From: Gammaproteobacteria bacterium
Lineage (GTDB): Bacteria; Pseudomonadota; Gammaproteobacteria; Steroidobacterales; Woeseiaceae
NCBI GenBank assembly: GCA_029862045.1
Contig: JAOTYE010000003.1
Coordinates: 62,001 to 126,000, forward strand
DNA: 64,000 bases
Direction of reading: 5' to 3'
Part shown: positions 1 through 64,000 of the stretch, in pieces
Layout of the letters: the number at the start of each line of letters is the position of its first letter
Position numbering within the stretch: the stretch's first letter is position 1
Program-made: the position numbers and the translations under genes
Notes under the pieces: generated by a model
The model's input: only the letters and a program-made list of their open reading frames with translations
Told to the model about the DNA's origin: nothing
Databases searched by the model: none

Positions 1-6
1 AATCAT
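1..6 (-). CDS. Start of a further minus-strand gene, cut by the window edge
   Basis: Reading the minus strand past the stop of the beta-oxidation gene, an ATG ATT begins nine bases later with a purine-rich GAGA just before it. Only two codons are inside the window. A thiolase or acyl-CoA dehydrogenase would be a usual neighbour of the upstream gene, but nothing here proves it. Confidence 0.35.
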
Positions 7-15
7 GTTGATCTC

Positions 16-2340
16 TCAGTTTCGCAGCGGGCTACCATGCTTCAGCATGAATTCGATTCGGGCCCTGGTCTCGGCGGTCTTGCCGAGGGTCACAAAAGCT
101 TTGCGCTCGAGCTCGCATAAGTCGTTTTCCGACAGCTCAACGCCGGCCTGTATGTCTCCGCCGGTAACAATCATGGCAATTTGAGTGCCTGTCGTTACGT
201 CATGCGGCATCAGGCTGCCTTTTTCAAGGGCCTTTTGTAGCCATTCGACCATCTCAGCGAATACGTCACGGCCAGGCATCGCGAGCGACGTCCGTTTCAC
301 GACACGGTAGTTGTCCGCCATGTCCCGCACGGTGGACATCGCCGTATCCAACAGGCGATCGCGATTCATGACGTACTCATCAATGCCATCGCGGAACATC
401 GCCAGTGGCTCGGCTTCGAGCGGGGATCGTGCTGTTTTGCCGTAGCCGATATTCATGAACCCGTTCCAGGCGGCTTTGTTAATGTCTCCGGTACGCTCAT
501 ACCAGCGATATAGCATCTCCTTGACGCCACCACCACCGGGGACAACACCTACAAGTGATTCCACGAGGCCAGTGACCGAATTGGCGTGGAAAATGACCTT
601 GTCCGTGTGCAGCAAGACCTCGAAACCGCCACCCATGGACAGCCCGGACGGCGCCGCGACGACCGGGATTGGTGCGTACTTCATTGCTAACAAGGTCTGC
701 TGGTAGTGATCCAGAAACCGGTCGAGCCCGGCCATATCCTTGTTCACGATAAAACCGAGAATGCTCCCGAGGTCCGCGCCACAAGAAAAATGTTGAGCAT
801 CGTTGTGAATGATCAGTCCCGTCATGTTCTCGCAAGCATATTTGACGGCGAACTCGAGCAGCTGCATGGATTCGGGACCAAGCGCGTTCGCTTTGCTGTG
901 AAACTCGACGAGACCGACCTTGTTCTCAAGCTCGAAGAAACTCGCTGCCGCATTTTCCTCCAGTGGCGTAAGCGTGCGCCGTTCTTCACTGAATCGTCGG
1001 ATACCCTTGGCGCGCTGCAATGACTGATAGCTGCCATCGGCCAGGAGGTATTGCAGCGCGCCATCACTAACGCGGTAAAAGGACTTCCCGGACGCCGTGC
1101 GGACAAAATCAGGAATGTCCCTGTTTTCTTTTTCGAGTCGCGTAATGAAGCGGTCGACACCGATTGCATCAATCATTTCGAATGGGCCCTGTATCCAGTT
1201 GTACCCGAGCTTCATCGCATCATCGACGGCGACCAGCGAGTCGTTCACATCCGGAACCAGGGCGGCGGCGTAGCAAAGCGTGCCGGCGAGAATCTCCCAG
1301 GCGTACCTGCCGTACTTGTCGTCGTGCTGCAGCAGCAGGGTGAAGTTCCCGGCGAGTTCTGCGTCAACCGCCAGCTGCGGCTTGGCCGGCTCGTGGTCGC
1401 GATACGTAAAGCTCTCGAAGTCCAGCGTCTTGCGGCTGATGCCTTTCGCCAGGTCGGCCGGTTGGTAGAAACCACCTTTTTTTGCTTTGTTCCCGATATA
1501 GCCCTCGTCGATCATGCGGATCATCACCGGAATCTCCGCGGCTACGTTGTGAAAGACGTCGTCGTCGGGGAGTATCGAGACCAGACTCCTGGCGACGTCG
1601 CTCATCAGGTCGATGCCGATCAGGTCATAGAGACCAAAGACACCGGTCTTTGGAATTCCCATCGGGCGGCCAAAGATGGCATCGGCTTCTTCCGGCGTGA
1701 GGCCCATACGGAAAGCCGTTTGCAAGGCCATTTGAATGGCATAAACACCGACCCGGTTGCCGAGAAATCCCGGTGTGTCATTGCAAACGACGATGCCTTT
1801 GCCCAAGCGGAATTCTGCGAAGTGTTCGAGATATTCAATTACCTCGATTCGTGTCGCCTCTCCACGCACGATTTCAAGCAGGCGCATGAAGCGCACCGGG
1901 TTAAAAAAGTGTGTGATCGCGAATTCTTCGCGAAACGACGTTGGCATGTCTGCGACGAGCAGTGAGATTGGAATCGTCGACGTATTTGAAGAGACGATAG
2001 ACCCCTGCTTGCGAACCGCATCAATCTGCTTGTACAAAGCCTGTTTGATATCGAGCCGCTCGACAACGGCCTCGGCAATCCAGTCAACAGCGGCGAGTCT
2101 TGGCATATCGTCTTCGATGTTGCCGATCGTGATGCGCTCGAGATTGTCTGCGTGTAACAGCCCCGGCTGACTTTCGTTGAGCAGGCGTTCAAGGGCCCGC
2201 TCGGCAATCGCATTGCGGTTTTCGCCGTCGGCCGGAATATCGAGTAGCAACACATCGACGCCGGCATTGGCGAGTTGGCCTGCGATTCCGAGACCCATAG
2301 TGCCGGCACCAATTACAGCGGCGCGATTGATTGCGTACAT
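16..2340 (-). CDS. 3-hydroxyacyl-CoA dehydrogenase/enoyl-CoA hydratase, FadN-like
   Basis: Two-domain beta-oxidation enzyme of 774 aa. Residues 7-35 form the Rossmann NAD-binding fold with GAGTMG at 11-16, and the hydroxyacyl-CoA dehydrogenase signature THFFNPVRF carries the likely catalytic His144. A second C-terminal dehydrogenase region follows to about residue 410. Residues 470-700 are a crotonase fold with HFSCGADL (oxyanion loop) and MGGGFEV, then GVVPGGGG. The order, dehydrogenase first and hydratase second, is that of FadN-type proteins and the reverse of FadB/FadJ. It should hydrate enoyl-CoA and oxidise 3-hydroxyacyl-CoA in the cytoplasm. It is the last complete gene of the minus-strand run here, 9 bases after the hydrolase gene, and another gene seems to start right behind it. 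Confidence 0.9.
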   Translation of the reverse strand: MYAINRAAVIGAGTMGLGIAGQLANAGVDVLLLDIPADGENRNAIAERALERLLNESQPGLLHADNLERITIGNIEDDMPRLAAVDWIAEAVVERLDIKQALYKQIDAVRKQGSIVSSNTSTIPISLLVADMPTSFREEFAITHFFNPVRFMRLLEIVRGEATRIEVIEYLEHFAEFRLGKGIVVCNDTPGFLGNRVGVYAIQMALQTAFRMGLTPEEADAIFGRPMGIPKTGVFGLYDLIGIDLMSDVARSLVSILPDDDVFHNVAAEIPVMIRMIDEGYIGNKAKKGGFYQPADLAKGISRKTLDFESFTYRDHEPAKPQLAVDAELAGNFTLLLQHDDKYGRYAWEILAGTLCYAAALVPDVNDSLVAVDDAMKLGYNWIQGPFEMIDAIGVDRFITRLEKENRDIPDFVRTASGKSFYRVSDGALQYLLADGSYQSLQRAKGIRRFSEERRTLTPLEENAAASFFELENKVGLVEFHSKANALGPESMQLLEFAVKYACENMTGLIIHNDAQHFSCGADLGSILGFIVNKDMAGLDRFLDHYQQTLLAMKYAPIPVVAAPSGLSMGGGFEVLLHTDKVIFHANSVTGLVESLVGVVPGGGGVKEMLYRWYERTGDINKAAWNGFMNIGYGKTARSPLEAEPLAMFRDGIDEYVMNRDRLLDTAMSTVRDMADNYRVVKRTSLAMPGRDVFAEMVEWLQKALEKGSLMPHDVTTGTQIAMIVTGGDIQAGVELSENDLCELERKAFVTLGKTAETRARIEFMLKHGSPLRN

Positions 2341-2349
2341 TGTTATTTT

Positions 2350-3159
2350 CTACGTTGCGGGGTTGTTCGAAAAAATAAAGGCCTTCAACAGGGCACGGCA
2401 CTGGTCGGGAACTTCCTGCGGCACCATGTGGCCACTCCGCGCAATGACGGTGACGTCGGGATCGCTCAAATGCTCGATCAGCTCCGTGGTTGCCTTGCCC
2501 GGCGCCATGCGGTCCTTGCCGGCCACGATTACCTGGATCGGGCCGGAGACCATTTCAGCCGCGCCGACCCCGTTTTTGTAGTTGTTACACGCCTTGAGAT
2601 CGGTCGCTAACGCATCAGGAACATTGCCTCGCATGACCTTGCGTCCGCCCGCGACCATCGAATTGCCAGGAATCGGCCCTTGGTGCAAGTGTCCGGCAGA
2701 GCCGAAACCCCAGCCCAGCATCATCGCGATCGCGGCCTCCGGATCGTTCTCCGCCGCATTCAGCAAGACGTCATTGACCGGCGTAGCGAGGCCGCTCGCA
2801 ATAAAGGAAACGGAACGCAGCCGATCCGGATAACGCGAGGCAAACTCGAGTGCCACCAGGCAACCTTGCGAGTGTGCGACGAGCGAGACGTCATTCGCAT
2901 CGAGCGCTTCGATAACATCGTTTAGCCAGTCGCCCATTGCTTCAATCGATGTGAGCGCGGGTCCTTCAGAATTTGTGTGCCCAGGCAGGTCGGGTACCAG
3001 AACCGCATAGTTGCGAAACGCGAAGAAGCGCGAGTGCAGCCCCCAGAACGTGTGATCGAGGCCACTGCCATGCAGGAAGATTACTGTCGGTTTGCTGTTG
3101 TCAAAAGGCTTGCCGCCCGTCGTAGCAAAGACCTGTTTTCCACCAACGTCAAAATACAT
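2350..3159 (-). CDS. alpha/beta-fold hydrolase
   Basis: Protein of 269 aa with a full alpha/beta hydrolase core. The HGSGLD loop near residue 30 supplies the oxyanion hole, the nucleophile is Ser97 in the elbow AHSQG, and a late Asp in AGKDRMAP and a His in RSGHMVP complete a plausible triad. There is no signal peptide, so it is probably cytoplasmic. It lies only 2 bases after the MetY-like gene and 9 bases before the beta-oxidation gene, so all are probably co-transcribed. The substrate cannot be told: esters, lactones or acyl-thioesters are all possible. Confidence 0.85.
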   Translation of the reverse strand: MYFDVGGKQVFATTGGKPFDNSKPTVIFLHGSGLDHTFWGLHSRFFAFRNYAVLVPDLPGHTNSEGPALTSIEAMGDWLNDVIEALDANDVSLVAHSQGCLVALEFASRYPDRLRSVSFIASGLATPVNDVLLNAAENDPEAAIAMMLGWGFGSAGHLHQGPIPGNSMVAGGRKVMRGNVPDALATDLKACNNYKNGVGAAEMVSGPIQVIVAGKDRMAPGKATTELIEHLSDPDVTVIARSGHMVPQEVPDQCRALLKAFIFSNNPAT

Positions 3160-3161
3160 TG

Positions 3162-4460
3162 CTATTTCTTGGTAATCCGCTTCGCTGCGCGGAAGCCGTT
3201 TTCGAAGTCGGCCTTGATATCGGCGACGTCCTCAAGCCCGACCGAAAGGCGGACCATATCTTCGGTAATACCGGCGGCGACCAGCGCGTCGGCATCGATG
3301 CGCGAGTGCGTTGTTGTGGCCGGATGAATGATCAGCGTCTTGGCATCGCCAACATTGGCGAGGTGCGATGCAAGCTCGACGTTCTCGATAAACGCCTTGC
3401 CTGCCTCGCGGCCGCCCTTGACGCCGAAGCTGACAATCGAACCGGCCCCCTTCGGCAGGTATTTCCTGGCCAGTTCGTGGCTCGTATGCGAGGGGAGGCT
3501 GGGGTGATTCACCCAGGACACCTGATCGTGATTCGACAAGTAGTCGAGCAAATCCATCGTATTGGAAAGGTGTTTGTCCATGCGCAACGACAGCGTCTCG
3601 ATACCCTGCAGCAGCAGGAACGCGTTCATCGGGCTCATCGAGGGTCCGAAGTCACGCATCGCTTCGGCGCGAATTCGCGTCGCGAACGCGCTCGGGCCGA
3701 ATTCATCCCAGAGATTGATGCCCGTAAACGGAGCGTAGGGCTCCGTGATTGTCGGATACTTATCCGTGGCACCCCAGTCGAAGTTGCCGCCGTCGACGAT
3801 GGCACCGCCAATTGCGACACCGTGACCGCCCATCCATTTTGTTACCGAGTGCACAGTCATGTTGGCACCGTAATCGAAGCATCGGCACAGGTAAGGCGTG
3901 TTGAACGTCGCATCGATCATGACCGGAATGTGGTGGTCGGCTCCGATCTTCGCAATCGCTTCGAGATCGAGGATGTCGAGCCCCGGGTTGCCGATCAGCT
4001 CGCCGTAGATCAATTTGGTGTTGTCCTGAACGGCTTTGCGAAAACCGTCAGTGTCTGTCGGATCGACGAACGTCGTTGTGATACCGAAGCGCGGTAGCGT
4101 GTTCTTCATCAGGCTGATGTTGCCGCCGTACATTTGCGTCGACGCGACGATGTGATCGCCTTGTTCGAGAATTGCTGTTATGCCGCAGAACGTTGCTGCC
4201 ATGCCTGATGACGTGCAAATAGCCGCCGACCCGCCTTCGAGTGCAGCAATGCGCTGCTCGAGAACGCCGACGGTCGGATTGGTGATGCGCGAATATGCAT
4301 GTCCGCCGCGTTCGAGGTTGAAGATGGATGACGCGGTATCGGTGTCCGGAAACACGTACGACGTCGTTTGGTAGATTGGCGCAGCCCGCGCGCCATATTC
4401 CGGGTCCACAACCTGACCTGCGTGCAGGCTGAGCGTGTCAAAATTCAGAAAACGCGACAT
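3162..4460 (-). CDS. metY: O-acetylhomoserine sulfhydrylase-type PLP enzyme (MetY-like)
   Basis: Cys/Met-metabolism PLP enzyme of 432 aa, near the usual length of the MetY branch. The start LNFDTLSLHAGQ, the motif YSRITNPTVGVLE near residue 57, and the PLP lysine K208 in VHSVTKWMGGHG are typical. The long insert around residues 215-260 (DWGATDKYPTITEPY) separates O-acetylhomoserine aminocarboxypropyltransferases from shorter cystathionine synthases. It should use O-acyl-homoserine and sulfide to make homocysteine directly. It follows a second, shorter PLP enzyme and a homoserine acyltransferase on the same strand, so both direct sulfhydrylation and transsulfuration may be encoded side by side. 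Confidence 0.9.
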   Translation of the reverse strand: MSRFLNFDTLSLHAGQVVDPEYGARAAPIYQTTSYVFPDTDTASSIFNLERGGHAYSRITNPTVGVLEQRIAALEGGSAAICTSSGMAATFCGITAILEQGDHIVASTQMYGGNISLMKNTLPRFGITTTFVDPTDTDGFRKAVQDNTKLIYGELIGNPGLDILDLEAIAKIGADHHIPVMIDATFNTPYLCRCFDYGANMTVHSVTKWMGGHGVAIGGAIVDGGNFDWGATDKYPTITEPYAPFTGINLWDEFGPSAFATRIRAEAMRDFGPSMSPMNAFLLLQGIETLSLRMDKHLSNTMDLLDYLSNHDQVSWVNHPSLPSHTSHELARKYLPKGAGSIVSFGVKGGREAGKAFIENVELASHLANVGDAKTLIIHPATTTHSRIDADALVAAGITEDMVRLSVGLEDVADIKADFENGFRAAKRITKK

Positions 4461-4492
4461 ATCTGCGGCTACCCTTCAGGTTCCCATGCTTA

Positions 4493-5644
4493 TCAGACTT
4501 GTTCGAGTGCGGCGGCGAGTGCATTGATCAGGTCGTCGGTATCCTCGAGGCCGACCGACGCGCGTACCAAGCCGTCAATAATGCCGACGCGGTCGCGCTC
4601 GGCCTTCTCGACGTCTGCATGCGTCATTGTGACCGGGTGCGTGATCAGCGATTCGACCGAGCCGAGGTTCTCCGCCAGACTCCAGAGCTCGATGTTGTCC
4701 ATCAGATTCTTGCCGGCAGTGAGTCCGCCCTTGACCTCAAACCAGAGCATTGCGCCGTATCCCGAAGCCTGTCGGGTGGCAAGCTCATGCTGCGGGAAAG
4801 ACTCGAGACCCGGGTACATGACCTGCTCGACTTTCGGATGTGCCTCGAGGAATTCCGCAATCGCCATCGCGCTCGCCGACTGTGCGTCCATGCGAACCGA
4901 CAGGGTCTTGCAGCCTTGCAGTGTCAGCCACGCTACCTGCGGCGACATGATTGTGCCAGTGCTGTTCTGAATGAACCGCACGGCTTCGGCGTGTTCGTCT
5001 GACTTGCTGATGACCGCGCCGCCCACGGTTGCATTGTGGCCGTCCATATATTTGGTCGTGCTGTGAATCGACACATCGGCGCCAAGTTCGAACGGCAGTT
5101 GGTAGTAGGGCGTAAGAAACGTGTTATCGACAGCGTGTACCGCGCGGATTTTCCTGGCGATCTCGGAGATGGCCGCAATATCGGTGCACTTCATCGTCGG
5201 GTTGGCTGGCGTCTCGGTCAGGATCAGAGCGGTATTTTCACGAACAGAGGCGGCAACCGCATCGGGGTTGGATGTGTCTGCAAACGTATAGTCGATCCCA
5301 AACCGGCTCAGTATTTTGGTGCTCAGACGGTAGGTTCCACCGTAGGCAACATCTGACACGATCGCGTGCTTGCCAGCCTCGAGAAACGCCAGCATCACCG
5401 CGAGTACGGCGCTCATGCCGGTTCCGAAGCAGGCGCAGTCAACGCCGCCTTCGAGATCGGCCAGCTTGAGCTCCAGCGCCTTGACAGTTGGGTTGCCCGA
5501 GCGCGAGTAGGTGAATCCCTTGCTCAGGTACTCATCGACGGATGGCTGCACGTAGGTGGTGGATTGGAATATCGGCGTAAGAATCGCGCCCGTGATCGGA
5601 TCCGGCGTAACGCCTGCGTGTATCTGCCTGGTTCTGAAACCCAT
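4493..5644 (-). CDS. metB: Cystathionine gamma-synthase/lyase family PLP enzyme
   Basis: PLP enzyme of 383 aa beginning MGFRTRQIHAGVTPDP. This start was chosen because an AGGGGAA ribosome binding site sits just upstream and because the longer reading frame would run into the acyltransferase gene. YSRSGNPT at residues 46-53 and the PLP lysine K198 in HSTTKYMDGH are conserved. The length and the short K198 region fit cystathionine gamma-synthase or the related gamma/beta-lyases, which cannot be separated by eye. The gene lies 23 bases after the MetA-like gene and 32 bases before the MetY-like one, so it most likely acts in homocysteine formation from O-acylhomoserine and cysteine. Confidence 0.85.
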   Translation of the reverse strand: MGFRTRQIHAGVTPDPITGAILTPIFQSTTYVQPSVDEYLSKGFTYSRSGNPTVKALELKLADLEGGVDCACFGTGMSAVLAVMLAFLEAGKHAIVSDVAYGGTYRLSTKILSRFGIDYTFADTSNPDAVAASVRENTALILTETPANPTMKCTDIAAISEIARKIRAVHAVDNTFLTPYYQLPFELGADVSIHSTTKYMDGHNATVGGAVISKSDEHAEAVRFIQNSTGTIMSPQVAWLTLQGCKTLSVRMDAQSASAMAIAEFLEAHPKVEQVMYPGLESFPQHELATRQASGYGAMLWFEVKGGLTAGKNLMDNIELWSLAENLGSVESLITHPVTMTHADVEKAERDRVGIIDGLVRASVGLEDTDDLINALAAALEQV

Positions 5645-5667
5645 GGTGGTTGTTCCCCTATTGAGGT

Positions 5668-6729
5668 TTATCGTAATTGTAGCGGGTCGTCCGGATCGAC
5701 GCCCGGCATGAACTGCTGCTTGCGGTCGAGGTTCGTGAGCTGATACACGAGCCCAAGCCAATTATTGACAATTGCCTTGCCCGTGTCGCCCCACGTATTG
5801 TCGCAATGTGGCGTGAGCACATCTTCCGGAAAATCAGGCACGGTGTTGCCGTCAGCTTTCTCTATCGTCGAGACGTATGCGGCTGCGATTTCCTGACCTT
5901 CCTTCGAGAAAAAGTTTTCCGGCACGCGCGGCAGTTTTTCGCGTTCACCACGGACGTATCGATTCGCTTCGCGTTTGAATTCCTTCAACAAGCTGATTGC
6001 GCCGTACTCCGGGTGGCCCTGAAAATAGACGACACGGAACTGGTCCGGGCTGACTGCAAGATGAACGCCGATCTCCTCGCTCTCCGCCAACACCGAACAA
6101 CCGGCAGCCTCCATTTGTTCCCTGGAGACGTCGTTGAAGCGGGAATGCGGTGCGTCGAATCGGGTGTTGACGTCGCGCAATACGGGATGGTCCGGTCTGA
6201 TCACTTTGTGGCTGTAGACGCCCCATTGTTTTTGCGGCAGATGGCGTCGATCGATGTCGTAGTAGTGCTTGACGAGCGCGTGCGTCGCCAGGCACGAACA
6301 GAATATGGATGCCACGTTACTCTCCGCCCAGTGGACGATGTCGATCAATGGTCGCCAAAACGGTTCCTGATCGAGCGACGGATTGACGACATTTGCGCCG
6401 GTAATGATCAGCGCATCCAGGCCCTTTGCAGCAAGTTCGCCAAAGTCGAAGTAATGCTGGCGAATATGTTCCTTCGCTTTGTCGCCACGATTGAGTTCCG
6501 GCAGTGAAAACGGATAGACGAAGAACTGTGCAATCGGGTTACTGCTGCCGACAAGGTGGATGAACTGCCGTTCGGTCGCCGTGAGCGCTGCATCAGGCAT
6601 CATGTTGAGCAAGCCAATATGCAGCTCGCGAATGTCCTGATGTTTCGCGCGATCCAGCGACAGCACGACGTGACCGTCATTCCGCAGCAATTGAAACGTT
6701 GGCAACTGGTTGTGGGCGACCAAAGGCAT
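5668..6729 (-). CDS. metA: Homoserine O-acyltransferase, MetA family
   Basis: MetA-family enzyme of 353 aa with a C-terminal extension beyond the usual 300-310. Hand alignment to E. coli MetA, without gaps, places the acyl-enzyme cysteine at Cys146 in FCSCLATHAL, and the His-x-Glu pair is seen in YFQGHPEYGA. The reaction is acylation of homoserine at the head of methionine synthesis. The residue that tells succinyl-CoA from acetyl-CoA users (E. coli Gly111, Glu in acetyl-specific forms) aligns with Val115 here, so donor choice is open. The adjoining MetY-like gene argues for acetyl, the MetB-like gene for either. It is the first gene of the minus-strand run and diverges from the MFS gene. Confidence 0.88.
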   Translation of the reverse strand: MPLVAHNQLPTFQLLRNDGHVVLSLDRAKHQDIRELHIGLLNMMPDAALTATERQFIHLVGSSNPIAQFFVYPFSLPELNRGDKAKEHIRQHYFDFGELAAKGLDALIITGANVVNPSLDQEPFWRPLIDIVHWAESNVASIFCSCLATHALVKHYYDIDRRHLPQKQWGVYSHKVIRPDHPVLRDVNTRFDAPHSRFNDVSREQMEAAGCSVLAESEEIGVHLAVSPDQFRVVYFQGHPEYGAISLLKEFKREANRYVRGEREKLPRVPENFFSKEGQEIAAAYVSTIEKADGNTVPDFPEDVLTPHCDNTWGDTGKAIVNNWLGLVYQLTNLDRKQQFMPGVDPDDPLQLR

Positions 6730-6888
6730 AGGGTGCCAATTCTAAGGTATCCTCCCGTGCGGAACGATACTTTTGAGGTTCAGAGTGGCAACAAATTCAT
6801 CCGAATTGGCGTGGAAGATTCCACTGACGTACCTCGTACCCTACTGTGTGGCGACGTACGCCGCTGCGCAGACCTACGTCTTGAAACA
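6730..6888. promoter_or_regulatory. Divergent intergenic region between metA and the MFS transporter
   Basis: These 159 bases must hold the promoters of both divergent genes. The half-sites AGAC and GTCT form an inverted repeat at 6870-6881, resembling one MetJ half-operator, but the tandem 8-base arrangement typical of MetJ is missing. Several GACGTAC-like words lie at 6825-6870. No SAM riboswitch fold was recognised. Confidence 0.25.
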
Positions 6889-8205
6889 ATGAGCAGTGCA
6901 ACGCTGGTTGCCGATGTCATAGACAATGGCAAGGTCAGTGCGCAACAGCTATTGGTTGTTGGTCTGTGCATGTTCTTTAACATGCTCGACGGCTTCGACA
7001 TAACAGCGATGGCCATCGTCGCCGGTCAGGTATCCTCCGAACTGGCGTTATCACCCGATCGCCTGGGGTGGATATTCAGTTTTGCCCTGGCAGGAATGAT
7101 GGCAGGCGCAATGTTCCTTGCGCCGGTATCCGACATCATCGGTCGTCGTAGTCTGATCATCATCAGCGTCACGCTTGTCGGTGTTTCAGTTCTGTTTACT
7201 GCGAATGCGACTACGCTGGTGGAGTTCATGCTGTTGCGGTTCGTTTCCGGCGTCGGCGCCGGTGCAATGCTCGCATGTCAGGCAACGCTTGCTGCCGAGT
7301 ACAGCCCCGAAAAGTACCGCGCGTTCTCTGTTGCTGCAGTGACCTCGGGCTATCCATTGGGGGCAATGATGACGTCTGTGATTGCTGCATGGCTTATGCC
7401 GGAGTATGGCTGGCGCGGCATGTTCTGGTTTGGCGGCGGTCTGACGCTGGTCATGGGTTTCGTGGCATGGTTGCTGATTCCAGAGTCGCTCAAGTATTTG
7501 ATCGAACGACGTCCGGCAAATGCGCTCGAGCGCGCTAATAAGATACTTCTTAAGTTGAAGAAGGACACCCTGTCCGATTTGCCGCAAGTCGAGGCTATTG
7601 AAAAGAAACAAAAGGCCAGCTTCGCAGCGACGCTGCTCAAGCTGCTTTCGAAGCGACATCGCGGTGTCACACTCACGCTGTGGGCAACATTTTTCCTGTG
7701 CTTTGCGACGCTCTATTTCCTGATGAGCTGGATTCCGAAGCTCATGGAAGACGCAGGTTATGGGGTACACGTCGGCCGCCAGGCATTTTTCCTCTTTAAC
7801 CTCGGCGGCGTTATCGGCATCTATTTGCTCGGTATTTTGTCAACGCGCTGGAAGCTGACCAGCCTGGTGTTTTTGCTGTTGTTTTCGTCGGCTATCGGCA
7901 TGGTTGTCTTTGCAATGGCGCCCAAGCAAAGAGAAATACTGCTCATCATCATTTTCGTGGTCGGTGTTCTGCAACAGGGTGGTTTCACGGGACTCTACGG
8001 TGCGGCAGCCAAAGCGTATCCGACCGAAATCCGCAGTACCGGCATCGGCTGGTCCATCGGTCTGGGCCGCTCGGGCGCGGTCATCGGCCCGGCACTTGCT
8101 GGCTACCTTATTGCCGCGGGCCTCGACATGTCGGCCAACTTCTACATCTTCGCCGTGCCGATGGCCGTGGGCGGCTTGATCGCCTACCGCCTGCACATTC
8201 GCTAA
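6889..8205 (+). CDS. MFS transporter, aromatic-acid:H+ symporter type
   Basis: Major facilitator protein of 438 aa with about twelve hydrophobic segments. The first helix carries NMLDGFDITAMAI, close to the DGFD motif of the aromatic acid:H+ symporter (AAHS) group that includes PcaK and BenK. The loop 2-3 signature SDIIGRRSL is the MFS motif A. I placed the start at the ATG reading MSSATLVADVID. A longer frame reaches back into metA but gives sequence with no family features. The likely job is uptake of an organic acid across the inner membrane. No ring-cleavage genes are in the window, so the substrate is unknown. Confidence 0.85.
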   Translation: MSSATLVADVIDNGKVSAQQLLVVGLCMFFNMLDGFDITAMAIVAGQVSSELALSPDRLGWIFSFALAGMMAGAMFLAPVSDIIGRRSLIIISVTLVGVSVLFTANATTLVEFMLLRFVSGVGAGAMLACQATLAAEYSPEKYRAFSVAAVTSGYPLGAMMTSVIAAWLMPEYGWRGMFWFGGGLTLVMGFVAWLLIPESLKYLIERRPANALERANKILLKLKKDTLSDLPQVEAIEKKQKASFAATLLKLLSKRHRGVTLTLWATFFLCFATLYFLMSWIPKLMEDAGYGVHVGRQAFFLFNLGGVIGIYLLGILSTRWKLTSLVFLLLFSSAIGMVVFAMAPKQREILLIIIFVVGVLQQGGFTGLYGAAAKAYPTEIRSTGIGWSIGLGRSGAVIGPALAGYLIAAGLDMSANFYIFAVPMAVGGLIAYRLHIR

Positions 8206-8356
8206 CGAATCAGACCTTCACGAATTCCTGCCCAAGTCGTCGCCGGTTCGACCGGTTTCTTGTGTGTGTCCTGTCTAAGGGGATGCAAGACGAGAACAAG
8301 CAGTCAATTGCGGCTGCCATTGACAAAAAATCCGCATAGAGCGGGAGGGAATACCC

Positions 8357-9250
8357 ATGAAGATACCAAATGTTATGCCAAAAACGCTGTTGGCCGCGGT
8401 GATTGCTGCGCTAGTCGGCGGTGGTGCCGGCGTCGCCAATGCAACGGAGCCGTGCGACGATTTCGGCGAGTGTAAAGTGCTAGTGGAAATCAACTCCACC
8501 GATGGGGATATCGGATTTCACTTCCTGATGGATGGCGACGATTTAGTACGTGCCGCTCTAAAAAATCCTGCTGGTGAAAAGATCTTCCAGTATGTCGTGC
8601 GGCGTGAGCTTAGAGAACAAACTCTGACAGAGACATTCGCCGAGAGCGCCGAACCGCTGTGCTTCAATCCAGAATTCGATGATGATGAAGAGAACGATGA
8701 CGAAGACTTCGTCACACTCACGGAATTCATTGACCGCTGGTCTGAGGGTACATATACGTTTGTCGGTGAAAACGCAGACGGGGAAGCGTCATATGGAGAA
8801 TCTGAACTGTCATTCAACTTGCCTGCCGCCCCAAGAAGGCTGAAATGGGAGGAAGAGGAAGATGGCGGTGACGTCGAGGGCGAAATCTCGTGGAGGCGTG
8901 GCTGGCACCTCGGCAAATGCTCCAGGGGCATGTGGCGGTTACCGATGAAGCCGAAAGATGTACCGGTTGCCATCTGGGAGGTTGTGCTAGAGGTTGATGT
9001 CGATGTCGAAGACCCGGAATTGGACGAGGAATACCTCGCCGTTGCTAACGCCAAGTACGTAGTCCGGATTCCCGGCGACGCCGAAGAACTCGAAGTCGAA
9101 GTTCCTGACGACTTCCTCGAGACGCTGCCGGAGGATACGCCCGCCAAGGTTGAGGTCGGCGCCATCGGTTTCGATGACAACGCAACCTTCACCGAGATCG
9201 GCGACATTTGTCTCAATGAAACAGATGACGGCTGTGAGGATGACGAATAG
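8357..9250 (+). CDS. Exported acidic protein of unknown function
   Basis: Protein of 297 aa that I cannot assign. The N-terminus has a signal peptide (charged start, hydrophobic LLAAVIAALVGG, cleavage near ANA-TEP), so it is exported. The mature part is very acidic, with runs such as DDDEENDDEDF near residue 112 and WEEEEDGGD near 165, and a C-terminal tail CEDDE. Five or so cysteines (for example CDDFGEC) may form disulfides in the periplasm. Acidic stretches could bind Ca2+ or reflect a saline habitat. The start has a GGGAGGG site just upstream. It overlaps the next gene by 11 bases, so the two are probably made together. Confidence 0.7.
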   Translation: MKIPNVMPKTLLAAVIAALVGGGAGVANATEPCDDFGECKVLVEINSTDGDIGFHFLMDGDDLVRAALKNPAGEKIFQYVVRRELREQTLTETFAESAEPLCFNPEFDDDEENDDEDFVTLTEFIDRWSEGTYTFVGENADGEASYGESELSFNLPAAPRRLKWEEEEDGGDVEGEISWRRGWHLGKCSRGMWRLPMKPKDVPVAIWEVVLEVDVDVEDPELDEEYLAVANAKYVVRIPGDAEELEVEVPDDFLETLPEDTPAKVEVGAIGFDDNATFTEIGDICLNETDDGCEDDE

Positions 9251-10130
9251 CTTTGTCACTCAGTCAAAGCTGTGGGCGGGACTGCTGATATGCAGCAGTC
9301 TCGTCCCGGCCTTTGCGGCTGAACAAAAAAATACCGGCGACCTAGAGGTGCGTATCGACGGCGGCCTCATCAGCGTCCTCGCCCAAAACGTGCCTGTGCA
9401 GGATGTGGTTCGCGAGATCGTAGTACAGGCTGATCTGCGGCTCGTGCAACACGTCGAATTGGATCAAACCATTAGTCTCACGATCGAGAGGCAGCCATTG
9501 CCTGACGTGCTGGACCTTATCCTCAAGAACGATAGCTACCAGCTTTTTCAGCATGTGATAAACGAAACCGAAGCCGATACGCCTGCCGCGGCTGCTCTTT
9601 GGGTCTTTTCTGAGGGATCGGCACTTGCACCGGCGGAAACGATTTTTCTGGAGACCGCGATCTATAACGGCACTGTCGGCGAAAAGAAAGAGGCGATCCG
9701 GGAGCTGGTCAGCCTCGGCACGCCGGATGCTGTGCAGACCTTAAGTGTAGCTCTTGGAGACGACGACCCGCGCGTGCAAAATACGGCGATGGAAGCACTC
9801 TCGAGAATAGGCGGCGATGATGCGCTCTCTGCTATCGCGAGCGCGGCTATGGATGCGGATCCACGATTACGCGGCAAAGCGGCGAACGCCATGGCGATGA
9901 TTGGTGGCTACTCAACGCCTGAGTACCTGAAATTGGCGCTGCGTGACGGAGATCCACAGGTCAGGGCGTTTGTCATCGATGCACTGGGCGATGTCGGAAA
10001 CGAGCGATCGATGCAAGTGATTCACGAGGCATTACAGGACCCAGACCCCGAAGTTCGCGAACGAGCCGAAGACGTCCTGGAAGAACTCGCAGATGACGCG
10101 GCGCTCCGTGTCCTGTTTCGCCCAGACTAA
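9240..10130 (+). CDS. Exported STN-HEAT-repeat protein
   Basis: I placed the start at the ATG inside the end of the previous gene (MTNSFVTQSKLW), which leaves a clean signal peptide ending near AFAAEQ and a 296-aa product. Residues 35-100 look like a secretin/TonB short N-terminal (STN) fold: VLAQNVPVQDVVREI, then an LDQTISL strand and PLPDVLDLIL. Residues 145-290 are four or five HEAT repeats of about 31 aa with DDDPRVQ, DADPRLRG, DGDPQVRA and DPDPEVRE at the turns. It is probably a periplasmic protein-binding scaffold. The 11-base overlap suggests translational coupling to the acidic exported protein and perhaps a direct interaction. No catalytic site is seen. Confidence 0.75.
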   Translation: MTNSFVTQSKLWAGLLICSSLVPAFAAEQKNTGDLEVRIDGGLISVLAQNVPVQDVVREIVVQADLRLVQHVELDQTISLTIERQPLPDVLDLILKNDSYQLFQHVINETEADTPAAAALWVFSEGSALAPAETIFLETAIYNGTVGEKKEAIRELVSLGTPDAVQTLSVALGDDDPRVQNTAMEALSRIGGDDALSAIASAAMDADPRLRGKAANAMAMIGGYSTPEYLKLALRDGDPQVRAFVIDALGDVGNERSMQVIHEALQDPDPEVRERAEDVLEELADDAALRVLFRPD

Positions 10131-10444
10131 GCGGCGCCGATCATTGTCCGTTTGGGCTTTACGACGTTGAGCACGATCGACGAGGGTGATACGCAACCGT
10201 TTTTTGATTTCAGCCACATGCCCAAAGACTGGGACGTGCCTGCAGAGCAAAGCAAGGGTCGTGCCGACAGGGATGCGAAACTATTCTCTGTCTGATATCC
10301 GTAACCGGTACTCGAGCAACCCAAAGAGCTACGATCGAAAGACCATAGCTCTTTTCGTTTGGGCGGCAGCAAGCTGCTACCGCGCTGCCACAATACGTTA
10401 AACTGTCGCACTTCGATATCACTGACGCGCAGTGTCAACTCCAT
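10131..10444 (+). promoter_or_regulatory. Structured leader region before the flippase-like gene
   Basis: A 314-base gap with no credible gene. At 10323-10354 AAAGAGCTA pairs perfectly with TAGCTCTTT around an inner stem closed by a GAAA tetraloop, followed by a T-rich stretch TTTTCGTTT, as in an intrinsic terminator. Upstream, 10240-10310 holds GCAAAG, a small GTCG/CGAC hairpin and GATGCGAAAC, which loosely recall the c-di-GMP-I (GEMM) aptamer without its full consensus. A GCAGC/GCTGC hairpin follows at about 10366-10378. A regulated leader is plausible but unproved. Confidence 0.3.
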
Positions 10445-11380
10445 ATGTCGCGACGAGCACATATCATCTGGTGGCTGGTAGGGGTCACTGCCCTTGCAGG
10501 CGTTGTCTGGTATTTTCGCCCCGATAGCTTCTTGCAGTCGCTGCAAAAGGTCGGCTTTGTCGGAGTGGCGGGCTGGCTCGCGGCCACGATCATGGCTCGA
10601 ATGCTCGCAGCGGAAGTTTCGATGAGCTTGTTGCGTACGCTTGGTTACCGGCTAAGCCGCATGCAAATCTTCCTGATCGGTTGGTTGCGCACTTTTTCCA
10701 ATCAGATCGTACCGATGACCGGGATTGCCGTTTACGTACAACAAATCCGTCATCAATCGGGTGCGTCCTGGCAGGATCTCGCGGCAGCATCCTCGCAGCA
10801 ATTTTTTGTGGGCGCCGCGGCTCTTGGCGTCATTGGCGTGCTGGCGACCCTCTGCAATGTGCAGGTAACCGGTAACGCGACAGGGCCGTTACTGGTCGTA
10901 TTCTCTGCTCTGGCCGGCATAGCGCTGGCCTCTGCGTTGGGAGTTTCCCGGGTCATGCAGAAAATGCCGCGAGCGCTGTTGCGGCGTATTGCGGCCGCTT
11001 CCGAGTCGTTTGGCAAGCTGGCGTCAAACCCAAAGTTGGTCCTTTCCCTCATTGGTCTCCATTCCGGCGCAATTCTGCTCCGTGGCGCGCGTGTCTGGCT
11101 TTTGTTTGGGGCTGTTGGGGCTGGACTCAGCTGGCGCGAGGCGCTGCTGATCGTTGCCCTGGCCGAGGCCACCGTTCTGATCGCGGTAACCCCGGGTGGT
11201 CTTGGGATTCGAGAGGCGCTTATTATTGGTGGTGCTTCGTTATTGGATATTCCCACTGATATTTCGGTCGCCGTGTCGCTCATAGACCGGCTATTCGTTG
11301 TGGCTCTCACGGGGATAATGGCCGCGCCAAGCGCGATGTACTTGCATCACAGGTCTTCTCGCCGGCCTGTCCAGGAATGA
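10445..11380 (+). CDS. Lysylphosphatidylglycerol-synthase-type membrane protein (UPF0104)
   Basis: Integral membrane protein of 311 aa with about eight transmembrane segments, matching the membrane half of lysyl-PG synthases (MprF flippase region, YbhN-like). Typical parts are the N-terminal WWLVGVTALAGVVWYF, the mid motif FSNQIVPMTG, and the conserved PGGLGIREAL near residue 250. There is no soluble aminoacyl-transferase domain, so it is a stand-alone membrane module, often proposed to move lipids or lipid-linked glycans. No good Shine-Dalgarno is seen before the ATG, and the structured leader upstream may matter for expression. No glycan genes are adjacent. Confidence 0.8.
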   Translation: MSRRAHIIWWLVGVTALAGVVWYFRPDSFLQSLQKVGFVGVAGWLAATIMARMLAAEVSMSLLRTLGYRLSRMQIFLIGWLRTFSNQIVPMTGIAVYVQQIRHQSGASWQDLAAASSQQFFVGAAALGVIGVLATLCNVQVTGNATGPLLVVFSALAGIALASALGVSRVMQKMPRALLRRIAAASESFGKLASNPKLVLSLIGLHSGAILLRGARVWLLFGAVGAGLSWREALLIVALAEATVLIAVTPGGLGIREALIIGGASLLDIPTDISVAVSLIDRLFVVALTGIMAAPSAMYLHHRSSRRPVQE

Positions 11381-11480
11381 CGACTGCGCCGATACGAATG
11401 AGATGGATGCAAACCAGACCAGTCCGAAAATCGCGCATGCGATTTATCAGCTCGCCCATCGTGCCTATGACTGGTCGACG

Positions 11481-12008
11481 TTACTGTCGCTTATAGATGA
11501 GCTGCTCTTCGCGAACGTCTTCGCCGCTGCGCATTACCAGATAACCATGCAGCGTGTTCTCATCGATGCGGTAAAAACTGATGCCGGAGAAATGCACGGC
11601 GTCTTTTTCTGCTTTGATAAAACGAAAAGTAACGTAGTCTTCCTTCTCTTCCCACGCCGTAAAGTCGGCGGCGAAGTGCTTGACCTTCAAGCTAAGGCTG
11701 CCTTCTTCCTCGACGAGTAACAACAATTCGTAAAAGATGACCTGATCGTCGCTGAGTAGCTTGAAGAAGCCGATCATCGAGCCGGCCGAGGGCGGATTCC
11801 AGCGTTGTTCGAAGGTGCTGCCGAAGGCTTCGCCGGACCAGGAACCGACGAGCCACGCGACATCTTCGAGAGTGGCGGCAGGGCGATCGTCAGGGTCGTC
11901 AAGTTTGTAGGTATGTTCGGTTCGCTGTGTTTGTGCCGTTGCAGCGCCTGCCGCTACGAGCAGGCTAAACGCCATTACCAGGCTAACCCGAGTAATTAAT
12001 AGATTCAT
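11481..12008 (-). CDS. Exported DUF6265-like protein
   Basis: Protein of 175 aa with a signal peptide (hydrophobic VSLVMAFSLLVAAGA, cleavage near ATAQ). The mature part starts LEDVAWLVGSWSGE and goes on with FEQRWNPPSAGSMIGFF, the pattern of small lipocalin-like DUF6265 proteins. The fold is probably a beta-barrel that binds something hydrophobic, but no ligand is known. Its start codon overlaps the stop of the BKACE gene by 4 bases (ATGA), so the two are translationally coupled. The gene ends about 100 bases from the convergent flippase-like gene. Confidence 0.7.
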   Translation of the reverse strand: MNLLITRVSLVMAFSLLVAAGAATAQTQRTEHTYKLDDPDDRPAATLEDVAWLVGSWSGEAFGSTFEQRWNPPSAGSMIGFFKLLSDDQVIFYELLLLVEEEGSLSLKVKHFAADFTAWEEKEDYVTFRFIKAEKDAVHFSGISFYRIDENTLHGYLVMRSGEDVREEQLIYKRQ

Positions 12009-12835
12009 GAGTTCGGTAATCCCAGGATTGCACGGGCCTCGGTCGTGGTTGCGGGGTGGCGATCATATCTAGCACATAGATCAGCGGCACGCACCACCAG
12101 GGCCGCGTTGGACGGTGCCAGAGTGTTGCTATCGAGGCGGATATTATCTTCGAGGCCGGTTCGCAAGTGGCCGCCGAGTTCAAGACACCAGCGATTGACT
12201 TCGAATTGTGACTTGCCGATGCCGGCTGCGACCCAGGTGGCATCAGGCAAGAGTTCATGGAGTTTCTCGAGCTCGAATTCGAGTATGTCACGGTGGGCCG
12301 GCAATGCGTTCTTCACCCCGAGGACAAACTGCACGTGCAACGGACCCTTCAGCAGGCCCTGCGTCGCCATACTTGCGGCGTTGTACAGCATCGCCAGATC
12401 GAACACCTCGATTTCGGGTTTGATGTCATATTTGAGCATCAGGCTTGCAAGTTCTGATATGAGTTCGTTGGAGTTCTCATAAACTGATTGTGGAAAATTG
12501 CACGACCCGGTGGATAGCGAAGCCATCTCCGGCCGATGTTGCAGCATCGAACCGCGCTCGAAGCCTGTGCCCGAGCGTCCGCCCGTCGAAAATTGCACGA
12601 TGATGCCGGGGCAGTGCTTTTTGATGCCTGCCTGGAACTCGGCAAATTTGTCAGGATCCGTGCACGGTGAACCGTCGTCGTTGCGCGAGTGGACGTGCAC
12701 AAGTGATGCGCCTGCTTCGAACGCTTCGTGCGTCGACTCGATCTGTTCGCTAACCGTTTCCGGCACCGCCGGGTTATGTTTTTTTCGCGCCACGGACCCG
12801 GTTATGGCAACTGCAATGATGCATGGCTCAGACAT
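12005..12835 (-). CDS. BKACE-family beta-keto acid cleavage enzyme (DUF849)
   Basis: Protein of 276 aa of the 3-keto-5-aminohexanoate cleavage family. These Zn2+-dependent TIM barrels cleave a beta-keto acid with acetyl-CoA to acetoacetate and a new CoA thioester. His47 and His49 in [12 protein letters not shown] are the metal ligands, FSTGGRSG and [10 protein letters not shown] are typical barrel-end loops, and [12 protein letters not shown] with [12 protein letters not shown] near the C-terminus is strongly conserved. The true substrate differs between subfamilies and cannot be read off. Carnitine-derived dehydrocarnitine is one known case, and a thioesterase of the betainyl-CoA type occurs elsewhere in this window, though far away. 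Confidence 0.88.
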
Positions 12836-12916
12836 GTTTTCTGAATTCTATTCCCGTACTGGTCGACGTAAGCATAAAGGTCTATTGTACGCACAACAAA
12901 TTTGCGGGAGTGGGCT

Positions 12917-14158
12917 ATGAGAACCATGCTTGGGTTGCTGGTAATGATATTGCCATTGCTGTGCACTGCGGACGTCGTTGTCCCGATCGATTCTGTCGAG
13001 AGGTTCGTCAATATTCGCAAGTCGCCCGAAGCCGGTACCGAGATTGTCGGCCAGCTGCACAAGGGTGTTCCATTGCGGCTCGTCGAAAGCGTGCCGGGAT
13101 GGCACGAAGTCGAGCTTGCCGGCGGCGAAACCGGATTTGTCAGTTCGGATTGGGCCAATGTCATCGTCGAGGCGATCGTTGACGAGGAGCCTGCAGCCAC
13201 TGAGTCGGACGTCGAAGTGGAAGCGGTGCCCGAGCCGGGACCGGAACCTGACGTTGTGGAGGCCGAGGAACCTGCAGCAGAGCCGGAACCGGTGGTGGAA
13301 GAGGCCGAGGAACCTGCAGCAGATCCCGCAGCTGTCGTCGAACTTGCTGAAGAGCCAGAAGCTGCGCCAGTTGTAACGGGTGCGATGGGCCCTCCGGGGC
13401 CGCAAGGCACTGCAGGACCACCTGGACCTCCGGGGCCACCTGGTCCTCCGGGGCCACCCGGACCAGCCGGAGCACTCGGAACTTCCGGAGCCGGAACGCT
13501 CGAAGGAAGGCCCGGCTTTCTTGTTAAATTCAAAGAACCGACGGTCGGGACCGAATCGCAAATATTCGATAACGGAAATCAGGTCGGTATCGGTACGACA
13601 GAACCCAAACAGCGGCTTGAAGTTAACGGCAACATTCAGATTCATGAGAAGAACAGTAGCGTCGCCGGCCTGATGATCACACAGTCGTCGGGTGAGACTG
13701 GCTATATCATGCACAATCGCGCGAGCACACTGACGATCGGGGCCGGTTCGGTGGACCGGGTGACGATAGACCGCAACGGCAACTTCGGTATCGGCGTTAC
13801 ACGACCGGCACATCCACTCGAAATGGCGAGCGGCGCGCATGCGTCGGCAGGCGGAGTCTGGACCAACAGCTCATCACGCGAGAAAAAAGAAAATATTACC
13901 GAGCTGACCGTCGAAGAAGCGCTTGCGACACTGGCCGGATTGCAGCCTGTGCAGTTCAACTACAAGAGTGATGACGAGGAGGATTACGTCGGTTTCATCG
14001 CCGAGGATGTTCCCGACCTTGTCGCGACCAGTGACCGACAGGGCTTGAGCGCGATGGACATCGTTGCGGTCCTCACCAAAGTCATTCAGACACAGCAGCG
14101 ACAGATCAGGGAGCTCGAGTTGAGGCTGGAGACCGAACTCGAAGAGTTCGAGAGATAG
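12917..14158 (+). CDS. Exported SH3b/collagen-like/S74-chaperone protein
   Basis: Modular protein of 413 aa. The ATG at MRTMLGLL was chosen for its GGGAG site. Residues 1-18 are a signal peptide, 25-82 a bacterial SH3 fold ([23 protein letters not shown]), and 88-152 an acidic Glu/Ala/Pro linker with a 14-residue repeat. Residues 158-184 are Gly-Pro-Pro collagen triplets. A beta-rich stalk then has [17 protein letters not shown], as in phage tail fibres, and the C-terminus (from about 315) is an S74 intramolecular chaperone with Ser319 and Lys324 of the self-cleaving dyad ([11 protein letters not shown]) and a final coiled coil. It probably trimerises and sheds its chaperone. An SH3b domain suggests binding to cell wall or surface. 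Confidence 0.8.
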
Positions 14159-14177
14159 GGAATGGTGGACCAGAGCA

Positions 14178-15329
14178 TTGCAGCTAAGAAATTGTTATCG
14201 AACGAGTGACTTTCGCAAGCTGGCGCAGCAGCGTCTGCCGTCACCGATTTTTCATTACATCGATGGCGGCGCGGACGACGAAGTAACGCTTGCGCGCAAT
14301 ACCGAAGCGTTTGAATCGGTCGACCTCGTACCCAATGTGCTTGCTGGCATCAGCGGTATCGACATGTCCGTGTCGGTGCTCGGTCAGCGGCTGGACATGC
14401 CGTTGTTCTTTGCGCCAACCGCGATGCAGCGCCTGTTTCACCACGAAGGCGAGTTTGCGATTGCAGATGCAGCAGCGAAGTACGGCACGATGTTTGGCGT
14501 CTCGACGATCGGCACGCGGAGCATCGAAGAGCTCGGAGCGTATAACGATGCAGCGAAACTGTTTCAGATCTACGTTCACAACGACCCGGGATTGACGACC
14601 GACATGATTGCACGCTGCAAGGCGGCGAACTTCAGCGCACTGGCCCTGACTGTCGACACAATTGTCGCGGGCAATCGCGAACGTGACTACGTGACCGGCA
14701 TGACTACGCCGCCGAAGCTCACGCCACGTAGTCTTCTGAGTTTCGCTACTCATCCCACCTGGACATTCAACTATCTGCTAAGGGAAAAGTTCGACCTGCC
14801 AAATATCTCGCAGTTTATCGAAGCAGGATCCACGACGCCGTATTCGGTCGTTGACTACCTGAATGAGCAGATGAAGCGGACAATCGATTGGGACGACGCC
14901 GCAGCGATGATCGAAGAGTGGGGTGGGTCGTTCGCGATCAAAGGTGTTATGTCGGTCGATGACGCGAAGCGCTGCGTTGAGGTTGGGGCAAGCGCAATAA
15001 TGGTATCCAATCACGGGGGCAGGCAACTGGATGGATCCCGTTCACCGTTTGATCAATTGCCGGCGATACTCGATGCGATCGGAGGCGACATCGAAGTCAT
15101 CGTCGATGGCGGTATTCGACGTGGCACACATGTTCTGAAGGCGCTCGCGATGGGTGCGACTGCTTGCTCGGGCGGGCGCATGTATCTGTATGCGCTTGCC
15201 GGCGCCGGTGCTGCCGGCGTCGAGCGCGCCATGGGGTTGTTGCGTGATGAAATCGAACGCGACATGCTGCTCATGGGTTGCCCGTCTGTCGCGAAACTGA
15301 AGCCATCAATGCTAGCTGCACGTCGCTGA
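14178..15329 (+). CDS. FMN-dependent alpha-hydroxy-acid oxidase/dehydrogenase
   Basis: FMN TIM-barrel enzyme of 383 aa, the LldD/glycolate-oxidase family. The N-terminus (RTSDFRKLAQQRLPSP, then FHYIDGGADDE) aligns with lactate dehydrogenases. LFFAPTAMQRLFHHEGE binds the flavin, and SNHGGRQLDGSRSPFDQLP holds the catalytic His and Arg, followed by the FMN phosphate loop DGGIRRGTHVLKAL. The start is a TTG directly before this conserved N-terminus, as no in-frame ATG lies closer. It oxidises a 2-hydroxy acid such as L-lactate or glycolate to the 2-oxo acid. It begins 19 bases after the collagen-like gene, but no lactate permease or regulator is near. Confidence 0.88.
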   Translation: MQLRNCYRTSDFRKLAQQRLPSPIFHYIDGGADDEVTLARNTEAFESVDLVPNVLAGISGIDMSVSVLGQRLDMPLFFAPTAMQRLFHHEGEFAIADAAAKYGTMFGVSTIGTRSIEELGAYNDAAKLFQIYVHNDPGLTTDMIARCKAANFSALALTVDTIVAGNRERDYVTGMTTPPKLTPRSLLSFATHPTWTFNYLLREKFDLPNISQFIEAGSTTPYSVVDYLNEQMKRTIDWDDAAAMIEEWGGSFAIKGVMSVDDAKRCVEVGASAIMVSNHGGRQLDGSRSPFDQLPAILDAIGGDIEVIVDGGIRRGTHVLKALAMGATACSGGRMYLYALAGAGAAGVERAMGLLRDEIERDMLLMGCPSVAKLKPSMLAARR

Positions 15330-15414
15330 TTAGCGACAGGGACTGATGTCAAATGACTGCACAATCGTCATTTTATGACGTTATAGTAAGTGCGCTTGGC
15401 TTGGGTAATGCGGC

Positions 15415-17655
15415 ATGACCATATCACTGGCATCAACCGGAGCGACGAAAATACACGGCACGCGCGCGGGCGCGCTGCTGTTTGCATTGCTTGTCGCAAG
15501 CTGCGGTGGTGGTGGCGCGAAAACAACGAACAATCCGATTCCTCCCGTCAATCCGCCGACCGTTGGGCTCGATGCGCGACCAAATAATGTAACTTGTGTC
15601 GCGCCGGCGAGAGGCGCGGGCGGCGCAGCGGTGGACATCGTCGACGCGTTTCCGAACCTGCCCGGTATTTCGCAGCCGACGAAAGTTCTCGTCGAGCCCG
15701 TCGCGAACCCGCGCTGGTTCGTGTTGCGGAAGACGGGTCAACTCGTCGTCTTCGATCCGGATAACGCAACGAGCGTGTCGACGTTCCTCGATCTTAGTGG
15801 CCCGCCGCTGCGCACGGCGTCGGAGGGCGGCCTGCTCGGCATGGCGTTTCATCCGGACTATCCGGCAGTTCCGGAGATCTTTCTCTATTACACGATCAAC
15901 GGCGCAACGACCGAAATGCGCTCGGTCATCTCCCGTTTCATTCTCGATGACCTGCAGTCGCCAGGCGCCGGTACCGTCGAGCAGGTCATCCTCGAGGTCG
16001 ATCAGTTCGCGAGCAACCATAACGGCGGCGACATCGCGTTCGGCGCCGCTGGTCTCCTGTATATCGGCTTAGGCGATGGTGGCGGCGGCGGGGATCCACA
16101 GGAAACGGGCCAGGACACGACACGCCTGCTCGGGTCAATGTTGCGCATCGATGTGATTGGCACCGGTGCCGACTACAACATCCCGGCGGGAAATCCTTTT
16201 GCGGCCAATCCCAATCAATGCGGCCCCGGTTTGAATGCTGCCAATTGCCCGGAGATCTATGCCTGGGGCCTCAGGAATCCCTGGCGCTGGAGCTTCGATC
16301 CCCCAACGAACGTCCTGTGGCTCGGCGATGTCGGTCAGGGTGCTCGAGAAGAAATCGATCAGATCGAGGTTGGCGGCAATTACGGCTGGGACTGCCGCGA
16401 GGGGACAATCTCTCATTCCGCTACCTTAGGCTGTGTGGGTCCGGTGATCGAACCGATCATCGATTATGAGCGCTCCGACGGCAGGTCCGTCACGGGCGGC
16501 TTCGTCTATCGGGGCACTGCAATTCCTGGTCTCGCAGGCCGCTACGTATTCGGGGATTTCGCGTCTGGACGAATCTGGGCTCTGCAGGATAACGGGCAGG
16601 GCGGCTACATCAAAGAGGAACTGCTCGATACATCGACCGGTCCCTCATCTTTCGGTGTGGATCGGGACGGCGAACTCTACTTCACCGACTTCAACAACGG
16701 CCGCATCATGAAGTTGGTGCCTGCCGGCGGAGGAATAGACCCAGTACCCGATTCACTCATCGATTCTGGTTGTACCGATCCCAATGCTGTGACGCAACCT
16801 TATGCCGGGCTGGTGCCCTACGACATCAACGCACGATTCTGGTCCGACGGCGCCGACAAAGATCGCTACATCGGCTTGCCGAACGGCACGACGATGTCGA
16901 TCAACGCAGAGGATGACTGGGTCTTCCCGGCTGGCACTGTCATGGTCAAGAACTTCCGCTTGAATGGCCGGCTCATCGAGACGCGTCACCTGATGCGCCA
17001 CCCCGACGGCGTGTGGGCCGGCTACACCTATGAGTGGAACGACAGCCAGACCCAAGCCACACGAGTGCACGGTGGCAAGATCCAGACGATTCAGGGTCAG
17101 GACTGGGTGTTCCCGGACGAGGCCCAGTGTCTTCAGTGTCATACAAGCGTTGCAGGTGTCGCACTGGGCCCCGAGACGGCGCAGCTGAACAGGGACTTCA
17201 CCTACCCATCGACAGGGCGTACACATAGCCAGCTCGAGACGCTCGATCAGATCGTGATGTTCTCGTCGCCGTTGCCTGGTGATCCGAGCACATTGCCATT
17301 CATGCCGGATCCGACCGATATGAGCGCAGATCTCGGAGACAGGGCGCGAGCTTACTTGCACACCAATTGTGCACAGTGTCACCAACCGGGTGGACCGACG
17401 CCGGATAACCTTGATCTGCGGTACACGACTTCGCTAGCTGACACGAATGCGTGCAATGTAGCGCCTGACGCCGGCGATCTCGGAATTCCGATGCCATTCA
17501 TCATTGCGCCCGGCGACGCGTCGAGTTCTGTACTCGTTGCGCGTACAAACCGGCGCGACGTCGATGGCATGCCGCCGCTTGGTTCGACGATCGTAGACGC
17601 GGACGGTGTCACGTTGCTTACCGACTGGATCAACGGTCTCGCCAACTGCAATTGA
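15415..17655 (+). CDS. Lipoprotein: sugar-dehydrogenase propeller fused to diheme cytochrome c
   Basis: Protein of 746 aa. A lipobox LLVASC puts the lipid-modified Cys at residue 30, so it should be anchored in the envelope. Residues 60-440 are a glucose/sorbosone dehydrogenase beta-propeller (GLLGMAFHPDYP, ASNHNGGDIAFG, YIGLGDGGGGGDP, YAWGLRNPWRWSFD), a family using PQQ. Residues 450-746 resemble SO2930-type cytochrome domains with two c-type heme sites, Cys572-Cys575-His576 (CLQCH) and Cys652-Cys655-His656 (CAQCH). The fusion would oxidise a sugar or aldose and pass electrons through its own hemes to the respiratory chain. No PQQ synthesis genes are in view. Low-complexity GGGG follows the lipidated Cys. 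Confidence 0.85.
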   Translation: MTISLASTGATKIHGTRAGALLFALLVASCGGGGAKTTNNPIPPVNPPTVGLDARPNNVTCVAPARGAGGAAVDIVDAFPNLPGISQPTKVLVEPVANPRWFVLRKTGQLVVFDPDNATSVSTFLDLSGPPLRTASEGGLLGMAFHPDYPAVPEIFLYYTINGATTEMRSVISRFILDDLQSPGAGTVEQVILEVDQFASNHNGGDIAFGAAGLLYIGLGDGGGGGDPQETGQDTTRLLGSMLRIDVIGTGADYNIPAGNPFAANPNQCGPGLNAANCPEIYAWGLRNPWRWSFDPPTNVLWLGDVGQGAREEIDQIEVGGNYGWDCREGTISHSATLGCVGPVIEPIIDYERSDGRSVTGGFVYRGTAIPGLAGRYVFGDFASGRIWALQDNGQGGYIKEELLDTSTGPSSFGVDRDGELYFTDFNNGRIMKLVPAGGGIDPVPDSLIDSGCTDPNAVTQPYAGLVPYDINARFWSDGADKDRYIGLPNGTTMSINAEDDWVFPAGTVMVKNFRLNGRLIETRHLMRHPDGVWAGYTYEWNDSQTQATRVHGGKIQTIQGQDWVFPDEAQCLQCHTSVAGVALGPETAQLNRDFTYPSTGRTHSQLETLDQIVMFSSPLPGDPSTLPFMPDPTDMSADLGDRARAYLHTNCAQCHQPGGPTPDNLDLRYTTSLADTNACNVAPDAGDLGIPMPFIIAPGDASSSVLVARTNRRDVDGMPPLGSTIVDADGVTLLTDWINGLANCN

Positions 17656-17656
17656 T

Positions 17657-17676
17657 CCGTCACAATTCTGTGACGG
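17657..17676. terminator. Hairpin after the sugar dehydrogenase gene
   Basis: CCGTCACA pairs perfectly with TGTGACGG around a 4-base loop, starting just after the stop codon. The following GAATCAAAGG lacks a T-run, so if it ends transcription it would need Rho or act as an mRNA stabiliser. Confidence 0.4.
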
Positions 17677-17730
17677 GAATCAAAGGAAAAATGGATCTTC
17701 AGGCGGATAATCGCAGGCACTGGAGAGTTC

Positions 17731-18183
17731 ATGAGACAGCTTTCGATCATCATCGCATTGATTTGCGGTTTCTGCCTGACGGCAAGTGCTGACGTATGGA
17801 AGTGGGTGGATGCCAACGGCAAGACCCACTTTGTCGATACGATGACGCCGATCTACACGTGGGTCGATGAATTCGGCAAAACGCACTATGGCGATACACC
17901 AGACCATGAAGACGCTGTGTCGGTCGAACTCGTTTGGCATTCGCGAGGGTCTCTGAATGAAGCAGGCGAGGGCGGCAGCGATACCTATCCCGACGAGACA
18001 GATGTGCAACGCGCCGAGCGCGAGAAATTCTGCGAGCGGGCGACGGAAATCTACGAGTCGTACCTCAATGCACCGCAGCTGTACCGGACCGGTGAGAATG
18101 GCGAACGCGAGTTTCTGAGCGAAGCAGAGGCTGCCGCCACGATTAAAGACACTCTCGCCAGGAAGAAAGAATACTGTCGCTAG
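17731..18183 (+). CDS. Exported protein with duplicated DUF4124 motif
   Basis: Small exported protein of 150 aa. A signal peptide (LSIIIALICGFCLTASA) leads straight into DVWKWVDANGKTHFVDT and, 20 residues later, the related YTWVDEFGKTHYGDTP. These are two copies of the DUF4124 core, which usually occurs once. The rest is helical and charged with a conserved-looking EREKFCERATEIYESYL and a final Cys, so the two cysteines may pair. The function of DUF4124 is unknown. Members are common in gammaproteobacteria, often near envelope genes. Its stop overlaps the stop of the Omp85-like gene on the other strand by four bases. Confidence 0.75.
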   Translation: MRQLSIIIALICGFCLTASADVWKWVDANGKTHFVDTMTPIYTWVDEFGKTHYGDTPDHEDAVSVELVWHSRGSLNEAGEGGSDTYPDETDVQRAEREKFCERATEIYESYLNAPQLYRTGENGEREFLSEAEAAATIKDTLARKKEYCR

Positions 18184-19817
18184 AAGCCTCTCTTCGATTC
18201 CAGCGAGATCTGCACGCTGTCGATAGAGGGGTCACCATCCAGGGGGAACGCGATATCTAAGTGCACCATACTGCGCGAGCCTGAGCGAGTCGATGCAAAA
18301 CGCAGACCGATACCGACATCCTTTAACCATCCAAGGCTTTCTCCGCCGATCGGATTGTCTCCCCAGGTGCGGCCAACGTCCGCAAATATTGCGCCACCGA
18401 CCCTGAAGAGCCGGAACGGGTACCAGTCTGTGAAATAACGCTGCTCCAGCGTTAGCAGAGCCTTCGATTCACCTGACTGATAGCGTAAGGGATAGCCGCG
18501 CAAGCCGGTGTCACCACCCAGGTCGACGGGATTGTCGAGGTCGAGATTGTCGCCATAGGTTGCCCCAAGCGTTGCAACGAATGTGCGCTTTTCAGACTGC
18601 TGCCTGTAATATCGCGCGTCGACACTGAACAGGGAGTTTGCCAGATCGCCACTCTCCAGGCGGCCGCTGGCATCAGCGGACAACAACAGCACTGATTCAT
18701 TCAACTTGCCGAATGAGCGCCCCGCGCTGAGCAAGTAAAGCATCGCGTCACGGTCAGCGCCGAAACTTTCATCCGACCATCCCAGTGTCGCCGCGAAGCG
18801 AACGCCTGTCAGAAAATCCTCGGTCCGCTCTATCTGGTCGCGATTGTGGGCCGTCTCAAAGCGATCCTCGAGTATCTCGATACCGACGTACGGATACACC
18901 AACTTGCGGTCGGTGGGGATTGCCGGCGGCAGCTCTGGGTCGACGACATTTGAGAACCGGTTGTCGTCATACACTACGCCCGCCGTGTAACGCCGCACCC
19001 AGCTGTTACGAAGCCCGGCCGACCAGCCGCCGTATGCGGAGTAGAAGCGTTGTTCCTGGCTATATTCGGCGGCCTCTTCACCGAGCTGATACAGCGACTC
19101 CTCGCGATCCTCGTCCAGCACACGGCCGCCGGCCGCCCAGCGTGTATCGAGTGCGTAGAATGGCCGAGCGACCGAAAGAAAGGTCGAGTGACCGTCCGAA
19201 TTATCGGCGAGTCGCATGCGCACCGATAACCAGTTGCTCCCGACATTCCGGTCCTGATATCCCAAAAACGTCGAATCGCGATCGACATCTTTGATACTTT
19301 GGAAGGTCAACTGTTGGCCACGTCCGAGCAGATTCAGCTCTTCGAGCGTGACAGACGTTCTGTCTTCGCCACCCTTGCGCGAATACGAGAATCCCGGCTT
19401 CAGCGTCCAGACATCGCGCGTGTCGATGTGCAGGTCAACAGTACCGTCCTGGCGATTCTTCGGTGTTATGGAGGCATCATAGAAATAGTTGTTCCCGCGC
19501 AGGATGCGCGCCGTCTCTTCGGTCAATCGCTTGGAAAAAACGTCTCCCGGCTCGAACAGCAGCTGCTTTTCGATGACCGCGTCTTTCGTGACGATGTGCA
19601 GCCGATTCGCAAGCCTGTACAGGGCATTGTTCTCTTTCGGGTTCGACAGGTCGAAAATGTCCTGCTTTTCGAGCACGATCTTGCCGATGACGACCTGCTC
19701 GGCCTCGAGGCGAGCCGGGTCGAGTTCAGCAGCCTCTTCCGCATACGAAACGCTGCTCATGAGTGTCATGAGCAGCAGCATGGCTGCAGGCGAAACTGTC
19801 GGCGTTCCGTGAATCAC
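18180..19817 (-). CDS. Omp85-like outer-membrane beta-barrel protein
   Basis: Protein of 545 aa with a signal peptide (AAMLLLMTLMSSVSYA). Residues 35-130 contain a POTRA-like segment (QLLFEPGDVFSKRLTEE, ARILRGNNYFYDASI, GTVDLHIDTRDVW), and the rest is a 16-strand-like barrel with a surface-antigen (D15) finish: GGDTGLRGYPLRYQ (the conserved loop 6 motif), WYPFRLFRVGGAIFADVGR, and a C-terminal aromatic, SKRGF. This is shorter than BamA and lacks its five POTRA domains, so it is closer to small TamA- or patatin-associated Omp85 proteins. It could insert or export a partner, but none is adjacent on this strand. It diverges from oadG across 68 bases. Confidence 0.82.
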   Translation of the reverse strand: MIHGTPTVSPAAMLLLMTLMSSVSYAEEAAELDPARLEAEQVVIGKIVLEKQDIFDLSNPKENNALYRLANRLHIVTKDAVIEKQLLFEPGDVFSKRLTEETARILRGNNYFYDASITPKNRQDGTVDLHIDTRDVWTLKPGFSYSRKGGEDRTSVTLEELNLLGRGQQLTFQSIKDVDRDSTFLGYQDRNVGSNWLSVRMRLADNSDGHSTFLSVARPFYALDTRWAAGGRVLDEDREESLYQLGEEAAEYSQEQRFYSAYGGWSAGLRNSWVRRYTAGVVYDDNRFSNVVDPELPPAIPTDRKLVYPYVGIEILEDRFETAHNRDQIERTEDFLTGVRFAATLGWSDESFGADRDAMLYLLSAGRSFGKLNESVLLLSADASGRLESGDLANSLFSVDARYYRQQSEKRTFVATLGATYGDNLDLDNPVDLGGDTGLRGYPLRYQSGESKALLTLEQRYFTDWYPFRLFRVGGAIFADVGRTWGDNPIGGESLGWLKDVGIGLRFASTRSGSRSMVHLDIAFPLDGDPSIDSVQISLESKRGF

Positions 19818-19849
19818 GATTTGACGCTTCTTAGGCCAGGGTAAATCAG

Positions 19850-19855
19850 TATAAT
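19850..19855 (+). promoter_or_regulatory. Candidate -10 box for oadGAB
   Basis: A perfect TATAAT stands 31 bases before the oadG start. No good -35 lies at 16-18 bases. TTGACG is present at 19821-19826 but 23 bases away, which is too far for a classic sigma-70 spacing. Confidence 0.35.
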
Positions 19856-19885
19856 CTGCCGCTTGTGGGATCTTAGTGACACGGT

Positions 19886-20092
19886 ATGCAAAACGAACTA
19901 ATTAAGGAAGGATTGACCCTGATGCTTGCGGGCATGGGTACGGTGTTTGTGTTCCTGACTGCGCTCGTCATCTTCATGAGTCTGATTTCGAGGCTTGTTA
20001 TGCGATTTCAATCAGCACCGGACACGGGCAATCCGAGCGACGCCGAGGTAGCGGCAATCACCGCCGCCGTCGCCAGGCACCGGCAAAAATAG
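19886..20092 (+). CDS. oadG: Oxaloacetate decarboxylase gamma subunit
   Basis: Small membrane protein of 68 aa with the family layout: a short start, one transmembrane helix ([23 protein letters not shown]), then a polar tail with charged residues. OadG assembles the membrane complex, and in other species its C-terminal tail binds zinc and aids catalysis. It is the first gene of oadG-oadA-oadB, 26 bases before oadA, the standard order of the Na+-pumping decarboxylase. This tail ends with VARHRQK and is short, so the zinc-binding residues are fewer than in some relatives. Confidence 0.88.
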
Positions 20093-20118
20093 ACCTTTAC
20101 GAAACCCAGGATTCGGCA

Positions 20119-21879
20119 ATGAGCGACAAGACCCCACTCGGCATCACAGAGTTAGCCCTGCGCGACTCGCACCAGAGCCTGCTGGCGACGCGCATGCGTA
20201 TCGACGATATGCTGCCGATCGCGGATAAACTCGACCAGGTGGGTTTCTGGTCCATCGAAAGCTGGGGCGGCGCGACGTTCGATGCCTGCATACGGTATCT
20301 CGGCGAAGACCCCTGGGAGCGGATTCGCCGCCTCAAGGAAGCAATGCCGAATACGCCGCAGCAGATGTTGTTTCGCGGCCAGAATATTCTCGGCTATCGT
20401 CACTACGCCGATGACCTCGTCGAGAAGTTCGTCGAACGTTGTGCCATCAACGGTGTTGACGTATTTCGCATCTTCGATGCGCTGAACGATATGCGCAATC
20501 TCGAGACGGCGGTGAAAGCAACGCTTGCGGTTGGCAAGCATGCGCAAGGCACGATCTCTTACACCGTTAGTCCCGTGCATACGATTGATCTGTGGGTTGA
20601 TCTCGGCCGCAAGATCGAAGACATGGGCGCTCATTCCATCTGTATCAAGGACATGGCAGGTCTCCTGAATCCGTATGTTGCCTACGACCTGGTTAGTCGC
20701 CTCAAGTCGGCCGTCGATATTCCGATTCACATGCATTGTCATGCAACCACTGGCATGTCGACTGCAGCCTGTATCAAGGCGGCGGAGGCCGGTATCGACC
20801 GTGTGGATACGGCAATCTCGTCGATGAGCATGACCTACGGCCATTCGCCGACAGAAGCGCTCGTAGCAATCCTCGATGAAACAGACAGGTCGACCGGGCT
20901 CGATTTAGAGCTGCTCGAGGAAATCGCCGCGTATTTTCGCGAAGTGCGAAAGAAATACGCGCAGTTCGAAGGCGGGCTTCGCGGTGTCGATTCGCGAATT
21001 CTCGTGGCGCAGGTGCCCGGAGGCATGCTGACAAACCTCGAGAGTCAGCTACGTGAGCAAAATGCGGGTGACAAACTCGACCACGTTCTCGAGGAGATTC
21101 CGCGCGTTCGCAAAGACCTCGGTATGTTGCCGCTCGTCACGCCAACCTCGCAAATCGTTGGTACACAGGCTGTGATAAACGTGATGTCAGGTGAGCGCTA
21201 CTCGACCATTTCGAAGGAAACTGCGGGTATTCTCAAAGGCGAGTATGGCGCAACGCCCGCACCCGTTGACGCTGAATTGCAGGCACGCGTGCTCGAAGGG
21301 GCGGACCCGATTACCTGCCGGCCTGCGGATCTGCTCGAACCCGAGGTTGAGAAGCAGACCGGGGAGCTGACCAGGATCGCGATCGAGAAAAAGATACATC
21401 TCGCCGATGACGTCATCGATGATGTGCTGACGTACGCGTTGTTCCCGCAAATTGGCATCCGGTTTCTGGAAAACCGTGACAATCCGGATGCATTCGAACC
21501 GCCACCGGATCCAACGGCAGCTGCGGCGCCAGGCGGCGCGCCGTCGGCTGCGGCCGTATACTCGGTACGCGTCAACGGCAAGGCGTATAGCGTCGAAGTG
21601 GCCGAAGGTGGTCAGTTGTCGGACATTCGTCCCGCCGCGGCGGCAACGCCATCGACCCAGGCGTCAGGTGATGCGGTGAAGGCGGTTTTGGCGGGAAATA
21701 TTTTCAAAGTGCACGTATCCAGCGGCGACGTCGTTAGCCAGGGCGATCCACTATTGGTTGTGGAAGCCATGAAAATGGAAACGGTGGTCGTCGCGCCGAA
21801 GGCGGGTACGGTCACGCAAGTGTTCGTGGCCGAAGGCAATGTCGTCGCCGTTGGTGATGCGCTGGTTGCGATCGACTGA
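20119..21879 (+). CDS. oadA: Oxaloacetate decarboxylase alpha subunit, biotin-carrying
   Basis: Protein of 586 aa with three parts. The carboxyltransferase barrel (1-300) begins [19 protein letters not shown], and its metal ligands lie in [10 protein letters not shown] conserved middle domain follows (to 470), then a Pro/Ala-rich hinge ([15 protein letters not shown]). The biotinyl domain at the C-terminus carries the biotinylated Lys552 in EAMKMETV. It moves CO2 from oxaloacetate to biotin, and OadB then decarboxylates carboxybiotin while exporting Na+. Oxaloacetate-to-pyruvate is the likely reaction. Methylmalonyl or glutaconyl pumps are related, but the OadG-A-B gene order argues for oxaloacetate. 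It sits 3 bases before oadB. Confidence 0.93.
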
Positions 21880-21882
21880 CGC

Positions 21883-23013
21883 ATGAGTTTGATCGAGCAA
21901 ATCTGGCAAAACTCAGGTCTGTACCAGATGACCGGTGGTCAGGCCGTAATGCTCGTCATTTGCCTGTTGCTGCTGTATCTCGGCATCGTACGCAAGTTCG
22001 AGCCGTTATTGCTCGTAACGATCGGCTTCGGCGGACTCCTGTCAAATATTCCGGGTGTGGAAATTGCTACAGGTGACGGCCTGTTGCATTTGATGTATGT
22101 CTTCGGTATCGGAACCGGCGCCTTTCCGCTGATCATTTTCATGGGCGTGGGGGCGCTCACAGATTTTGGCCCGCTGCTGGCCAATCCGAGAACACTGTTC
22201 CTGGGCGCCGCCGCTCAATTCGGCATATTTGCCACACTGCTGGGCGCACTTGGGCTGACCGCAATGGGGATTATGGATTTCTCGGTTCGCGAGGCCGCTG
22301 CCATCGGCATCATCGGCGGCGCTGACGGCCCGACCGCGATCTATGTTGCTGGAAAGCTCGCGCCGAACCTGCTCGGCGCCATCGCTGTGGCGGCTTATTC
22401 CTATATGGCGCTTGTACCTTTGATCCAGCCACCGATCATGAAGGCGCTGACGACCGCAGCCGAACGCGAGATTGAAATGGTGCAATTGCGTGAAGTTTCC
22501 AAAGCTGAACGCATCATTTTTCCTCTTGTCTTGCTGCTGCTCGTCGCATTGCTGCTGCCATCGGCGGCGCCGCTGATAGGCATGCTCGCGTTCGGCAACC
22601 TGATGCGCGAATGTGGCGTCGTCGATCGGCTCTCGCATACGACGCAGAACGCGCTGATAAATACCGTCACAATTTTTCTTGGTTTGGCTGTGGGCTCCAA
22701 GCTGAGCGCCGAAGAGTTTCTCATTCCGAGCACGCTCGGTATCCTGCTGCTCGGCATAGTGGCGTTCGCAATTGGTACCGCGAGCGGCGTACTGATGGGC
22801 AAGCTGATGAATCTCGTATCGAAACAGCCCATCAATCCGCTGATAGGAGCTGCTGGCGTGTCGGCGGTGCCGATGGCGGCGCGCGTCGCCAATAAAGTTG
22901 GCCTGGATGCGAACCCGCACAACATCCTCCTGATGCATGCGATGGGTCCCAATGTGGCGGGCGTGATTGGCTCCGCAATCGCCGCCGGCATCATGATCAT
23001 GTTCACATCGTGA
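21883..23013 (+). CDS. oadB: Oxaloacetate decarboxylase beta subunit, Na+ pump
   Basis: Integral membrane protein of 376 aa, the OadB/GcdB/MmdB family. It has about nine transmembrane segments. [17 protein letters not shown] and [18 protein letters not shown] are the strongly conserved ion-path regions, the latter with the Asp of GADGP, and [19 protein letters not shown] near the C-terminus closes the pore half. It couples decarboxylation of carboxybiotin on OadA to Na+ export, making a sodium gradient for transport or motility. The stop overlaps the next start by 4 bases (GTGA), so the decarboxylase operon seems to run on into a glycosylation-type gene. Confidence 0.93.
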
Positions 23014-24932
23014 CGAAAAGCGGCACGACGACTACTCGCCTCAGTCTGCTTGGTTTCCTCCTTGTCCTGGTACTTGCCTGGTTCTGCTACCGGCCGGCGT
23101 TGAGCGGCGCATTCCAGCTCGATGATATTTCCAATCTTGCGGATGTCGCCCAGGTGGAAGACCCGGCATCTGCAATCGACTTCATATTGTCTGGTACTGC
23201 GGGTCCGGTCGGGAGGCCACTGGCGCTACTGACGTTTGCATTGCAGGCCAAACAGTGGGAGCAGGGCGCATCTGCGTTTTTGCAGACAAACGTGCTGATT
23301 CACTTGCTCAACGCATTGCTGCTGGCGGGGTGCCTCTATCAGCTCAATTTGTTGCGAGCTGTCGAGAGGCACAAGGCCGCTATCGTGGCTGCGGCCGCGT
23401 CGAGTATGTGGGTCATCATGCCGCTGCTTGCCTCGGCTTCAATGCTTGTCGTGCAACGCATGACAACGCTGAGCGCTTTTTTCGTACTACTCGGACTCGG
23501 TGGCTACCTTATTGCGCGCGGCCGCATCGACGCATCGCCAAATCGCGCGCTGATTGGAATGAGTGCCAGCCTTGCAGTCGGTACGCTGCTCGCGACGCTC
23601 TGCAAAGAATCCGGCCTGCTCCTGCCGACACTTGTACTGGCACTGGAGGCAACGCTCCTCGAGCGGCCAGCTTGCATTGCGATTCGTCGTTGGCGTCTGT
23701 GGCAGTCGCTATTCCTGATGTTGCCGACGCTCGCGATCGTCGCCTATCTCGCGAGTCGCGTGTCGTACCCGGACTGGATCATTGCAAGTCGTGATTTCAA
23801 TGCGCTGGAAAGATTGCTGACCGAGGCTCGAGTTCTCTGGTTGTATCTGCAGAAGGCAGTTCTCGGCATTCCTGGTCAGCTTGGCATCTACCAAAGCGCT
23901 CCGGCCATAAGCAGAAGCCTGTTTGCTGTGCCAACCTTGTTGGCGTGCGTTTCCTGGTTTGCGCTGACCGCCGCCGCGGTCGTCTGGCGCCGGCGCTTCC
24001 CGCTCTTTGCGGTGGCCGTACTGTGGTATCTGGGGGGACACGTCCTTGAGTCGAGCGTGTTGCCGCTGGAAGTCTATTTCGAGCATCGCAACTACCTGCC
24101 CGTGATCGGGCCGTGCTACGCGTTATGCAGCTACCTGCTACTTGGCGGCGCTCAGCTGCGCCGGATCGCTGCGATCGTCGTGCCGTCATACGTTTTACTA
24201 AGCGTTTATTTTCTACACACCTTTGCGTCTCTATCCGGTGAGCCGTCGTTGGCGTCTCGCTATTGGGCGATGCAGTACCCTGATTCAGTTCGTGCAGTGA
24301 CAACGATGGCGACCTACCAATTGCAAGAGGAGGGGCCACTGCGCACGTTGTCGACGATCGACCGTTTCGTGATCGAGCAACCGCAGTTCGCCTATTTGCG
24401 GATCCAGGAACTCAATTTACGTTGCATGTATTTGCCCGATCAGGATCACGCCCCGGTCATAGAGGAACTCAGCCGCGAGTTGCCGGCTGTCGACTTTACC
24501 TACACGGCAGGCACCATGCTGTCACAGCTTTTCACCACCGTAGCAACAACAGAATGTAATGCGATAACACCCGGCACGGTGGCCGAATTGGCCAGGACGC
24601 TGCGCAGCAATCCGCGCTATGCGAAAAACCCGTCCTTCAACCAGTTCCATCACAAACTGCTGGCTGGTATTGCCCGTCAGCAAGGCGATTTTGCGGCGAC
24701 TATCGATCACCTCGAAAAGGCGATCGCGCAGCGACCGTCGTCAGACCTGAACATGATGATGGTCACAGCGCTAGGCGGTGCCGGTGATTTTTACGGCGCC
24801 AGGGCTTACATCGACGGTGCGATGGACACGCAGCCCGGTAATCCGCTGCGTGCTGCGGTTTGGCGCCGCGATCTCGAGAAATTGCGTGATTACATCAACG
24901 AACTTGAGCGATACTCTCAAAGCGTAGAGTGA
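23010..24932 (+). CDS. TMTC/O-mannosyltransferase-like membrane glycosyltransferase
   Basis: Membrane protein of 640 aa starting with GTG inside the stop of oadB. An N-terminal hydrophobic segment is followed by [14 protein letters not shown], where the paired acidic residues after the first helix match the catalytic loop of GT-C glycosyltransferases such as TMTC-type bacterial proteins. [12 protein letters not shown] and [16 protein letters not shown] are family-like, and about ten transmembrane helices end near residue 400. The last 200 residues are soluble helical repeats, TPR-like, with [14 protein letters not shown]. It likely transfers a sugar from a polyprenyl-phosphate donor to an exported acceptor. 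The next gene, a polyprenol-P glycosyltransferase, could make the donor. Confidence 0.72.
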
Positions 24933-24966
24933 TTCGGTCCAGCGACGGTACGGAGAACGTGGAATC

Positions 24967-25836
24967 ATGAGTCAGGAATCAGGCGCTATCGATCTTTCGA
25001 TCGTCATTCCGGCCAAGAACGAGGCCAAGGCCATTGGTGATGTCGTCAAGACGGCCAGGGCGGTTCACCCGAAAGCTGAGATTATCGTCGTCGATGACGG
25101 TTCCACTGATGCAACCGCCGAAATTGCCGAGCAGGCCGGTGCCGTTGTTGTTCGACACCCGGAAAGCCTCGGTAACGGCGCCGCGGTAAAGAGCGGCGCT
25201 CGTGCCGCACGGGGAGAGATTCTGGCATTGATGGATGGCGACGGTCAGCACGATGCGCGTGAATTTGGAAAACTCATCGAGAAACTGGAACAGGGCTACG
25301 ACATGGCGATTGGAGCGCGCGATTCCGGATCGCATGCAAATGTCGGGCGTTTGTTCGCGAATGGGCTGTATAACGGACTGGCGTCGCTGATCAGCGGCAC
25401 GCGCATTCTGGACCTGACATCGGGCTTCCGGGTTGCCCGCGCGTCGTATTTCAAGATGTTCCTGTATCTGTTGCCGAATGGATTCTCCTATCCGACCACC
25501 ATCACGATGGCGTTCCTGCGTTCGGCGCATCCTGTATGTTTCGAGCCAATCACTGCTGCGACTCGCAAAGGCAAAAGTCATATTCGGCCGATCCGCGATG
25601 GCGTCCGTTTTCTCGTCATCATCTTCAAAATCGCGACGCTGTATTCGCCGCTCAAAATATTTCTGCCCATCAGTGGCGTGTTCTTCGCGACTGGCCTGGG
25701 ATATTACGCGTACACCTACTTCACGGCAGGCAGGTTTACGAACATGAGCCTGCTGGTCATTAGTGCCGCGGTGATTATCTTTCTTATCGGTTTGATCTCA
25801 GAACAGATAACGGCGCTGACCTACAGCAAGTCCTGA
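24967..25836 (+). CDS. Family 2 glycosyltransferase, polyprenyl-phosphate sugar synthase type
   Basis: GT2 enzyme of 289 aa. LSIVIPAKNEAKAIGDVV opens the GT-A fold, VVDDGSTDAT binds the nucleotide, and LMDGDGQHD is the metal-binding DxD-like site. TSGFRVARASYF near residue 155 is typical of dolichol-phosphate mannose synthase relatives. Two hydrophobic segments at the C-terminus (ISGVFFATGLGYYAYTYF and MSLLVISAAVIIFLIG) anchor it to the membrane. It should attach a sugar from UDP- or GDP-sugar to undecaprenyl phosphate. It fits as the donor-maker for the preceding membrane transferase and lies 2 bases before the epimerase gene. Confidence 0.85.
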   Translation: MSQESGAIDLSIVIPAKNEAKAIGDVVKTARAVHPKAEIIVVDDGSTDATAEIAEQAGAVVVRHPESLGNGAAVKSGARAARGEILALMDGDGQHDAREFGKLIEKLEQGYDMAIGARDSGSHANVGRLFANGLYNGLASLISGTRILDLTSGFRVARASYFKMFLYLLPNGFSYPTTITMAFLRSAHPVCFEPITAATRKGKSHIRPIRDGVRFLVIIFKIATLYSPLKIFLPISGVFFATGLGYYAYTYFTAGRFTNMSLLVISAAVIIFLIGLISEQITALTYSKS

Positions 25837-25838
25837 TA

Positions 25839-26957
25839 ATGCGGCACTGCGTTTTCGTCATCGGTACGCGCGCGCAGTTGGTCAAGGTCGCACCGGTTCT
25901 TACGCTGGCTTCGGAATCGAAGCTAGAGCATGTTGTCTGGTTCACGGGGCAGCACGATGAGTCGATACAGGACCTGATCTCGGATTTTGGTATTGCGTCC
26001 GAGATCATTCGTCCCAGCAATCAACAAGAGCGATCCAGCATTCTGCGGCTGATCACGTGGTTTCCTGGCACGCTATTTCGATGCTGGCGGTATCTTCGCA
26101 GTGTCAAGACGCGTACGGCTTCGGCACCCCTCGTCATCGTGCACGGTGACACGCTATCGACGTATCTCGGCGCGCTGGCGGCGCGATTTGCCGGGGGCTG
26201 GACTGTGCATCTCGAAAGTGGGCTGACTTCGGGCAAGATCACCGACCCGTTTCCGGAAGAATTGTTACGACGGCTGACGTTTCGTCTCACGCGAGTCGCG
26301 CTTTGCCCGAACGACGACGCCTGTGAGCGGATGCGGAGCTATAACAACTGCACGGTCATACACACAGGAGAGAACACCTTGCTCGATTGTGTCCGGATCG
26401 CGTTGGAGTCCGCGGTAACCGTCGACAACGCCGCGACCGATCCCTACTTTGTCACGTCGATACACCGCTTCCAGAATATCTATCACAGGGCGGTACTGGA
26501 GAAAATCGTCGATGAGCTCATCGCGTTAGCGCAATTGTCGACCGTACACTTTATTCTGCACCCAGCGACGGAAATTCGGCTAAAAAAATACGGGCTCTAC
26601 GAGCGCCTGAAAAGTACACGCGGCATCCTGCTGCGGCCGCGTATGCCGTATACGGAGTTTCTTGCATTGATCGCTGCCGCACGTGGCGTTATCAGCGATG
26701 GTGGGTCGAATCAGGAGGAACTCTCCTATCTTGGAGTTCCGACAGTATTGTTTCGCGAACGATCCGAACGCCCGGACGGGTTCGGCGCCAATGTCATTCT
26801 GCGAGGTGACGCGATGAGGCCGCTCGCGGAGTTTGTTCGCTCAGGCAAGCTCGACGAACTTCGAAAAGAATCCCGGATTCAGGATTCGGTGCATCCTTCG
26901 CAAATCACGATTGAGACTTTATCGGCGTTGGCACAGCAAAATAGCGCTAGCGGTTGA
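25839..26957 (+). CDS. UDP-GlcNAc 2-epimerase-like protein
   Basis: GT-B fold protein of 372 aa, the UDP-N-acetylglucosamine 2-epimerase (WecB-like) family. VIGTRAQLVKVAPVL is the N-terminal signature, VHGDTLSTYLGALAA carries the conserved Asp, HLESGLTSG replaces the usual HVEAGLRSG, and SDGGSNQEELSYLGVP (usually SDSGGIQEE) binds the nucleotide. These changes, plus the missing Gly of the usual GGIQ, suggest it may not act on plain UDP-GlcNAc. A hydrolysing or related specificity is possible. It completes a three-gene glycan set after oadB. Its end overlaps the convergent M20 peptidase gene by 11 bases. Confidence 0.8.
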   Translation: MRHCVFVIGTRAQLVKVAPVLTLASESKLEHVVWFTGQHDESIQDLISDFGIASEIIRPSNQQERSSILRLITWFPGTLFRCWRYLRSVKTRTASAPLVIVHGDTLSTYLGALAARFAGGWTVHLESGLTSGKITDPFPEELLRRLTFRLTRVALCPNDDACERMRSYNNCTVIHTGENTLLDCVRIALESAVTVDNAATDPYFVTSIHRFQNIYHRAVLEKIVDELIALAQLSTVHFILHPATEIRLKKYGLYERLKSTRGILLRPRMPYTEFLALIAAARGVISDGGSNQEELSYLGVPTVLFRERSERPDGFGANVILRGDAMRPLAEFVRSGKLDELRKESRIQDSVHPSQITIETLSALAQQNSASG

Positions 26958-28353
26958 AGTGATCCTCGAGTACCTGAGCCACACAACTCGTCAGGCGCTT
27001 GCCGGTTTCGATATGCAGGAACTCGTTCGGGCCATGTGCATTTGATTTCGGGCCGAGTAGTCCCGTAATCAGAAACTGTGCCTCCGGGAATTTTTCTCCG
27101 AGCATGCCCATGAACGGAATTGTGCCGCCGGTGCCCATGTACATCGACGATTTGCCGAAAAATGCTTCGGATGCTTTGTGCATCGAGGCTTCGAGCCATT
27201 CGTCTACAGGCGGCGCGTTCCAGCCTGCCATTGTCGACTCCACTTCGAATTCGACATTTGCCAGCGGTGGTGGATCGGCGTCGAGAATCTCCTTGACCAC
27301 GATAGCCGCAGCATCGGCGTTACAGGTTGGGGGCAGGCGGAAAGAGAGTTTCAGCGTATTGAACGGCAGCAGCACGTTCCCGGCGTCGACGAGTGCCGGC
27401 AGACCATCTGCGCCCGTGATACTCAATGTCGGCCGCCAGGTATTGTTGAGCAGCAATTCATGGGTGGATTCGCTCGGTGAGGGTGCATCAACTGCCCAGG
27501 GAAACTTGGCGTAGGCGCCTTCGCCCAGCGTCTCTGCTGCCTTTCCCGCCTGCTCAATACGCTGCTCGGGAATATCGACATGCAAGGCATCAGGTAACAC
27601 CTGTCCAGTCGACTCATCTTCGATACGACTGAGTAATTTGCGCAGAATGCGGAAGCTCGATGGCACGACGCCACTTGCGGAGCCTGAGTGCACGCCTTCG
27701 GTGAGGACATCGGCGCGCAGCGTTCCGGTCAGGTTGCCGCGCAGAGATGTTGTACACCACAACTGCTCGTAGTTGCCGCATTCCGCGTCGAGACAAACCA
27801 CGAGACTGGGCGCGCCAATGCGATCTTCGAGAAGATCCATGTAGTAGGGCAGGTCAAAGCTGCCACTCTCTTCACAACCCTCGATGATGACGACGCAGTG
27901 TGCGTGAGGAATTCCCTGCTCTTGCAGTGCGCGAATCGCTGTCAGAGAGCCGAATGTGGCGTAGCCATCGTCCGCGCCGCCACGTCCATACAGCTTGCCG
28001 TCCTTGATGACCGGTGTCCATGGATCGAGGTCCTCGTCCCAGCCGCTGAACTCGGGTTGCTTGTCGTAATGGCCATACAACAGCACGACATCGTCCGATG
28101 CACCGGGTATGTCAGCGAACAGGATTGGCGTGCGGCCTTCGATGCGCACGATCTCGAGCTGCATGTCCTTGATCGGCTGTTTCCTGGACCAGGCCTCGAG
28201 CATTTGTACGGCCTGTTCCATGTAGCCGTTCTTTTCCCAATCCGGATCGAAGGACGGTGATTTGTTCGGAATTTTTATGTACTCGCTGATCTCCGGGACG
28301 ATCGAGGTATCCCACATATCGTTGACGAATTCGGCGGTCTTTTTGTTATCCAT
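26947..28353 (-). CDS. M20-family dipeptidase (carnosinase/CNDP type)
   Basis: Zn2+ peptidase of 468 aa, family M20, subgroup of carnosinase and cytosolic nonspecific dipeptidase. Metal ligands are visible as the His of LLYGHYDKQP, the Asp of GRGGADDG, the Glu pair of EGCEESGS, the Asp of CLDAECGN and a late His near SNAHGPNE. The lid/dimer domain lies between about residues 200 and 330. There is no signal peptide, so it acts in the cytoplasm, cutting dipeptides or related amides. Because MmsA and an omega-aminotransferase follow upstream on the same strand, a beta-alanyl dipeptide is an attractive but unproved substrate. Confidence 0.88.
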   Translation of the reverse strand: MDNKKTAEFVNDMWDTSIVPEISEYIKIPNKSPSFDPDWEKNGYMEQAVQMLEAWSRKQPIKDMQLEIVRIEGRTPILFADIPGASDDVVLLYGHYDKQPEFSGWDEDLDPWTPVIKDGKLYGRGGADDGYATFGSLTAIRALQEQGIPHAHCVVIIEGCEESGSFDLPYYMDLLEDRIGAPSLVVCLDAECGNYEQLWCTTSLRGNLTGTLRADVLTEGVHSGSASGVVPSSFRILRKLLSRIEDESTGQVLPDALHVDIPEQRIEQAGKAAETLGEGAYAKFPWAVDAPSPSESTHELLLNNTWRPTLSITGADGLPALVDAGNVLLPFNTLKLSFRLPPTCNADAAAIVVKEILDADPPPLANVEFEVESTMAGWNAPPVDEWLEASMHKASEAFFGKSSMYMGTGGTIPFMGMLGEKFPEAQFLITGLLGPKSNAHGPNEFLHIETGKRLTSCVAQVLEDHFNR

Positions 28354-28450
28354 GCGAATGAGCCTTGTACAAGGTGTGCCTAGAATGACGTCAGCGAACG
28401 ATACGACGGCATGAGTAGCAGATAGTTACACGGTCTGTTCTGCAAGGCTA

Positions 28451-29980
28451 CTAGCGATTGGTCGGGAACGAAAATTGCGCCTTTTCACGCACGCCGCCCG
28501 ATGGCCAGCGCTGCGTGATCGTCTTCCTGCGTGTATAGAAGCGGACGCTGTCCGGTCCGTAAGCAAAGAGATCGCCAAACAGGGATCGTTTCCAGCCACC
28601 GAAACTGTGCAGCGCAGCGGGCACGGGCAACGGCACATTGATACCAACCATGCCGACCTGAATGTTGTCGGCGAAGTAGCGCGCGGCTTCGCCGTCACGC
28701 GTAAATATGCAGGTGCCGTTACCGTACTCGTGATTGTCGATGAGCTGCATGGCTTGTTCCTGGGACTCAGCGCGAACGACGCAAAGTACCGGACCGAAAA
28801 TTTCTTCCTGATAAATACGCATGTCCGGCGTGACCTTGTCGAACAGGCAAGCGCCGAGAAAGAAGCCGTCCTCATGTCCATTGACAACCAGGCCACGGCC
28901 GTCAATGACGAGTTCGGCCCCTTCGTTAACCCCGAGATCGACATAACCACGGACTTTTTCGTGATGTGCTTGCGTAACCAGCGGGCCCATGTCGTTGCAG
29001 GTGTCGGTGCCATTGCCGACCTTGAGATCCTGCAGTTCGGTCTTGAGTTTGCCAACTACTTCGTCGGCGGTTTCGTCACCGACGCAGACCGCTACTGAAA
29101 TCGCCATGCAGCGCTCGCCGCAGGACCCGTAGGCGGCGCCCATGAGTGCGCTGACGGCATTATCGATGTCCGCATCCGGCATAATGACGGCATGGTTTTT
29201 CGCGCCGCCCAAAGCCTGGACGCGCTTGCCGTTCCTGGTGCCTGTTGCATAGATGTACTCGGCAATCGGCGTCGAGCCGACGAAACTGATCGCCTGCACG
29301 CGCGGATCTTCAAGCAATGTGTCGACCGCTTCCTTGTCGCCGTTGACCACGTTGTAGACGCCATCAGGTAAACCGGCCTCTTTGAGCAGGTGCGCGACGA
29401 GCATGGGTGCACTCGGGTCTTTTTCGGATGGCTTCAGGACGAACGTGTTACCGCACGCTATCGCCATCGGAAACATCCACATGGGCACCATCGCCGGGAA
29501 GTTAAACGGCGTAATGCCGGCCACGACGCCGAGTGGTTGAAACTCGGACCAACTATCGATGCCTGGCCCAACATTCCTGCTGTGCTCCCCCTTGAGTAGT
29601 TCGGCTACTCCGCAGGCGTAATCGACGACCTCGACGCCACGGACGAATTCACCCATCGCGTCATCCAGAACCTTACCGTGCTCCTCCGTCAGTGCGGCGA
29701 CGATCTCGTCCGCGTGCTCTTCGAGCAACTGCTTGAAACGAAACATGACTTTGGCGCGCTTCGCCGGCGGCGTGTTGCGCCAGGCCGGGAACGCCGCGTC
29801 GGCGGCGGCAATTGCATCTGCAACCGTGCCCTTCGTTGCCATTGCAACGTGTTTCGTCACCGCGCCGGTCGCGGGGTTCGTTACCGGCAACGGGCGATTG
29901 TTGTCAGCCACATCCACGCCATTGATGAAATGACCAATGACAGTGGCGGTAGCGACGTTTTCTGCGGGTCGTGCGTTCAT
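28451..29980 (-). CDS. mmsA: Methylmalonate-semialdehyde dehydrogenase (CoA-acylating)
   Basis: Aldehyde dehydrogenase of 509 aa, the MmsA subgroup. TPFNFPAMVPMWMFPMA, VLKPSEKDPSAPM and the NAD loop FVGSTPIAEYIY are present, and the catalytic Cys sits in GSCGERCMAISVAV, a motif specific to CoA-acylating MMSDHs. It converts methylmalonate semialdehyde (valine pathway) or malonate semialdehyde (beta-alanine pathway) to propionyl-CoA or acetyl-CoA plus CO2. It is 21 bases after the aminotransferase gene, which fits production of the semialdehyde by that transaminase. The rest of a valine operon (acyl-CoA dehydrogenase, hydroxyisobutyrate dehydrogenase) is not in the window. Confidence 0.92.
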   Translation of the reverse strand: MNARPAENVATATVIGHFINGVDVADNNRPLPVTNPATGAVTKHVAMATKGTVADAIAAADAAFPAWRNTPPAKRAKVMFRFKQLLEEHADEIVAALTEEHGKVLDDAMGEFVRGVEVVDYACGVAELLKGEHSRNVGPGIDSWSEFQPLGVVAGITPFNFPAMVPMWMFPMAIACGNTFVLKPSEKDPSAPMLVAHLLKEAGLPDGVYNVVNGDKEAVDTLLEDPRVQAISFVGSTPIAEYIYATGTRNGKRVQALGGAKNHAVIMPDADIDNAVSALMGAAYGSCGERCMAISVAVCVGDETADEVVGKLKTELQDLKVGNGTDTCNDMGPLVTQAHHEKVRGYVDLGVNEGAELVIDGRGLVVNGHEDGFFLGACLFDKVTPDMRIYQEEIFGPVLCVVRAESQEQAMQLIDNHEYGNGTCIFTRDGEAARYFADNIQVGMVGINVPLPVPAALHSFGGWKRSLFGDLFAYGPDSVRFYTRRKTITQRWPSGGVREKAQFSFPTNR

Positions 29981-30001
29981 GGTATCTCCGGATTCAGTCG
30001 C

Positions 30002-31321
30002 TTATTCGACTGAGTCAATAACGCGACGAATGGCAGCAAACGATTGCTGCATTTCATCGACGTTGGAATTCAGGAAGGGTGAGAATTGTAATACGTCCAT
30101 GCCATTGCGGACGACAAGATGTTCATCCCAGAAACACTTTTTGTGAATCTCGAAACCGCGCGCGCCTGGCGCACCGTCCCGCGGCGCGAGTTCAATGGCA
30201 CCCATCAGTCCGAAGTTACGCACGTCGATCACTTTGTCGTGATCCGCAAACGAATGCAGCATGTCCTCGAATGTCTGTTCGAGTCCCACGGACTGTTCGA
30301 ATGTGCCTTCTTCTTTGTAGACGTCCATAACGGCGAGTCCCGCGGCAGCGGCGACCGGGTGACCGGAATAGGTATAGCCGTGGAAGAGCTCGATCATGTG
30401 GGCGGGCCCTTGCATGAACGCCTCATAGACATGGTCGCGCACAAGCACTGCTCCCATCGGGATGACACCATTGGTCAGGCCCTTTGCGGTGGTAATGATG
30501 TCGGGTTTGACACCGAATCGTTCAGCGGCGAAGGCCTTGCCCACACGGCCGAAGGCTGTTATGACCTCGTCAAAGATCAGCAGGATGCCGTGCCGGTCGC
30601 AGATTTCGCGTAGCCGCTCGAGATAACCGACAGGCGGCGGGATGACGCCGGCAGAGCCCGCGACCGGTTCAACGATCACGGCCGCAATATTGCTGCCGTC
30701 GTGGAGTCCTGCAAGTCGTTCGAGATCATCGGCCAGGTGCGTGCCCCATTCTGGCTGCCCACGACTGAATGCATTGTGCTCGAGGTCCAGCGTGTGCCGA
30801 AGATGATCAACACCCGGGATCAGGTTGGCGCTGAAGACTTTGCGATTCGGCACCATGCCACCAACCGACATGCCACCAAAGTTAACGCCGTGGTAACCCT
30901 TCTCGCGGCCAATCAACCGTGTGCGGTTGCCTTCTCCGCGTGCGCGATGGAAAGCGAGTGCAATCTTGAGTGCCGTGTCGACCGACTCGGAGCCTGAGTT
31001 GGTGAAGAAGCAGTTCGAAAAACCGTCCGGAGCCATGTCGACCACTCGCTCAGCGAGTGCGAAGGCCTTGTCGTTGCCGACCTGGAATCCGATACAGTAG
31101 TCGAGCTCGGCAACCTGTCGCTGCACGGCCTCGACAACCTTCGGATGGCAGTGCCCGAGCCCGGATGTCCATAGACCTGAAAACGTGTCGTAGAGGCGGG
31201 TGCCGTCACTGGTGGTGTAGTAATGACCCGACGCACCGCTAATGATGCGCGGCTCTGTCTTGAAATCGCGATTCGCCGTGAACGGCATCCAATAGGCGTC
31301 GATATTACTGGCGGCACTCAT
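30002..31321 (-). CDS. Class III omega-amino acid aminotransferase
   Basis: PLP enzyme of 439 aa. I used the start MSAASNIDAYWMPF because GGAG lies 10 bases upstream and the protein begins where omega-amino acid:pyruvate transaminases begin. FSGLWTSGLGHCHPKVVEA, FTNSGSESVDTALK, ILLIFDEVITAFGR and TTAKGLTNGVIPMGAV (PLP lysine) mark class III. Residues near the start, YWMPFTANRDFK, match beta-alanine:pyruvate transaminases. It should turn beta-alanine or a similar omega-amino acid into the semialdehyde consumed by MmsA. It is divergent from the XRE-cupin regulator, which probably controls it. Confidence 0.88.
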   Translation of the reverse strand: MSAASNIDAYWMPFTANRDFKTEPRIISGASGHYYTTSDGTRLYDTFSGLWTSGLGHCHPKVVEAVQRQVAELDYCIGFQVGNDKAFALAERVVDMAPDGFSNCFFTNSGSESVDTALKIALAFHRARGEGNRTRLIGREKGYHGVNFGGMSVGGMVPNRKVFSANLIPGVDHLRHTLDLEHNAFSRGQPEWGTHLADDLERLAGLHDGSNIAAVIVEPVAGSAGVIPPPVGYLERLREICDRHGILLIFDEVITAFGRVGKAFAAERFGVKPDIITTAKGLTNGVIPMGAVLVRDHVYEAFMQGPAHMIELFHGYTYSGHPVAAAAGLAVMDVYKEEGTFEQSVGLEQTFEDMLHSFADHDKVIDVRNFGLMGAIELAPRDGAPGARGFEIHKKCFWDEHLVVRNGMDVLQFSPFLNSNVDEMQQSFAAIRRVIDSVE

Positions 31322-31477
31322 TGCGGGATTACTCCGGTCATCTGCGCTAGGGCGACAAGTGTAATGTCGAGCAGCTATGTTAAACAATCGGTTATGTGCG
31401 GGATTGTAAGCTATTGATTTATAGAGATTGTAGCGTCAAAATGTTTATCTTAGTTAACACTTTTTGGGGATTCGACG
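31322..31477. promoter_or_regulatory. Divergent control region, aminotransferase/XRE-cupin regulator
   Basis: A 156-base AT-richer region between the two starts. Visible repeats are CGACA-7-TGTCG at 31353-31369, about 32-48 bases before the aminotransferase start, and TGTT/AACA inverted half-sites at about 31442-31459, just before the regulator. GATTGTA occurs twice about 24 bases apart near 31404 and 31428. These are candidate operators; which is used is not shown. Confidence 0.4.
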
Positions 31478-32026
31478 ATGGACCAGGAAATCGGCGGCAG
31501 GCTCAAGGAAATCCGCACGCAACTCGGTATGTCGCAGCGCCATCTGGCGCGTGTGTCGGGCGTCGCGAACGCGACGATTTCACAGATCGAGGCAGGGCGC
31601 TTGAATCCGACCGTCAGCATGCTGAAAAAGGTGCTCGACGGCTTCCCGATGAGCATGAGCGAGTTTTTCGCCGACGATTTCGAAATGGCGGATCGCATGT
31701 TCTATCGCGCAGAGGAACTCACCGAGATTGCCGACGGCGGGGTGTCCTTCCTGCAGGTCGGTGCCAACCTGCGTAACAAGTCCATTCAATTGCTCAAGGA
31801 GTGCTACCAGCCCGGGGCCGGCACGGGCAAGCACACGATCAAGCACGACGGCGAGGAGTGCGGCATTATCCTCCGTGGTCGGCTCGAGGTTACGGTCGCC
31901 GATCAGACGTCGGTACTTCGGGCTGGGGACGCCTACTACTTCAAGAGCGATCAGCCACATCAGTTCCACAATCCGGGCAACGAGCCTTGCGAGCTGATTA
32001 CGGCATGCAGTCCGCCCAGTTTCTGA
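31478..32026 (+). CDS. XRE-cupin transcriptional regulator (PuuR type)
   Basis: Regulator of 182 aa. Residues 5-62 form an XRE helix-turn-helix (LKEIRTQLGMSQRHLARVSG, then ATISQIEAGRLNPTVSMLKK), and residues 105-178 are a cupin sensor domain (HTIKHDGEECGIILRGRLEV, AGDAYYFKSDQPHQFHNPG). This is the layout of PuuR, which represses putrescine catabolism and responds to the amine. Here it diverges from the aminotransferase-MmsA-M20 genes, which it probably represses until an amino substrate binds the cupin pocket. Being divergent, it may also control itself. The effector cannot be read from sequence. Confidence 0.88.
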   Translation: MDQEIGGRLKEIRTQLGMSQRHLARVSGVANATISQIEAGRLNPTVSMLKKVLDGFPMSMSEFFADDFEMADRMFYRAEELTEIADGGVSFLQVGANLRNKSIQLLKECYQPGAGTGKHTIKHDGEECGIILRGRLEVTVADQTSVLRAGDAYYFKSDQPHQFHNPGNEPCELITACSPPSF

Positions 32027-32112
32027 CAGATTTTTGCCGCAGAGGGTGGCCAACGCAAAGCAATTGATGCAAAGTTACGCCCCCTGTTTTTTTAATCCAG
32101 ATTAGAATTCCA

Positions 32113-33105
32113 ATGGCACAATTTGGTACTGTTTTTTGCGACCATTTCGCGATCGCACACTTCACAGACGGCGCATGGCAGGAGGCAGCGATTGAACCTC
32201 TCGCGCCGCTCACGCTGCACCCCGCGTCGCATGTATTTCACTACGCCAGCACCTGTTTTGAGGGCTTCAAGGCGTACCGATGGGATGACGGCAAGGCACG
32301 TATTTTCCGCCTGGACGATCACGTCGCACGCATGCAGAAGAGTGCCGCGTCGCTGTGTATGCCGGTGCCCGATGCGGACTTGCTCGCGGGGATGGTGACC
32401 GACGTGGTCGCGAATAATGTTGACGATATTCCGGCACCACCGGGTGCTCTTTACCTTCGGCCAACTCTTATTGGTACCCTGCAGAACATCGGCGCGGCCG
32501 CGGCGCCGTCGACCGAAGCGACTCTGTTTGTATTGACGTCACCGGTCGGTGACTACTTCGAGGGCGGCGCGCGACCGCTCAAGCTGCTTGTCGATGACCA
32601 GCGCGCGCGCACGACCGAGCACCTTGGCAGCACCAAGACTGGCGGTAACTACGCAGCGGCACTGGGCCCCACTCTGGATGCAAAAGAAAAATATGGCGTA
32701 GACCAGGTTCTGTTCTGCCCCGATGGAGACGTTCAAGAGACTGGTGCGGCGAATTTTCTTTTGATCAGTGATGATGAAATTATCACGAAGCCGCTCGATG
32801 CCTCGTTCCTGCACGGCATGACACGTGATTCAATTCTGAGGCTGGGAGCCGACCTCGGTTACAAAGTCAGCGAAAGAAACTTCACGGTAGCAGAATTGCT
32901 GCTAGCAGCGTCGACGCATGAGGCTGCATTGTCGGGTACTGCTGCCTGTCTGTCACCTGTCGGTTGTCTCGTCTACAACGGCGAGGAAATCAGCATGATC
33001 GACGGCAACCCTGGGCCGAATGTGGAGAAGTTGCGTAAAGCACTACAGGACATCCAGTACGGTAACGCACCGGATACTCATAACTGGCTGACAGAAATCG
33101 GCTAG
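32113..33105 (+). CDS. ilvE: Branched-chain amino acid aminotransferase, class II
   Basis: PLP fold IV enzyme of 330 aa. FHYASTCFEGFKAYRWDDG is the BCAT entry motif, the PLP lysine is in GSTKTGGNYAAAL, QETGAANFLLI and SGTAACLSPVG are conserved, and the ending DIQYGNAPDTHNWL is typical of the longer, eukaryote-like BCAT group. It catalyses the last step of Val, Leu and Ile synthesis, or the first of their breakdown, with 2-oxoglutarate. It follows the XRE-cupin gene by 86 bases and is probably a separate transcript. The ilvB and ilvH genes lie 27 kb away in this window. Confidence 0.92.
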   Translation: MAQFGTVFCDHFAIAHFTDGAWQEAAIEPLAPLTLHPASHVFHYASTCFEGFKAYRWDDGKARIFRLDDHVARMQKSAASLCMPVPDADLLAGMVTDVVANNVDDIPAPPGALYLRPTLIGTLQNIGAAAAPSTEATLFVLTSPVGDYFEGGARPLKLLVDDQRARTTEHLGSTKTGGNYAAALGPTLDAKEKYGVDQVLFCPDGDVQETGAANFLLISDDEIITKPLDASFLHGMTRDSILRLGADLGYKVSERNFTVAELLLAASTHEAALSGTAACLSPVGCLVYNGEEISMIDGNPGPNVEKLRKALQDIQYGNAPDTHNWLTEIG

Positions 33106-33114
33106 CGCCGGATG

Positions 33115-34527
33115 CTATATCGCTTTAGAAAAGCGATTGTCGTTTTGCGAATCGTTGATGTAACGATCAAAAATCATCGCAATGTTGCGAAGCAGTAGCC
33201 GCCCTTTCGGTTTGATATGTATGCCTTGAGGGCTGACATCGATTAGTTCATCGTCAACCAACGGCGGCAATCGTTTGAGTTCGGCCTCGAAGTACGTCCG
33301 GAATTCAACCTCGTGGTCGGCATCGAAGTCGTCAAACAGCAGCTCGTCATAGCACATTAATGACTGAATGACGTCGGCACGTATCAGGTCATCATCGTCT
33401 ACTATCACGCCTTTATGGACAGGTAATCTGCCTTCCTCAATGCGCGATTCATATTCCATCGTTGTGACCGAATTTTGCGAAAAAACGTTGCCGATGCTGC
33501 TTATGGAACTGACGCCAACACCGATCAGGTCACATTGCCGGTGCGTTGAGTAACCCTGGAAGTTGCGTTGCAGAGTGCCATCGCGACGCGCAGCCACGAG
33601 ATCATCCTCCGGCAGTGCAAAATGATCCATGCCGATGTAGATATAGCCCGCTTGCGCCAGTCGGTGGATCGTCCGATCGAGAATCTCCAGCTTCGTCTCC
33701 GGAGCTGGAATGTCATCAGCGTTGATCATGCGCTGACCTTTGAATCGTTGCGGAAGATGCGCGTAGTTGTACACGGCCAACCGGTCAGGACGCATTTCGA
33801 TGACCGCGTCGAGCGTGTTGTCGAAGCTGGCAACGTTCTGTTTCGGTAAGCCGTAAATCAGGTCAAAAGAAATCGACTTGAAGCCGGCGTCCCGTGATGC
33901 GTTCAACAAAGCCGATACTTCGGCAACGTTTTGTTTGCGATTGACGGCCTCCTGGACCAGCTGATCGAAGTCCTGGATGCCGAGGCTCAGGCGGTTAAAA
34001 CCCAATTCCGTCAATAGCCGGATGCCATCCTCGTCGACGGTTCGCGGATCGACTTCAATCGAAAACTGCCTGTCATCACTGTCATCGAGGTTGAATGCGT
34101 TACCGAGTTTTTGCATCAGGTCGCGAAGTTGCGATTCGTCAAGATAGGTGGGCGTGCCTCCGCCAAAATGCAATTGTTCTACAACGCGAGACGAGTCGAA
34201 CAACTCGGCCTGCATATCGATCTCACGATACAGGTTCTCCAGATACCTGCTAACCCGCCCCTGATTACGCGTGACGATCTTGTTGCAACCGCAGTAGTAG
34301 CAGAGGGTGTGACAGAACGGGATGTGCACATACAGCGACAGCGGTACGCCGCTGGCGTTGCTGGCCAGCGCATTCTGCAAGTAATCCTCTTCAGTCAGCT
34401 TGTCACTGAACTGCAGTGCGGTCGGATATGACGTATAGCGCGGGCCGCGCCCCTCATAGCGACGGATCAGCTCAAGGTCAAAACAGACCGACTCGTCAAA
34501 TGAAGAAATATTCGGGTCAACTGACAT
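33115..34527 (-). CDS. hemN: Oxygen-independent coproporphyrinogen III oxidase
   Basis: Radical-SAM enzyme of 470 aa. The FeS cluster cysteines are Cys72, Cys76 and Cys79 in VHIPFCHTLCYYCGCNK, with the fourth HemN-type Cys at 81. RYTSYPTALQF near the N-terminus is a hallmark of true HemN rather than HemW, and the HemN-specific C-terminal domain follows the barrel. It decarboxylates coproporphyrinogen III to protoporphyrinogen IX without O2. It is convergent with ilvE, nine bases apart, and follows ctaA on the same strand by 30 bases, so heme supply and heme A synthesis sit together. Confidence 0.93.
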   Translation of the reverse strand: MSVDPNISSFDESVCFDLELIRRYEGRGPRYTSYPTALQFSDKLTEEDYLQNALASNASGVPLSLYVHIPFCHTLCYYCGCNKIVTRNQGRVSRYLENLYREIDMQAELFDSSRVVEQLHFGGGTPTYLDESQLRDLMQKLGNAFNLDDSDDRQFSIEVDPRTVDEDGIRLLTELGFNRLSLGIQDFDQLVQEAVNRKQNVAEVSALLNASRDAGFKSISFDLIYGLPKQNVASFDNTLDAVIEMRPDRLAVYNYAHLPQRFKGQRMINADDIPAPETKLEILDRTIHRLAQAGYIYIGMDHFALPEDDLVAARRDGTLQRNFQGYSTHRQCDLIGVGVSSISSIGNVFSQNSVTTMEYESRIEEGRLPVHKGVIVDDDDLIRADVIQSLMCYDELLFDDFDADHEVEFRTYFEAELKRLPPLVDDELIDVSPQGIHIKPKGRLLLRNIAMIFDRYINDSQNDNRFSKAI

Positions 34528-34557
34528 GTTTTAATTTTCCCTGAAATCCATGCGATG

Positions 34558-35595
34558 TCACATGGGTACTTTCCGTAGGCTGTGTACGAGAATTAGCGCT
34601 ATTGTAAATAACAATATGGCTACGCCTTGGTGCACAGCAGCTAGCGTCGTCGGTACGCTAAGCAGCAATGTGGAAATGCCGAGCGCCACTTGCAGGATAG
34701 CGGTGTACAGCATTGCGTTTGCGGCAAAGCGTGCGCGTTGCGGCAACTCTGCCTTGCGCGCGCCCAGCCAGAAGACAACGACGACGAAAAGCGTCGTAAT
34801 CGCCAGTATGCGATGGTCGAATTGTACAGTCGTCAGGTTCTCGAAGGCATTCCGCCAGACGGGATCGAGGGCGAGTAACCCGGGCGGCACGAAAGAATTG
34901 CCCATCATCGGGAAGGTATTGTAAATCTCGCCGGCCTTTAATCCCGCGACAAACCCTCCGGAGATGATCGTTGTCGAAATCAGGCACGTCAGCAGCACTG
35001 CTCTGCCCGACCAGCGGTGGCGATCGCCGCCTGACTGCGGATACAACAGCGACATTGCGACCCAGAGCATGTAGGCGTAGATCAGAAAAGCGGCGATAAG
35101 ATGGGCAGTCAATCGATATTGACTAACGTGCGGATTGTCGATCAGACCGCTCTTGACCATGTACCAGCCGAGCACCCCCTGCAGACCGCCGAGAACGAAC
35201 ATCAGCAGGTACTTGGGCCATTCGCGTCTGACGATGTAATCCCTGGTTATGAAAAAGACGAACGGAACAGCGAACACGATACCCATCGTTCGTCCCAGCA
35301 GGCGATGCAGGTACTCGAGCCAGAAAATGCCCTTGAAGTCGTGCACATCCATGTGTGCGTTGATTTTCTGAAACTCGGGTGACAGCTGATACATCTCGAA
35401 CGTGCGCTGCCACTCGACATCGCTCAAAGGTGGCAGCCAACCCATGATGGGCCGCCACTCGACCATCGACAGACCTGAGCCCGTCAATCGCGTTACGCCG
35501 CCAAGAACGACCATCGTAAACACGAGCGCACAACAAACAAGCAGCCATATCGCGACCTGGCGATTGCGCGTCTCTGGAGAAAAGTCATCGGTCAT
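34558..35595 (-). CDS. ctaA: Heme A synthase, CtaA/Cox15 type
   Basis: Membrane protein of 345 aa with eight predicted helices in two four-helix halves. GGVTRLTGSGLSMVEWRP is the family signature after helix 1, EYLHRLLGRTMG supplies a conserved His, and the C-terminal half has the partner histidines in FDHRILA and LAAVHQGVAIL. It oxidises the heme O methyl group to make heme A for aa3-type cytochrome oxidase, so the organism respires oxygen. Length and the WRPI motif fit the Cox15-like form of proteobacteria rather than Bacillus CtaA. Oxidase structural genes are not in the window. Confidence 0.92.
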   Translation of the reverse strand: MTDDFSPETRNRQVAIWLLVCCALVFTMVVLGGVTRLTGSGLSMVEWRPIMGWLPPLSDVEWQRTFEMYQLSPEFQKINAHMDVHDFKGIFWLEYLHRLLGRTMGIVFAVPFVFFITRDYIVRREWPKYLLMFVLGGLQGVLGWYMVKSGLIDNPHVSQYRLTAHLIAAFLIYAYMLWVAMSLLYPQSGGDRHRWSGRAVLLTCLISTTIISGGFVAGLKAGEIYNTFPMMGNSFVPPGLLALDPVWRNAFENLTTVQFDHRILAITTLFVVVVFWLGARKAELPQRARFAANAMLYTAILQVALGISTLLLSVPTTLAAVHQGVAILLFTIALILVHSLRKVPM

Positions 35596-36096
35596 TGATC
35601 AAGAAAGCTCTTTTGCGGTTGCTTGAGGCGGGCAATCTTAGCAGCACGGGCGGGCAAGGTCGTCACTGTTGCTAGGTATTTTCCCCAGTACTTCAAGGGC
35701 GCCGATGGGGATAGTGTATGTGCGGTAGAAATCGTGTACCTGGCCTCGATCTGGCGAATGTCATAACCCCCACCAGCCGGCGAGGCCTCACAAGCAGGGC
35801 GGGCAGGATGCCCGCCCTTTTTTGTGATCTCGTGTCGCGGAAAACGACACAAAATTGCGCAATTTCAGCGTGAATGAGCTCCACGGAGCGAGCGTTACCT
35901 TACGTCCGCTGGGCCGCAAAAAACGATTAAATCTGCTGAAAAAACGGAGCGTGATGCGTTCATAACAGGTCTGCAGCGTGCCACGCACCGCAAATCGCGA
36001 GCCTTGCTGCGCGAATACTAGTATTATTTGCGCTGCCGGCCCCGAGAGGTGGGCGACTTAACCGCTTTCGGGCGGCGTTTTTGTTACGAGGTAGAT
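35596..36096. other. 501-base intergenic region before the cold-shock gene
   Basis: No credible protein gene. It holds a plus-strand intrinsic terminator (35797-35823), a GTGTCG/CGACAC hairpin at 35832-35850 and a perfect palindrome AAATTGCGCAATTT at 35852-35865. From about 36000 on is the cold-shock leader, AT-rich (ACTAGTATTATTTG) and then a GC hairpin followed by CGTTTTTGTT at 36060-36085. A small RNA ending at the terminator is possible. Confidence 0.4.
35797..35823 (+). terminator. Strong intrinsic terminator with no obvious upstream gene
   Basis: GGGCGGGC pairs perfectly with GCCCGCCC around a 5-base loop, followed by six T on the plus strand. On the minus strand no T-run follows. The nearest plus-strand gene ends 2.7 kb upstream, so the transcript it ends must start nearby, perhaps a small RNA. 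Confidence 0.7.
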
Positions 36097-36309
36097 ATGT
36101 CAGGCGAAAGAGTTACAGGAACCGTCAAGTGGTTCAACGACGATAAGGGATTTGGCTTTATCGAGCGCGAAGGTGGTCAGGACGTATTTGTCCATCACAG
36201 CGCGATCCAGATGGAAGGTTTCAAAACCCTCAAAGAGGGTCAGAAAGTTTCGATGGAAGTGACGCAAGGGCAGAAAGGCCCGCAAGCCGAAAACGTCATG
36301 GCCGACTAG
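36097..36309 (+). CDS. Cold-shock domain protein
   Basis: Typical 70-residue cold-shock protein: [16 protein letters not shown] (RNP1) and DVFVHHSAI (RNP2), with the basic/aromatic RNA-binding face. The ATG reading MSGERVTG was chosen since GAGG stands five bases upstream; a longer frame adds non-family residues. It binds single-stranded RNA and DNA, acting as an RNA chaperone at low temperature or at growth changes. A long leader with hairpins precedes it, as in cspA-type mRNAs whose stability depends on temperature. A strong hairpin follows the gene. Confidence 0.93.
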
Positions 36310-36318
36310 GCAATGACT

Positions 36319-36345
36319 AACCGGTCGTGCTCAAAGCGACCGGTT
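36319..36345 (+). terminator. Hairpin after the cold-shock gene
   Basis: AACCGGTCG pairs with CGACCGGTT around a 9-base loop, 10 bases after the stop codon. The tail TGGCTAAAG is not T-rich, so termination may be weak or Rho-aided. The hairpin could also protect the mRNA 3' end. Confidence 0.55.
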
Positions 36346-36481
36346 TGGCTAAAGCTTCTGTTTGATGCCTGCACTGCAGGCTCGAATTCGATGCGTCTGC
36401 GTTTCCGACTTTTTTGGGGTCGGTAGCGTTATCTCGCTGTCTGCCTGTAGCGAAGCGCTGTGTCTGCCGGCGCCCCCTGAA

Positions 36482-37243
36482 CTAGATAAAGCCGCCAACG
36501 CCATCGTAGATGAGCTTTAAGCCAATGGCGAACAACAAAACGTAGACAAATCCGAAGAAAAACCGATCGGTGACACGCCTGTGTAACCAGGCACCGATCA
36601 GTACACCAATTGGCGCGAGGATGACCAGCGCCGCGGACGTTGCGAGATTATCGCTATCGAATTGCCCAAGCCATGCGTAGGGAACGAGCTTCACGTAGTT
36701 GACTACCGCAAAGAAAACGATGGCTGTCGCAGCGAAATCCGTTCGATCCAGCGGCCGGCGCAACAGGTACATGCTTATTGGCGGACCTCCGGCATGCGCG
36801 ATAAAACTCGTGAATCCTGCAACAGAAGCGCCAAACAGACCGTAAAATTGCGGATAGTCGGGAAGGCCCGCACTGTTCGCACGCTGCTTGTTGACCCAGA
36901 AATGCAGTGTGAAAATGATTGCAACAACACCGACGATCAGACGCACAATGGAAGCGCTCATGAATTCGAACAAGAGGGTACCGACGAGTATGCCGACGAG
37001 CGATGCCGGCAACAGTATGCGCAGTTCGGGCCAGACCCATTTGCCGCGGAACTTCCAGAGCGCGACCAAATCCATTACACACAGTATTGGCAGCAGAATT
37101 GCGGCGGCCCGGACAGGAGATATGACGAGTGCCATCAGCGGAACCGCGACTACTCCAAGTCCGCCACCGAAACCACCCTTGGAGATACCGAACAGTAATA
37201 CTGCGGGTATGGCAACGGCATAGAACCACGGGTCGGTTATCAA
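36482..37243 (-). CDS. TSUP (TauE/SafE) family membrane permease
   Basis: Membrane protein of 253 aa with about eight helices, family TSUP (TauE/SafE). FGISKGGFGGGLGVVAVPLM is the first-repeat motif, and FTSFIAHAGGPPISMYLLRR the second-repeat motif, both diagnostic. The start is uncertain: AGGAGG stands five bases before a TTG (used here) and two bases before a GTG, and the longer frame upstream adds a non-family stretch. TSUP proteins export or import sulfite, sulfoacetate or other organosulfur anions. The substrate here is unknown, but the window also contains methionine synthesis genes far away. Confidence 0.85.
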   Translation of the reverse strand: MITDPWFYAVAIPAVLLFGISKGGFGGGLGVVAVPLMALVISPVRAAAILLPILCVMDLVALWKFRGKWVWPELRILLPASLVGILVGTLLFEFMSASIVRLIVGVVAIIFTLHFWVNKQRANSAGLPDYPQFYGLFGASVAGFTSFIAHAGGPPISMYLLRRPLDRTDFAATAIVFFAVVNYVKLVPYAWLGQFDSDNLATSAALVILAPIGVLIGAWLHRRVTDRFFFGFVYVLLFAIGLKLIYDGVGGFI

Positions 37244-37304
37244 CACACCCTCCTGCAGGGCGAATCGTGATCTAATAGCACACTGATAATAAAGAAAATA
37301 CTCC

Positions 37305-37694
37305 GTGAAACTGAGAATTCGTGACAATTCAGTTCGATTGCGACTGACGCGTGCCGAGGTGGATACGCTTCACAAGGAAGGAATCGTGAGCGCGTGCACC
37401 GGATTTCCGGGCGGACGCGAATTCCAGTACAAACTGGAAAGTAGTCCCGCAAGTGTCAATCCAGGAGCATTTCTGTCCGAAAACGTCATGACCGTGCGTC
37501 TGCCTGAGGCCATTGTACTTGCATGGGCGACAAGCGATCAGGTATCGATCGATGGCGAGCAGCTCCTTGACGATGGCGAAAGGGTCAGCATTCTCGTCGA
37601 GAAAGATTTCGCTTGCCTTACACCACGCGAAGACGAGGATGAGTCCGACATGTACCCGCATCCGGAAGCGGAGTCCGGCGACGGTCAATGCTGA
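37305..37694 (+). CDS. DUF7009-like small protein
   Basis: Protein of 129 aa starting MKLRIRDNSVRLRLTRAEVD, the beginning seen in DUF7009-type proteins, which are short and of unknown function. The body has beta-rich alternation (FQYKLESSPAS, VMTVRLPEAIVLAWATS, ERVSILVEKDF) and a charged C-terminus (REDEDESDMYPHPEAE). No signal peptide or membrane segment is seen. It overlaps the DUF2461 gene by seven bases, so the two are translated together, and it diverges from the TSUP gene. Confidence 0.7.
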   Translation: MKLRIRDNSVRLRLTRAEVDTLHKEGIVSACTGFPGGREFQYKLESSPASVNPGAFLSENVMTVRLPEAIVLAWATSDQVSIDGEQLLDDGERVSILVEKDFACLTPREDEDESDMYPHPEAESGDGQC

Positions 37695-38389
37695 TGCCGG
37701 TCCCGCGATACGCCACGTTTGAGCCCGAAACGCTCGCATTCCTCGAGGAGTTGGCGGCGAACAATAATCGTGAGTGGTTTAAGGAGCACAAGACCCGCTA
37801 CGAAGAACACGTGCTCGACGTAGCGCTGCGGTTCATTCAGTCGATGCAAGACCCGCTGCATGAGATTGCACCGCATTTCGTCGCACAGCCAACGCGCATC
37901 GGCGGGTCGCTGATGCGCGTCTACCGGGATACGCGATTCTCGAAAAACAAGTTACCGTACAAAACCAATATCGGCATCCAGTTTCGCCACGAACAGGCGA
38001 AAGACGTGCATTCACCGGGGTACTACGTGCACATCGCTCCCGAGCAGGTGTTCATTGGTGTTGGCATGTGGCGTCCCGAATCGGATGCGCTGCGTGGTAT
38101 TCGCGAACGAATCGCCGCGAAACCTGCCGCATGGCGCCGCGCCGTGGGCGACAAGGGATTTCGACGCCACTTCAAGCTCGGCGGTGAATCGTTGACTCGT
38201 CCACCGCGGGGATTCGATAAAGATCACGAACAAATTGAGGACATCAAGCGCAAGAGCTTCATGGGCGTCAAGGAGTTACGGCCTGATGAACCACTTGGCG
38301 CGCAATTCCAAAAAAAGGTGGAAACGGCGTTCAAGGCGGCGACACCATTCATGCGGTTTCTATGTCAATCTGTCGGTGTACCGTTTTAG
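37688..38389 (+). CDS. DUF2461 family protein
   Basis: Protein of 233 aa of the DUF2461 (TIGR02453) family. ETLAFLEELAANNNREWFKE opens it; RVYRDTRFSKNKLPYKTNIG and SPGYYVHIAPEQVFIGVGMW are the diagnostic core. The family is widespread in bacteria and fungi and has no proved function. It has no export signal. Translation probably starts inside the tail of the DUF7009-like gene. It ends 15 bases before the acetoacetyl-CoA synthetase gene, so the two small genes might be on the aacS transcript. Confidence 0.85.
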   Translation: MLMPVPRYATFEPETLAFLEELAANNNREWFKEHKTRYEEHVLDVALRFIQSMQDPLHEIAPHFVAQPTRIGGSLMRVYRDTRFSKNKLPYKTNIGIQFRHEQAKDVHSPGYYVHIAPEQVFIGVGMWRPESDALRGIRERIAAKPAAWRRAVGDKGFRRHFKLGGESLTRPPRGFDKDHEQIEDIKRKSFMGVKELRPDEPLGAQFQKKVETAFKAATPFMRFLCQSVGVPF

Positions 38390-38404
38390 AGGGCGATCGC
38401 GAAA

Positions 38405-40342
38405 ATGCCCGAAAATCCGATTCTCTGGAGCCCAGCAAACGAACAAAGGCAGGCGACTGCCATGTATCGTTTCATGCATCAACAGGGATTCGATCGCTAC
38501 GACGATCTCTACCGGTGGTCGATCGATAATTCGGCGGCGTTCTGGGAAGCACTCTGCGAATTCTGCGACGTTCGTTTTGATACGCCGGCAGACAGAATAC
38601 TATCGCGACCCGACAGCATCATGGACGCGGGCTGGTTTGCTGGCAGCGAACTGAATTTTGCAGCACATTTGCTGCGTGAAACTGGTGAGCGTGCCGCCAT
38701 TATTTTTTGTGGCGAAGATAGTAGTCGACGGGAATTGAGCTTCGATCAATTGCGTGCATCGGTTGCGGAGGTCGCGGCCGGACTTCGGGATGTTGGTGTA
38801 GAGAAGGGTGATCGGGTAGCCGGATATTTGCCAAATTGTCCCGAAGCAATCATTGCGATGCTCGCCGCATCCAGTATTGGTGCGATCTGGTCGTCATGTT
38901 CGCCGGATTTCGGTATCAATGGTGTTGTTGACCGATTTGGCCAGATAGAACCAAAAGTGCTGTTCGCAACCAACGGTTATTTCTACAACGGCAAGCGAAT
39001 TGATGCATTGCCAGTCGTCGCCGGAATCGTCGACGCGATACCGGGCATCGCCGCCACCGTGATCGCACCGTTTCTCAGCAACGGCGACGGGTCGATGCTG
39101 ACCGACAACGCGATTACGTGGGACGACTTTCGGGTTGCCGGCGCAGAGCTCGATTTTCAGCCTGTCGAATTTGATCACCCGCTGTACATCATGTACTCGT
39201 CCGGCACGACCGGCGTACCCAAATGCATCGTGCATGGGCACGGTGGCTCGCTGTTGCAACACCTCAAAGAGCATGTGCTGCATACGAATATCTCGGCTGC
39301 CGATCGACTGTTCTATTTCACAACGTGTGGCTGGATGATGTGGAACTGGCTGGTCAGTGGCCTCGCGACGGGCGCCACGCTGGTGCTCTACGATGGTTCG
39401 CCGTTTTTCGATGATGGCCACGTACTCTGGAAGATGGCCGAACGCGAGCGTGTCACAGTATTTGGCACAAGCGCCAAGTACATCTCGGCGCTCGAAAAAG
39501 CCGGTATTCGGCCGGGTGATCGCTATCGATTGCCGGATCTCCGGGCGGTTCTTTCGACAGGCTCACCGCTCGCGCCCGAGAGCTTCGACTTTGTGTACGA
39601 CGCGATTGCTGCGGACCTGCAGCTCGCGTCAATAGCCGGTGGCACAGACCTCCTGAGCTGCTTTGCTCTAGGCAATCCGATACTGCCGGTTCGCCGCGGA
39701 GAACTGCAGTGCCGTGGTCTTGGCATGGCCGTGAAGATATTCGACGACTCGGGCAAAGCGGTCATCGAACAGCATGGCGAGCTCGTGTGTACGCAGCCAT
39801 TTCCGTCCGCGCCGGTTTGCTTCTGGAACGATACTGACGACGCACGATATCGTGCCGCCTATTTTGAACGCTTTCCAGGTGTCTGGTCGCACGGAGACTT
39901 CGCAGAACTCATGCAAAGTGGTGGTCTGGTCATCTACGGTCGTTCGGACGCCGTCCTGAACCCGGGTGGCGTGCGCATCGGCACCGCCGAGATTTATCGA
40001 CAGGTCGAAAAACTCGATGAGGTGGTCGAGAGCATCGCGGTCGGGCAAAACTGGAACGACGATGTACGAGTCGTGTTGTTCGTTGTGCTTCGTTCCGGGG
40101 TTGAACTCGACGACGAACTGCGTGAGCGGATTCGCTCGGTCATTCGAAAGAATACGACGCCAAGGCACGTCCCGGCGAAAGTTGTTGCGGTTACGGAAAT
40201 CCCGCGAACGAAAAGCGGCAAAATCGTCGAACTTGCAGTACGCTCCGTGGTGCATGGAGAAACCGTCAAGAACACCGAGGCTCTCGCCAACCCTGAAGCC
40301 CTCGAGAATTTCCGCAACATTGCCGAGCTCAGCGAAGCGTGA
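38405..40342 (+). CDS. aacS: Acetoacetyl-CoA synthetase
   Basis: ANL-superfamily adenylating enzyme of 645 aa, the usual length. [20 protein letters not shown] is the P-loop core A3, [20 protein letters not shown] is typical of acetoacetate-CoA ligases, [21 protein letters not shown] is the A8 hinge, and [17 protein letters not shown] carries the acyl-adenylate lysine. It activates acetoacetate with ATP and CoA, for ketone-body or leucine breakdown or for feeding BKACE-type acetoacetate into metabolism. It begins after two small DUF genes and is followed 12 bases later by a thioesterase. Confidence 0.93.
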
Positions 40343-40354
40343 GGACGACCGCTG

Positions 40355-40870
40355 ATGGCGGATAAGCAAATCATCGGCATTGAGGTCAGTCGCGGGCGCG
40401 TCCTGCCCGGCTGGATCGACGTCAATGACCACATGAATGTCGCGTATTACGTGCTCGCATTCGACGGCGGCGTGGACGCGCTGTGGGATCGCTTCGGCAT
40501 TACCGACGAACACATCCAGGAAATGAAGAGTTCGACGTTCGCCGTGGAATCCCACGTGATCTACCGGCGTGAACTCAAGCTGGATGATCCGTTCATTGTG
40601 ACCGCACAGATTCTCGCGTTCGATGAAAAACGCATCCATCAATTCCAGCGCCTGTATCATGCCGAGGGGCTTTTCCTTGCAGCGACGGCGGAGTGGATGA
40701 ACCTGCATGTTGATCTTGTAACGCGGCGCGTTGCGCCCTGGCCAAAGGCAATTCTCGAGGATATACAAAAGGTCGCGAACACACAGGGCGACTGGCCATA
40801 TCCACATGAGGCAGGGCGCCAAATGAGAGTGCCCAGACCCATATTCACTGTCGGGGGCGCAGCGGCATGA
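40355..40870 (+). CDS. Hot-dog fold acyl-CoA thioesterase
   Basis: Hot-dog thioesterase of 171 aa. LPGWIDVNDHMNVAYYVLAF carries the catalytic/active-site DVNDHMN motif of 4HBT-type enzymes; HVIYRRELKLDDPFIVTAQI continues the fold. The sequence resembles betainyl-CoA thioesterases linked to carnitine dehydrogenase, but no carnitine genes adjoin, so the substrate is open. It overlaps glpK by 4 bases (ATGA), following aacS by 12 bases. As it lies just after an acetoacetyl-CoA synthetase it may clear acyl-CoA by-products. Confidence 0.82.
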   Translation: MADKQIIGIEVSRGRVLPGWIDVNDHMNVAYYVLAFDGGVDALWDRFGITDEHIQEMKSSTFAVESHVIYRRELKLDDPFIVTAQILAFDEKRIHQFQRLYHAEGLFLAATAEWMNLHVDLVTRRVAPWPKAILEDIQKVANTQGDWPYPHEAGRQMRVPRPIFTVGGAAA

Positions 40871-42354
40871 GCGGTCATCTATTGCTCGCGATTGATCAGG
40901 GCACGAGTAGCAGCCGGACAGTCATTTACGATCATGCAGCCACCCCCGTCGCCAGCGCGCAGCAGGAGTTTCCACAAATCTTTCCGCGGCCGGGCTGGGT
41001 CGAGCACGACCCCGAGGTGATCTGGGGGTCAGTGCAGGACGTCACGCGCCAGGCTATGCACGAAGTCGGTGCCGGCGCTGCGGATATCACGGCGATCGGC
41101 ATCACCAATCAGCGCGAGACGACGCTGATCTGGGACCGCGACAGCGGCGCATGCGTGCACAATGCAATCGTGTGGCAGGACCGCCGTACCGCATCACTAT
41201 GCGAGCGGCTCAAAGCGGACGGCGCTGAATCGATCGTCATCGAAAAAACCGGGCTACGACTCGACCCGTATTTCTCGGCAACGAAAATCGCGTGGCTGCT
41301 CGACAATGTTCAAGGGGTTCGTGAACGGGCGGCCGCCGGCAGGCTCGCATTCGGTACCGTGGATTGCTTTTTGCTTTGGCGCCTGACCGGCGGGCGGGTG
41401 CATGCTACCGACGCAAGCAATGCGTCGCGGACGATGCTGTTCAACATTCATTCGCAGGAGTGGGATGACGAGCTGCTGCAGCTGTTCGACATTCCGCCGC
41501 AGATCCTGCCAGCGGTCCTGGATTGTGCGGCCGAATTCGGCGTAAGCGATAACGACATGTTTGGTGGTGCGATCCCGGTGTGTGGCATGGCTGGCGATCA
41601 GCAGGCTGCTCTTATCGGCCAGGCGGGCTTCGAAAAAGGTACCACCAAGAGCACTTATGGAACCGGTTGTTTCGTTATCGCCAACACTGGCAGCGAAGCG
41701 CTGGCGTCAAGCAACAAATTGCTGACGACTGTAGCGAGCCGCATTGATGGCAGGGTGACCTACGGCCTCGAGGGCAGTGTATTTGTTGCCGGATCTGCGA
41801 TGCAGTGGTTGCGCGATGAGTTGCGTATCATCGATTCGGCGCCGCAATCCGAAAACATTGCACAGGCTACCGGCATTGTTGACGACGTCTATGTCGTGCC
41901 GGCTTTTGCGGGACTTGGTGCGCCATACTGGGACCCGCACGCGCGTGGCGCGATACTCGGTCTCAGCCGCGGCAGCGGACGCGATGCAATCGTTACGGCG
42001 ACTTTGCAGGCGGTCGCTTTTCAGACGCGAGACCTAATTGATGCGATGTCGGATGATGGCATCGCGCCTTCTATTATTCGCGTCGACGGCGGCATGGTGG
42101 CAAACGGCTGGTTCCTGCAATTTCTTGCCGACATTCTCGGTATTCCGGTCGAACGTCCCAAAAATGTCGAGTCGACCGTACTCGGCGCTGCCTATCTTGC
42201 CGGCCTGCAATGCGGCGTCGTTGCATCGATCGATCAAATATCCGGGCTGTGGCAACGTGACGCGCTATTCGAACCGCAAATGGCGGACGAGCGGCGAGAG
42301 CAACTCCTGGCGGGTTGGGCTGCTGCTGTCGCCAGCGTGAGAGCAGGCGAGTAG
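40867..42354 (+). CDS. glpK: Glycerol kinase
   Basis: FGGY sugar kinase of 495 aa, usual length of GlpK. AIDQGTSSSRTVIYDH and FPRPGWVEHDPEVIW start it, ITNQRETTLIWDR, MAGDQQAALIGQAGF and KSTYGTGCFVIANTG form the nucleotide and substrate sites, and RVDGGMVANGWFLQFLADIL is the FGGY C-terminal signature. It phosphorylates glycerol to glycerol-3-phosphate. The glycerol facilitator and G3P dehydrogenase are not adjacent. Two bases after its stop the zinc-ribbon kinase gene starts, which ties the protein-kinase cluster to this transcript. Confidence 0.95.
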   Translation: MSGHLLLAIDQGTSSSRTVIYDHAATPVASAQQEFPQIFPRPGWVEHDPEVIWGSVQDVTRQAMHEVGAGAADITAIGITNQRETTLIWDRDSGACVHNAIVWQDRRTASLCERLKADGAESIVIEKTGLRLDPYFSATKIAWLLDNVQGVRERAAAGRLAFGTVDCFLLWRLTGGRVHATDASNASRTMLFNIHSQEWDDELLQLFDIPPQILPAVLDCAAEFGVSDNDMFGGAIPVCGMAGDQQAALIGQAGFEKGTTKSTYGTGCFVIANTGSEALASSNKLLTTVASRIDGRVTYGLEGSVFVAGSAMQWLRDELRIIDSAPQSENIAQATGIVDDVYVVPAFAGLGAPYWDPHARGAILGLSRGSGRDAIVTATLQAVAFQTRDLIDAMSDDGIAPSIIRVDGGMVANGWFLQFLADILGIPVERPKNVESTVLGAAYLAGLQCGVVASIDQISGLWQRDALFEPQMADERREQLLAGWAAAVASVRAGE

Positions 42355-42356
42355 TC

Positions 42357-43643
42357 ATGCTCAGAGCGAGACAAAAAGTCGACAAGTACAAGATTCTGGG
42401 TCGTATCGCATCGGGACCGCTGGCCGATGTCTATCGCGCCTTCGACACGATCCAGAAGACTCGCGTCGCACTCAAAATTCCAAAGTCCGGCGACCACACC
42501 GGGGAAGAGGAATTTCTGCACGAGGTACGGGTAGCGACCAGGCTCAAACACCCGAATATTTTGTCCGTGCTGAACGCGACTTATATTGACGACCGTTTCG
42601 TTATTGCAATGGAGCTTGGTGATGAGTCGCTCGCCGATCGGCTCGAGCGACGTATTTCGACCGCGCGCGCGATGGATCTTGCGGCTCAGGCACTTGCAGC
42701 GTTGGCACATGCCCACGAGCGCAAGATTATTCATTGCGACATCAAGCCAGAGAACTTCATCCTGTTTGCGGGCAATCAGCTCAAGCTCGCCGATTTCGGT
42801 TTTGCGAAACTCAGCTTGCGCACCCTCAAGGCGTCGGGATCGGGGACGATTGATTACATCGCCCCGGAACAGGCAATGGGCCGGCCGAAATTTCAATCCG
42901 ATGTATTTTCGATGGGGCTGGTCCTGTACCGCCTTTTCTCCGGCAAGTTGCCCGAGTGGCCATTTGGCTGGCCGATGGTCGGTCACGAGCAACTGATTGC
43001 AAGAGTGCGGCCGGAATTCGCGGAGATGCTGAAAAAGGCGATTCAGCTCGATCCAGCCAAGCGCTATCGGGACGCGACCCAAATGCAGGCCGCGTTTGAG
43101 CGCCTGCGCAGCCATGCGCGCCGGCAAAAACGAACGAAAACGAAAAACGGCGGCCGCAGCGGGTCATCGTGGCGGCAGTTGCAGTGGCGCGAGTTCCAAA
43201 GAAAGTACCGCAAGGCGCTGTCAACCGGACAACAATGCCGGCGTTGCGAGGGTCCGGTCGCCGAAAGCATGCAGGCCTGTCCCTGGTGCGGTTTCGATAA
43301 TCCCGCAAGAGGATCGGAATCCTCGCTGCCGTCCAGCTGTCCGCGTTGCGAACGTGGTGTGAAGAACGACTGGAATTACTGCTCCTGGTGCTACGGGCCG
43401 GGATTTGTCGAGGAAACAAGCCGCCGCTATGCGGACAAGCGCTACCAGGCACGTTGCAGCAATACACGGTGTCGAGGGCCGCTGATGCCGTTCATGCGCT
43501 ATTGTCCGTGGTGCCGGACTAAAGTACGACGCCCGTGGAAACTCGCAGGCAGCAGACACTCCTGCAAAGCCTGCAAATGGGGAATAGCAAGAGAGTTCTG
43601 GAATTATTGTGCGTGGTGTCGCGAGCCCGTGCGCCGCGAATAG
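42357..43643 (+). CDS. Ser/Thr protein kinase with four C-terminal zinc ribbons
   Basis: Protein of 428 aa. Residues 8-250 are a Hanks-type kinase: phosphate loop around IASGPLADVYRA, Lys40 in VALKIPK, catalytic Asp128 in HCDIKPEN, Asp147 of DFGFAK and IAPEQA. The catalytic residues are intact, so activity is likely. A basic linker (KRTKTKNGG) leads to four zinc-ribbon-like units with Cys pairs 294/297+308/311, 328/331+342/345, 367/372+383/386 and 403/406+418/421. No transmembrane segment is seen, so it acts in the cytoplasm. The ATG was chosen since it gives the kinase fold start. It precedes a PP2C phosphatase by 23 bases: a writer-eraser pair for the cluster that follows. Confidence 0.9.
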   Translation: MLRARQKVDKYKILGRIASGPLADVYRAFDTIQKTRVALKIPKSGDHTGEEEFLHEVRVATRLKHPNILSVLNATYIDDRFVIAMELGDESLADRLERRISTARAMDLAAQALAALAHAHERKIIHCDIKPENFILFAGNQLKLADFGFAKLSLRTLKASGSGTIDYIAPEQAMGRPKFQSDVFSMGLVLYRLFSGKLPEWPFGWPMVGHEQLIARVRPEFAEMLKKAIQLDPAKRYRDATQMQAAFERLRSHARRQKRTKTKNGGRSGSSWRQLQWREFQRKYRKALSTGQQCRRCEGPVAESMQACPWCGFDNPARGSESSLPSSCPRCERGVKNDWNYCSWCYGPGFVEETSRRYADKRYQARCSNTRCRGPLMPFMRYCPWCRTKVRRPWKLAGSRHSCKACKWGIAREFWNYCAWCREPVRRE

Positions 43644-43666
43644 CGTGACGTCGCTAGAGGTCCTTA

Positions 43667-44515
43667 ATGTCTAATCTCCCTGATGACATCGTGTTGCTGG
43701 ACGGCGCCGCCGAGCCCGATCAGCGCCGTGCGTCTGTTGGCGGCGGGAGCGTCATCGCCTATACGTGTCGATCGCCGGACAAGGAGTCTGAGAACGAGGA
43801 CACCGTGGCGATCATTCCCTACGGCCCACAGGCGGCCGTCCTGATCGTTGCCGATGGTGCCGGCGGTCTGCCCGCCGGAAAGCAGGCATCGCTTACCGCG
43901 GTCAATTCGTTGATCGAGTCAATGCAAGCCGCGATGGCTGAGACGATGTTGCTGCGCACTGCGATACTCAACGGCATTGAGGCGGCCAATCTGACGGTAC
44001 AGAATCTCGGCAATGGATCAGCGACGACGATGACGGTTATCACGATCGAAGGTCTGACGGTTCGCGCTTATCAGATCGGTGATTCAGAGGCGATGGTCGT
44101 TGGCCAGCGTGGCTTGATCAAGCTGCAAACGACCGCGCATTCGCCGACGGGATTTGCGGTCGAGGCGGGCTTTCTTGACCAGCGAGAAGCATTGCATCAC
44201 GCAGAGCGCCATCTGGTGTCCAATTTCATGGGCACGGCCGATATGCGCATCGATATTGGTGCCGAATTGAAACTGAAGCCGCGTGACACGATCCTGCTGG
44301 CCAGCGACGGACTGATGGACAATGTGCACGTGGATGAGATCATTGAGAGGATTCGCAAAGGTCCGCTCGACGTTGCGATGCAGGAGGCGATCAGGCTCGC
44401 GCAGCGGCGCATGGCTGGTGCATCGGCGGGCCAGCCGAGCAAACCGGATGATTTGTCGTTAATCCTGTTTCGCAAGCCTTACCGGCCGGCCGCGCGCCGG
44501 CCGGTACAAATTTAA
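43667..44515 (+). CDS. PP2C-family Ser/Thr protein phosphatase
   Basis: Protein of 282 aa with the PP2C core: SENEDTVAII (metal-site Asp), LIVADGAGGLPAGKQAS (the DGxGG site), AYQIGDSEAMVV, LLASDGLMDNV, and PSKPDDLSLILF (last metal Asp). All metal residues are present, so it should dephosphorylate Ser/Thr-P proteins with Mn2+/Mg2+. No membrane segment is seen. An AGAGGT site precedes its ATG. It forms a pair with the zinc-ribbon kinase and probably reverses its action and that of the second kinase on FHA-bound partners. A long GC hairpin lies over its last codons. Confidence 0.9.
   Translation: MSNLPDDIVLLDGAAEPDQRRASVGGGSVIAYTCRSPDKESENEDTVAIIPYGPQAAVLIVADGAGGLPAGKQASLTAVNSLIESMQAAMAETMLLRTAILNGIEAANLTVQNLGNGSATTMTVITIEGLTVRAYQIGDSEAMVVGQRGLIKLQTTAHSPTGFAVEAGFLDQREALHHAERHLVSNFMGTADMRIDIGAELKLKPRDTILLASDGLMDNVHVDEIIERIRKGPLDVAMQEAIRLAQRRMAGASAGQPSKPDDLSLILFRKPYRPAARRPVQI
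44480..44506 (+). terminator. Perfect 10-bp hairpin at the 3' end of the phosphatase gene
   Basis: TACCGGCCGG pairs perfectly with CCGGCCGGTA around a 7-base loop inside the last coding codons. The tail (ACAAATTTAAC) is AT-rich but not a T-run. It may end or attenuate transcription between the kinase-phosphatase pair and the lipoprotein genes, or stabilise the first mRNA. Confidence 0.45.
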
Positions 44516-44728
44516 CAATATCAGCGATTTAGGGGCCTTTCTCTAGGCGACTGCGGTTCTTGCAGCACTGTGATAAGAGGTGTTGATCGCGCGCTGGCCA
44601 CGTATTATCGTCGACATTGACACGCAGCTGCGGACGGAGTCCGTCGCGTCGGTGATTCCAATGGAACTCCGCCACGCGTTTGGTGCTCCAAACCCTAGGC
44701 AGTCCTTGCGACAGAGAGGGTCAGGACG

Positions 44729-45793
44729 ATGAAATCAAGTCAGTCATCCACGTCGGTTCCCAGTTGGATCAAGCCACTCCTGTTCATAGTGTTTGCTGCT
44801 GTTGTAACAGGTGCGTGCAAAGAACAGTCGTCATCATCGAGTGGCGGCATGTCCTCCCCACCAAGCGGCGGCATGCCGGCTCCACCCGGCGCGCCAGCTC
44901 CGCCAGGTGGCGGAATGCCGACGCCCCCATCACCAAGCGGTGGTGGCATGCCAGCGCCCCCATCACCAAGCGGTGGCTCTGACGGTGACGGTGGTATGCC
45001 CGGAGGCTCTGAAGGACCAACGGGTAGCTCCGGCGATTCAGGCGGTTCGGGCGGAGAAGTCGGCAGTTTTCCCGCCGGCGGTGATGAGTCAGACGGCGTT
45101 CCTCCGCCGCCAAGTTCGAGTGGCGGCGGCGCTGACGGCGACATGTCCGGCGACTCCGGAGACGGAGGCGACGCCGAGAGCCCAAGTGAGTGGGAGGACG
45201 AAAGCAGTTCTGCGGATAGCGAATGTGGCGATACCGGATCCTTACCCGGGGGCGTGGGCGGCATGGGACAGGACGGTGAGTGCATCGGTGGCGGCGGTGG
45301 CGGCGGTTCATCCGAGTCCGCAAGTGACAGTGCCGAAGGCGGCACGCAGGGCACCGGGGGCGCGGGCAGCGTCGGCGAATTCCCGGAAGAGAGCGCAGCC
45401 GAGCGGGCTGAACGGCTGGGCCGCGAGCTCGATGAGTCGATCGGCGGTTTCGACGAGGCGCTGTCGGAAGAACAACGTGAAATTGCTGCGGTAGGACGCA
45501 GCACAGAAGGATTCGGTGAGGGCGCGACGGGCGCCGGCGGCGGCGGCATCATTCTTGGTGAACAGTCTGACGGCAACAACCCCGTATCGGTGGCAAATAC
45601 CGGTATGTCGCGCGAGTCTCCGACGGCCGGGATGACAGAGCAGGAGATTCGCGAGCGTACGCCGGAGGATATTCCGATTTTGGTCGACGACGATATTATC
45701 GCCCGACAGCTGCGTGAGGCTGCGTTGGCCGAAGATGACCCTGCGCTGCGTGACCGGCTCTGGGAAGAGTATCGAAAATACAGCGGTATTTAG
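44729..45793 (+). CDS. Gly/Ser/Pro-rich lipoprotein
   Basis: Protein of 354 aa that I cannot assign. Residues 15-30 are a signal segment ending in a lipobox-like VVTGAC, so it is probably lipid-anchored. Residues 31-215 are almost all Gly, Ser, Pro, Asp and Glu, with PAPPSPSGG-type repeats (an 11-residue unit repeats in the DNA with a 33-base period), a disordered linker that could span the periplasm. The C-terminal third is ordered and helical (AERAERLGRELDESIGG, TEQEIRERTPEDIPILVDDD, then DDPALRDRLWEEYRKY), a possible docking part. It opens the second block of the cluster after a 213-base gap that contains TTGACA at 44617-44622 with no clear -10. Confidence 0.72.
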   Translation: MKSSQSSTSVPSWIKPLLFIVFAAVVTGACKEQSSSSSGGMSSPPSGGMPAPPGAPAPPGGGMPTPPSPSGGGMPAPPSPSGGSDGDGGMPGGSEGPTGSSGDSGGSGGEVGSFPAGGDESDGVPPPPSSSGGGADGDMSGDSGDGGDAESPSEWEDESSSADSECGDTGSLPGGVGGMGQDGECIGGGGGGGSSESASDSAEGGTQGTGGAGSVGEFPEESAAERAERLGRELDESIGGFDEALSEEQREIAAVGRSTEGFGEGATGAGGGGIILGEQSDGNNPVSVANTGMSRESPTAGMTEQEIRERTPEDIPILVDDDIIARQLREAALAEDDPALRDRLWEEYRKYSGI

Positions 45794-45802
45794 GACTATG
45801 AT

Positions 45803-47050
45803 TTGAAAACGATGACACGGGTATCACTGCTGCTGACCGCCACTTGCTTCGTGCTGCCCGGATGTGCGGTCAATGAAGTCATAACCGCCGAAGAAACCGA
45901 ACTGGTCATGGCTGAGACGCCACCGGACGAGGCGGCGCTGCTTGATATTGGCGTCATTGAATTCGAGGGTGGTATGTCTGTCGACAATGATCCGGATAAG
46001 TCCGGTATCTACGAGGAAATTCGCACCGCTGAAATACGTTATTTGCCATACCATCTCAAGACGACGTTGCAAGGTACTGGCCACTGGGGAGCCGTGCGGG
46101 TTATTCCGTCGCGCGATGCGTTTACCGATGTCATCATCAGCGGCAAGATTGAAAAGTCGGACGGTGAGTTCATCACTCTGGATATCTCCGTCGATGACGC
46201 GCGTGGACAGCACTGGTACAGCAAGGCCTACAGTACGCAAACCGGTGTTTCTTCCTATTCGGAAAACCGTGATCGACGCGAAGATCCTTATCAAAAGGTC
46301 TTTAACGATATTGCCAATGATTTGCAGGCATTCGTCGCGCAACTTCCGTCCGAATCGATACGCGAGGTTCGGCAGATTACCGAGCTGAAGTTCTTTGCTG
46401 ACATGTCGTCACGGGCCTACGGTGAACATCTGACTACGAACGAAGAGGGAGTGGTCTCGATTGTTCGTCTGCCGGCCGAAAACGATCCAGCAGTTGATCG
46501 CCTGCGGCAGATCCGCGAACGTGATCGACTTGTCGTCGACACACTCAACGAACACTACGCAAATTTCTATTACGGCATTGCGATTCCGTATCACTCGTGG
46601 CGCAAGACGGCGCGTGAGGAATCGATCAACTACCGCCAGGTGAAGCGATCAGCTGCACTGCAGACGCTGATGGGTGCGGTGGTTATCGCGGGTGCGTTAG
46701 CTGTGGATACGGACAGCTCGAGTTACTCCAGGAGCCGGATGAAACGCAGCTTGCAAAACATCGCTATTGGGGAGGGCTTTCAATCGATTATGTCGGGCGT
46801 CTCGAGGCGCTCGGAGGCGGGGATGCACAGGGAGTCCATCAAGGAATTGTCCGAGTCGTTCGGCGCCGAGGCGGCGCCGATGGTCGTGACCGTCGAGGGT
46901 GAGACGCGTCGCCTGACCGGCACAGCCACTGCGCAGTACGAAAGCTGGCGTAGATTGCTTAAGGAAATCTATGAGGCTGAGACCGGATTCGTCGAGACGG
47001 CAGATGCCGCTGATCCGGATCCGGTGCGTATCCCCGAACCGACGGGATGA
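45803..47050 (+). CDS. Lipoprotein of unknown function
   Basis: Protein of 415 aa with a lipobox LPGCAVNE near the N-terminus, so it is anchored to the inner or outer membrane. I see no known domain. Residues 80-170 look like a mixed fold with EIRTAEIRYLPYHLKTTLQG, GAVRVIPSRDAFTDVIISGK and YSKAYSTQTG; residues 275-300 are a hydrophobic stretch (LQTLMGAVVIAGALAVDTD). Similar stretches occur in lipoproteins of this sort of kinase cluster, but I have no name. The start may be TTG or the ATG nine bases later. It sits between the Gly-rich lipoprotein (9 bases) and the membrane kinase (about 14 bases), so it likely belongs to the complex. Confidence 0.75.
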   Translation: MKTMTRVSLLLTATCFVLPGCAVNEVITAEETELVMAETPPDEAALLDIGVIEFEGGMSVDNDPDKSGIYEEIRTAEIRYLPYHLKTTLQGTGHWGAVRVIPSRDAFTDVIISGKIEKSDGEFITLDISVDDARGQHWYSKAYSTQTGVSSYSENRDRREDPYQKVFNDIANDLQAFVAQLPSESIREVRQITELKFFADMSSRAYGEHLTTNEEGVVSIVRLPAENDPAVDRLRQIRERDRLVVDTLNEHYANFYYGIAIPYHSWRKTAREESINYRQVKRSAALQTLMGAVVIAGALAVDTDSSSYSRSRMKRSLQNIAIGEGFQSIMSGVSRRSEAGMHRESIKELSESFGAEAAPMVVTVEGETRRLTGTATAQYESWRRLLKEIYEAETGFVETADAADPDPVRIPEPTG

Positions 47051-47064
47051 GCGATCACTGATTG

Positions 47065-49419
47065 ATGCAAGACATCAAGAAAGGAAGTGAGCTCGCGAGC
47101 CGCTACACGCTGCTGCGCAAGCTCGGAGCCGGCGGTGCCGCCGAAACCTGGCTCGCTAAAGATCGACTGACACGTGCATCCGTTGCGCTGAAGATACTCG
47201 TCAGCAAACGCGTGGCCGCAGGGGATTTCCACAAGGAATGGCAAAACAGCATCCGTTTGATGCATGCACACATCGTGCGTGTGTTCGAATTCAATGCTGA
47301 ACCGGACAACCCGTTCTACAGCCTGCAGTTCGTCGATGGGCCCGATATCAGTGTGTTGTCAGGTGCCCCGCTCGAACACATCCTCGCGCCTGTCGGGCTT
47401 GTTGCAGATGCATTGCGCTATGCGCACGGCAAGAATGTGGTACATCGCGACATCAAGGCGAGCAATATTCTTCTGGACCAGAACGGTGCTCCATACCTGA
47501 TCGACTTCGGGGTCGCCGCAGTTGCCGGTGCTGAGGCAGGAGGCGGCTCACTGATCGCGGCGAGTCCACAAACGCTCTCGGGAGACGTGCCGCAGCCGGC
47601 GGATGATATTTTTGCGCTTGGCGGGCTTATCTACGAGCTTGTCAGCGGTCGTTCACCCTATTCGTCGTCTGCGACGGCGGAGGACATCCGGCACGCGGTG
47701 CCGCCGCCTTTGGTTGCAGCCGACGGTTCTGCGGTTCCAACAGCTGTACAGCAGCTCGTCGCGAGCATGCTTGATAAAGACGCGCTGGCGCGACCGGATG
47801 CCGCAACCGTCGCGACGATGCTCGAATCCGCGGGCTTCCCGTCTGCGCCCGCGCCTGCAAGTTATACAGGTGGCCGACGGGCTCCGATCGATGAACTCAT
47901 CGAAGCCAGCGACAACGTTCGACCCGGGACGAGACACGCAGCTGCAGCGTCGCTGACGGCGCCAAAGGAAAGCTCCGGCATCAGTCCAAGGACACTGGGG
48001 ATCAGTCTCGTCGTGCTGCTCGCGATACTGACTGGTGTCGTATTTTTTCTGCCGGATACCGTCACGACCGACGGCATTAAGCCCGTCGCCGAAACGCGTG
48101 AGGAGACAGTTCAGACTGAGAAGGAAAGTGAGCGCAAAAGAGGCGTGGGCTTCACTGAAAACGTCGATGACCTGAGTGGGCGCGATGCGCGCGTCAAAGC
48201 ACGAGCCGATACCGAAGTTGTGCTCGGCGAATTGCTGTCGAAAATGGAAACGCTGGAGCGGCGAGCTGTGCAGCGTTGGGGTGGTCTGCGTTTCAAGCAA
48301 GCGCAGGCGATCTATGCGGAAGGCGATGTGGCATACCTCGCGCGCGATTACGTCATTGCCAGCGAGAAGTATGCTGAGGCGATCGCGATCGTCGAGCCGC
48401 TGCTCGATGAGGTTGACCAGGTCTTTGCCACGACGTTTACCGATGCGCAGGCTGCACTCGAGGCCGCGGATGCTGTCGAAGCACTACGACTCTTTGAGCT
48501 GGCCGTCGCGATCAGCCCGAGCCACGCAGCAGCAGAGGCGGGTTACACGCGAGCGAAGAACCTTGATACCGTTCTTTCACTCACCGATCAGGGGTTCGAG
48601 TTTGAGAGCGAGCTTGAACTCGAAGCTGCACGGCAGAGTTTTGCCAGGGCGGTGGAACTCGATCCTGAGTGGCAGCCCGCGCAAACCGGTCTCGAGCGAG
48701 TGCAGGCGACGATAAAGCAAATGGAGTTTGATCAACGCATGACCGAAGGCCTGACCGCGTTGACCGAACGGGATTACCCTGGAGCTCGGGCGGCGTTTCG
48801 AATGGCGCAGCAACTCAGGCCGGAATCACGGGAGCCCGCCGATGGTCTGTTACAGGTCGACCAGGGAATACGGCTGGACCAGATTTCGGCATTCGAGAGG
48901 CAAGCCCAGCGTCAGGAACGCGATGAAGAATGGGAGATAGCGGTCGAGACTTACGAGAGTATCCTTGAGATTGACAGCAATCTTCTGTTTGCGCAGGAGG
49001 GACTCAGCCGTGCGCGGCAGATGACTGCATTGCATGCGCAACTTGATGAGTACATCGCGGACCCGGACAGCCTGAGCACGGCGTTCACGATGAGCAAGGC
49101 GACGCGACTTGTCGTCGATATCACACGCATGCCGAGCATCGGACCGCGACTGTCCGGGCAGCGCGACGAGCTATCGCGACTACTGAAACGCGCGGCAACC
49201 CCGCTAACCGTGCAGCTGGTTTCGGACAACGTCACGGACGTCTCTATCTACAAAGTTGGTAAACTCGGCAGCTTTCAAACGCGCCAATTGGACCTCAGGC
49301 CGGGCACATACGTCGCTGTTGGAAGCCGGCCGGGGTACCGGGATGTGCGCCTCGAGTTTCGTGTCGCACCGGAGATTGATCTTCAGCCGGTTGTTGTTCG
49401 CTGCGAGGAATCAATTTGA
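47065..49419 (+). CDS. Membrane Ser/Thr kinase with helical repeats
   Basis: Protein of 784 aa; a TTG-ATG start pair occurs and the ATG is used. Residues 12-270 form a kinase domain (LGAGGAAETWLA, Lys43 in VALKIL, Asp129 in VVHRDIKASN, Asp147 of IDFGVA). The usual APE appears as SPQ, a weak activation-loop end. A transmembrane helix (LGISLVVLLAILTGVVFFL, about 307-325) follows, so the rest is likely periplasmic. Residues 370-640 are TPR-like repeats (EKYAEAIAIVEPLL, ARQSFARAVELDPEWQ, ARAAFRMAQQLRPESR), and the end resembles a PEGA domain (LDLRPGTYVAVGSRPGY). It probably senses the envelope and phosphorylates cytoplasmic FHA partners. It overlaps the next gene by 4 bases. Confidence 0.88.
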   Translation: MQDIKKGSELASRYTLLRKLGAGGAAETWLAKDRLTRASVALKILVSKRVAAGDFHKEWQNSIRLMHAHIVRVFEFNAEPDNPFYSLQFVDGPDISVLSGAPLEHILAPVGLVADALRYAHGKNVVHRDIKASNILLDQNGAPYLIDFGVAAVAGAEAGGGSLIAASPQTLSGDVPQPADDIFALGGLIYELVSGRSPYSSSATAEDIRHAVPPPLVAADGSAVPTAVQQLVASMLDKDALARPDAATVATMLESAGFPSAPAPASYTGGRRAPIDELIEASDNVRPGTRHAAAASLTAPKESSGISPRTLGISLVVLLAILTGVVFFLPDTVTTDGIKPVAETREETVQTEKESERKRGVGFTENVDDLSGRDARVKARADTEVVLGELLSKMETLERRAVQRWGGLRFKQAQAIYAEGDVAYLARDYVIASEKYAEAIAIVEPLLDEVDQVFATTFTDAQAALEAADAVEALRLFELAVAISPSHAAAEAGYTRAKNLDTVLSLTDQGFEFESELELEAARQSFARAVELDPEWQPAQTGLERVQATIKQMEFDQRMTEGLTALTERDYPGARAAFRMAQQLRPESREPADGLLQVDQGIRLDQISAFERQAQRQERDEEWEIAVETYESILEIDSNLLFAQEGLSRARQMTALHAQLDEYIADPDSLSTAFTMSKATRLVVDITRMPSIGPRLSGQRDELSRLLKRAATPLTVQLVSDNVTDVSIYKVGKLGSFQTRQLDLRPGTYVAVGSRPGYRDVRLEFRVAPEIDLQPVVVRCEESI

Positions 49420-51842
49420 GTTTTGACCACCTCTATATCAGAGACGCTGAAGGCGAACGACGTATCGGCGCCAATGCGCTGCCGCTGCGCGTTGGCACAG
49501 GCAACGATTGTCAACTTCGCTTGCCGGGTCCAGGAGGCGGACCCGTCATGTTGCTCGACTTGCTTGACGGCGCGCCATTCGTACAGCCTTTTGGGCGCGA
49601 CGACTCAATGCAAATCAACGGTGCGCCACTGGTTGCCAGTACGCGTCTCGCCGATGGCGACGAGCTGCAGTTTTTTGGCAGCAGAATCCGGGTTTCCGCA
49701 GCAGTCGAGCGACTGACCCTGGATGTGCGACTCGAAGATAGTGCGTACGTTACGCAACCCCCGGAACTGGCTGACGATGCCGCGCAAGCTGCAGACGAGG
49801 CGATTGCACCGACGGCGTTTCGGCGCGCGGCCGATACGCATGCGGCTGTTGTCGAATCGCGCCGTAATCCACTCAAGGCGATCGTCGGCGTTGGACTCAC
49901 AATACTAATCGTCATGTCCTACTTGCTCTTCAGCTCGGCATCGATTCAGTTCGAAGTGAGCCCCGCGGAGCCCGACGATATTTCGATATCCGGCGGCTGG
50001 TTTCGTATGCCGATCGGCGGTCGGATTCTCCTTCGCAGCGGGGAGCACACGGTCACGGTAGAAAAGCAGGGTTACTACGATGTCAGTCAGAATTTTGTCG
50101 TTGGAGACGAAGCGAGCAAGACAATTGAGATCAGAATGCGCCGCTTGCCGGGCCGCCTGTCCGTCGCCACAGAGCCTCCCGTCGACGCTGTCGTAACGAT
50201 CGATAGCAGCACCGTCGGCAAAACGCCGTATGGTCCTGTCGAGTTGCAACCGGGAGAGCACAGTGTCAGCGTGCGCGCCGAACGCTACCTGCCATTCGGC
50301 GATGTTATTGCGGTTGCGGGTCTGGGGCAGCACGAGGAATTGTACGTTCAGCTTGTACGCCGTTGGTCGAATGTCGAGGTGACGTCGGAGCCGGCCGGCG
50401 CAACGATATTTGCAGGCGAAAATCGTGTCGGCGAAACGCCTGCCGTTATTGAACTTCTCGAGGGCACGCACCAAATCAGCGTTGTTCGGGACGGATTCAG
50501 AGCCTGGGATGGCACGGTGACAGCGCAGCCGAATATGGACCAGGTGCTGCCCCTGATTCAGCTGCAACCGGCAAATGCGAAGTTGCTCGTTAACTCCATT
50601 CCACGGGCAGCAAATGTGACGGTCGATGGCCGTTATCGCGGACAATCACCGATCACGCTGGCATTGTCTCCGGGCGTTGACTACGACATCGGCCTGTCAA
50701 AGGCGGGTTATGGAGCGACCAGCCGACGGGTGCGGCTGCAAGCCGCGGCGAGCGATTCGATAACTGTCGATCTGTCTGCGCGTACCGGATCATTGACTGT
50801 CAATGTGCAGCCTGCTGATGCCACCGTTTTCGTCGATGGCCGCGCGCGTGGCAACGGCTCCACAACTCTGCGGCTAAGCTCCGCACCACATCGGGTCGAA
50901 GTCCGCAAGACCGGCTATCAAAGCTGGTCGCGAACGGTTACGCCGCGACCGGGATATCCGCAGACGGTTACCGCACAATTGCGGTCGCTCGCAGCAATCG
51001 AGCAGGAAAAAGTCGAAGTTACGGTGAAGACGGTGGACGATCAGCTCATGCGCCGCGTCGAACCCGGAACATTCAGGTTGGGTTCGTCACGCTCGGAGCA
51101 GGGCAGGCGGGCAAATGAGGTGCTGGTCCCGGTTACGCTGACACGGCCGTTCCTGATCGGAGTCCACGAAGTCACTAACGGCGAGTTTGCGAAATTCCGG
51201 GCCGGGCATGATTCTGGCAGTGATATTCATGCATCGATGGCGGGCGGTCAAAACCCCGTCGCCAATGTCACCTGGTCTGATGCTGTGGAGTACTGCAACT
51301 GGCTCAGTGCAAGAGAAGGCCTGCAGCCGGCTTACGAGGAGAAATTTGGTGAATGGACGGTCATTCGACCACTCACCAACGGCTACCGGTTGCCGACAGA
51401 GGCCGAGTGGGCCTGGGCGATTCGCTATGAGGGCAGCGCTGGCGTGCGAAAATTCTCGTGGGGCTCCGAAATGCCGCCGAAGCGTGATAGCGGCAACTTC
51501 GCGGACAAGGCGGCAATAGATCTTGTGCCGACGATTCTGCCGCGCTACGACGACGGCTTCGCATCAACGGCACCGGTCGGCAAATTCGTGCCAAACGTCA
51601 TCGGCATCCACGACGGCAGCGGCAACGTTGCTGAGTGGGTCAATGACATCTATACAGTGCCAACACCGGGAATCACGACACCTGTGGTTGATCCGATGGG
51701 CCCCGAGACGGGCAGGAGCCACGTAATTCGCGGCTCGAGCTGGCGGCATGCGGGCATTCTGGAGCTGCGCCTCAGTTATCGTGATTCAGGTAGCGATGCG
51801 CGATCGGACGTCGGCTTTCGCATTGTCAGAACCGTGCCCTGA
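49416..51842 (+). CDS. FHA-TM-PEGA-SUMF1 protein
   Basis: Protein of 808 aa from a TTG start, with GAGGA 7 bases upstream, overlapping the kinase gene by 4 bases. Residues 1-95 are FHA-like (LPLRVGTGNDCQLRLPG, DSMQINGAPLVAS), facing the cytoplasm. A membrane helix at about 154-174 leads to five PEGA repeats (residues 177-535; each has an AGATIF/VDG strand and a GxHxVxVxxxGY end). The C-terminus (from 545) is an SUMF1/formylglycine-enzyme-like fold: NVTWSDAVEYCNWLSA, YRLPTEAEWAWAIRYEG, GIHDGSGNVAEWVND. The Cys pair of true FGE is absent from IRGSSWRHAGILELRLSYRD, so it may be a scaffold. FHA implies it reads phospho-Thr from the kinases. Confidence 0.88.
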   Translation: MSFDHLYIRDAEGERRIGANALPLRVGTGNDCQLRLPGPGGGPVMLLDLLDGAPFVQPFGRDDSMQINGAPLVASTRLADGDELQFFGSRIRVSAAVERLTLDVRLEDSAYVTQPPELADDAAQAADEAIAPTAFRRAADTHAAVVESRRNPLKAIVGVGLTILIVMSYLLFSSASIQFEVSPAEPDDISISGGWFRMPIGGRILLRSGEHTVTVEKQGYYDVSQNFVVGDEASKTIEIRMRRLPGRLSVATEPPVDAVVTIDSSTVGKTPYGPVELQPGEHSVSVRAERYLPFGDVIAVAGLGQHEELYVQLVRRWSNVEVTSEPAGATIFAGENRVGETPAVIELLEGTHQISVVRDGFRAWDGTVTAQPNMDQVLPLIQLQPANAKLLVNSIPRAANVTVDGRYRGQSPITLALSPGVDYDIGLSKAGYGATSRRVRLQAAASDSITVDLSARTGSLTVNVQPADATVFVDGRARGNGSTTLRLSSAPHRVEVRKTGYQSWSRTVTPRPGYPQTVTAQLRSLAAIEQEKVEVTVKTVDDQLMRRVEPGTFRLGSSRSEQGRRANEVLVPVTLTRPFLIGVHEVTNGEFAKFRAGHDSGSDIHASMAGGQNPVANVTWSDAVEYCNWLSAREGLQPAYEEKFGEWTVIRPLTNGYRLPTEAEWAWAIRYEGSAGVRKFSWGSEMPPKRDSGNFADKAAIDLVPTILPRYDDGFASTAPVGKFVPNVIGIHDGSGNVAEWVNDIYTVPTPGITTPVVDPMGPETGRSHVIRGSSWRHAGILELRLSYRDSGSDARSDVGFRIVRTVP

Positions 51843-51907
51843 AATTTCGTGAGACAATTGCGGCCGAAACCGGTCTAAGGTCAGAGACCGTAAGACGAGG
51901 ATCCAAC

Positions 51908-52144
51908 GTGTATCGATTTCTACTGATTGTTATCGCCAGTTGCTTTCTCAGCGTGGCGGCCTGGGCACAGGAAGATCCCGCCGAGCCGGACGAACCGGAC
52001 GAGACCGAAGAGCCGCAGGTGGCAGCCGAAGAAGTAGATGAAGCGGGCCTTGACGAGCAGGGCTTCACCGATGAAGACGACGATTTTCGACCCAGCGAGG
52101 ACATCCCGGCCGATCAGTCAATTCCGTTTCCAACAGACATCTAG
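51908..52144 (+). CDS. Small acidic exported protein
   Basis: Protein of 78 aa with a signal peptide (FLLIVIASCFLSVAAWA) and an acidic mature part of about 57 residues (DPAEPDEPDETEEPQ, EDDDFRPSEDIPADQ). It starts at GTG with GAGGA nearby and ends 14 bases before the TolQ-like gene. No domain is known. Its position suggests a small periplasmic partner of the channel, or an acidic mediator like those in Tol-type systems. It could be lost from automatic annotation owing to its size. Confidence 0.65.
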   Translation: MYRFLLIVIASCFLSVAAWAQEDPAEPDEPDETEEPQVAAEEVDEAGLDEQGFTDEDDDFRPSEDIPADQSIPFPTDI

Positions 52145-52158
52145 CCTGAATAATCAAT

Positions 52159-52959
52159 ATGAATAAAAAGAACATACCGGTTGAATTCGTGTTTCAACTT
52201 TTCGCGCTGATCATTGCAATCATTATTGTGCACGCTTTCTACGTTGCCGTAGTTCGCCCAAATGCTGCGCAGATCATTGAAGAGCAGACAATTGCTGCGG
52301 CGGCCGACCCGGACTACGTCCGGGAACGGCGCGTCTCGGTGTTGATCAAAGACATGGAACAGGAGGCCTGTTTCATTCTCGGCCTTTGGGCTCTAGCAAT
52401 CATGGGCTACAAAGCGGTAATAATTCTTGGCGAGCGCCGACTACTCGACGTAGACCTCGTGCCCGTCGCGGAGGGGATGCGAATTTTGCCCGAGGACACA
52501 CGCGAATTTGCGCGCCAGATTGAGGCGCTACCCGAAGACAGCCAGCGCATGCTGCTGCCGCGGGCGCTGTTGAATGCACTGCGACGATTCAGCACGACGC
52601 GCAACATCCAGGACGTATCGAGCAGTACGCGCAATATATACGAGACAGAGGGTGAGCGACTCGAATCGGAACTGTCGATGATTCGCTATATCTCGTGGGC
52701 GATACCGTCGATCGGCTTCATCGGCACGGTTCGCGGCATCGGTGAAGCGCTCGCGCAGGCCGACAAAGCGGTGCAAGGCGATATCGCAGGCGTAACGCAG
52801 AGTCTGGGCGTTGCCTTCAATTCGACGTTCATCGCCTTGCTGATCAGCATCTTTTTGATGTTTCTCGTGCACCAGTTGCAGTTGCTGCAGGAGCGGCTTG
52901 TCTTTGACGGCGAGAACTACTGCAACGACAAGTTGATCCGGCACATGAAGGCGGACTAG
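52159..52959 (+). CDS. MotA/TolQ/ExbB-type proton channel subunit
   Basis: Protein of 266 aa. A first helix (11-33), a second at 71-91 (ACFILGLWALAIMGYKAVII), a third at 177-199 and a fourth at 214-240 enclose a cytoplasmic segment at 92-176. The TM3 motif PSIGFIGTVRGIGEAL at 183-198 is the MotA/TolQ/ExbB hallmark, and TQSLGVAFNSTFIALLISIF is the TM4 counterpart with the conserved Thr. Order of helices, with a long stretch between 2 and 3, fits the family, so it is the ion-conducting ring of a proton-driven motor. Its normal partner, ExbD/TolR/MotB, is not separate here: the two downstream vWA proteins have matching anchors. Confidence 0.9.
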   Translation: MNKKNIPVEFVFQLFALIIAIIIVHAFYVAVVRPNAAQIIEEQTIAAAADPDYVRERRVSVLIKDMEQEACFILGLWALAIMGYKAVIILGERRLLDVDLVPVAEGMRILPEDTREFARQIEALPEDSQRMLLPRALLNALRRFSTTRNIQDVSSSTRNIYETEGERLESELSMIRYISWAIPSIGFIGTVRGIGEALAQADKAVQGDIAGVTQSLGVAFNSTFIALLISIFLMFLVHQLQLLQERLVFDGENYCNDKLIRHMKAD

Positions 52960-52978
52960 GCACAGGACGATTGCAGAC

Positions 52979-54346
52979 GTGGGTCTTCTCGCAGCGCACA
53001 TCAACGATGCCGGTATCTCGGTTCTGGACTCGGACAAGTTACTGTATCGGGAACCGGGGTTCGCGCTGCTCGACGATGACAAACTGACAACGGGTGCTGA
53101 GGCGTTTTCAAAAGCGCGCGTCAAACCACGGCGCATTCAGAACCGGTTCTGGTCGAATCTGCAAACAACGCCGTTGGCCGATCGCCGTTTTCAGCATTTG
53201 AGTGCTGCCGACCTCGCAAGCCGGCAACTGGAACAGATGTGGAAGCGCGTTGCCGGTGCTGGCGATCGTATCGTCCTCGCGGTACCCGCGTATATGCGGG
53301 CTGACAATCTTGGCCTGTTGCTCGGAATTGCGGCCGAATTGAAGATTCCGGTCACTGCAATGGTCGATGCCGCTGTCGCAGCGACGCGTCGCGAATACCA
53401 GAATGCCGTGCCCGCACACGTCGATCTCAGCCTGCATTCGACGGTCGTGACACGACTGGCTCAATCTGGGCAGGCGCAGATGGATCGGTCAGCAGTGATT
53501 GATGAATGCGGGATGATAGCCCTGCACGAAGCCTGGATTGCGCTTATCGCGGAGGCATTCGTGCAGCAGTCCCGCTTCGATCCTCTGCATACCGCGGAAA
53601 CAGAGCAAATGCTGCAAGACAAGTTGCAGGGTTGGTTGTCTGCTGTGGCTGGCGGAAAAACCATCACACTCGAGATCGAATACCGTGGTATTACGCATCG
53701 GGCCGATCTCGAGTTGCTCGAGTTCGTCGCTGCGGCGGCACCGACCTACCATCGCATTGTCAGTAACCTGCGGGCATTATATCGGGCCGATGAAACGCCG
53801 GCCCTGCAGCTCTCGGACCGCGCAGCTCGAATGCCCGGCCTCGCAGATATTCTTACCGCCCGTGTCGGGGGCGAAATATTTCTGCAAGAGCCCGGAGCGA
53901 CCGCTCGAGGATTGCTATCGCGTTGCCGCGAGATGCAGCATGGCGACAGTTCCGTCAGCCTGATACGACAATTGCCGTGGGACCAGTCGCCCGTTGTGCT
54001 CAAGAACACCGAGGTCATCAGACAGGGAGGTCATCCAACGCATCTGTTGTTCGACAACACCGCATACGCAATTGATACGCGGCCGTTAACGCTTGGGTCA
54101 CAATCAAGTGACGGAGAACGCTGCATCGAATTACAACAAGACATGCCCGGCGTATCGCGCCGACACTGTTCATTGCAGCAGGAGAACAGTCAGTGCATTG
54201 TCCGCGACTTCAGCCGCTACGGTACATTTCTGAATGGGCACCGAATCGACGGTTCTGCCGTCCTGCAAGTTGGAGATCTGATACGGCTTGGCACGCCGGG
54301 CTACGAGCTGCGACTGATTACCATGGAAAACGACAATGGCTCGTAA
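52979..54346 (+). CDS. Actin/Hsp70-like protein with C-terminal FHA domain
   Basis: Protein of 455 aa with a GTG start. Residues 1-330 look like an actin/Hsp70-type ATPase fold: GLLAAHINDAGISVLDSD (phosphate-1-like), then RIVLAVPAYMRADNLGLLLG and AAELKIPVTAMVDAAVAA, which recall the VPAYF-helix-EP-AA pattern of Hsp70. The ATP-binding glycines are not all clear, so ATPase activity is a guess. Residues 375-445 are an FHA domain with GVSRRHCSLQQ, then VRDFSRYGTFLNGHRI, containing the Arg, Ser, His, Asn residues that bind phospho-Thr. No membrane segment: it is a cytoplasmic link between the kinase signals and the channel, 19 bases behind it. Confidence 0.75.
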   Translation: MGLLAAHINDAGISVLDSDKLLYREPGFALLDDDKLTTGAEAFSKARVKPRRIQNRFWSNLQTTPLADRRFQHLSAADLASRQLEQMWKRVAGAGDRIVLAVPAYMRADNLGLLLGIAAELKIPVTAMVDAAVAATRREYQNAVPAHVDLSLHSTVVTRLAQSGQAQMDRSAVIDECGMIALHEAWIALIAEAFVQQSRFDPLHTAETEQMLQDKLQGWLSAVAGGKTITLEIEYRGITHRADLELLEFVAAAAPTYHRIVSNLRALYRADETPALQLSDRAARMPGLADILTARVGGEIFLQEPGATARGLLSRCREMQHGDSSVSLIRQLPWDQSPVVLKNTEVIRQGGHPTHLLFDNTAYAIDTRPLTLGSQSSDGERCIELQQDMPGVSRRHCSLQQENSQCIVRDFSRYGTFLNGHRIDGSAVLQVGDLIRLGTPGYELRLITMENDNGS

Positions 54347-55433
54347 GCGACGGCCATTCGAAGTCTTCAGCATGTCGTTTCTCGATTGCATGAGTTGTGG
54401 TTTCGGCGCGGTCATCTTGTTTTTCATGATCATCAATGCACAGGTCAAGGAAACAACCGAGCAGGATCCGTCGGACCTCATGGCAGAGACGCGCAAAATC
54501 GAGATCGAAATACTCGATGAGCGCAAGAATCTCGTGCTTGCCAAGAACACGATGGAGCGGCTCGAGACCGAGCAAGACACAGCAGAAGGGCAGATCGCGC
54601 AGATTATCAGGCTAATTGAAGAATTGCGTGCCGAGCTCTCGAAATACGACTCGGAGACCCTCGCGCACATCGAAGCTGTCGAGAAACTGCAAACCGACAT
54701 CAAGTCGCTCGAAGAGCAGGTCAAGCGCCTGCTCGCGCTTGCAGCGGAAGACGAGGCTGATGGTAACAGGCTGCGCGAGTTTCAAGGCGAGGGCGACCGC
54801 CAGTACCTGACCGGTCTCAGATTGGGCGGCAAACGAACGCTCATACTTGTTGATCGTTCTGCGAGCATGCTCGACGACACGATCGTGAATATTATCCGGC
54901 GGCGCAACATGTCTGTGGGTGACAGGCTCCGAGCGGTCAAATGGCGCCAGGTTGTGGCCAGCGTCGATTGGCTAACCGCCCAGTTTTTACCAGGCAGCGA
55001 ATTTCAGATCTACATGTTCAATAACGATGTTGAACCTGTCATCAAAGGCAGCGACGGTGTCTGGCTAAAGGCCGATGACAGTCGCCAGCTTGATGAGGCA
55101 GTTCGGGTCTTGCGGCGCACCGTGCCCGAGAACGGCACGAACATGAAGGCAGCCTGGGAAGTCGCGTCGCGACTAACACCACTGCCGGACAACATTATCC
55201 TGCTCGCCGACGGCCTGCCGACCATGGATGAGCCGACGATCAGCCAAAGGACAGTGAGCGGGCGTGACCGATACCGAATGCACTTCAATGCGTTGCGTGA
55301 ACTGCCGAGCGGTATTCCGGTCAATGTTTTTCTGTATCCACTCGAAGGCGATTACGAAGCGCCAATCGTTTATTGGGTGCTGGCGTACCGTACGGGTGGT
55401 TCGTTTATAAGCGTTAGCAGGGACTGGCCGTAG
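54336..55433 (+). CDS. vWA protein with ExbD/TolR-like membrane anchor (first copy)
   Basis: Protein of 365 aa. A basic start (ARKRRPFEVF) leads to FSMSFLDCMSCGFGAVILFF (12-31), a single helix with Asp17, Cys18 and Cys21. By hand, SFLDCMS aligns with PFIDVML of ExbD, including the proton-carrying Asp. Residues 40-140 are a coiled coil (ERLETEQDTAEGQIAQI, LEEQVKRLLALAAEDE). Residues 165-365 are a von Willebrand factor A domain with a MIDAS metal site: Asp173, Ser175 and Ser177 in ILVDRSASM, Thr in ENGTNMKAAW, and LADGLPTMDEP. The anchor places the vWA head in the periplasm. It overlaps the FHA gene by 11 bases and precedes a second such gene by 18. Confidence 0.88.
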   Translation: MARKRRPFEVFSMSFLDCMSCGFGAVILFFMIINAQVKETTEQDPSDLMAETRKIEIEILDERKNLVLAKNTMERLETEQDTAEGQIAQIIRLIEELRAELSKYDSETLAHIEAVEKLQTDIKSLEEQVKRLLALAAEDEADGNRLREFQGEGDRQYLTGLRLGGKRTLILVDRSASMLDDTIVNIIRRRNMSVGDRLRAVKWRQVVASVDWLTAQFLPGSEFQIYMFNNDVEPVIKGSDGVWLKADDSRQLDEAVRVLRRTVPENGTNMKAAWEVASRLTPLPDNIILLADGLPTMDEPTISQRTVSGRDRYRMHFNALRELPSGIPVNVFLYPLEGDYEAPIVYWVLAYRTGGSFISVSRDWP

Positions 55434-55451
55434 CATGACGGAGCAATTAAG

Positions 55452-56450
55452 ATGAAACGGCGCCGCAATGTTGAAGCGTTTAGTCTGTCGTTCCTCGACT
55501 GCATTTGTTGTGGTTTTGGTGCGATTATTCTGTTGCTCGTTCTCAGCAAGATTTACGAACCGGTCATTATCGAAAAAACGCAGGACGATCTCGAGCAGTT
55601 GATTGCCCTGTTGCAGCAGGAGCTTTTCGACATTCGCGGTGAAACGGCCGTGATCAATCGCGACCTCGAAGACGTTCGCGAGCAAGCCTCGTTAAGCAAG
55701 TTACGACTTGCACGCAAACAGGGCGAACTTAATACAGTACGAGGCCAGTACAAAGCGACGCAGCAGGAATCCGAGGCGCCCCTTGATGAGGGGGCACTGC
55801 GTGTCACCAAGCAACGGCTGACAGAAGAGATGCGGAGGTTGCAGCCCTACTATCGAGCTGCCGACGACGATGCGGTAGCCGGCATTCCTGTCGATAGTGA
55901 GTACGTGATCTTCATTATCGATACGTCCGGCAGTATGCAACAGTTCAACTGGCCCCGGGCTATCGAAAAGCTGACCGAGACGCTCGACGTGTATCCACAG
56001 GTCAAAGGCATTCAGATCATGAATGACAATGGCAGCTACATGTTCAAACAATACGCTGGCAAGTGGATACCCGATACGCCAGGACGTCGTCAGGCCATCG
56101 TAAATACGATGCGCACATGGCGCCCGTTTAGTGACAGCAATCCTGTCGACGGCATTATCTATGCGATCAGTACATTCTGGTCGCCCGACAAGAAGATAAG
56201 TATCTACGTATTCGGCGACGAATTCAGTGGCCGTTCGGTTGAGGCCGTCGTTCGGCAAGTCGATACCGTGAATCGGGAAGATGAAGATGGCAACAGATTG
56301 GTGCGCATTCACGCTGTTGGTTTTCCGTTCTTCTTCGAACCGGGCCGGGAGTTGTCTGATACGACACGTCGCTACGCGCAACTCATGCGTATCCTTTGTG
56401 AAAGAAATGGCGGGACCTTCGTCGCGCTATCCGATCCCGACCGCGGTTGA
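55452..56450 (+). CDS. vWA protein with ExbD/TolR-like membrane anchor (second copy)
   Basis: Protein of 332 aa, a diverged partner of the preceding one. MKRRRNVEAFSL leads to SFLDCICCGFGAIILLLV (13-30), with Asp16, Cys17, Cys19 and Cys20. The coiled coil spans about 40-130 (DLEQLIALLQQELFDI, LRVTKQRLTEEMRRL). The vWA domain (150-332) has its MIDAS site Asp157, Ser159, Ser161 in FIIDTSGSM and conserved TFWSPDKKISIYVFGDE and VDGIIYAISTF. It ends without a tail. Two unequal vWA anchors suit a heterodimer in the pore of the MotA/TolQ-like ring, as ExbD/TolR dimers occur there. Confidence 0.88.
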   Translation: MKRRRNVEAFSLSFLDCICCGFGAIILLLVLSKIYEPVIIEKTQDDLEQLIALLQQELFDIRGETAVINRDLEDVREQASLSKLRLARKQGELNTVRGQYKATQQESEAPLDEGALRVTKQRLTEEMRRLQPYYRAADDDAVAGIPVDSEYVIFIIDTSGSMQQFNWPRAIEKLTETLDVYPQVKGIQIMNDNGSYMFKQYAGKWIPDTPGRRQAIVNTMRTWRPFSDSNPVDGIIYAISTFWSPDKKISIYVFGDEFSGRSVEAVVRQVDTVNREDEDGNRLVRIHAVGFPFFFEPGRELSDTTRRYAQLMRILCERNGGTFVALSDPDRG

Positions 56451-56452
56451 TC

Positions 56453-56510
56453 TGCGCCACAATGCAAGATTGTTGCTGCGCCACAATGCAAGATTGTTGC
56501 TGCGCCACAA
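56453..56510. repeat. 24-base tandem repeat between vWA and OmpA genes
   Basis: Starting two bases after the vWA stop codon, the unit CTGCGCCACAATGCAAG plus ATTGTTG occurs twice in full, and a third copy begins CTGCGCCACA before it diverges to CACCACAATT. Each unit contains ACAAT-GCAAG-ATTGT, a five-base inverted repeat. It may be a DNA- or RNA-binding site in front of the ompA-like gene. Confidence 0.75.
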
Positions 56511-56617
56511 TTCACCACAATTGATCGTCAACTTTGCATGATGCGGGCCATTCGGCAGCGCTTTTGTGCCATGTAATGACCTCCAACAGCGACTGAAACA
56601 CCATGGAGGACATACCA

Positions 56618-57340
56618 ATGCGTAATACCTTGACAATTATTTTAATACTGACCCTTGCAACAGCAACCCCTGTGTTCGCGGCAGCGGCATCCAAAGAAGA
56701 GAACGTCGGCGTCGGTGCGGGCGCCGTTGTCGGTGCGCTGGCGGGCGGCCCGGTTGGTTTCATAATCGGCGCAGCGATCGGCGGCAAGTTCGGCGACAAG
56801 ATGCACCAGAAACGTACGACAATCGATACGTTGTCTGGCTCCCTAAGCGACTCTCGCAGCGATGTTACCGAGCTCGAGAACGATGTTCGTGTGCTCAACA
56901 GTGATATTGATACGCTCAGTACCGAGCTCGAGCGAATTCAGGAGTTCGACCGGCCACAGTTAATCAATTTAATGCAAGCCGGTATTGCAATGGATCTGCT
57001 GTTTCGTACCGATGAGCACGTGCTAGCCGACACGACAGGCGGTCGACTCGCCGAACTCGCCAGTGGTCTTGCATCGATGCCGGATATCCGCGTGCATCTG
57101 GATGGTTTTGCCGATGAACGTGGCGACTCCGACTACAATCTGCAACTCTCCAGGAAACGCGTGGAGTTCGTTCGGGACCAGCTTGTCACTGCCGGCGTGC
57201 ATCCGTCACGGATTCGTGTTGTCGCACATGGCGAAGCCCCTGCACAGGATGAATCGGTCGACAGCTATGCCCTTGAGCGTCGCGTCAGCCTGAAGTTATT
57301 CATCGACAATGGGCAGTCGTTCGCCTCCAGCCCAAACTAG
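56618..57340 (+). CDS. OmpA-family peptidoglycan-binding protein with glycine zipper
   Basis: Protein of 240 aa; the ATG reading MRNTLTIIL was chosen because GGAGG stands eight bases upstream. A signal peptide ends near PVFAAAA. Residues 32-62 are a glycine zipper (VGAGAVVGALAGGPVGF, IIGAAIGGKFGD), then a coiled coil at about 65-115 (LSDSRSDVTELENDVRVL), and an OmpA domain at 120-235: GFADERGDSDYNLQLSRKR has the Asp and Arg that bind meso-DAP, with VVAHGEAPAQ and LERRVSLKLF. It resembles PdsO-like OmpA proteins of sortase-linked systems, but no sortase is here. It could be the Pal/MotB-like anchor to the cell wall. An intrinsic terminator follows. Confidence 0.88.
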   Translation: MRNTLTIILILTLATATPVFAAAASKEENVGVGAGAVVGALAGGPVGFIIGAAIGGKFGDKMHQKRTTIDTLSGSLSDSRSDVTELENDVRVLNSDIDTLSTELERIQEFDRPQLINLMQAGIAMDLLFRTDEHVLADTTGGRLAELASGLASMPDIRVHLDGFADERGDSDYNLQLSRKRVEFVRDQLVTAGVHPSRIRVVAHGEAPAQDESVDSYALERRVSLKLFIDNGQSFASSPN

Positions 57341-57395
57341 TCATTGACCCTTGCACGATTCCTGATATCCCGCGACTCGCTTCGAGTCTCCCTGT

Positions 57396-57423
57396 GGCCG
57401 GCCCTTTGGGGGCCGGCCTTTTT
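57396..57423 (+). terminator. Intrinsic terminator closing the envelope cluster
   Basis: GGCCGGCCC pairs with GGGCCGGCC around a short loop, followed by five T and then GTG. It lies 55 bases after the OmpA-family stop and 20 before the phhB start, so it should end the cluster's transcript. Confidence 0.75.
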
Positions 57424-57443
57424 GTGGGGTATATTCTGTCCCC

Positions 57444-57797
57444 ATGACAGACGATCTCGCCAAGCGCCACTGCAAGCCCTGCGAGGGCGGCGTCGAGCCG
57501 TTGCGGCTCGGGCAGACCAAAGAGCTTCTCAGGGCGCTGCATGATGACTGGGTCCTCAGTCAGGATGGTCTCGAAATATCACGGCGTTTCTCGTTCCCGG
57601 CCTACAGCCGCACGCTCGGGTTTGCCAACGCCGTTGCCTGGATCGCGATTACCGAAGGCCATCATCCGGTTCTGACAGTCAGTTACGGCAGCTGCGACGT
57701 CAGCTACACGACGCATGCAATTGATGGGTTGTCGGACAATGACTTTATCTGCGCTGCGAAGATCGATCGATTGGTTGCCGGGGGTCGCACCGATTGA
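57444..57797 (+). CDS. phhB: 4a-hydroxytetrahydrobiopterin dehydratase (PhhB/PCD)
   Basis: Protein of 117 aa of the pterin carbinolamine dehydratase family. EGHHPVLTVSYGSCDVSY and TTHAIDGLSDNDFICAAKID hold the family histidines and Asp. ISRRFSFPAYSRTLGFANAV is the first half. It regenerates the pterin cofactor of aromatic amino acid hydroxylases. No PhhA is in the window. It has no visible Shine-Dalgarno; an intrinsic terminator precedes it. Its stop codon overlaps the next start by 4 bases (TTGA), so it is coupled to the dehydratase. Confidence 0.92.
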   Translation: MTDDLAKRHCKPCEGGVEPLRLGQTKELLRALHDDWVLSQDGLEISRRFSFPAYSRTLGFANAVAWIAITEGHHPVLTVSYGSCDVSYTTHAIDGLSDNDFICAAKIDRLVAGGRTD

Positions 57798-58777
57798 TCG
57801 ATACCGTCGCTATTGCTGACATCGAGGCCGCTGCAAGTCGACTGGCCGGCGTTGTTGTTGCAACCCCGTTGCTGCAAAACGCCGAGCTCGACCAAATTGC
57901 GGGCGGCACTGTGCTCATAAAACCCGAGTGCTTTCAGAGTATTGGTTCTTTCAAGATTCGCGGTGCTTACAATCTGCTGAGCCAGCTGTCTCCCGAGCAG
58001 GCGAAGCGGGGAGTCGTCGCATGGTCATCGGGGAATCATGCTCAGGGCGTTGCATTGGCGGGCAAAATACTCGGTATTCACGCCGCCATCGTCATGCCCG
58101 AAGACGCGCCGAAATCCAAACTCGAAAATACGATCAGGCTCGGCGGGGAGATCATTACTTATGATCGTTACAGCGGGGATCGTGAGGCTATCGCGCGGCA
58201 AATCGCGGCCGAACGTGGTGCCGACATCGTGCCGTCCTACGACCATCCGCACATTATCGCAGGTCAGGGTACCGTTGGACTCGAGATCGCCGAACAGTCG
58301 GTGGCGCTCGGACTCCCGGTGGATCAGGTCCTGATCAATTGTGGCGGTGCCGGGTTGGCGGCAGGCTGTGCTATCGCGATCAAGTCGCGATTGCCAAATG
58401 CGGAGATCTACACCGTCGAGCCCGAAGAATTCGACGACACTGCCCGCTCACTCGAGTGTGGTAAACGCGTTGCTATCCGTGAATCCGCAAGCTCGATCTG
58501 TGATGCACTCCTTGCTGACATGCCTGGCCGGTTGCCATTCGACATCTTGACCAGACTGGCCAGTGGTGGGCTCACTGTTAGTGACGCCGAGGTCAGGGTG
58601 GCCATGCGATTTGCGTTTCAGAATTTGAAGATTGTCGTCGAGCCAGGCGGCGCCGTGGCACTGGCGGCGATTCTGTCAGGGAAGATCGATACTGCAGGCA
58701 AAACGACTGCGATCATCTTTTCCGGTGGCAATGTGGACGTGGATCAGTTTGCGTCGATTCAGACGGAACGGACCTGA
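57794..58777 (+). CDS. Threonine dehydratase/serine racemase-family PLP enzyme
   Basis: Fold II PLP enzyme of 327 aa, starting TTG within the previous stop. The PLP lysine is in GSFKIRGAYNLL, the substrate loop is SSGNHAQGVAL, and the phosphate cup is NCGGAGLAAG. The common form of that loop is GGGGLxxG, so one Gly is changed to Ala. Lacking an ACT domain and being only 327 aa long, it belongs with catabolic threonine ammonia-lyases or serine racemases/hydroxyaspartate dehydratases. It deaminates a beta-hydroxy amino acid. Its 3' end overlaps the convergent ParA gene by 19 bases. Confidence 0.85.
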   Translation: MIDTVAIADIEAAASRLAGVVVATPLLQNAELDQIAGGTVLIKPECFQSIGSFKIRGAYNLLSQLSPEQAKRGVVAWSSGNHAQGVALAGKILGIHAAIVMPEDAPKSKLENTIRLGGEIITYDRYSGDREAIARQIAAERGADIVPSYDHPHIIAGQGTVGLEIAEQSVALGLPVDQVLINCGGAGLAAGCAIAIKSRLPNAEIYTVEPEEFDDTARSLECGKRVAIRESASSICDALLADMPGRLPFDILTRLASGGLTVSDAEVRVAMRFAFQNLKIVVEPGGAVALAAILSGKIDTAGKTTAIIFSGGNVDVDQFASIQTERT

Positions 58778-59580
58778 GATTTGCGCAATATCGATACTCG
58801 CGAGAACGGCTGGCGCCGCATTCCGGTTATCTTCAGGGCGCGCGTACGGCGTGCCTCCCAGCCGTCCAGCCACGTGACAATTTTTTCGATCTGCTCCACA
58901 TCGGGGCGGACACGACTCGGCTGCATTTCGTGCAGGCCGACACCTTGCTCCACCGCGTGAACGAAATTCTGACTGTCGCGAAGGACCGCGATGATCGGAA
59001 TACCGAGGGAGTCGAGAAAACGCATGAGCCGGCCGAAGCTCTTCGTATGCTTGCGCGTACGATTCGCAATGACTGCGAGCTTGCCTTCATTGCGATTGAC
59101 CTTGGCAACCAGCAGTAAGTCCGCGATGCATTTCGATGCCGCATCGATGTCCATCGATGACGGCAACACGGGCACGAGGATGCTTGACGAATCGCGAGTG
59201 AACTCGCGCAGGTCATCGTGACTGATGCTTGCTGGCGAATCGACGATAAGATTTACCGTGTCATCGGGCACGCGCAGCTGCCAGCTTCGCGTTGCTTGCA
59301 TCGATTTCTTGAAAGCCGCAATGCCGTGAATGGTCGGGAGGTCATTCGAGCGGCGCTTCAGCCACGCGATCGTCGAACCCTGCGGGTCATAGTCCATGAT
59401 GGCGGGTTGCGGGCCGCGCCTGGCGTAACAGGCGGCGATATTCGTGGCGAGAGTGGACTTGCCGCAACCCCCTTTAGGGTTGAGGATAACGATCTTGTTC
59501 AGGTTGTCCCTTTTCGGCGTGATCAGCATGGCCTCTACAATGTGCTGCAATTGGGCCTGGCAGTCCTTGCGCCAGTTCAC
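58759..59580 (-). CDS. ParA-family ATPase, orphan
   Basis: Deviant Walker ATPase of 273 aa. ILNPKGGCGKSTLATNIA is the P-loop with the ParA-type KGGCGKST, MDYDPQGSTIAWLKRR the switch I region, LIVDSPASI the Walker B, and VIANRT the base-binding site. There is no ParB, centromere array, chemoreceptor or cellulose gene nearby. It may position a protein cluster or be a MinD/ParA-like regulator of an unknown cargo. Start is uncertain: the GTG taken has no clear binding site, and an ATG reading MLITPKRDN 51 bases later has GAGG very close. It is convergent with the dehydratase gene. Confidence 0.85.
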   Translation of the reverse strand: MNWRKDCQAQLQHIVEAMLITPKRDNLNKIVILNPKGGCGKSTLATNIAACYARRGPQPAIMDYDPQGSTIAWLKRRSNDLPTIHGIAAFKKSMQATRSWQLRVPDDTVNLIVDSPASISHDDLREFTRDSSSILVPVLPSSMDIDAASKCIADLLLVAKVNRNEGKLAVIANRTRKHTKSFGRLMRFLDSLGIPIIAVLRDSQNFVHAVEQGVGLHEMQPSRVRPDVEQIEKIVTWLDGWEARRTRALKITGMRRQPFSRVSILRKSQVRSV

Positions 59581-59609
59581 ATAATAACAGAGCCGCGGTT
59601 CGGGTGGGT

Positions 59610-59978
59610 TCAGGTCAGATGCAGCCTGCCACGAGCGTCCAGACGCCGTTGTGCAATGACCTGCCGATCGGTGTCGCCAGACAGGGTTGCCACGAGATCG
59701 GCAAGAAATACCTTATCCTCGAAGTACCAGGAATGGCCGTTATCCTCGCTGCCATAATTCTCATCAAAGTGCGCCCCGCAATTGATGTTGACGGCCTTGT
59801 CCGGGTGTTTGCCGGGCAATCCACGCCGACCGGCACGCGGCGCAACGCCGGCACGTTTGACTGCATGATCAGGTTTTGGCTTACGATTGCCGGGCACTTT
59901 GAGAAAGCGCGTTGGCCCGGGCTCGGCGCCGAAGTCCCCGCGGCGGACATTGCGTACGGTTACGAGATAGTCGGCCAC
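59610..59978 (-). CDS. Small protein of unknown function, coupled to GFA gene
   Basis: Protein of 122 aa with no family I recognise. It begins ADYLVTVRNVRRGDFGAEPG from a GTG start one base after the stop of the GFA gene, so it is very likely translated by coupling. It is basic, with PKPDHAVKRAGVAPRAG in the middle and a more regular second half (WYFEDKVFLADLVATLSGD). No signal or transmembrane segment is seen. The opposite strand also has an open frame, but it lacks a start context. I rate it a real gene because of the tight spacing. Confidence 0.55.
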   Translation of the reverse strand: MADYLVTVRNVRRGDFGAEPGPTRFLKVPGNRKPKPDHAVKRAGVAPRAGRRGLPGKHPDKAVNINCGAHFDENYGSEDNGHSWYFEDKVFLADLVATLSGDTDRQVIAQRRLDARGRLHLT

Positions 59979-59979
59979 G

Positions 59980-60402
59980 TTACTCGGCGGCCGGCGGGTA
60001 CGTATCGAATTCCGGTAACTCGCTCATGTCACACGACCATTCGGCCCGCGAGCCACTCATGATTCGTGCTTGCGGACAAATGCCCGGGTCGTTATCGAGC
60101 GTACCTGCCGGAATGACCGCAATACTTTTGTCCGCTGCGACCCGTGGCATCAGGCTGCCGCAGTTACTGCAGAATGTCGTCATGAAACGCTTGGCTTCGG
60201 GCACCTTGTAGCTATTGAGCAGATCTTCTCCGGCAGTCCAGGTCACCGAATCCGGTTGCATGATGATGTTGCTGGCGTGGCCCGTGCCCGTTGCCTTGCG
60301 GCAGCGCGAACAATGGCAATGAAAAAAGGCCCTGGATGTCCCCGTTATCTCGTAGGCGACGGAGCCGCACAGGCAGCTGCCCGACAGATTCAGTTTGCTC
60401 AT
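59980..60402 (-). CDS. GFA-family (CENP-V/Gfa) zinc protein
   Basis: Protein of 140 aa. CLCGSVAYEI, the CHCSRCRKATG cluster and the pair FCSNCG supply the cysteines of two zinc sites typical of the glutathione-dependent formaldehyde-activating (GFA) family. I chose the ATG reading MSKLNLSG, since GGAGAG lies six bases upstream; a GTG four codons earlier is less likely. Family members are often misnamed as formaldehyde enzymes; in most the substrate is unknown, and some lack activity with S-hydroxymethylglutathione. It precedes the small unknown gene by one base and follows ilvB. Confidence 0.87.
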   Translation of the reverse strand: MSKLNLSGSCLCGSVAYEITGTSRAFFHCHCSRCRKATGTGHASNIIMQPDSVTWTAGEDLLNSYKVPEAKRFMTTFCSNCGSLMPRVAADKSIAVIPAGTLDNDPGICPQARIMSGSRAEWSCDMSELPEFDTYPPAAE

Positions 60403-60429
60403 ATCGCTCTCCACACAATACCGACCAGC

Positions 60430-62280
60430 TCAGAACATTTCGCTGGGGTCGGGCTGATCGTCCGAGGGCTTGCTGCGACTCTTGATGTAGTCGCCCGTAA
60501 TCATCTTGTCGTAACTGAGCCCCGGGCCAACCATCGGATACACGCCAGCATCCGGGTCAATGATGACCTCGAGAAATGCAGGCCCGCCGAATTCCATGAA
60601 GTCTTTAATGACCTTTGGAAGGTCTTCATTCTTATCGAGTTTCTTCGCGAATTTGAATCCGTCGGCTTCGGCGGCCCTGACGAAATCTTTGCTGTGCAAT
60701 GACTTGTCACTGCCCGACATGCGGCTGTCGTAATAGAGCTTTTGCCATTGACGCACCATGCCATCGCCGAAGTTATTCAGCACGACGACCTTGATCGGCA
60801 ACTTATACGTTGTTGCCGTTTCAAGCTCGCCGATATTCATGCGAATACTCGCGTCACCGTCGATGTCGACGACAATCCGGTCGGGTTTTGCAAACTGTGC
60901 GCCGATCGCTGCCGGCAAGCCAAAGCCCATCGTGCCCATGCTGCCTGAAGTGAGCCAGAGCCGCGGTTCGCGATAGTCGAAATACTGCGCAGCCCACATC
61001 TGATGTTGACCGACACCTGTCGAAATAATCGCCTGGCCCTTGGTGTGACGGTTTATTTCTTCAATCACCGCGTACGGCTGAATTAATTCACTGTCGCGTT
61101 CGTAGTTGAGGCAATGCTCTTTCTTCAGGTGAGCGATCTCGTCGTGCCAACTCGAGTAATCCTTACTAAACCCGATTCGTCTACCGTAGTCGAGTAAATC
61201 GGCCAAATCCCGATCGAGGACGCCGATGTGATGCCAGTTAACGCGTTTGACCTTGCCAATCTCTGCGATGTCGACGTCAAAATGTGCAATGTTCCTGGCG
61301 TTGCCTGCGAAACGTACCGGGTCGCCGGCGACGCGATCGTCGAAACGGGCACCAACCGTAATCAGAAAATCGCAATCTTCGACCGCGTAGTTTGCCGAGG
61401 CAATGCCGTGCATGCCGAGCATGTGCATTGCCAGCGGGTGAGTTGTGTCGCTGGCGCCCAGTGCCATCAGTGTCGTGGTAACCGGAATACCGTATTCATT
61501 GGCAAAGCGGCGCATCGGTTTGGTTGCATTACCGTTGATTACGCCACCGCCGGCATAGATCAGCGGCCGCTCTGCCTGAGACAGCATCTTATAAAAGCGC
61601 TCGCAAGCAGCATCGCTCAGATGGTTGCTTCTGACCGATTCCAGCCGTCTGTAATAGCCGGGCAGTGGCAAGGCACCCTGGCCGCTGAAATCGCCTTCCC
61701 AGTTTTGCACATCCTTCGGAATGTCGATGACAACCGGGCCGGGCCGGCCGGTCCGGGCCAACTCGAAAGCACTGCGCATCGTCGCTTCGAGTTGTGTTGC
61801 GTCGGTGACGAGAAATATGTGTTTCGCAACGGCGCCCATGATGGCCGAGACCGGCGCTTCCTGGAATGCGTCGGTGCCAATTGCCGCGGTCGGCACCTGG
61901 CCACAAATAACAACGATTGGCACGGAATCTGCCATGCAGTCGCGTACCGGGGTGACCGTATTGGTCGCACCCGGGCCGGACGTCACCATGACGACCCCAA
62001 CCTTGCCGCTAGCCCTGGCATAGCCCGACGCCATGAAGCCGGCGCCTTGTTCGTTGGCTGGAACGACAAGCGGCATCGGCGCCTTGTCGTCGGCAGTCTT
62101 ATGCGTATCGTTGTAGCGAAACACGGCGTCGTAGGTCGGCAGGATCGCGCCGCCGCTATAGCCAAAGATCGTATCGACACCCTCGTCGGCCAGTACCTGC
62201 ACGACTATATCTGCACCGGTCATACGGGTGCCCGCGAGCGGGTGCTCGGGTACTTTTGCGCCTCTGGCCTGATCTTTCAC
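60430..62280 (-). CDS. ilvB: Acetolactate synthase large subunit
   Basis: ThDP enzyme of 616 aa, longer than the usual 560-575 because of an N-terminal extension and a C-terminal tail (SRSKPSDDQPDPSEMF). TGADIVVQVLADEGVDTIFG starts the Pyr domain, the catalytic Glu lies in PANEQGAGFMASGYARASG, and DIDGDASIRMNIGELETA with a later NNFGDGMVRQW is the ThDP-Mg2+ site. It condenses pyruvate or 2-oxobutyrate with pyruvate, the first step of Val/Leu/Ile synthesis. It starts at GTG. It is transcribed away from ilvH, so the two subunits of one enzyme are made from divergent units. Confidence 0.93.
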   Translation of the reverse strand: MKDQARGAKVPEHPLAGTRMTGADIVVQVLADEGVDTIFGYSGGAILPTYDAVFRYNDTHKTADDKAPMPLVVPANEQGAGFMASGYARASGKVGVVMVTSGPGATNTVTPVRDCMADSVPIVVICGQVPTAAIGTDAFQEAPVSAIMGAVAKHIFLVTDATQLEATMRSAFELARTGRPGPVVIDIPKDVQNWEGDFSGQGALPLPGYYRRLESVRSNHLSDAACERFYKMLSQAERPLIYAGGGVINGNATKPMRRFANEYGIPVTTTLMALGASDTTHPLAMHMLGMHGIASANYAVEDCDFLITVGARFDDRVAGDPVRFAGNARNIAHFDVDIAEIGKVKRVNWHHIGVLDRDLADLLDYGRRIGFSKDYSSWHDEIAHLKKEHCLNYERDSELIQPYAVIEEINRHTKGQAIISTGVGQHQMWAAQYFDYREPRLWLTSGSMGTMGFGLPAAIGAQFAKPDRIVVDIDGDASIRMNIGELETATTYKLPIKVVVLNNFGDGMVRQWQKLYYDSRMSGSDKSLHSKDFVRAAEADGFKFAKKLDKNEDLPKVIKDFMEFGGPAFLEVIIDPDAGVYPMVGPGLSYDKMITGDYIKSRSKPSDDQPDPSEMF

Positions 62281-62424
62281 TGCGTCGCTTGATGTTTCGT
62301 AAGTACCGGATTTTCGGCGAGTGTTTACTAATTTTTATTGCATTGCAATACTCGATCAACTGGGCCACCATCCGCGGAATGCAGTACCGCGTTAGTTTCA
62401 ACTGAATGTTTTGAGCGAGATACC
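62281..62424. promoter_or_regulatory. Divergent ilvB/ilvH control region
   Basis: A 144-base region with an AT-rich centre. ATTGCATTGCAAT at 62337-62349 is an exact palindrome except for its centre base, the kind of short site a dimeric regulator such as Lrp could use. It is 58 bases before the ilvB start and 76 before ilvH. No Leu-rich attenuator peptide was seen. Confidence 0.45.
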
Positions 62425-62946
62425 ATGCGACACGCAATTTCAGTCCTTTTGCAGAATGAAGTCGGTGCACTGACACGGATGACCGGGATGTTCTCGTCTC
62501 GCGGCTATAACATTGATTCGCTCAACGTTGCGCCGACCGACGACCCGACCGTATCTCGCGTAACGATTGTGATTTCGGGTTCGGATGCGGCGATCGGGCA
62601 ACTCAATTCGCAGCTCGCGAAACTCGTCGATGTCGTCAACATTCACGATATGACGCTCGGCGATCATTTCGAGCGGGAGTTGGCGATCGTAAAGCTCAAA
62701 CTGGCAACGGGCGGTCTCGTAAAGGCGCTTGCGTTCGCCAGGAAACATGGCGCCGAGATTCTCGACGAGGCCCAGATCAGCTACACGATTCAGCTGACCG
62801 GGCGTGTGCATGAGATCGACGATTTTGTCGTTGAGGCCGGACGGATCGGCGAGCTATCGGCTGTCGCGCGCAGCGGTAGCGTCGCCGTCTCGAAAGGAGA
62901 GGTGACGCTGTCGTCATTTGACGCGCACCATCATTTGTCGGCGTAG
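62425..62946 (+). CDS. ilvH: Acetolactate synthase small (regulatory) subunit
   Basis: Protein of 173 aa. The ATG reading MRHAISVLLQNEVGALTR was chosen because the ACT domain starts right there. Residues 1-75 are the ACT domain binding valine (LLQNEVGALTRMTGMFSSRG, YNIDSLNVAPTDDPTVSR). The second half is the IlvH C-terminal domain (ERELAIVKLKLATG, ILDEAQISYTIQLTG). It activates IlvB and gives feedback inhibition by valine. Placed divergently from ilvB rather than after it, it ends three bases before proB. Confidence 0.93.
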   Translation: MRHAISVLLQNEVGALTRMTGMFSSRGYNIDSLNVAPTDDPTVSRVTIVISGSDAAIGQLNSQLAKLVDVVNIHDMTLGDHFERELAIVKLKLATGGLVKALAFARKHGAEILDEAQISYTIQLTGRVHEIDDFVVEAGRIGELSAVARSGSVAVSKGEVTLSSFDAHHHLSA

Positions 62947-62949
62947 TTC

Positions 62950-64000
62950 ATGTCCGGGTTCGTGTTATCCGAATTTCCCCGTCTTGTCATCAAGGTCGGT
63001 TCGTCGCTCCTGATCGACGATGACGGCCATGTGCACCGACGCTGGCTCGAAGGGCTGGCCGAAGACATTTCGATATTGCAGGGCAATGGCCACGAAGTAT
63101 TGATTGTCTCCTCCGGTGCGATTGCTATCGGTAGCACTGTTCTCAATATCAACAAGCGCCGGGCACGGCTCGAAGATCTGCAGGCCGCCGCCGCAGCAGG
63201 CCAGGTTCAGCTCGTCTACGCGTATCAGGAAGCCCTGCGGCTCAATGGCATATTGGCGGCACAAGTTCTGTTGACGCCCGAGGACACCGAGAATCGCCGC
63301 CGCTTCCTCAATGCGCGGGGAACGCTCGAGAAACTGCTTGAACATTCCGTTGTCCCGATCATCAACGAAAACGATACCGTAGCGACAGAGGAGATTCGCT
63401 ACGGAGACAATGACCGTCTCGCGGCCCGGGTCGCACAAATGGTGATGGCCGACGCGCTGATCTTGTTGTCTGATGTTGATGGGCTGTATACGGCAGATCC
63501 GCGTAGCGAGGCCACCGCGGAACATATCCCCGAAATACGTAAGATAACGGACGAAGTGCAGAGTATCGCCGGCGAAACACGATCCGATATCGGCAGCGGC
63601 GGCATGGCGACAAAAGTCCAGGCAGCACGTATTGCGACGCATGCGGGTTGTTCGACGGTAATCGCCAGCGGTGCGACTGATCGAGCGCTCCAGGCGCTCG
63701 CCACCGGCGGCACGTGCACGGTTTTTCGCGCTGAAGGAACTCCGGCCGCGGCACGTAAACAATGGTTGGCGGGCGTTCTCGAGGTGTGCGGTGAACTCAA
63801 GCTCGATGACGGTGCTGTCAACGCGCTCAATGACGGCAAAAGCCTGTTGCCAGTTGGCGTTGTGCAGGTTGTCGGCCGCTTTGAACGCGGCGATGTGGTC
63901 GCACTTGTGGATGCCGCTGGCAACACGGTTGGGCGCGGCCTGGCCGAGTACTCCGCCGAGGAGGCCGGATTACTCGCGGGCTGTCGTTCGGCGGAAATTG
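62950..64000 (+). CDS. proB: Glutamate 5-kinase (3' end beyond the window)
   Basis: At least 350 residues, truncated by the right edge. RLVIKVGSSLLIDDDGH opens the amino-acid kinase fold, VSSGAIAIG is the phosphate loop, IINENDTVATEEIRYGDND binds glutamate and ATP, and SDVDGLYTADPRSEA with GSGGMATKVQAA completes it. A PUA domain starts near residue 278 (LKLDDGAVNALNDGKSLL, VGRGLAEYS). The total should be about 375 aa. It phosphorylates glutamate for proline synthesis. It starts three bases after ilvH, an uncommon pairing. In some relatives proB is next to obgE, which is not seen here. Confidence 0.92.
   Translation, partial: MSGFVLSEFPRLVIKVGSSLLIDDDGHVHRRWLEGLAEDISILQGNGHEVLIVSSGAIAIGSTVLNINKRRARLEDLQAAAAAGQVQLVYAYQEALRLNGILAAQVLLTPEDTENRRRFLNARGTLEKLLEHSVVPIINENDTVATEEIRYGDNDRLAARVAQMVMADALILLSDVDGLYTADPRSEATAEHIPEIRKITDEVQSIAGETRSDIGSGGMATKVQAARIATHAGCSTVIASGATDRALQALATGGTCTVFRAEGTPAAARKQWLAGVLEVCGELKLDDGAVNALNDGKSLLPVGVVQVVGRFERGDVVALVDAAGNTVGRGLAEYSAEEAGLLAGCRSAEI

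Follow-up and report, generated by a model that had tools for sequence, protein, structure and literature searches.

A cluster of twelve genes, located at positions 42357-57340 of the window (the whole 64,000-nucleotide stretch of gammaproteobacterial DNA analyzed here), probably encodes a proton-driven envelope motor of the 5:2 type that is gated in some lineages by the kinase domain of protein E, Thr113 of protein F and the FHA domain of protein I (genes are lettered A to L in order, and all coordinates refer to the + strand). The evidence from sequence consists of the conservation of the operon, the signature residues of the motor and the co-retention of the kinase, a T-x-P-P motif and the FHA residues. 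By alignment, the motor reading of the H-J-K core is well supported. The phospho-threonine layer is, as judged from its distribution across loci, a detachable module and not the defining feature of the system, a distinction that is new here.

Gene layout, probable motor core and conserved partners

All twelve + strand open reading frames (12/12) were verified, with overlaps of 4 nt (E/F) and 11 nt (I/J) and remaining gaps of 9-213 nt, as the original prediction of twelve same-strand genes with overlaps or short gaps had described. An intrinsic-terminator-like hairpin (57396..57418; 10 pairs, 9 of them G-C, then TTTTT), the top stem in the scan, was located just 3' of gene L. Domains were called on the cluster proteins using Pfam and NCBIfam.

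Conservation was counted across the 90 loci that cover D through K. The D-E-F-H-J-K block, which comprises a lipoprotein, a TPR protein, a PEGA/pseudo-SUMF1 protein, a TolQ-like channel and two vWA anchors, was complete in 90/90 of these loci, which span several phyla. Absence of a conserved neighborhood had been named beforehand as grounds for refutation, and the neighborhood proved to be conserved. Lipoprotein C was present in 82/90 loci (some being cut at an edge) and the actin-like protein I in 74/90. Gene order was the same in approximately 14 families of the window's order and in other phyla too, and the clustering of these genes is far beyond chance. Within the window's order, the gene for the second vWA anchor was detected in 249/346 genomes and 61/71 genera.

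The channel subunit H (52159..52959; Pfam MotA_ExbB, 2.2e-14) is TolQ/MotA-like, probably with four transmembrane (TM) helices. Its Thr190 (52726-52728) and Thr223 (52825-52827) align with the essential threonines of TolQ/ExbB and were invariant (n = 130 sequences). The anchors J (54336..55433; weak Pfam VWA match) and K (55452..56450; weak Pfam/NCBIfam VWA matches) each have a single TM helix, a coiled coil and a vWA domain with a MIDAS. In both, an aspartate within the TM helix (J Asp17, 54384-54386; K Asp16, 55497-55499) aligns with TolR D23/ExbD D25. The aspartate of J was found in 127/127 sequences reaching the position and its MIDAS was conserved in 131, and the aspartate and MIDAS residues of K were invariant (131/131). 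These alignments bear out the original reading of H as a TolQ-like channel and of the two vWA proteins as TolR-like anchors. No TolR/ExbD-like gene was recognized in the cluster by Pfam or NCBIfam. Profile searches against the PDB gave no chain for H at E 0.01 and no informative relatives for H, D or K, with K matching coiled coils only.

C (44729..45793) is a predicted lipoprotein, rich in Gly, Ser and Pro, whose C-terminal segment is acidic and conserved; a Pfam search of C returned no match. D (45803..47050; 90/90 loci) is a predicted lipoprotein with an N-terminal alpha/beta domain and long helices; its AF2 model (pLDDT 84) weakly resembles the TolB N-terminal domain and LptE in fold (E 5e-3 to 4e-2). 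E (47062..49419) combines a cytoplasmic kinase domain (~47104-47811; Pfam Pkinase, 1.2e-28), one TM helix (residues 312-330 in the TM scan), a periplasmic TPR part (also matched by Pfam) found in 90/90 loci, and a conserved C-terminus. F (49416..51842; 90/90 loci) is composed of a degenerate FHA-like domain, a cytoplasmic linker, a TM helix (residues 155-173), five PEGA repeats and a non-catalytic SUMF1/FGE-fold domain, with Pfam/NCBIfam matches to PEGA and FGE-sulfatase. Given that the catalytic cysteines are absent (49/56 relatives have no Cys among their last 60 aa, and the others one at most), F was ruled out as an active formylglycine-generating/sulfatase-modifying enzyme. G (51908..52144) is a small acidic exported peptide with a signal-like N-terminus, and a matching small ORF was observed at the same place in many relatives.

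Three genes are less constant. A (42357..43643) encodes a soluble Ser/Thr kinase with all of the kinase K, HCD and DFG elements and C-terminal double zinc ribbons (Pfam Pkinase, 2.6e-37; DZR, 1.1e-6), and B (43667..44515) a PP2C-type phosphatase (Pfam PP2C_2, 2.2e-13). Most same-genus genomes carry A 9-10 kb upstream of H, on the contig and strand of H; elsewhere it was found downstream of K (genome G051) or ~9 kb past H (G039), and B also adjoins A at locus L029. In the window's genus the A/B pair goes with the cluster, and one or two further families have the pair on the downstream side. L (56603..57340) encodes a glycine-zipper OmpA-type peptidoglycan-binding protein (Pfam OmpA, 5.7e-12) that is close to PdsO, scoring 127.5 bits against TIGR03789 (pdsO), under the cut-off of 152.2. 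It was found near K in 27/80 named loci, mostly Woeseiaceae, and is a local accessory instead of the machine part that the original prediction had made of it.

Co-retention of the kinase, the T-x-P-P motif and the FHA residues

Protein I (52979..54346) has a cytoplasmic Hsp70/actin-like domain (AF2 pLDDT 91; Foldseek matches to Hsp70 ATPase domains), in which ATP binding is uncertain because the phosphate loop is altered, and a C-terminal FHA domain (~54131-54292; Pfam, 7e-13, plus a profile match to PDB FHA chains). Of two expected FHA proteins, only I held up. F is laid out like an FHA protein in its N-terminal domain but has no Pfam FHA match there, and F was rejected as an FHA reader because it lacks the phosphate-binding Ser/His. 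In I the S..H and N residues are kept and are retained along with the kinase, the Ser/His being intact in 72/72 scored kinase-positive loci; the canonical phosphate-binding Arg is absent from most members, where it is Ser or Thr, which counts against a phosphothreonine-binding reading.

In the first sample 36 of the 88 loci scored had an active kinase domain in E, and 16/90 lacked I, so that the kinase/PP2C/FHA set was overstated as a defining control layer. A link of the cluster to phosphorylation was supported. Thr113 of F (49752..49754), in the T-x-P-P motif of ..DSAYVTQPPE.., is a proposed phospho-threonine, and its motif tracks kinase-positive loci. Across both samples after curation, T-x-P-P was found in the F linker of 67/72 kinase-positive versus 3/59 kinase-negative loci. 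The first sample gave 33/36 versus 2/51 and, once the clade of the window was left out, 15/16 versus 2/51, with T-x-P-P being the best of 8000 patterns tried and the runner-up reaching 6/16. Raw counts in the second sample (loci from the order) were 32/35 versus 6/13; with curation, which was done after the sequences had been seen, they were 34/36 versus 1/8 (p 7e-6). The raw kinase-negative figure was inflated by loci that were then rescored or set aside. L247 has a split kinase gene, L235 has Arg for the kinase Lys, and L265 runs off its contig; at L240 and L243, D and E are ~0.7-0.8 kb apart, a spacing that fits a disrupted kinase gene. L255, whose motif was initially missed because the ORF call was over-extended, was treated likewise.

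Losses of the kinase, T-x-P-P and FHA go together on the tree. Kinase versus FHA had at first given no significant result on the tree (p 0.06 and p 0.125), and therefore 60 further regions were added, 50 of which were unseen loci. Using independent pairs, kinase and T-x-P-P then changed in the same direction in seven pairs and in opposite directions in none (median p 0.016), and kinase and FHA in six and none (p 0.03); for FHA versus T-x-P-P alone the median was above p 0.05. Independent events are few, with 10-13 changes on the tree. Where the kinase was lost at L252/L253, D/E-x-P-P replaces T-x-P-P. Exceptions were observed in both directions: L085, L220 and L233 have the kinase and an intact FHA without T-x-P-P, kinase-positive L111 and L114 carry T-x-A-P instead, and L217 has T-x-P-P without the kinase. 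Eight kinase-negative loci retain the FHA residues without T-x-P-P. Among cultivated relatives, Litorirhabdus IMCC14734 carries the operon core together with an FHA that is degenerate.

Proposed mechanism and alternatives

The proposed motor would have an inner-membrane ring made of five H subunits, and one J helix and one K helix would sit within it with their aspartates facing the threonine ring; a J-K hetero-pair is suggested because the gene pair is invariant. Proton flow would turn or pull this pair, and the coiled coils would relay the movement to the periplasm, where two metal-binding vWA domains may act on F (PEGA/pseudo-SUMF1), E (TPR) and lipoproteins C and D. On the cytoplasmic side, in lineages such as that of the window, the kinase domain of E is predicted to phosphorylate F Thr113, and the FHA domain of I may bind this phosphothreonine and thereby engage or release a motor clutch. 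The phosphatase B would reset phosphorylation, and the zinc-ribbon kinase A could feed in another signal.

The same motor core could instead carry a kinase/FHA layer that directs how the machine is assembled or where it is recruited, such as the septum or pole, and does not switch the motor. The motor residues are invariant even where kinase, T-x-P-P and FHA have jointly been lost, so the motor would work without them, and I looks more like an adaptor than a channel gate. E and F, which carry the kinase and target threonine, are constant core parts, however, which suggests direct coupling, and we regard this alternative as rather unlikely. It is improbable that the TolQ-like and vWA proteins, in place of an ion-driven motor, build a static membrane framework on which an apparatus for surface adhesion, secretion or gliding is mounted. 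Typical scaffold or adhesion parts are present (vWA, PEGA, TPR and lipoproteins), and F has a match to GldK of type IX secretion in its SUMF1 domain (5.5e-25, below the GldK cut-off), but a passive scaffold would not need the invariant Asp and Thr by which TolQR/ExbBD use protons. Membership in an anti-phage defense system like Zorya (ZorAB) was rejected and is very improbable, given that the marginal matches (H to ZorA, E 0.0012; L to ZorB, 0.0018) fall far under the level of members (15.9 bits at best; NCBIfam ZorA 13.6 versus a cut-off of 500), that the order has the system as a near-core feature beside stable housekeeping neighbors, and that kinase matches to PADLOC models reflect a common kinase fold.

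A probable proton-driven envelope motor is thereby near-universal in one order of Gammaproteobacteria and present in other phyla, with D, E and F, mostly accompanied by C and I, as a first parts list beyond the motor itself. The specific kinase, target threonine and reader domain make the proposal directly testable with three proteins and one peptide.

Comparison with known systems

The cluster shares with Tol-Pal, the motor system that keeps the outer membrane in place, the TolQ fold, TM-Asp anchors and a nearby OmpA-type peptidoglycan binder, and D weakly matches the TolB N-terminal domain in fold. It differs in having no recognized TolR, TolA, TolB propeller or Pal lipoprotein. H scored 29 bits against TIGR02796 (TolQ; cut-off 221) and L 59 bits against the Pal model (cut-off 125); in Pfam/NCBIfam searches J and K had no TolR match and the cluster no TolA or TolB family match. 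These scores, together with a separate, canonical YbgC-TolQ-TolR set in the same genome (above curated cut-offs), ruled out Tol-Pal, whose parts list the original prediction had seen here.

In type IX secretion, GldKLM places a 5:2 motor beside an FGE-fold periplasmic protein. The cluster resembles that system in the score of F to GldK; GldM and GldN were not recognized, and F, which carries PEGA repeats, has its anchor in the inner membrane. In the threonine phosphorylation pathway of the T6SS, PpkA-PppA-Fha1, a kinase, a PP2C phosphatase and an FHA protein act on an envelope machine. The cluster has the same three kinds of protein and no T6SS parts, and its proposed target and reader are different proteins. 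Gene triads of a zinc-ribbon kinase, a PP2C phosphatase and a vWA protein have also been noted (PMC7159879); A and B resemble their kinase and phosphatase, whereas in this cluster the vWA proteins serve as membrane anchors, and outside the genus A/B are inconstant neighbors.

A close likeness, judged by gene arrangement and signature residues, is to the TPH-vWA/TolQ-like motor family reported in Proteobacteria and beyond, which has an Idiomarina seed sequence and includes a cluster of Idiomarina loihiensis (Mol Biol Evol 2025, PMC12204202). That paper had already predicted TolQ-like pentamers that enclose a pair of vWA anchors (section 8 and Fig. 4c/d), and its AF3 models of a related family placed the vWA helices in the ring. 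That family and the cluster share a TolQ-like gene without TolR, a heterologous vWA pair, and a transpore helix with a conserved Asp and a Thr ring; here H occurred with J and K in 90/90 loci, with the TM aspartate in both vWA proteins and the ring threonines in H. For this family the text of the paper names no kinase/FHA layer, PEGA/SUMF1 protein, TPR-kinase, actin-like protein or lipoproteins, and a literature search found no description of the whole operon. The original prediction had named no known system with this composition; the motor core with its paired vWA anchors is not new, and the remaining operon appears to be undescribed in that paper. We tentatively suggest that the cluster could be the first known proton-driven 5:2 motor of the envelope under a eukaryotic-type Ser/Thr kinase, with E acting on the T-x-P-P of F and the FHA domain of I as clutch, in a module repeatedly lost whole and once with an acidic residue in place of the threonine.

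Gene cluster and predicted motor core

Judged from sequence, the cluster at 42357-57340 (+ strand) appears to be a real, widespread and uncharacterised envelope motor operon, and the kinase/T-x-P-P/FHA module within it is put forward as a proposal. The twelve genes (A to L) claimed in the original prediction were borne out as real, closely spaced ORFs, and a strong terminator-like hairpin lies immediately 3' of the last gene, L. Most of the domain content noted there agreed with Pfam and NCBIfam; in protein F the FHA domain proved degenerate and the SUMF1 domain lacks the catalytic cysteines, and no family was assigned to C, D or G.

Each of the vWA proteins J and K has a single transmembrane helix near the N-terminus, whose Asp aligns with TolR D23 and ExbD D25, and in alignments Thr190 and Thr223 of the TolQ-like protein H fall at the threonines of TolQ and ExbB. 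Across 130-131 sequences, these Asp and Thr positions, together with the MIDAS residues of the two vWA domains, were invariant or nearly so (the J Asp in 127/127 sequences reaching that position). Because the same genome encodes a canonical YbgC-TolQ-TolR set, the cluster is an additional system. Two further tandem ExbB-like genes (loci L166 and L168, G000:C26:51734-52659), one encoding 453 aa with an N-terminal extension, lie outside the cluster in the window's genome.

Protein I was predicted with high confidence to combine an Hsp70/actin-like domain with an FHA domain. For D (45803-47050), predicted to be a lipoprotein, the N-terminal domain gave weak fold matches to LptE and to the N-terminal domain of TolB, a partner of the Tol motor (E 5e-3 to 4e-2). 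The OmpA-type protein L (56603-57340) fell near PdsO of the dedicated sortase system, under the cut-off.

Distribution and conserved gene set

H was present in 56/60 relatives, K was carried by 249 of 346 genomes (61/71 genera) of the order, and the gene order C-D-E-F-(G)-H-I-J-K was maintained in loci of approximately 14 other families of the order. Class-wide, matches were found in 37/370 genomes at E 0.001, approximately 30 of them strong. Even draws from the phyla of loci L109 and L141 gave strong matches in 2/196 and 3/198, respectively, query genome counted. Public genomes scanned with the K alignment yielded at least 586 related places, the best 80 of which included Woeseiaceae, Halieaceae, records labelled Desulfobacterales, Myxococcales, Acidobacteria, Phycisphaerales and Kiritimatiellia, and the isolate Candidatus Litorirhabdus singularis IMCC14734.

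Of 90 loci covering the whole D-to-K stretch, a non-random sample, all contained D, E, F, H, J and K; C was found in 82 and I in 74. L is a local part of the cluster. In most same-genus genomes where the contig permits, the gene for zinc-ribbon kinase A is located 9-10 kb upstream of H; it lies downstream of K in genome G051, approximately 9 kb past H in G039, and otherwise elsewhere.

Outside the window's lineage, the operon was adjoined up- or downstream in 10-15 loci by four candidate extra parts (L086:4597-5259, L034:15800-16495, L034:17935-18495 and L037:373-1884), namely two predicted lipoproteins with no family assignment, an uncharacterised protein whose complete copies have ~490 aa, and a TPR protein that weakly matches TonB_C. 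One genome carries both a standard copy and a divergent second copy (L042, G043:C132) in which D, E, F, H, J and K are retained but the kinase domain and protein I are missing. Further afield, in the phylum to which L109 (a Phycisphaerales record) belongs, the distantly related loci L212 and L213 each combine a J-like vWA gene with one resembling H, adjoining a kinase gene in L213; this arrangement is possibly an older or simpler form of the system.

Co-retention of kinase, T-x-P-P and FHA

An active-looking E kinase (K, D, N and D residues) was found in 36/88 loci of the first sample, the region being degenerate or missing in the remainder. The FHA Ser/His of I was intact in 36/36 kinase-positive versus 8/52 kinase-negative loci. 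Inspection of the F alignment first suggested a T-x-P-P motif in an otherwise variable cytoplasmic linker, present in 33/36 kinase-positive versus 2/51 kinase-negative loci and ranking first of 8000 same-form patterns for tracking the kinase. Outside the window's own clade it was still top (15/16 versus 2/51; next-best pattern, 6/16). Previously unseen loci gave 32/35 versus 6/13 raw, and 34/36 versus 1/8 after inspection. Across all 131 loci, T-x-P-P occurred in 67/72 kinase-positive versus 3/59 kinase-negative loci, and the FHA Ser/His was intact in all 72 of the former.

Co-loss was assessed using independent pairs on an H+J+K tree, with 10-13 changes per trait. Kinase and T-x-P-P differed in the same sense in 7 pairs and in opposite senses in none (median p 0.016, range 0.016-0.125); the corresponding counts were 6/0 for kinase and FHA (p 0.03) and 5-6/0 for FHA and T-x-P-P (p 0.03-0.06). 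The pattern is as would be expected of a kinase (E), its substrate (F) and an FHA reader (I). The main objection to this reading is that the FHA Arg of I is absent in most members.

The kinase-less loci L252 and L253 carry AVDLPPA and PELPPA at the motif position, so that Asp or Glu replaces the proposed phospho-Thr before x-P-P, a possible natural phosphomimetic; T-x-P-P is present in their kinase-bearing family members L029 and L251.

Relation to known systems

In June 2025, PMC12204202 proposed that such vWA pairs serve as the axle within a TolQ-like pentamer, and presented AF3 models; "kinase", "phosph-" and "PEGA" are absent from its text. The motor core was already predicted in 2025, and the additions made here are the complete set of conserved parts and a proposed kinase/T-x-P-P/FHA module.

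Follow-up and report, generated by a model that had tools for sequence, protein, structure and literature searches.

Two adjacent vWA proteins, which we call vWA1 and vWA2, probably form the two-helix axle of a TolQ-type 5:2 proton motor, in the position of ExbD/TolR. Their genes lie in the window, that is, the whole stretch of 64,000 nucleotides analysed here from a Gammaproteobacteria bacterium (GCA_029862045.1, JAOTYE010000003.1:62001-126000). All positions are counted from its first letter. The model is built on the linkage of the genes, the absence of ExbD, the invariance and membrane depth of an anchor Asp, and the pore threonines of a TolQ-like protein. It also draws on the vWA folds and on the conservation of their MIDAS residues.

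The vWA1 gene (54336-55433, plus strand) is an intact ORF of 365 amino acids. It encodes an N-terminal TM anchor with Asp17, a helical stalk (residues 45-140) and a vWA head. Likewise, vWA2 (55452-56450, plus strand) is an intact ORF of 332 amino acids, with Asp16 in its anchor, a helical stalk (residues 21-107) and a vWA head. The anchor sequences are MARKRRPFEVFSMSFLDCMSCGFGAVIL in vWA1 and MKRRRNVEAFSLSFLDCICCGFGAIIL in vWA2. The initial annotation described the anchor as FSxSFLDCxxCGFGAxIL in both proteins, with the Asp at residue 17 or 16, and it reported the motifs DRSAS and DTSGS behind a coiled coil. The anchor is present in both translations and the Asp has the residue number given. 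DRSAS is at 173-177 of vWA1 and DTSGS at 157-161 of vWA2. In both predicted structures, a helical stalk roughly 100 residues long precedes the head.

The Asp is present in 236 of 236 anchors (115 vWA1 and 121 vWA2), a set retrieved in part with a pattern that itself contains Asp. It is equally kept in the relatives retrieved by whole-protein search, without selection by motif. No signal of conservation periodicity was seen along the helix face bearing the Asp. This residue had been proposed to fall where ExbD and TolR carry their own. Judged by charge spacing, the membrane depth matches. In medians, the last charge is 8 residues before the Asp and the first charge 17 after it, in vWA2 and ExbD alike; the values in vWA1 are 10 and 19. 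Anchor geometry of this type is rare elsewhere (16 cases in about 950 other ORFs, many of which are internal stretches starting at a later Met), in a control drawn from the ORFs of the loci and not from all genes of the genome.

The HMM-HMM comparison of the anchors with ExbD/TolR, a check proposed together with that claim, did not give significant similarity. The scores were 14.4 and 13.8, about one standard deviation above column-shuffled ExbD controls (11.2 +/- 3.0 and 10.7 +/- 2.6), for a helix of 25 residues that may be too short for such a comparison. Because these scores are near the shuffled controls, we do not claim homology to ExbD, and they do not separate convergence from remote homology. 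Among the matches listed, none of the vWA proteins has a match to the Pfam ExbD family (PF02472).

Like the members of that family, vWA1 and vWA2 have one N-terminal TM helix, a buried Asp at equal depth and a partner of the TolQ/ExbB type. The differences lie around these features. Ahead of the Asp, the N-terminal stub carries basic residues in the vWA proteins and acidic ones in ExbD. The small periplasmic domain of the ExbD type is absent from both, and a long helical stalk with a vWA head is in its place. Moreover, vWA1 and vWA2 are two unlike subunits, in contrast to ExbD/TolR. In the MotAB flagellar stator, a pair of Asp-bearing TM helices is placed in a pentameric pore, and such a helix pair is what the vWA proteins have in common with it. 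The OmpA-like peptidoglycan-binding domain, a feature of MotB, had no match in vWA1 or vWA2.

The TolQ-like motor subunit is encoded at 52159-52959 (plus strand). It matches MotA_ExbB (PF01618) with 53.7 bits, against a curated cut-off of 22.9. Its residues Thr190 and Thr223 are invariant in 43 of 43 sequences, and they align with the pore threonines of TM3 and TM4 in solved TolQ. This genome of 3.5 Mb has seven proteins of the MotA_ExbB family and eight ExbD. All eight ExbD genes adjoin the other six TolQ-family genes, with no orphan ExbD, and the seventh TolQ-family gene alone has the vWA pair instead. MotB was not found in this genome. More generally, the vWA/TolQ operon had no ExbD nearby in any of 139 stretches (137 true relatives), and the same profile recovered ExbD at 36 of 36 ExbD control loci. 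With neither ExbD nor MotB for this TolQ, the axle position would have no occupant other than the vWA pair. No natural fusion joining TolQ to a vWA or FHA protein was found in a search.

The vacancy could also be filled by a borrowed ExbD/TolR. The vWA proteins would then be TolA/TonB-like transducers outside the TolQ pentamer. The eight ExbD proteins of the genome would allow this, and a separate first vWA family with an SHLS anchor does exist (PMC12204202). Nevertheless, we consider this arrangement unlikely. The anchors in the window have neither the SHLS motif nor His, and they carry the invariant buried Asp. In addition, each ExbD of the genome is already beside another TolQ, and none occurs in the 139 stretches. 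The vWA pair as the axle itself fits these observations better.

The two to three Cys noted after the Asp are a property of this genome, but family-wide the one at Asp+4 alone is conserved. A Cys occupies this position in 234 of 236 anchors, a count biased upward since the pattern selected loci in which one protein or both carry it. Among the relatives retrieved without the pattern, it is found in 37 of 37 vWA1 and 40 of 40 vWA2. The two exceptions are both vWA1, with Ala in L054 and Gly in L133. Positions Asp+1 and Asp+3 vary freely (Val, Ile, Ser, Ala, Phe, Thr or Cys), and Gly/Ala is strictly kept after the Asp+4 Cys.

These residues might have a different meaning. The Asp and Cys could act between the two vWA proteins, in packing their helices, in a disulfide or in the binding of a metal, and the complex could be a static tether or a sensor. 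The near-constant Cys, at equivalent places in both partners, and the strict Gly/Ala behind it agree with this. However, the Asp+4 Cys is replaced in two vWA1 and the remaining anchor cysteines are variable, so an obligatory disulfide or metal site seems unlikely from the alignments. More likely, this Cys would provide a small polar side chain, either within the pore or where the two helices meet. The co-occurring TolQ also keeps its pore threonines, which suggests proton use. We therefore regard a static role as quite improbable, and the motor axle stays as the preferred reading.

The AlphaFold2 models of vWA2 and vWA1 have pLDDT values of 84.9 and 85.4, respectively. The vWA1 model presents helices at 11-41 and 45-140 and a head at 167-359. 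The vWA2 model presents a helix at 21-107 and a head at 151-326. A single helix carries each head, with 96 residues in vWA1 and 87 in vWA2 (part of the anchor included). The top solved-structure matches of both heads are vWA domains (Z 17.9 for vWA2 and 17.7 for vWA1). VWA_2 is matched by 57 of 61 vWA1 and 25 of 61 vWA2 sequences.

A complete MIDAS site in each head was part of the initial annotation. This stands for both proteins of the window (D173, S175, S177, T268 and D292 in vWA1; D157, S159, S161, S229 and D256 in vWA2) and for all vWA2, where the five residues are invariant in 61 of 61 sequences. It does not extend to vWA1 throughout, as the site is degraded in several lineages. Five records, L069, L087, L089, L123 and L152, have another residue in place of the first Asp. 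The first three are Opitutae or Opitutus (Verrucomicrobia) records and L123 is a gammaproteobacterium. Because MIDAS is invariant in vWA2 and lost in some vWA1, the conservation pattern points to vWA2 as the likely ligand-binding head. For some members of the family, the vWA1 head may have a structural role.

We searched named bacterial and archaeal genomes with a 32-base DNA pattern for FLDxxxCGFGA. At least 119 stretches matched, and 117 of those listed carry this vWA family. In these, the TolQ gene usually adjoins the vWA genes where the flank is long enough. L137 and L157 were rejected as relatives, being chance pattern matches on the wrong strand and in unrelated genes. By record name, the carriers among the matches listed are Gamma-, Alpha- and Deltaproteobacteria and Opitutae (Verrucomicrobia). 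The vWA pair is found in 37 of 40 genomes of the window's order and in about 10 of 299 genomes across the phylum, counting strong matches only. The median distance between the vWA1 and vWA2 genes is 3 bases. No relatives of vWA2 or TolQ were found in viral contigs. The operon is rearranged in L075 (3395-6323), with TolQ after vWA2 rather than before the FHA gene. In L123 and L153, the stretch examined contains PEGA-FGE, FHA and the vWA pair but no TolQ.

The gene between TolQ and vWA1 encodes an FHA protein (52979-54346, plus strand) and overlaps vWA1 by 11 bases. Its C-terminal FHA domain scores 49.2 bits. The family profile of its N-terminal part has a weak match to DnaK/Ssb1 (E 0.005), and a Hsp70/actin-like domain is possible there. 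By the distance between TolQ and vWA1, roughly one locus in four lacks this gene. Upstream of TolQ is a small acidic protein (51908-52144, plus strand) of 78 amino acids with an N-terminal hydrophobic segment. It is poorly conserved, with weak matches in relatives and no family match.

The PEGA-FGE membrane protein (49416-51842, plus strand) has four PEGA repeats, a domain with the FGE-sulfatase fold and an N-terminus that is FHA-like by eye. Among the 71 loci with sufficient flanking sequence, it precedes TolQ in 65. In the active-site segment of the FGE domain, the cysteines are absent in 42 of 42 readable cases. A GFRC motif was rejected as a sign of FGE activity, as the active cysteines lie elsewhere. 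The best named relative is GldK with 88.5 bits, far under the curated cut-off of 350, and the protein was not accepted as a GldK.

Further upstream, a Ser/Thr kinase is joined via a TM segment to a TPR part (47062-49419, plus strand). The TPR part is the conserved piece of this fusion, and the kinase domain is confined to some lineages. It is preceded by a lipoprotein of 415 amino acids with an LPGC lipobox (45803-47050, plus strand), conserved in synteny and with no Pfam or PDB profile match. Before it lies a Gly/Pro/Ser-rich probable lipoprotein (44729-45793, plus strand), whose C-terminal 45 residues are conserved. The upstream order is kept: Gly/Pro-rich lipoprotein, 415-residue lipoprotein, TPR protein and PEGA-FGE. 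Where the flank suffices, the TPR protein is upstream of TolQ in 25 of 25 loci and the lipoprotein in 18 of 18. A PP2C phosphatase (43667-44515, plus strand) adjoins the operon only within the genus. Next to it is the gene of a Ser/Thr kinase that ends in a double zinc ribbon (42315-43643, plus strand); outside the genus, no operon was seen with a full copy of this kinase at its side.

TolQ-type motors can serve defence, as in Zorya, and with this precedent the kinases, the PP2C phosphatase and the FHA domains of this operon might suggest a regulatory or conflict (defence-like) complex of kinase, FHA and vWA proteins, its motor being a sensor and no force generator; but this is very improbable, as the motor, vWA and FHA proteins have no match to defence models and the kinases match kinase models only, many operons keep TolQ, vWA1, vWA2, PEGA-FGE and the lipoprotein without kinase domains, and the operon is near-universal among relatives, in contrast to mobile defence genes.

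In the motor model, the N-terminal helices of vWA1 and vWA2 would stand in the pore of the TolQ-like pentamer. Asp17 and Asp16 would be protonated alternately, opposite the ring of Thr190/Thr223. The stalk, about 11-14 nm by modelled helix length, would transmit rotation or tension to the two vWA heads, placed nearer the outer membrane. There, the invariant MIDAS of vWA2 would grip a partner in a metal-dependent manner. The heads might bind PEGA-FGE or the lipoproteins; of these candidates, PEGA-FGE and the upstream lipoprotein seem the best. In this lineage, the fused kinase and FHA domains would probably switch the motor.

A broader proposal is tentative and may well prove wrong. The vWA/TolQ motor would drive a trans-envelope machine not described before, with vWA2 as the gripper, a dispensable MIDAS in vWA1, and the kinase/FHA part as a lineage-specific switch. 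The operon in question comprises lipoproteins, TPR, PEGA-FGE without the FGE cysteines, the FHA protein with its possibly Hsp70-like part, TolQ, vWA1 and vWA2. If the motor model holds, many Proteobacteria and Verrucomicrobia have a TolQ-type motor that drives metal-dependent grippers in place of its usual ExbD/TolR partners. Single-residue tests of the model are possible at the Asp and the MIDAS positions. The GldLM motor with GldK, of type IX secretion and gliding, shares with the proposed machine a proton motor, a long periplasmic axle and an FGE-fold protein. The system of the window differs from it in its vWA heads, its TolQ-type motor subunit and its two different axle subunits.

The central idea, a vWA pair as the partner of a TolQ motor, is a prediction that has appeared in print before (PMC12204202, Mol Biol Evol, June 2025). 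That paper reports heterologous vWA pairs that adjoin tolQ, without tolR. It describes a conserved proton-binding Asp, which AF3 complex models place facing a Thr ring, and proposes the pair, as a prediction, as the dimeric partner of the motor. The second vWA family of the paper, TPH-vWA/TolQ, shares several features with the system of the window. Both are dissimilar TM-anchored vWA pairs with an adjacent tolQ-like gene, both are without tolR, exbD or motB, both have the anchor Asp, and both occur in Proteobacteria and Verrucomicrobia. The main text of the paper holds no contradictory feature. From these matching features, and not from sequence, we infer that the vWA family of the window is the Idiomarina family of that work. 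Its main text makes no mention of cysteines, MIDAS, kinases or PEGA neighbours. Relative to that text, our analysis adds statistics in support, discounts most of the cysteines, and describes both the unequal conservation of MIDAS in the two heads and the content of the operon. From the last two come specific candidates for the partners on which the published vWA motors would pull. In the literature searched, we found no experimental work, phenotype or biochemistry on any member of the family.

Directly downstream of vWA2, an OmpA-family protein with a glycine zipper is encoded at 56603-57340, a possible peptidoglycan anchor. Its gene adjoins the operon in several genomes of the same genus and in L029, and it is absent from most other loci. 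Between the vWA2 stop codon and this gene, at 56452-56511, lies a perfect 24-base tandem repeat of 2.5 copies (CTGCGCCACAATGCAAGATTGTTG).
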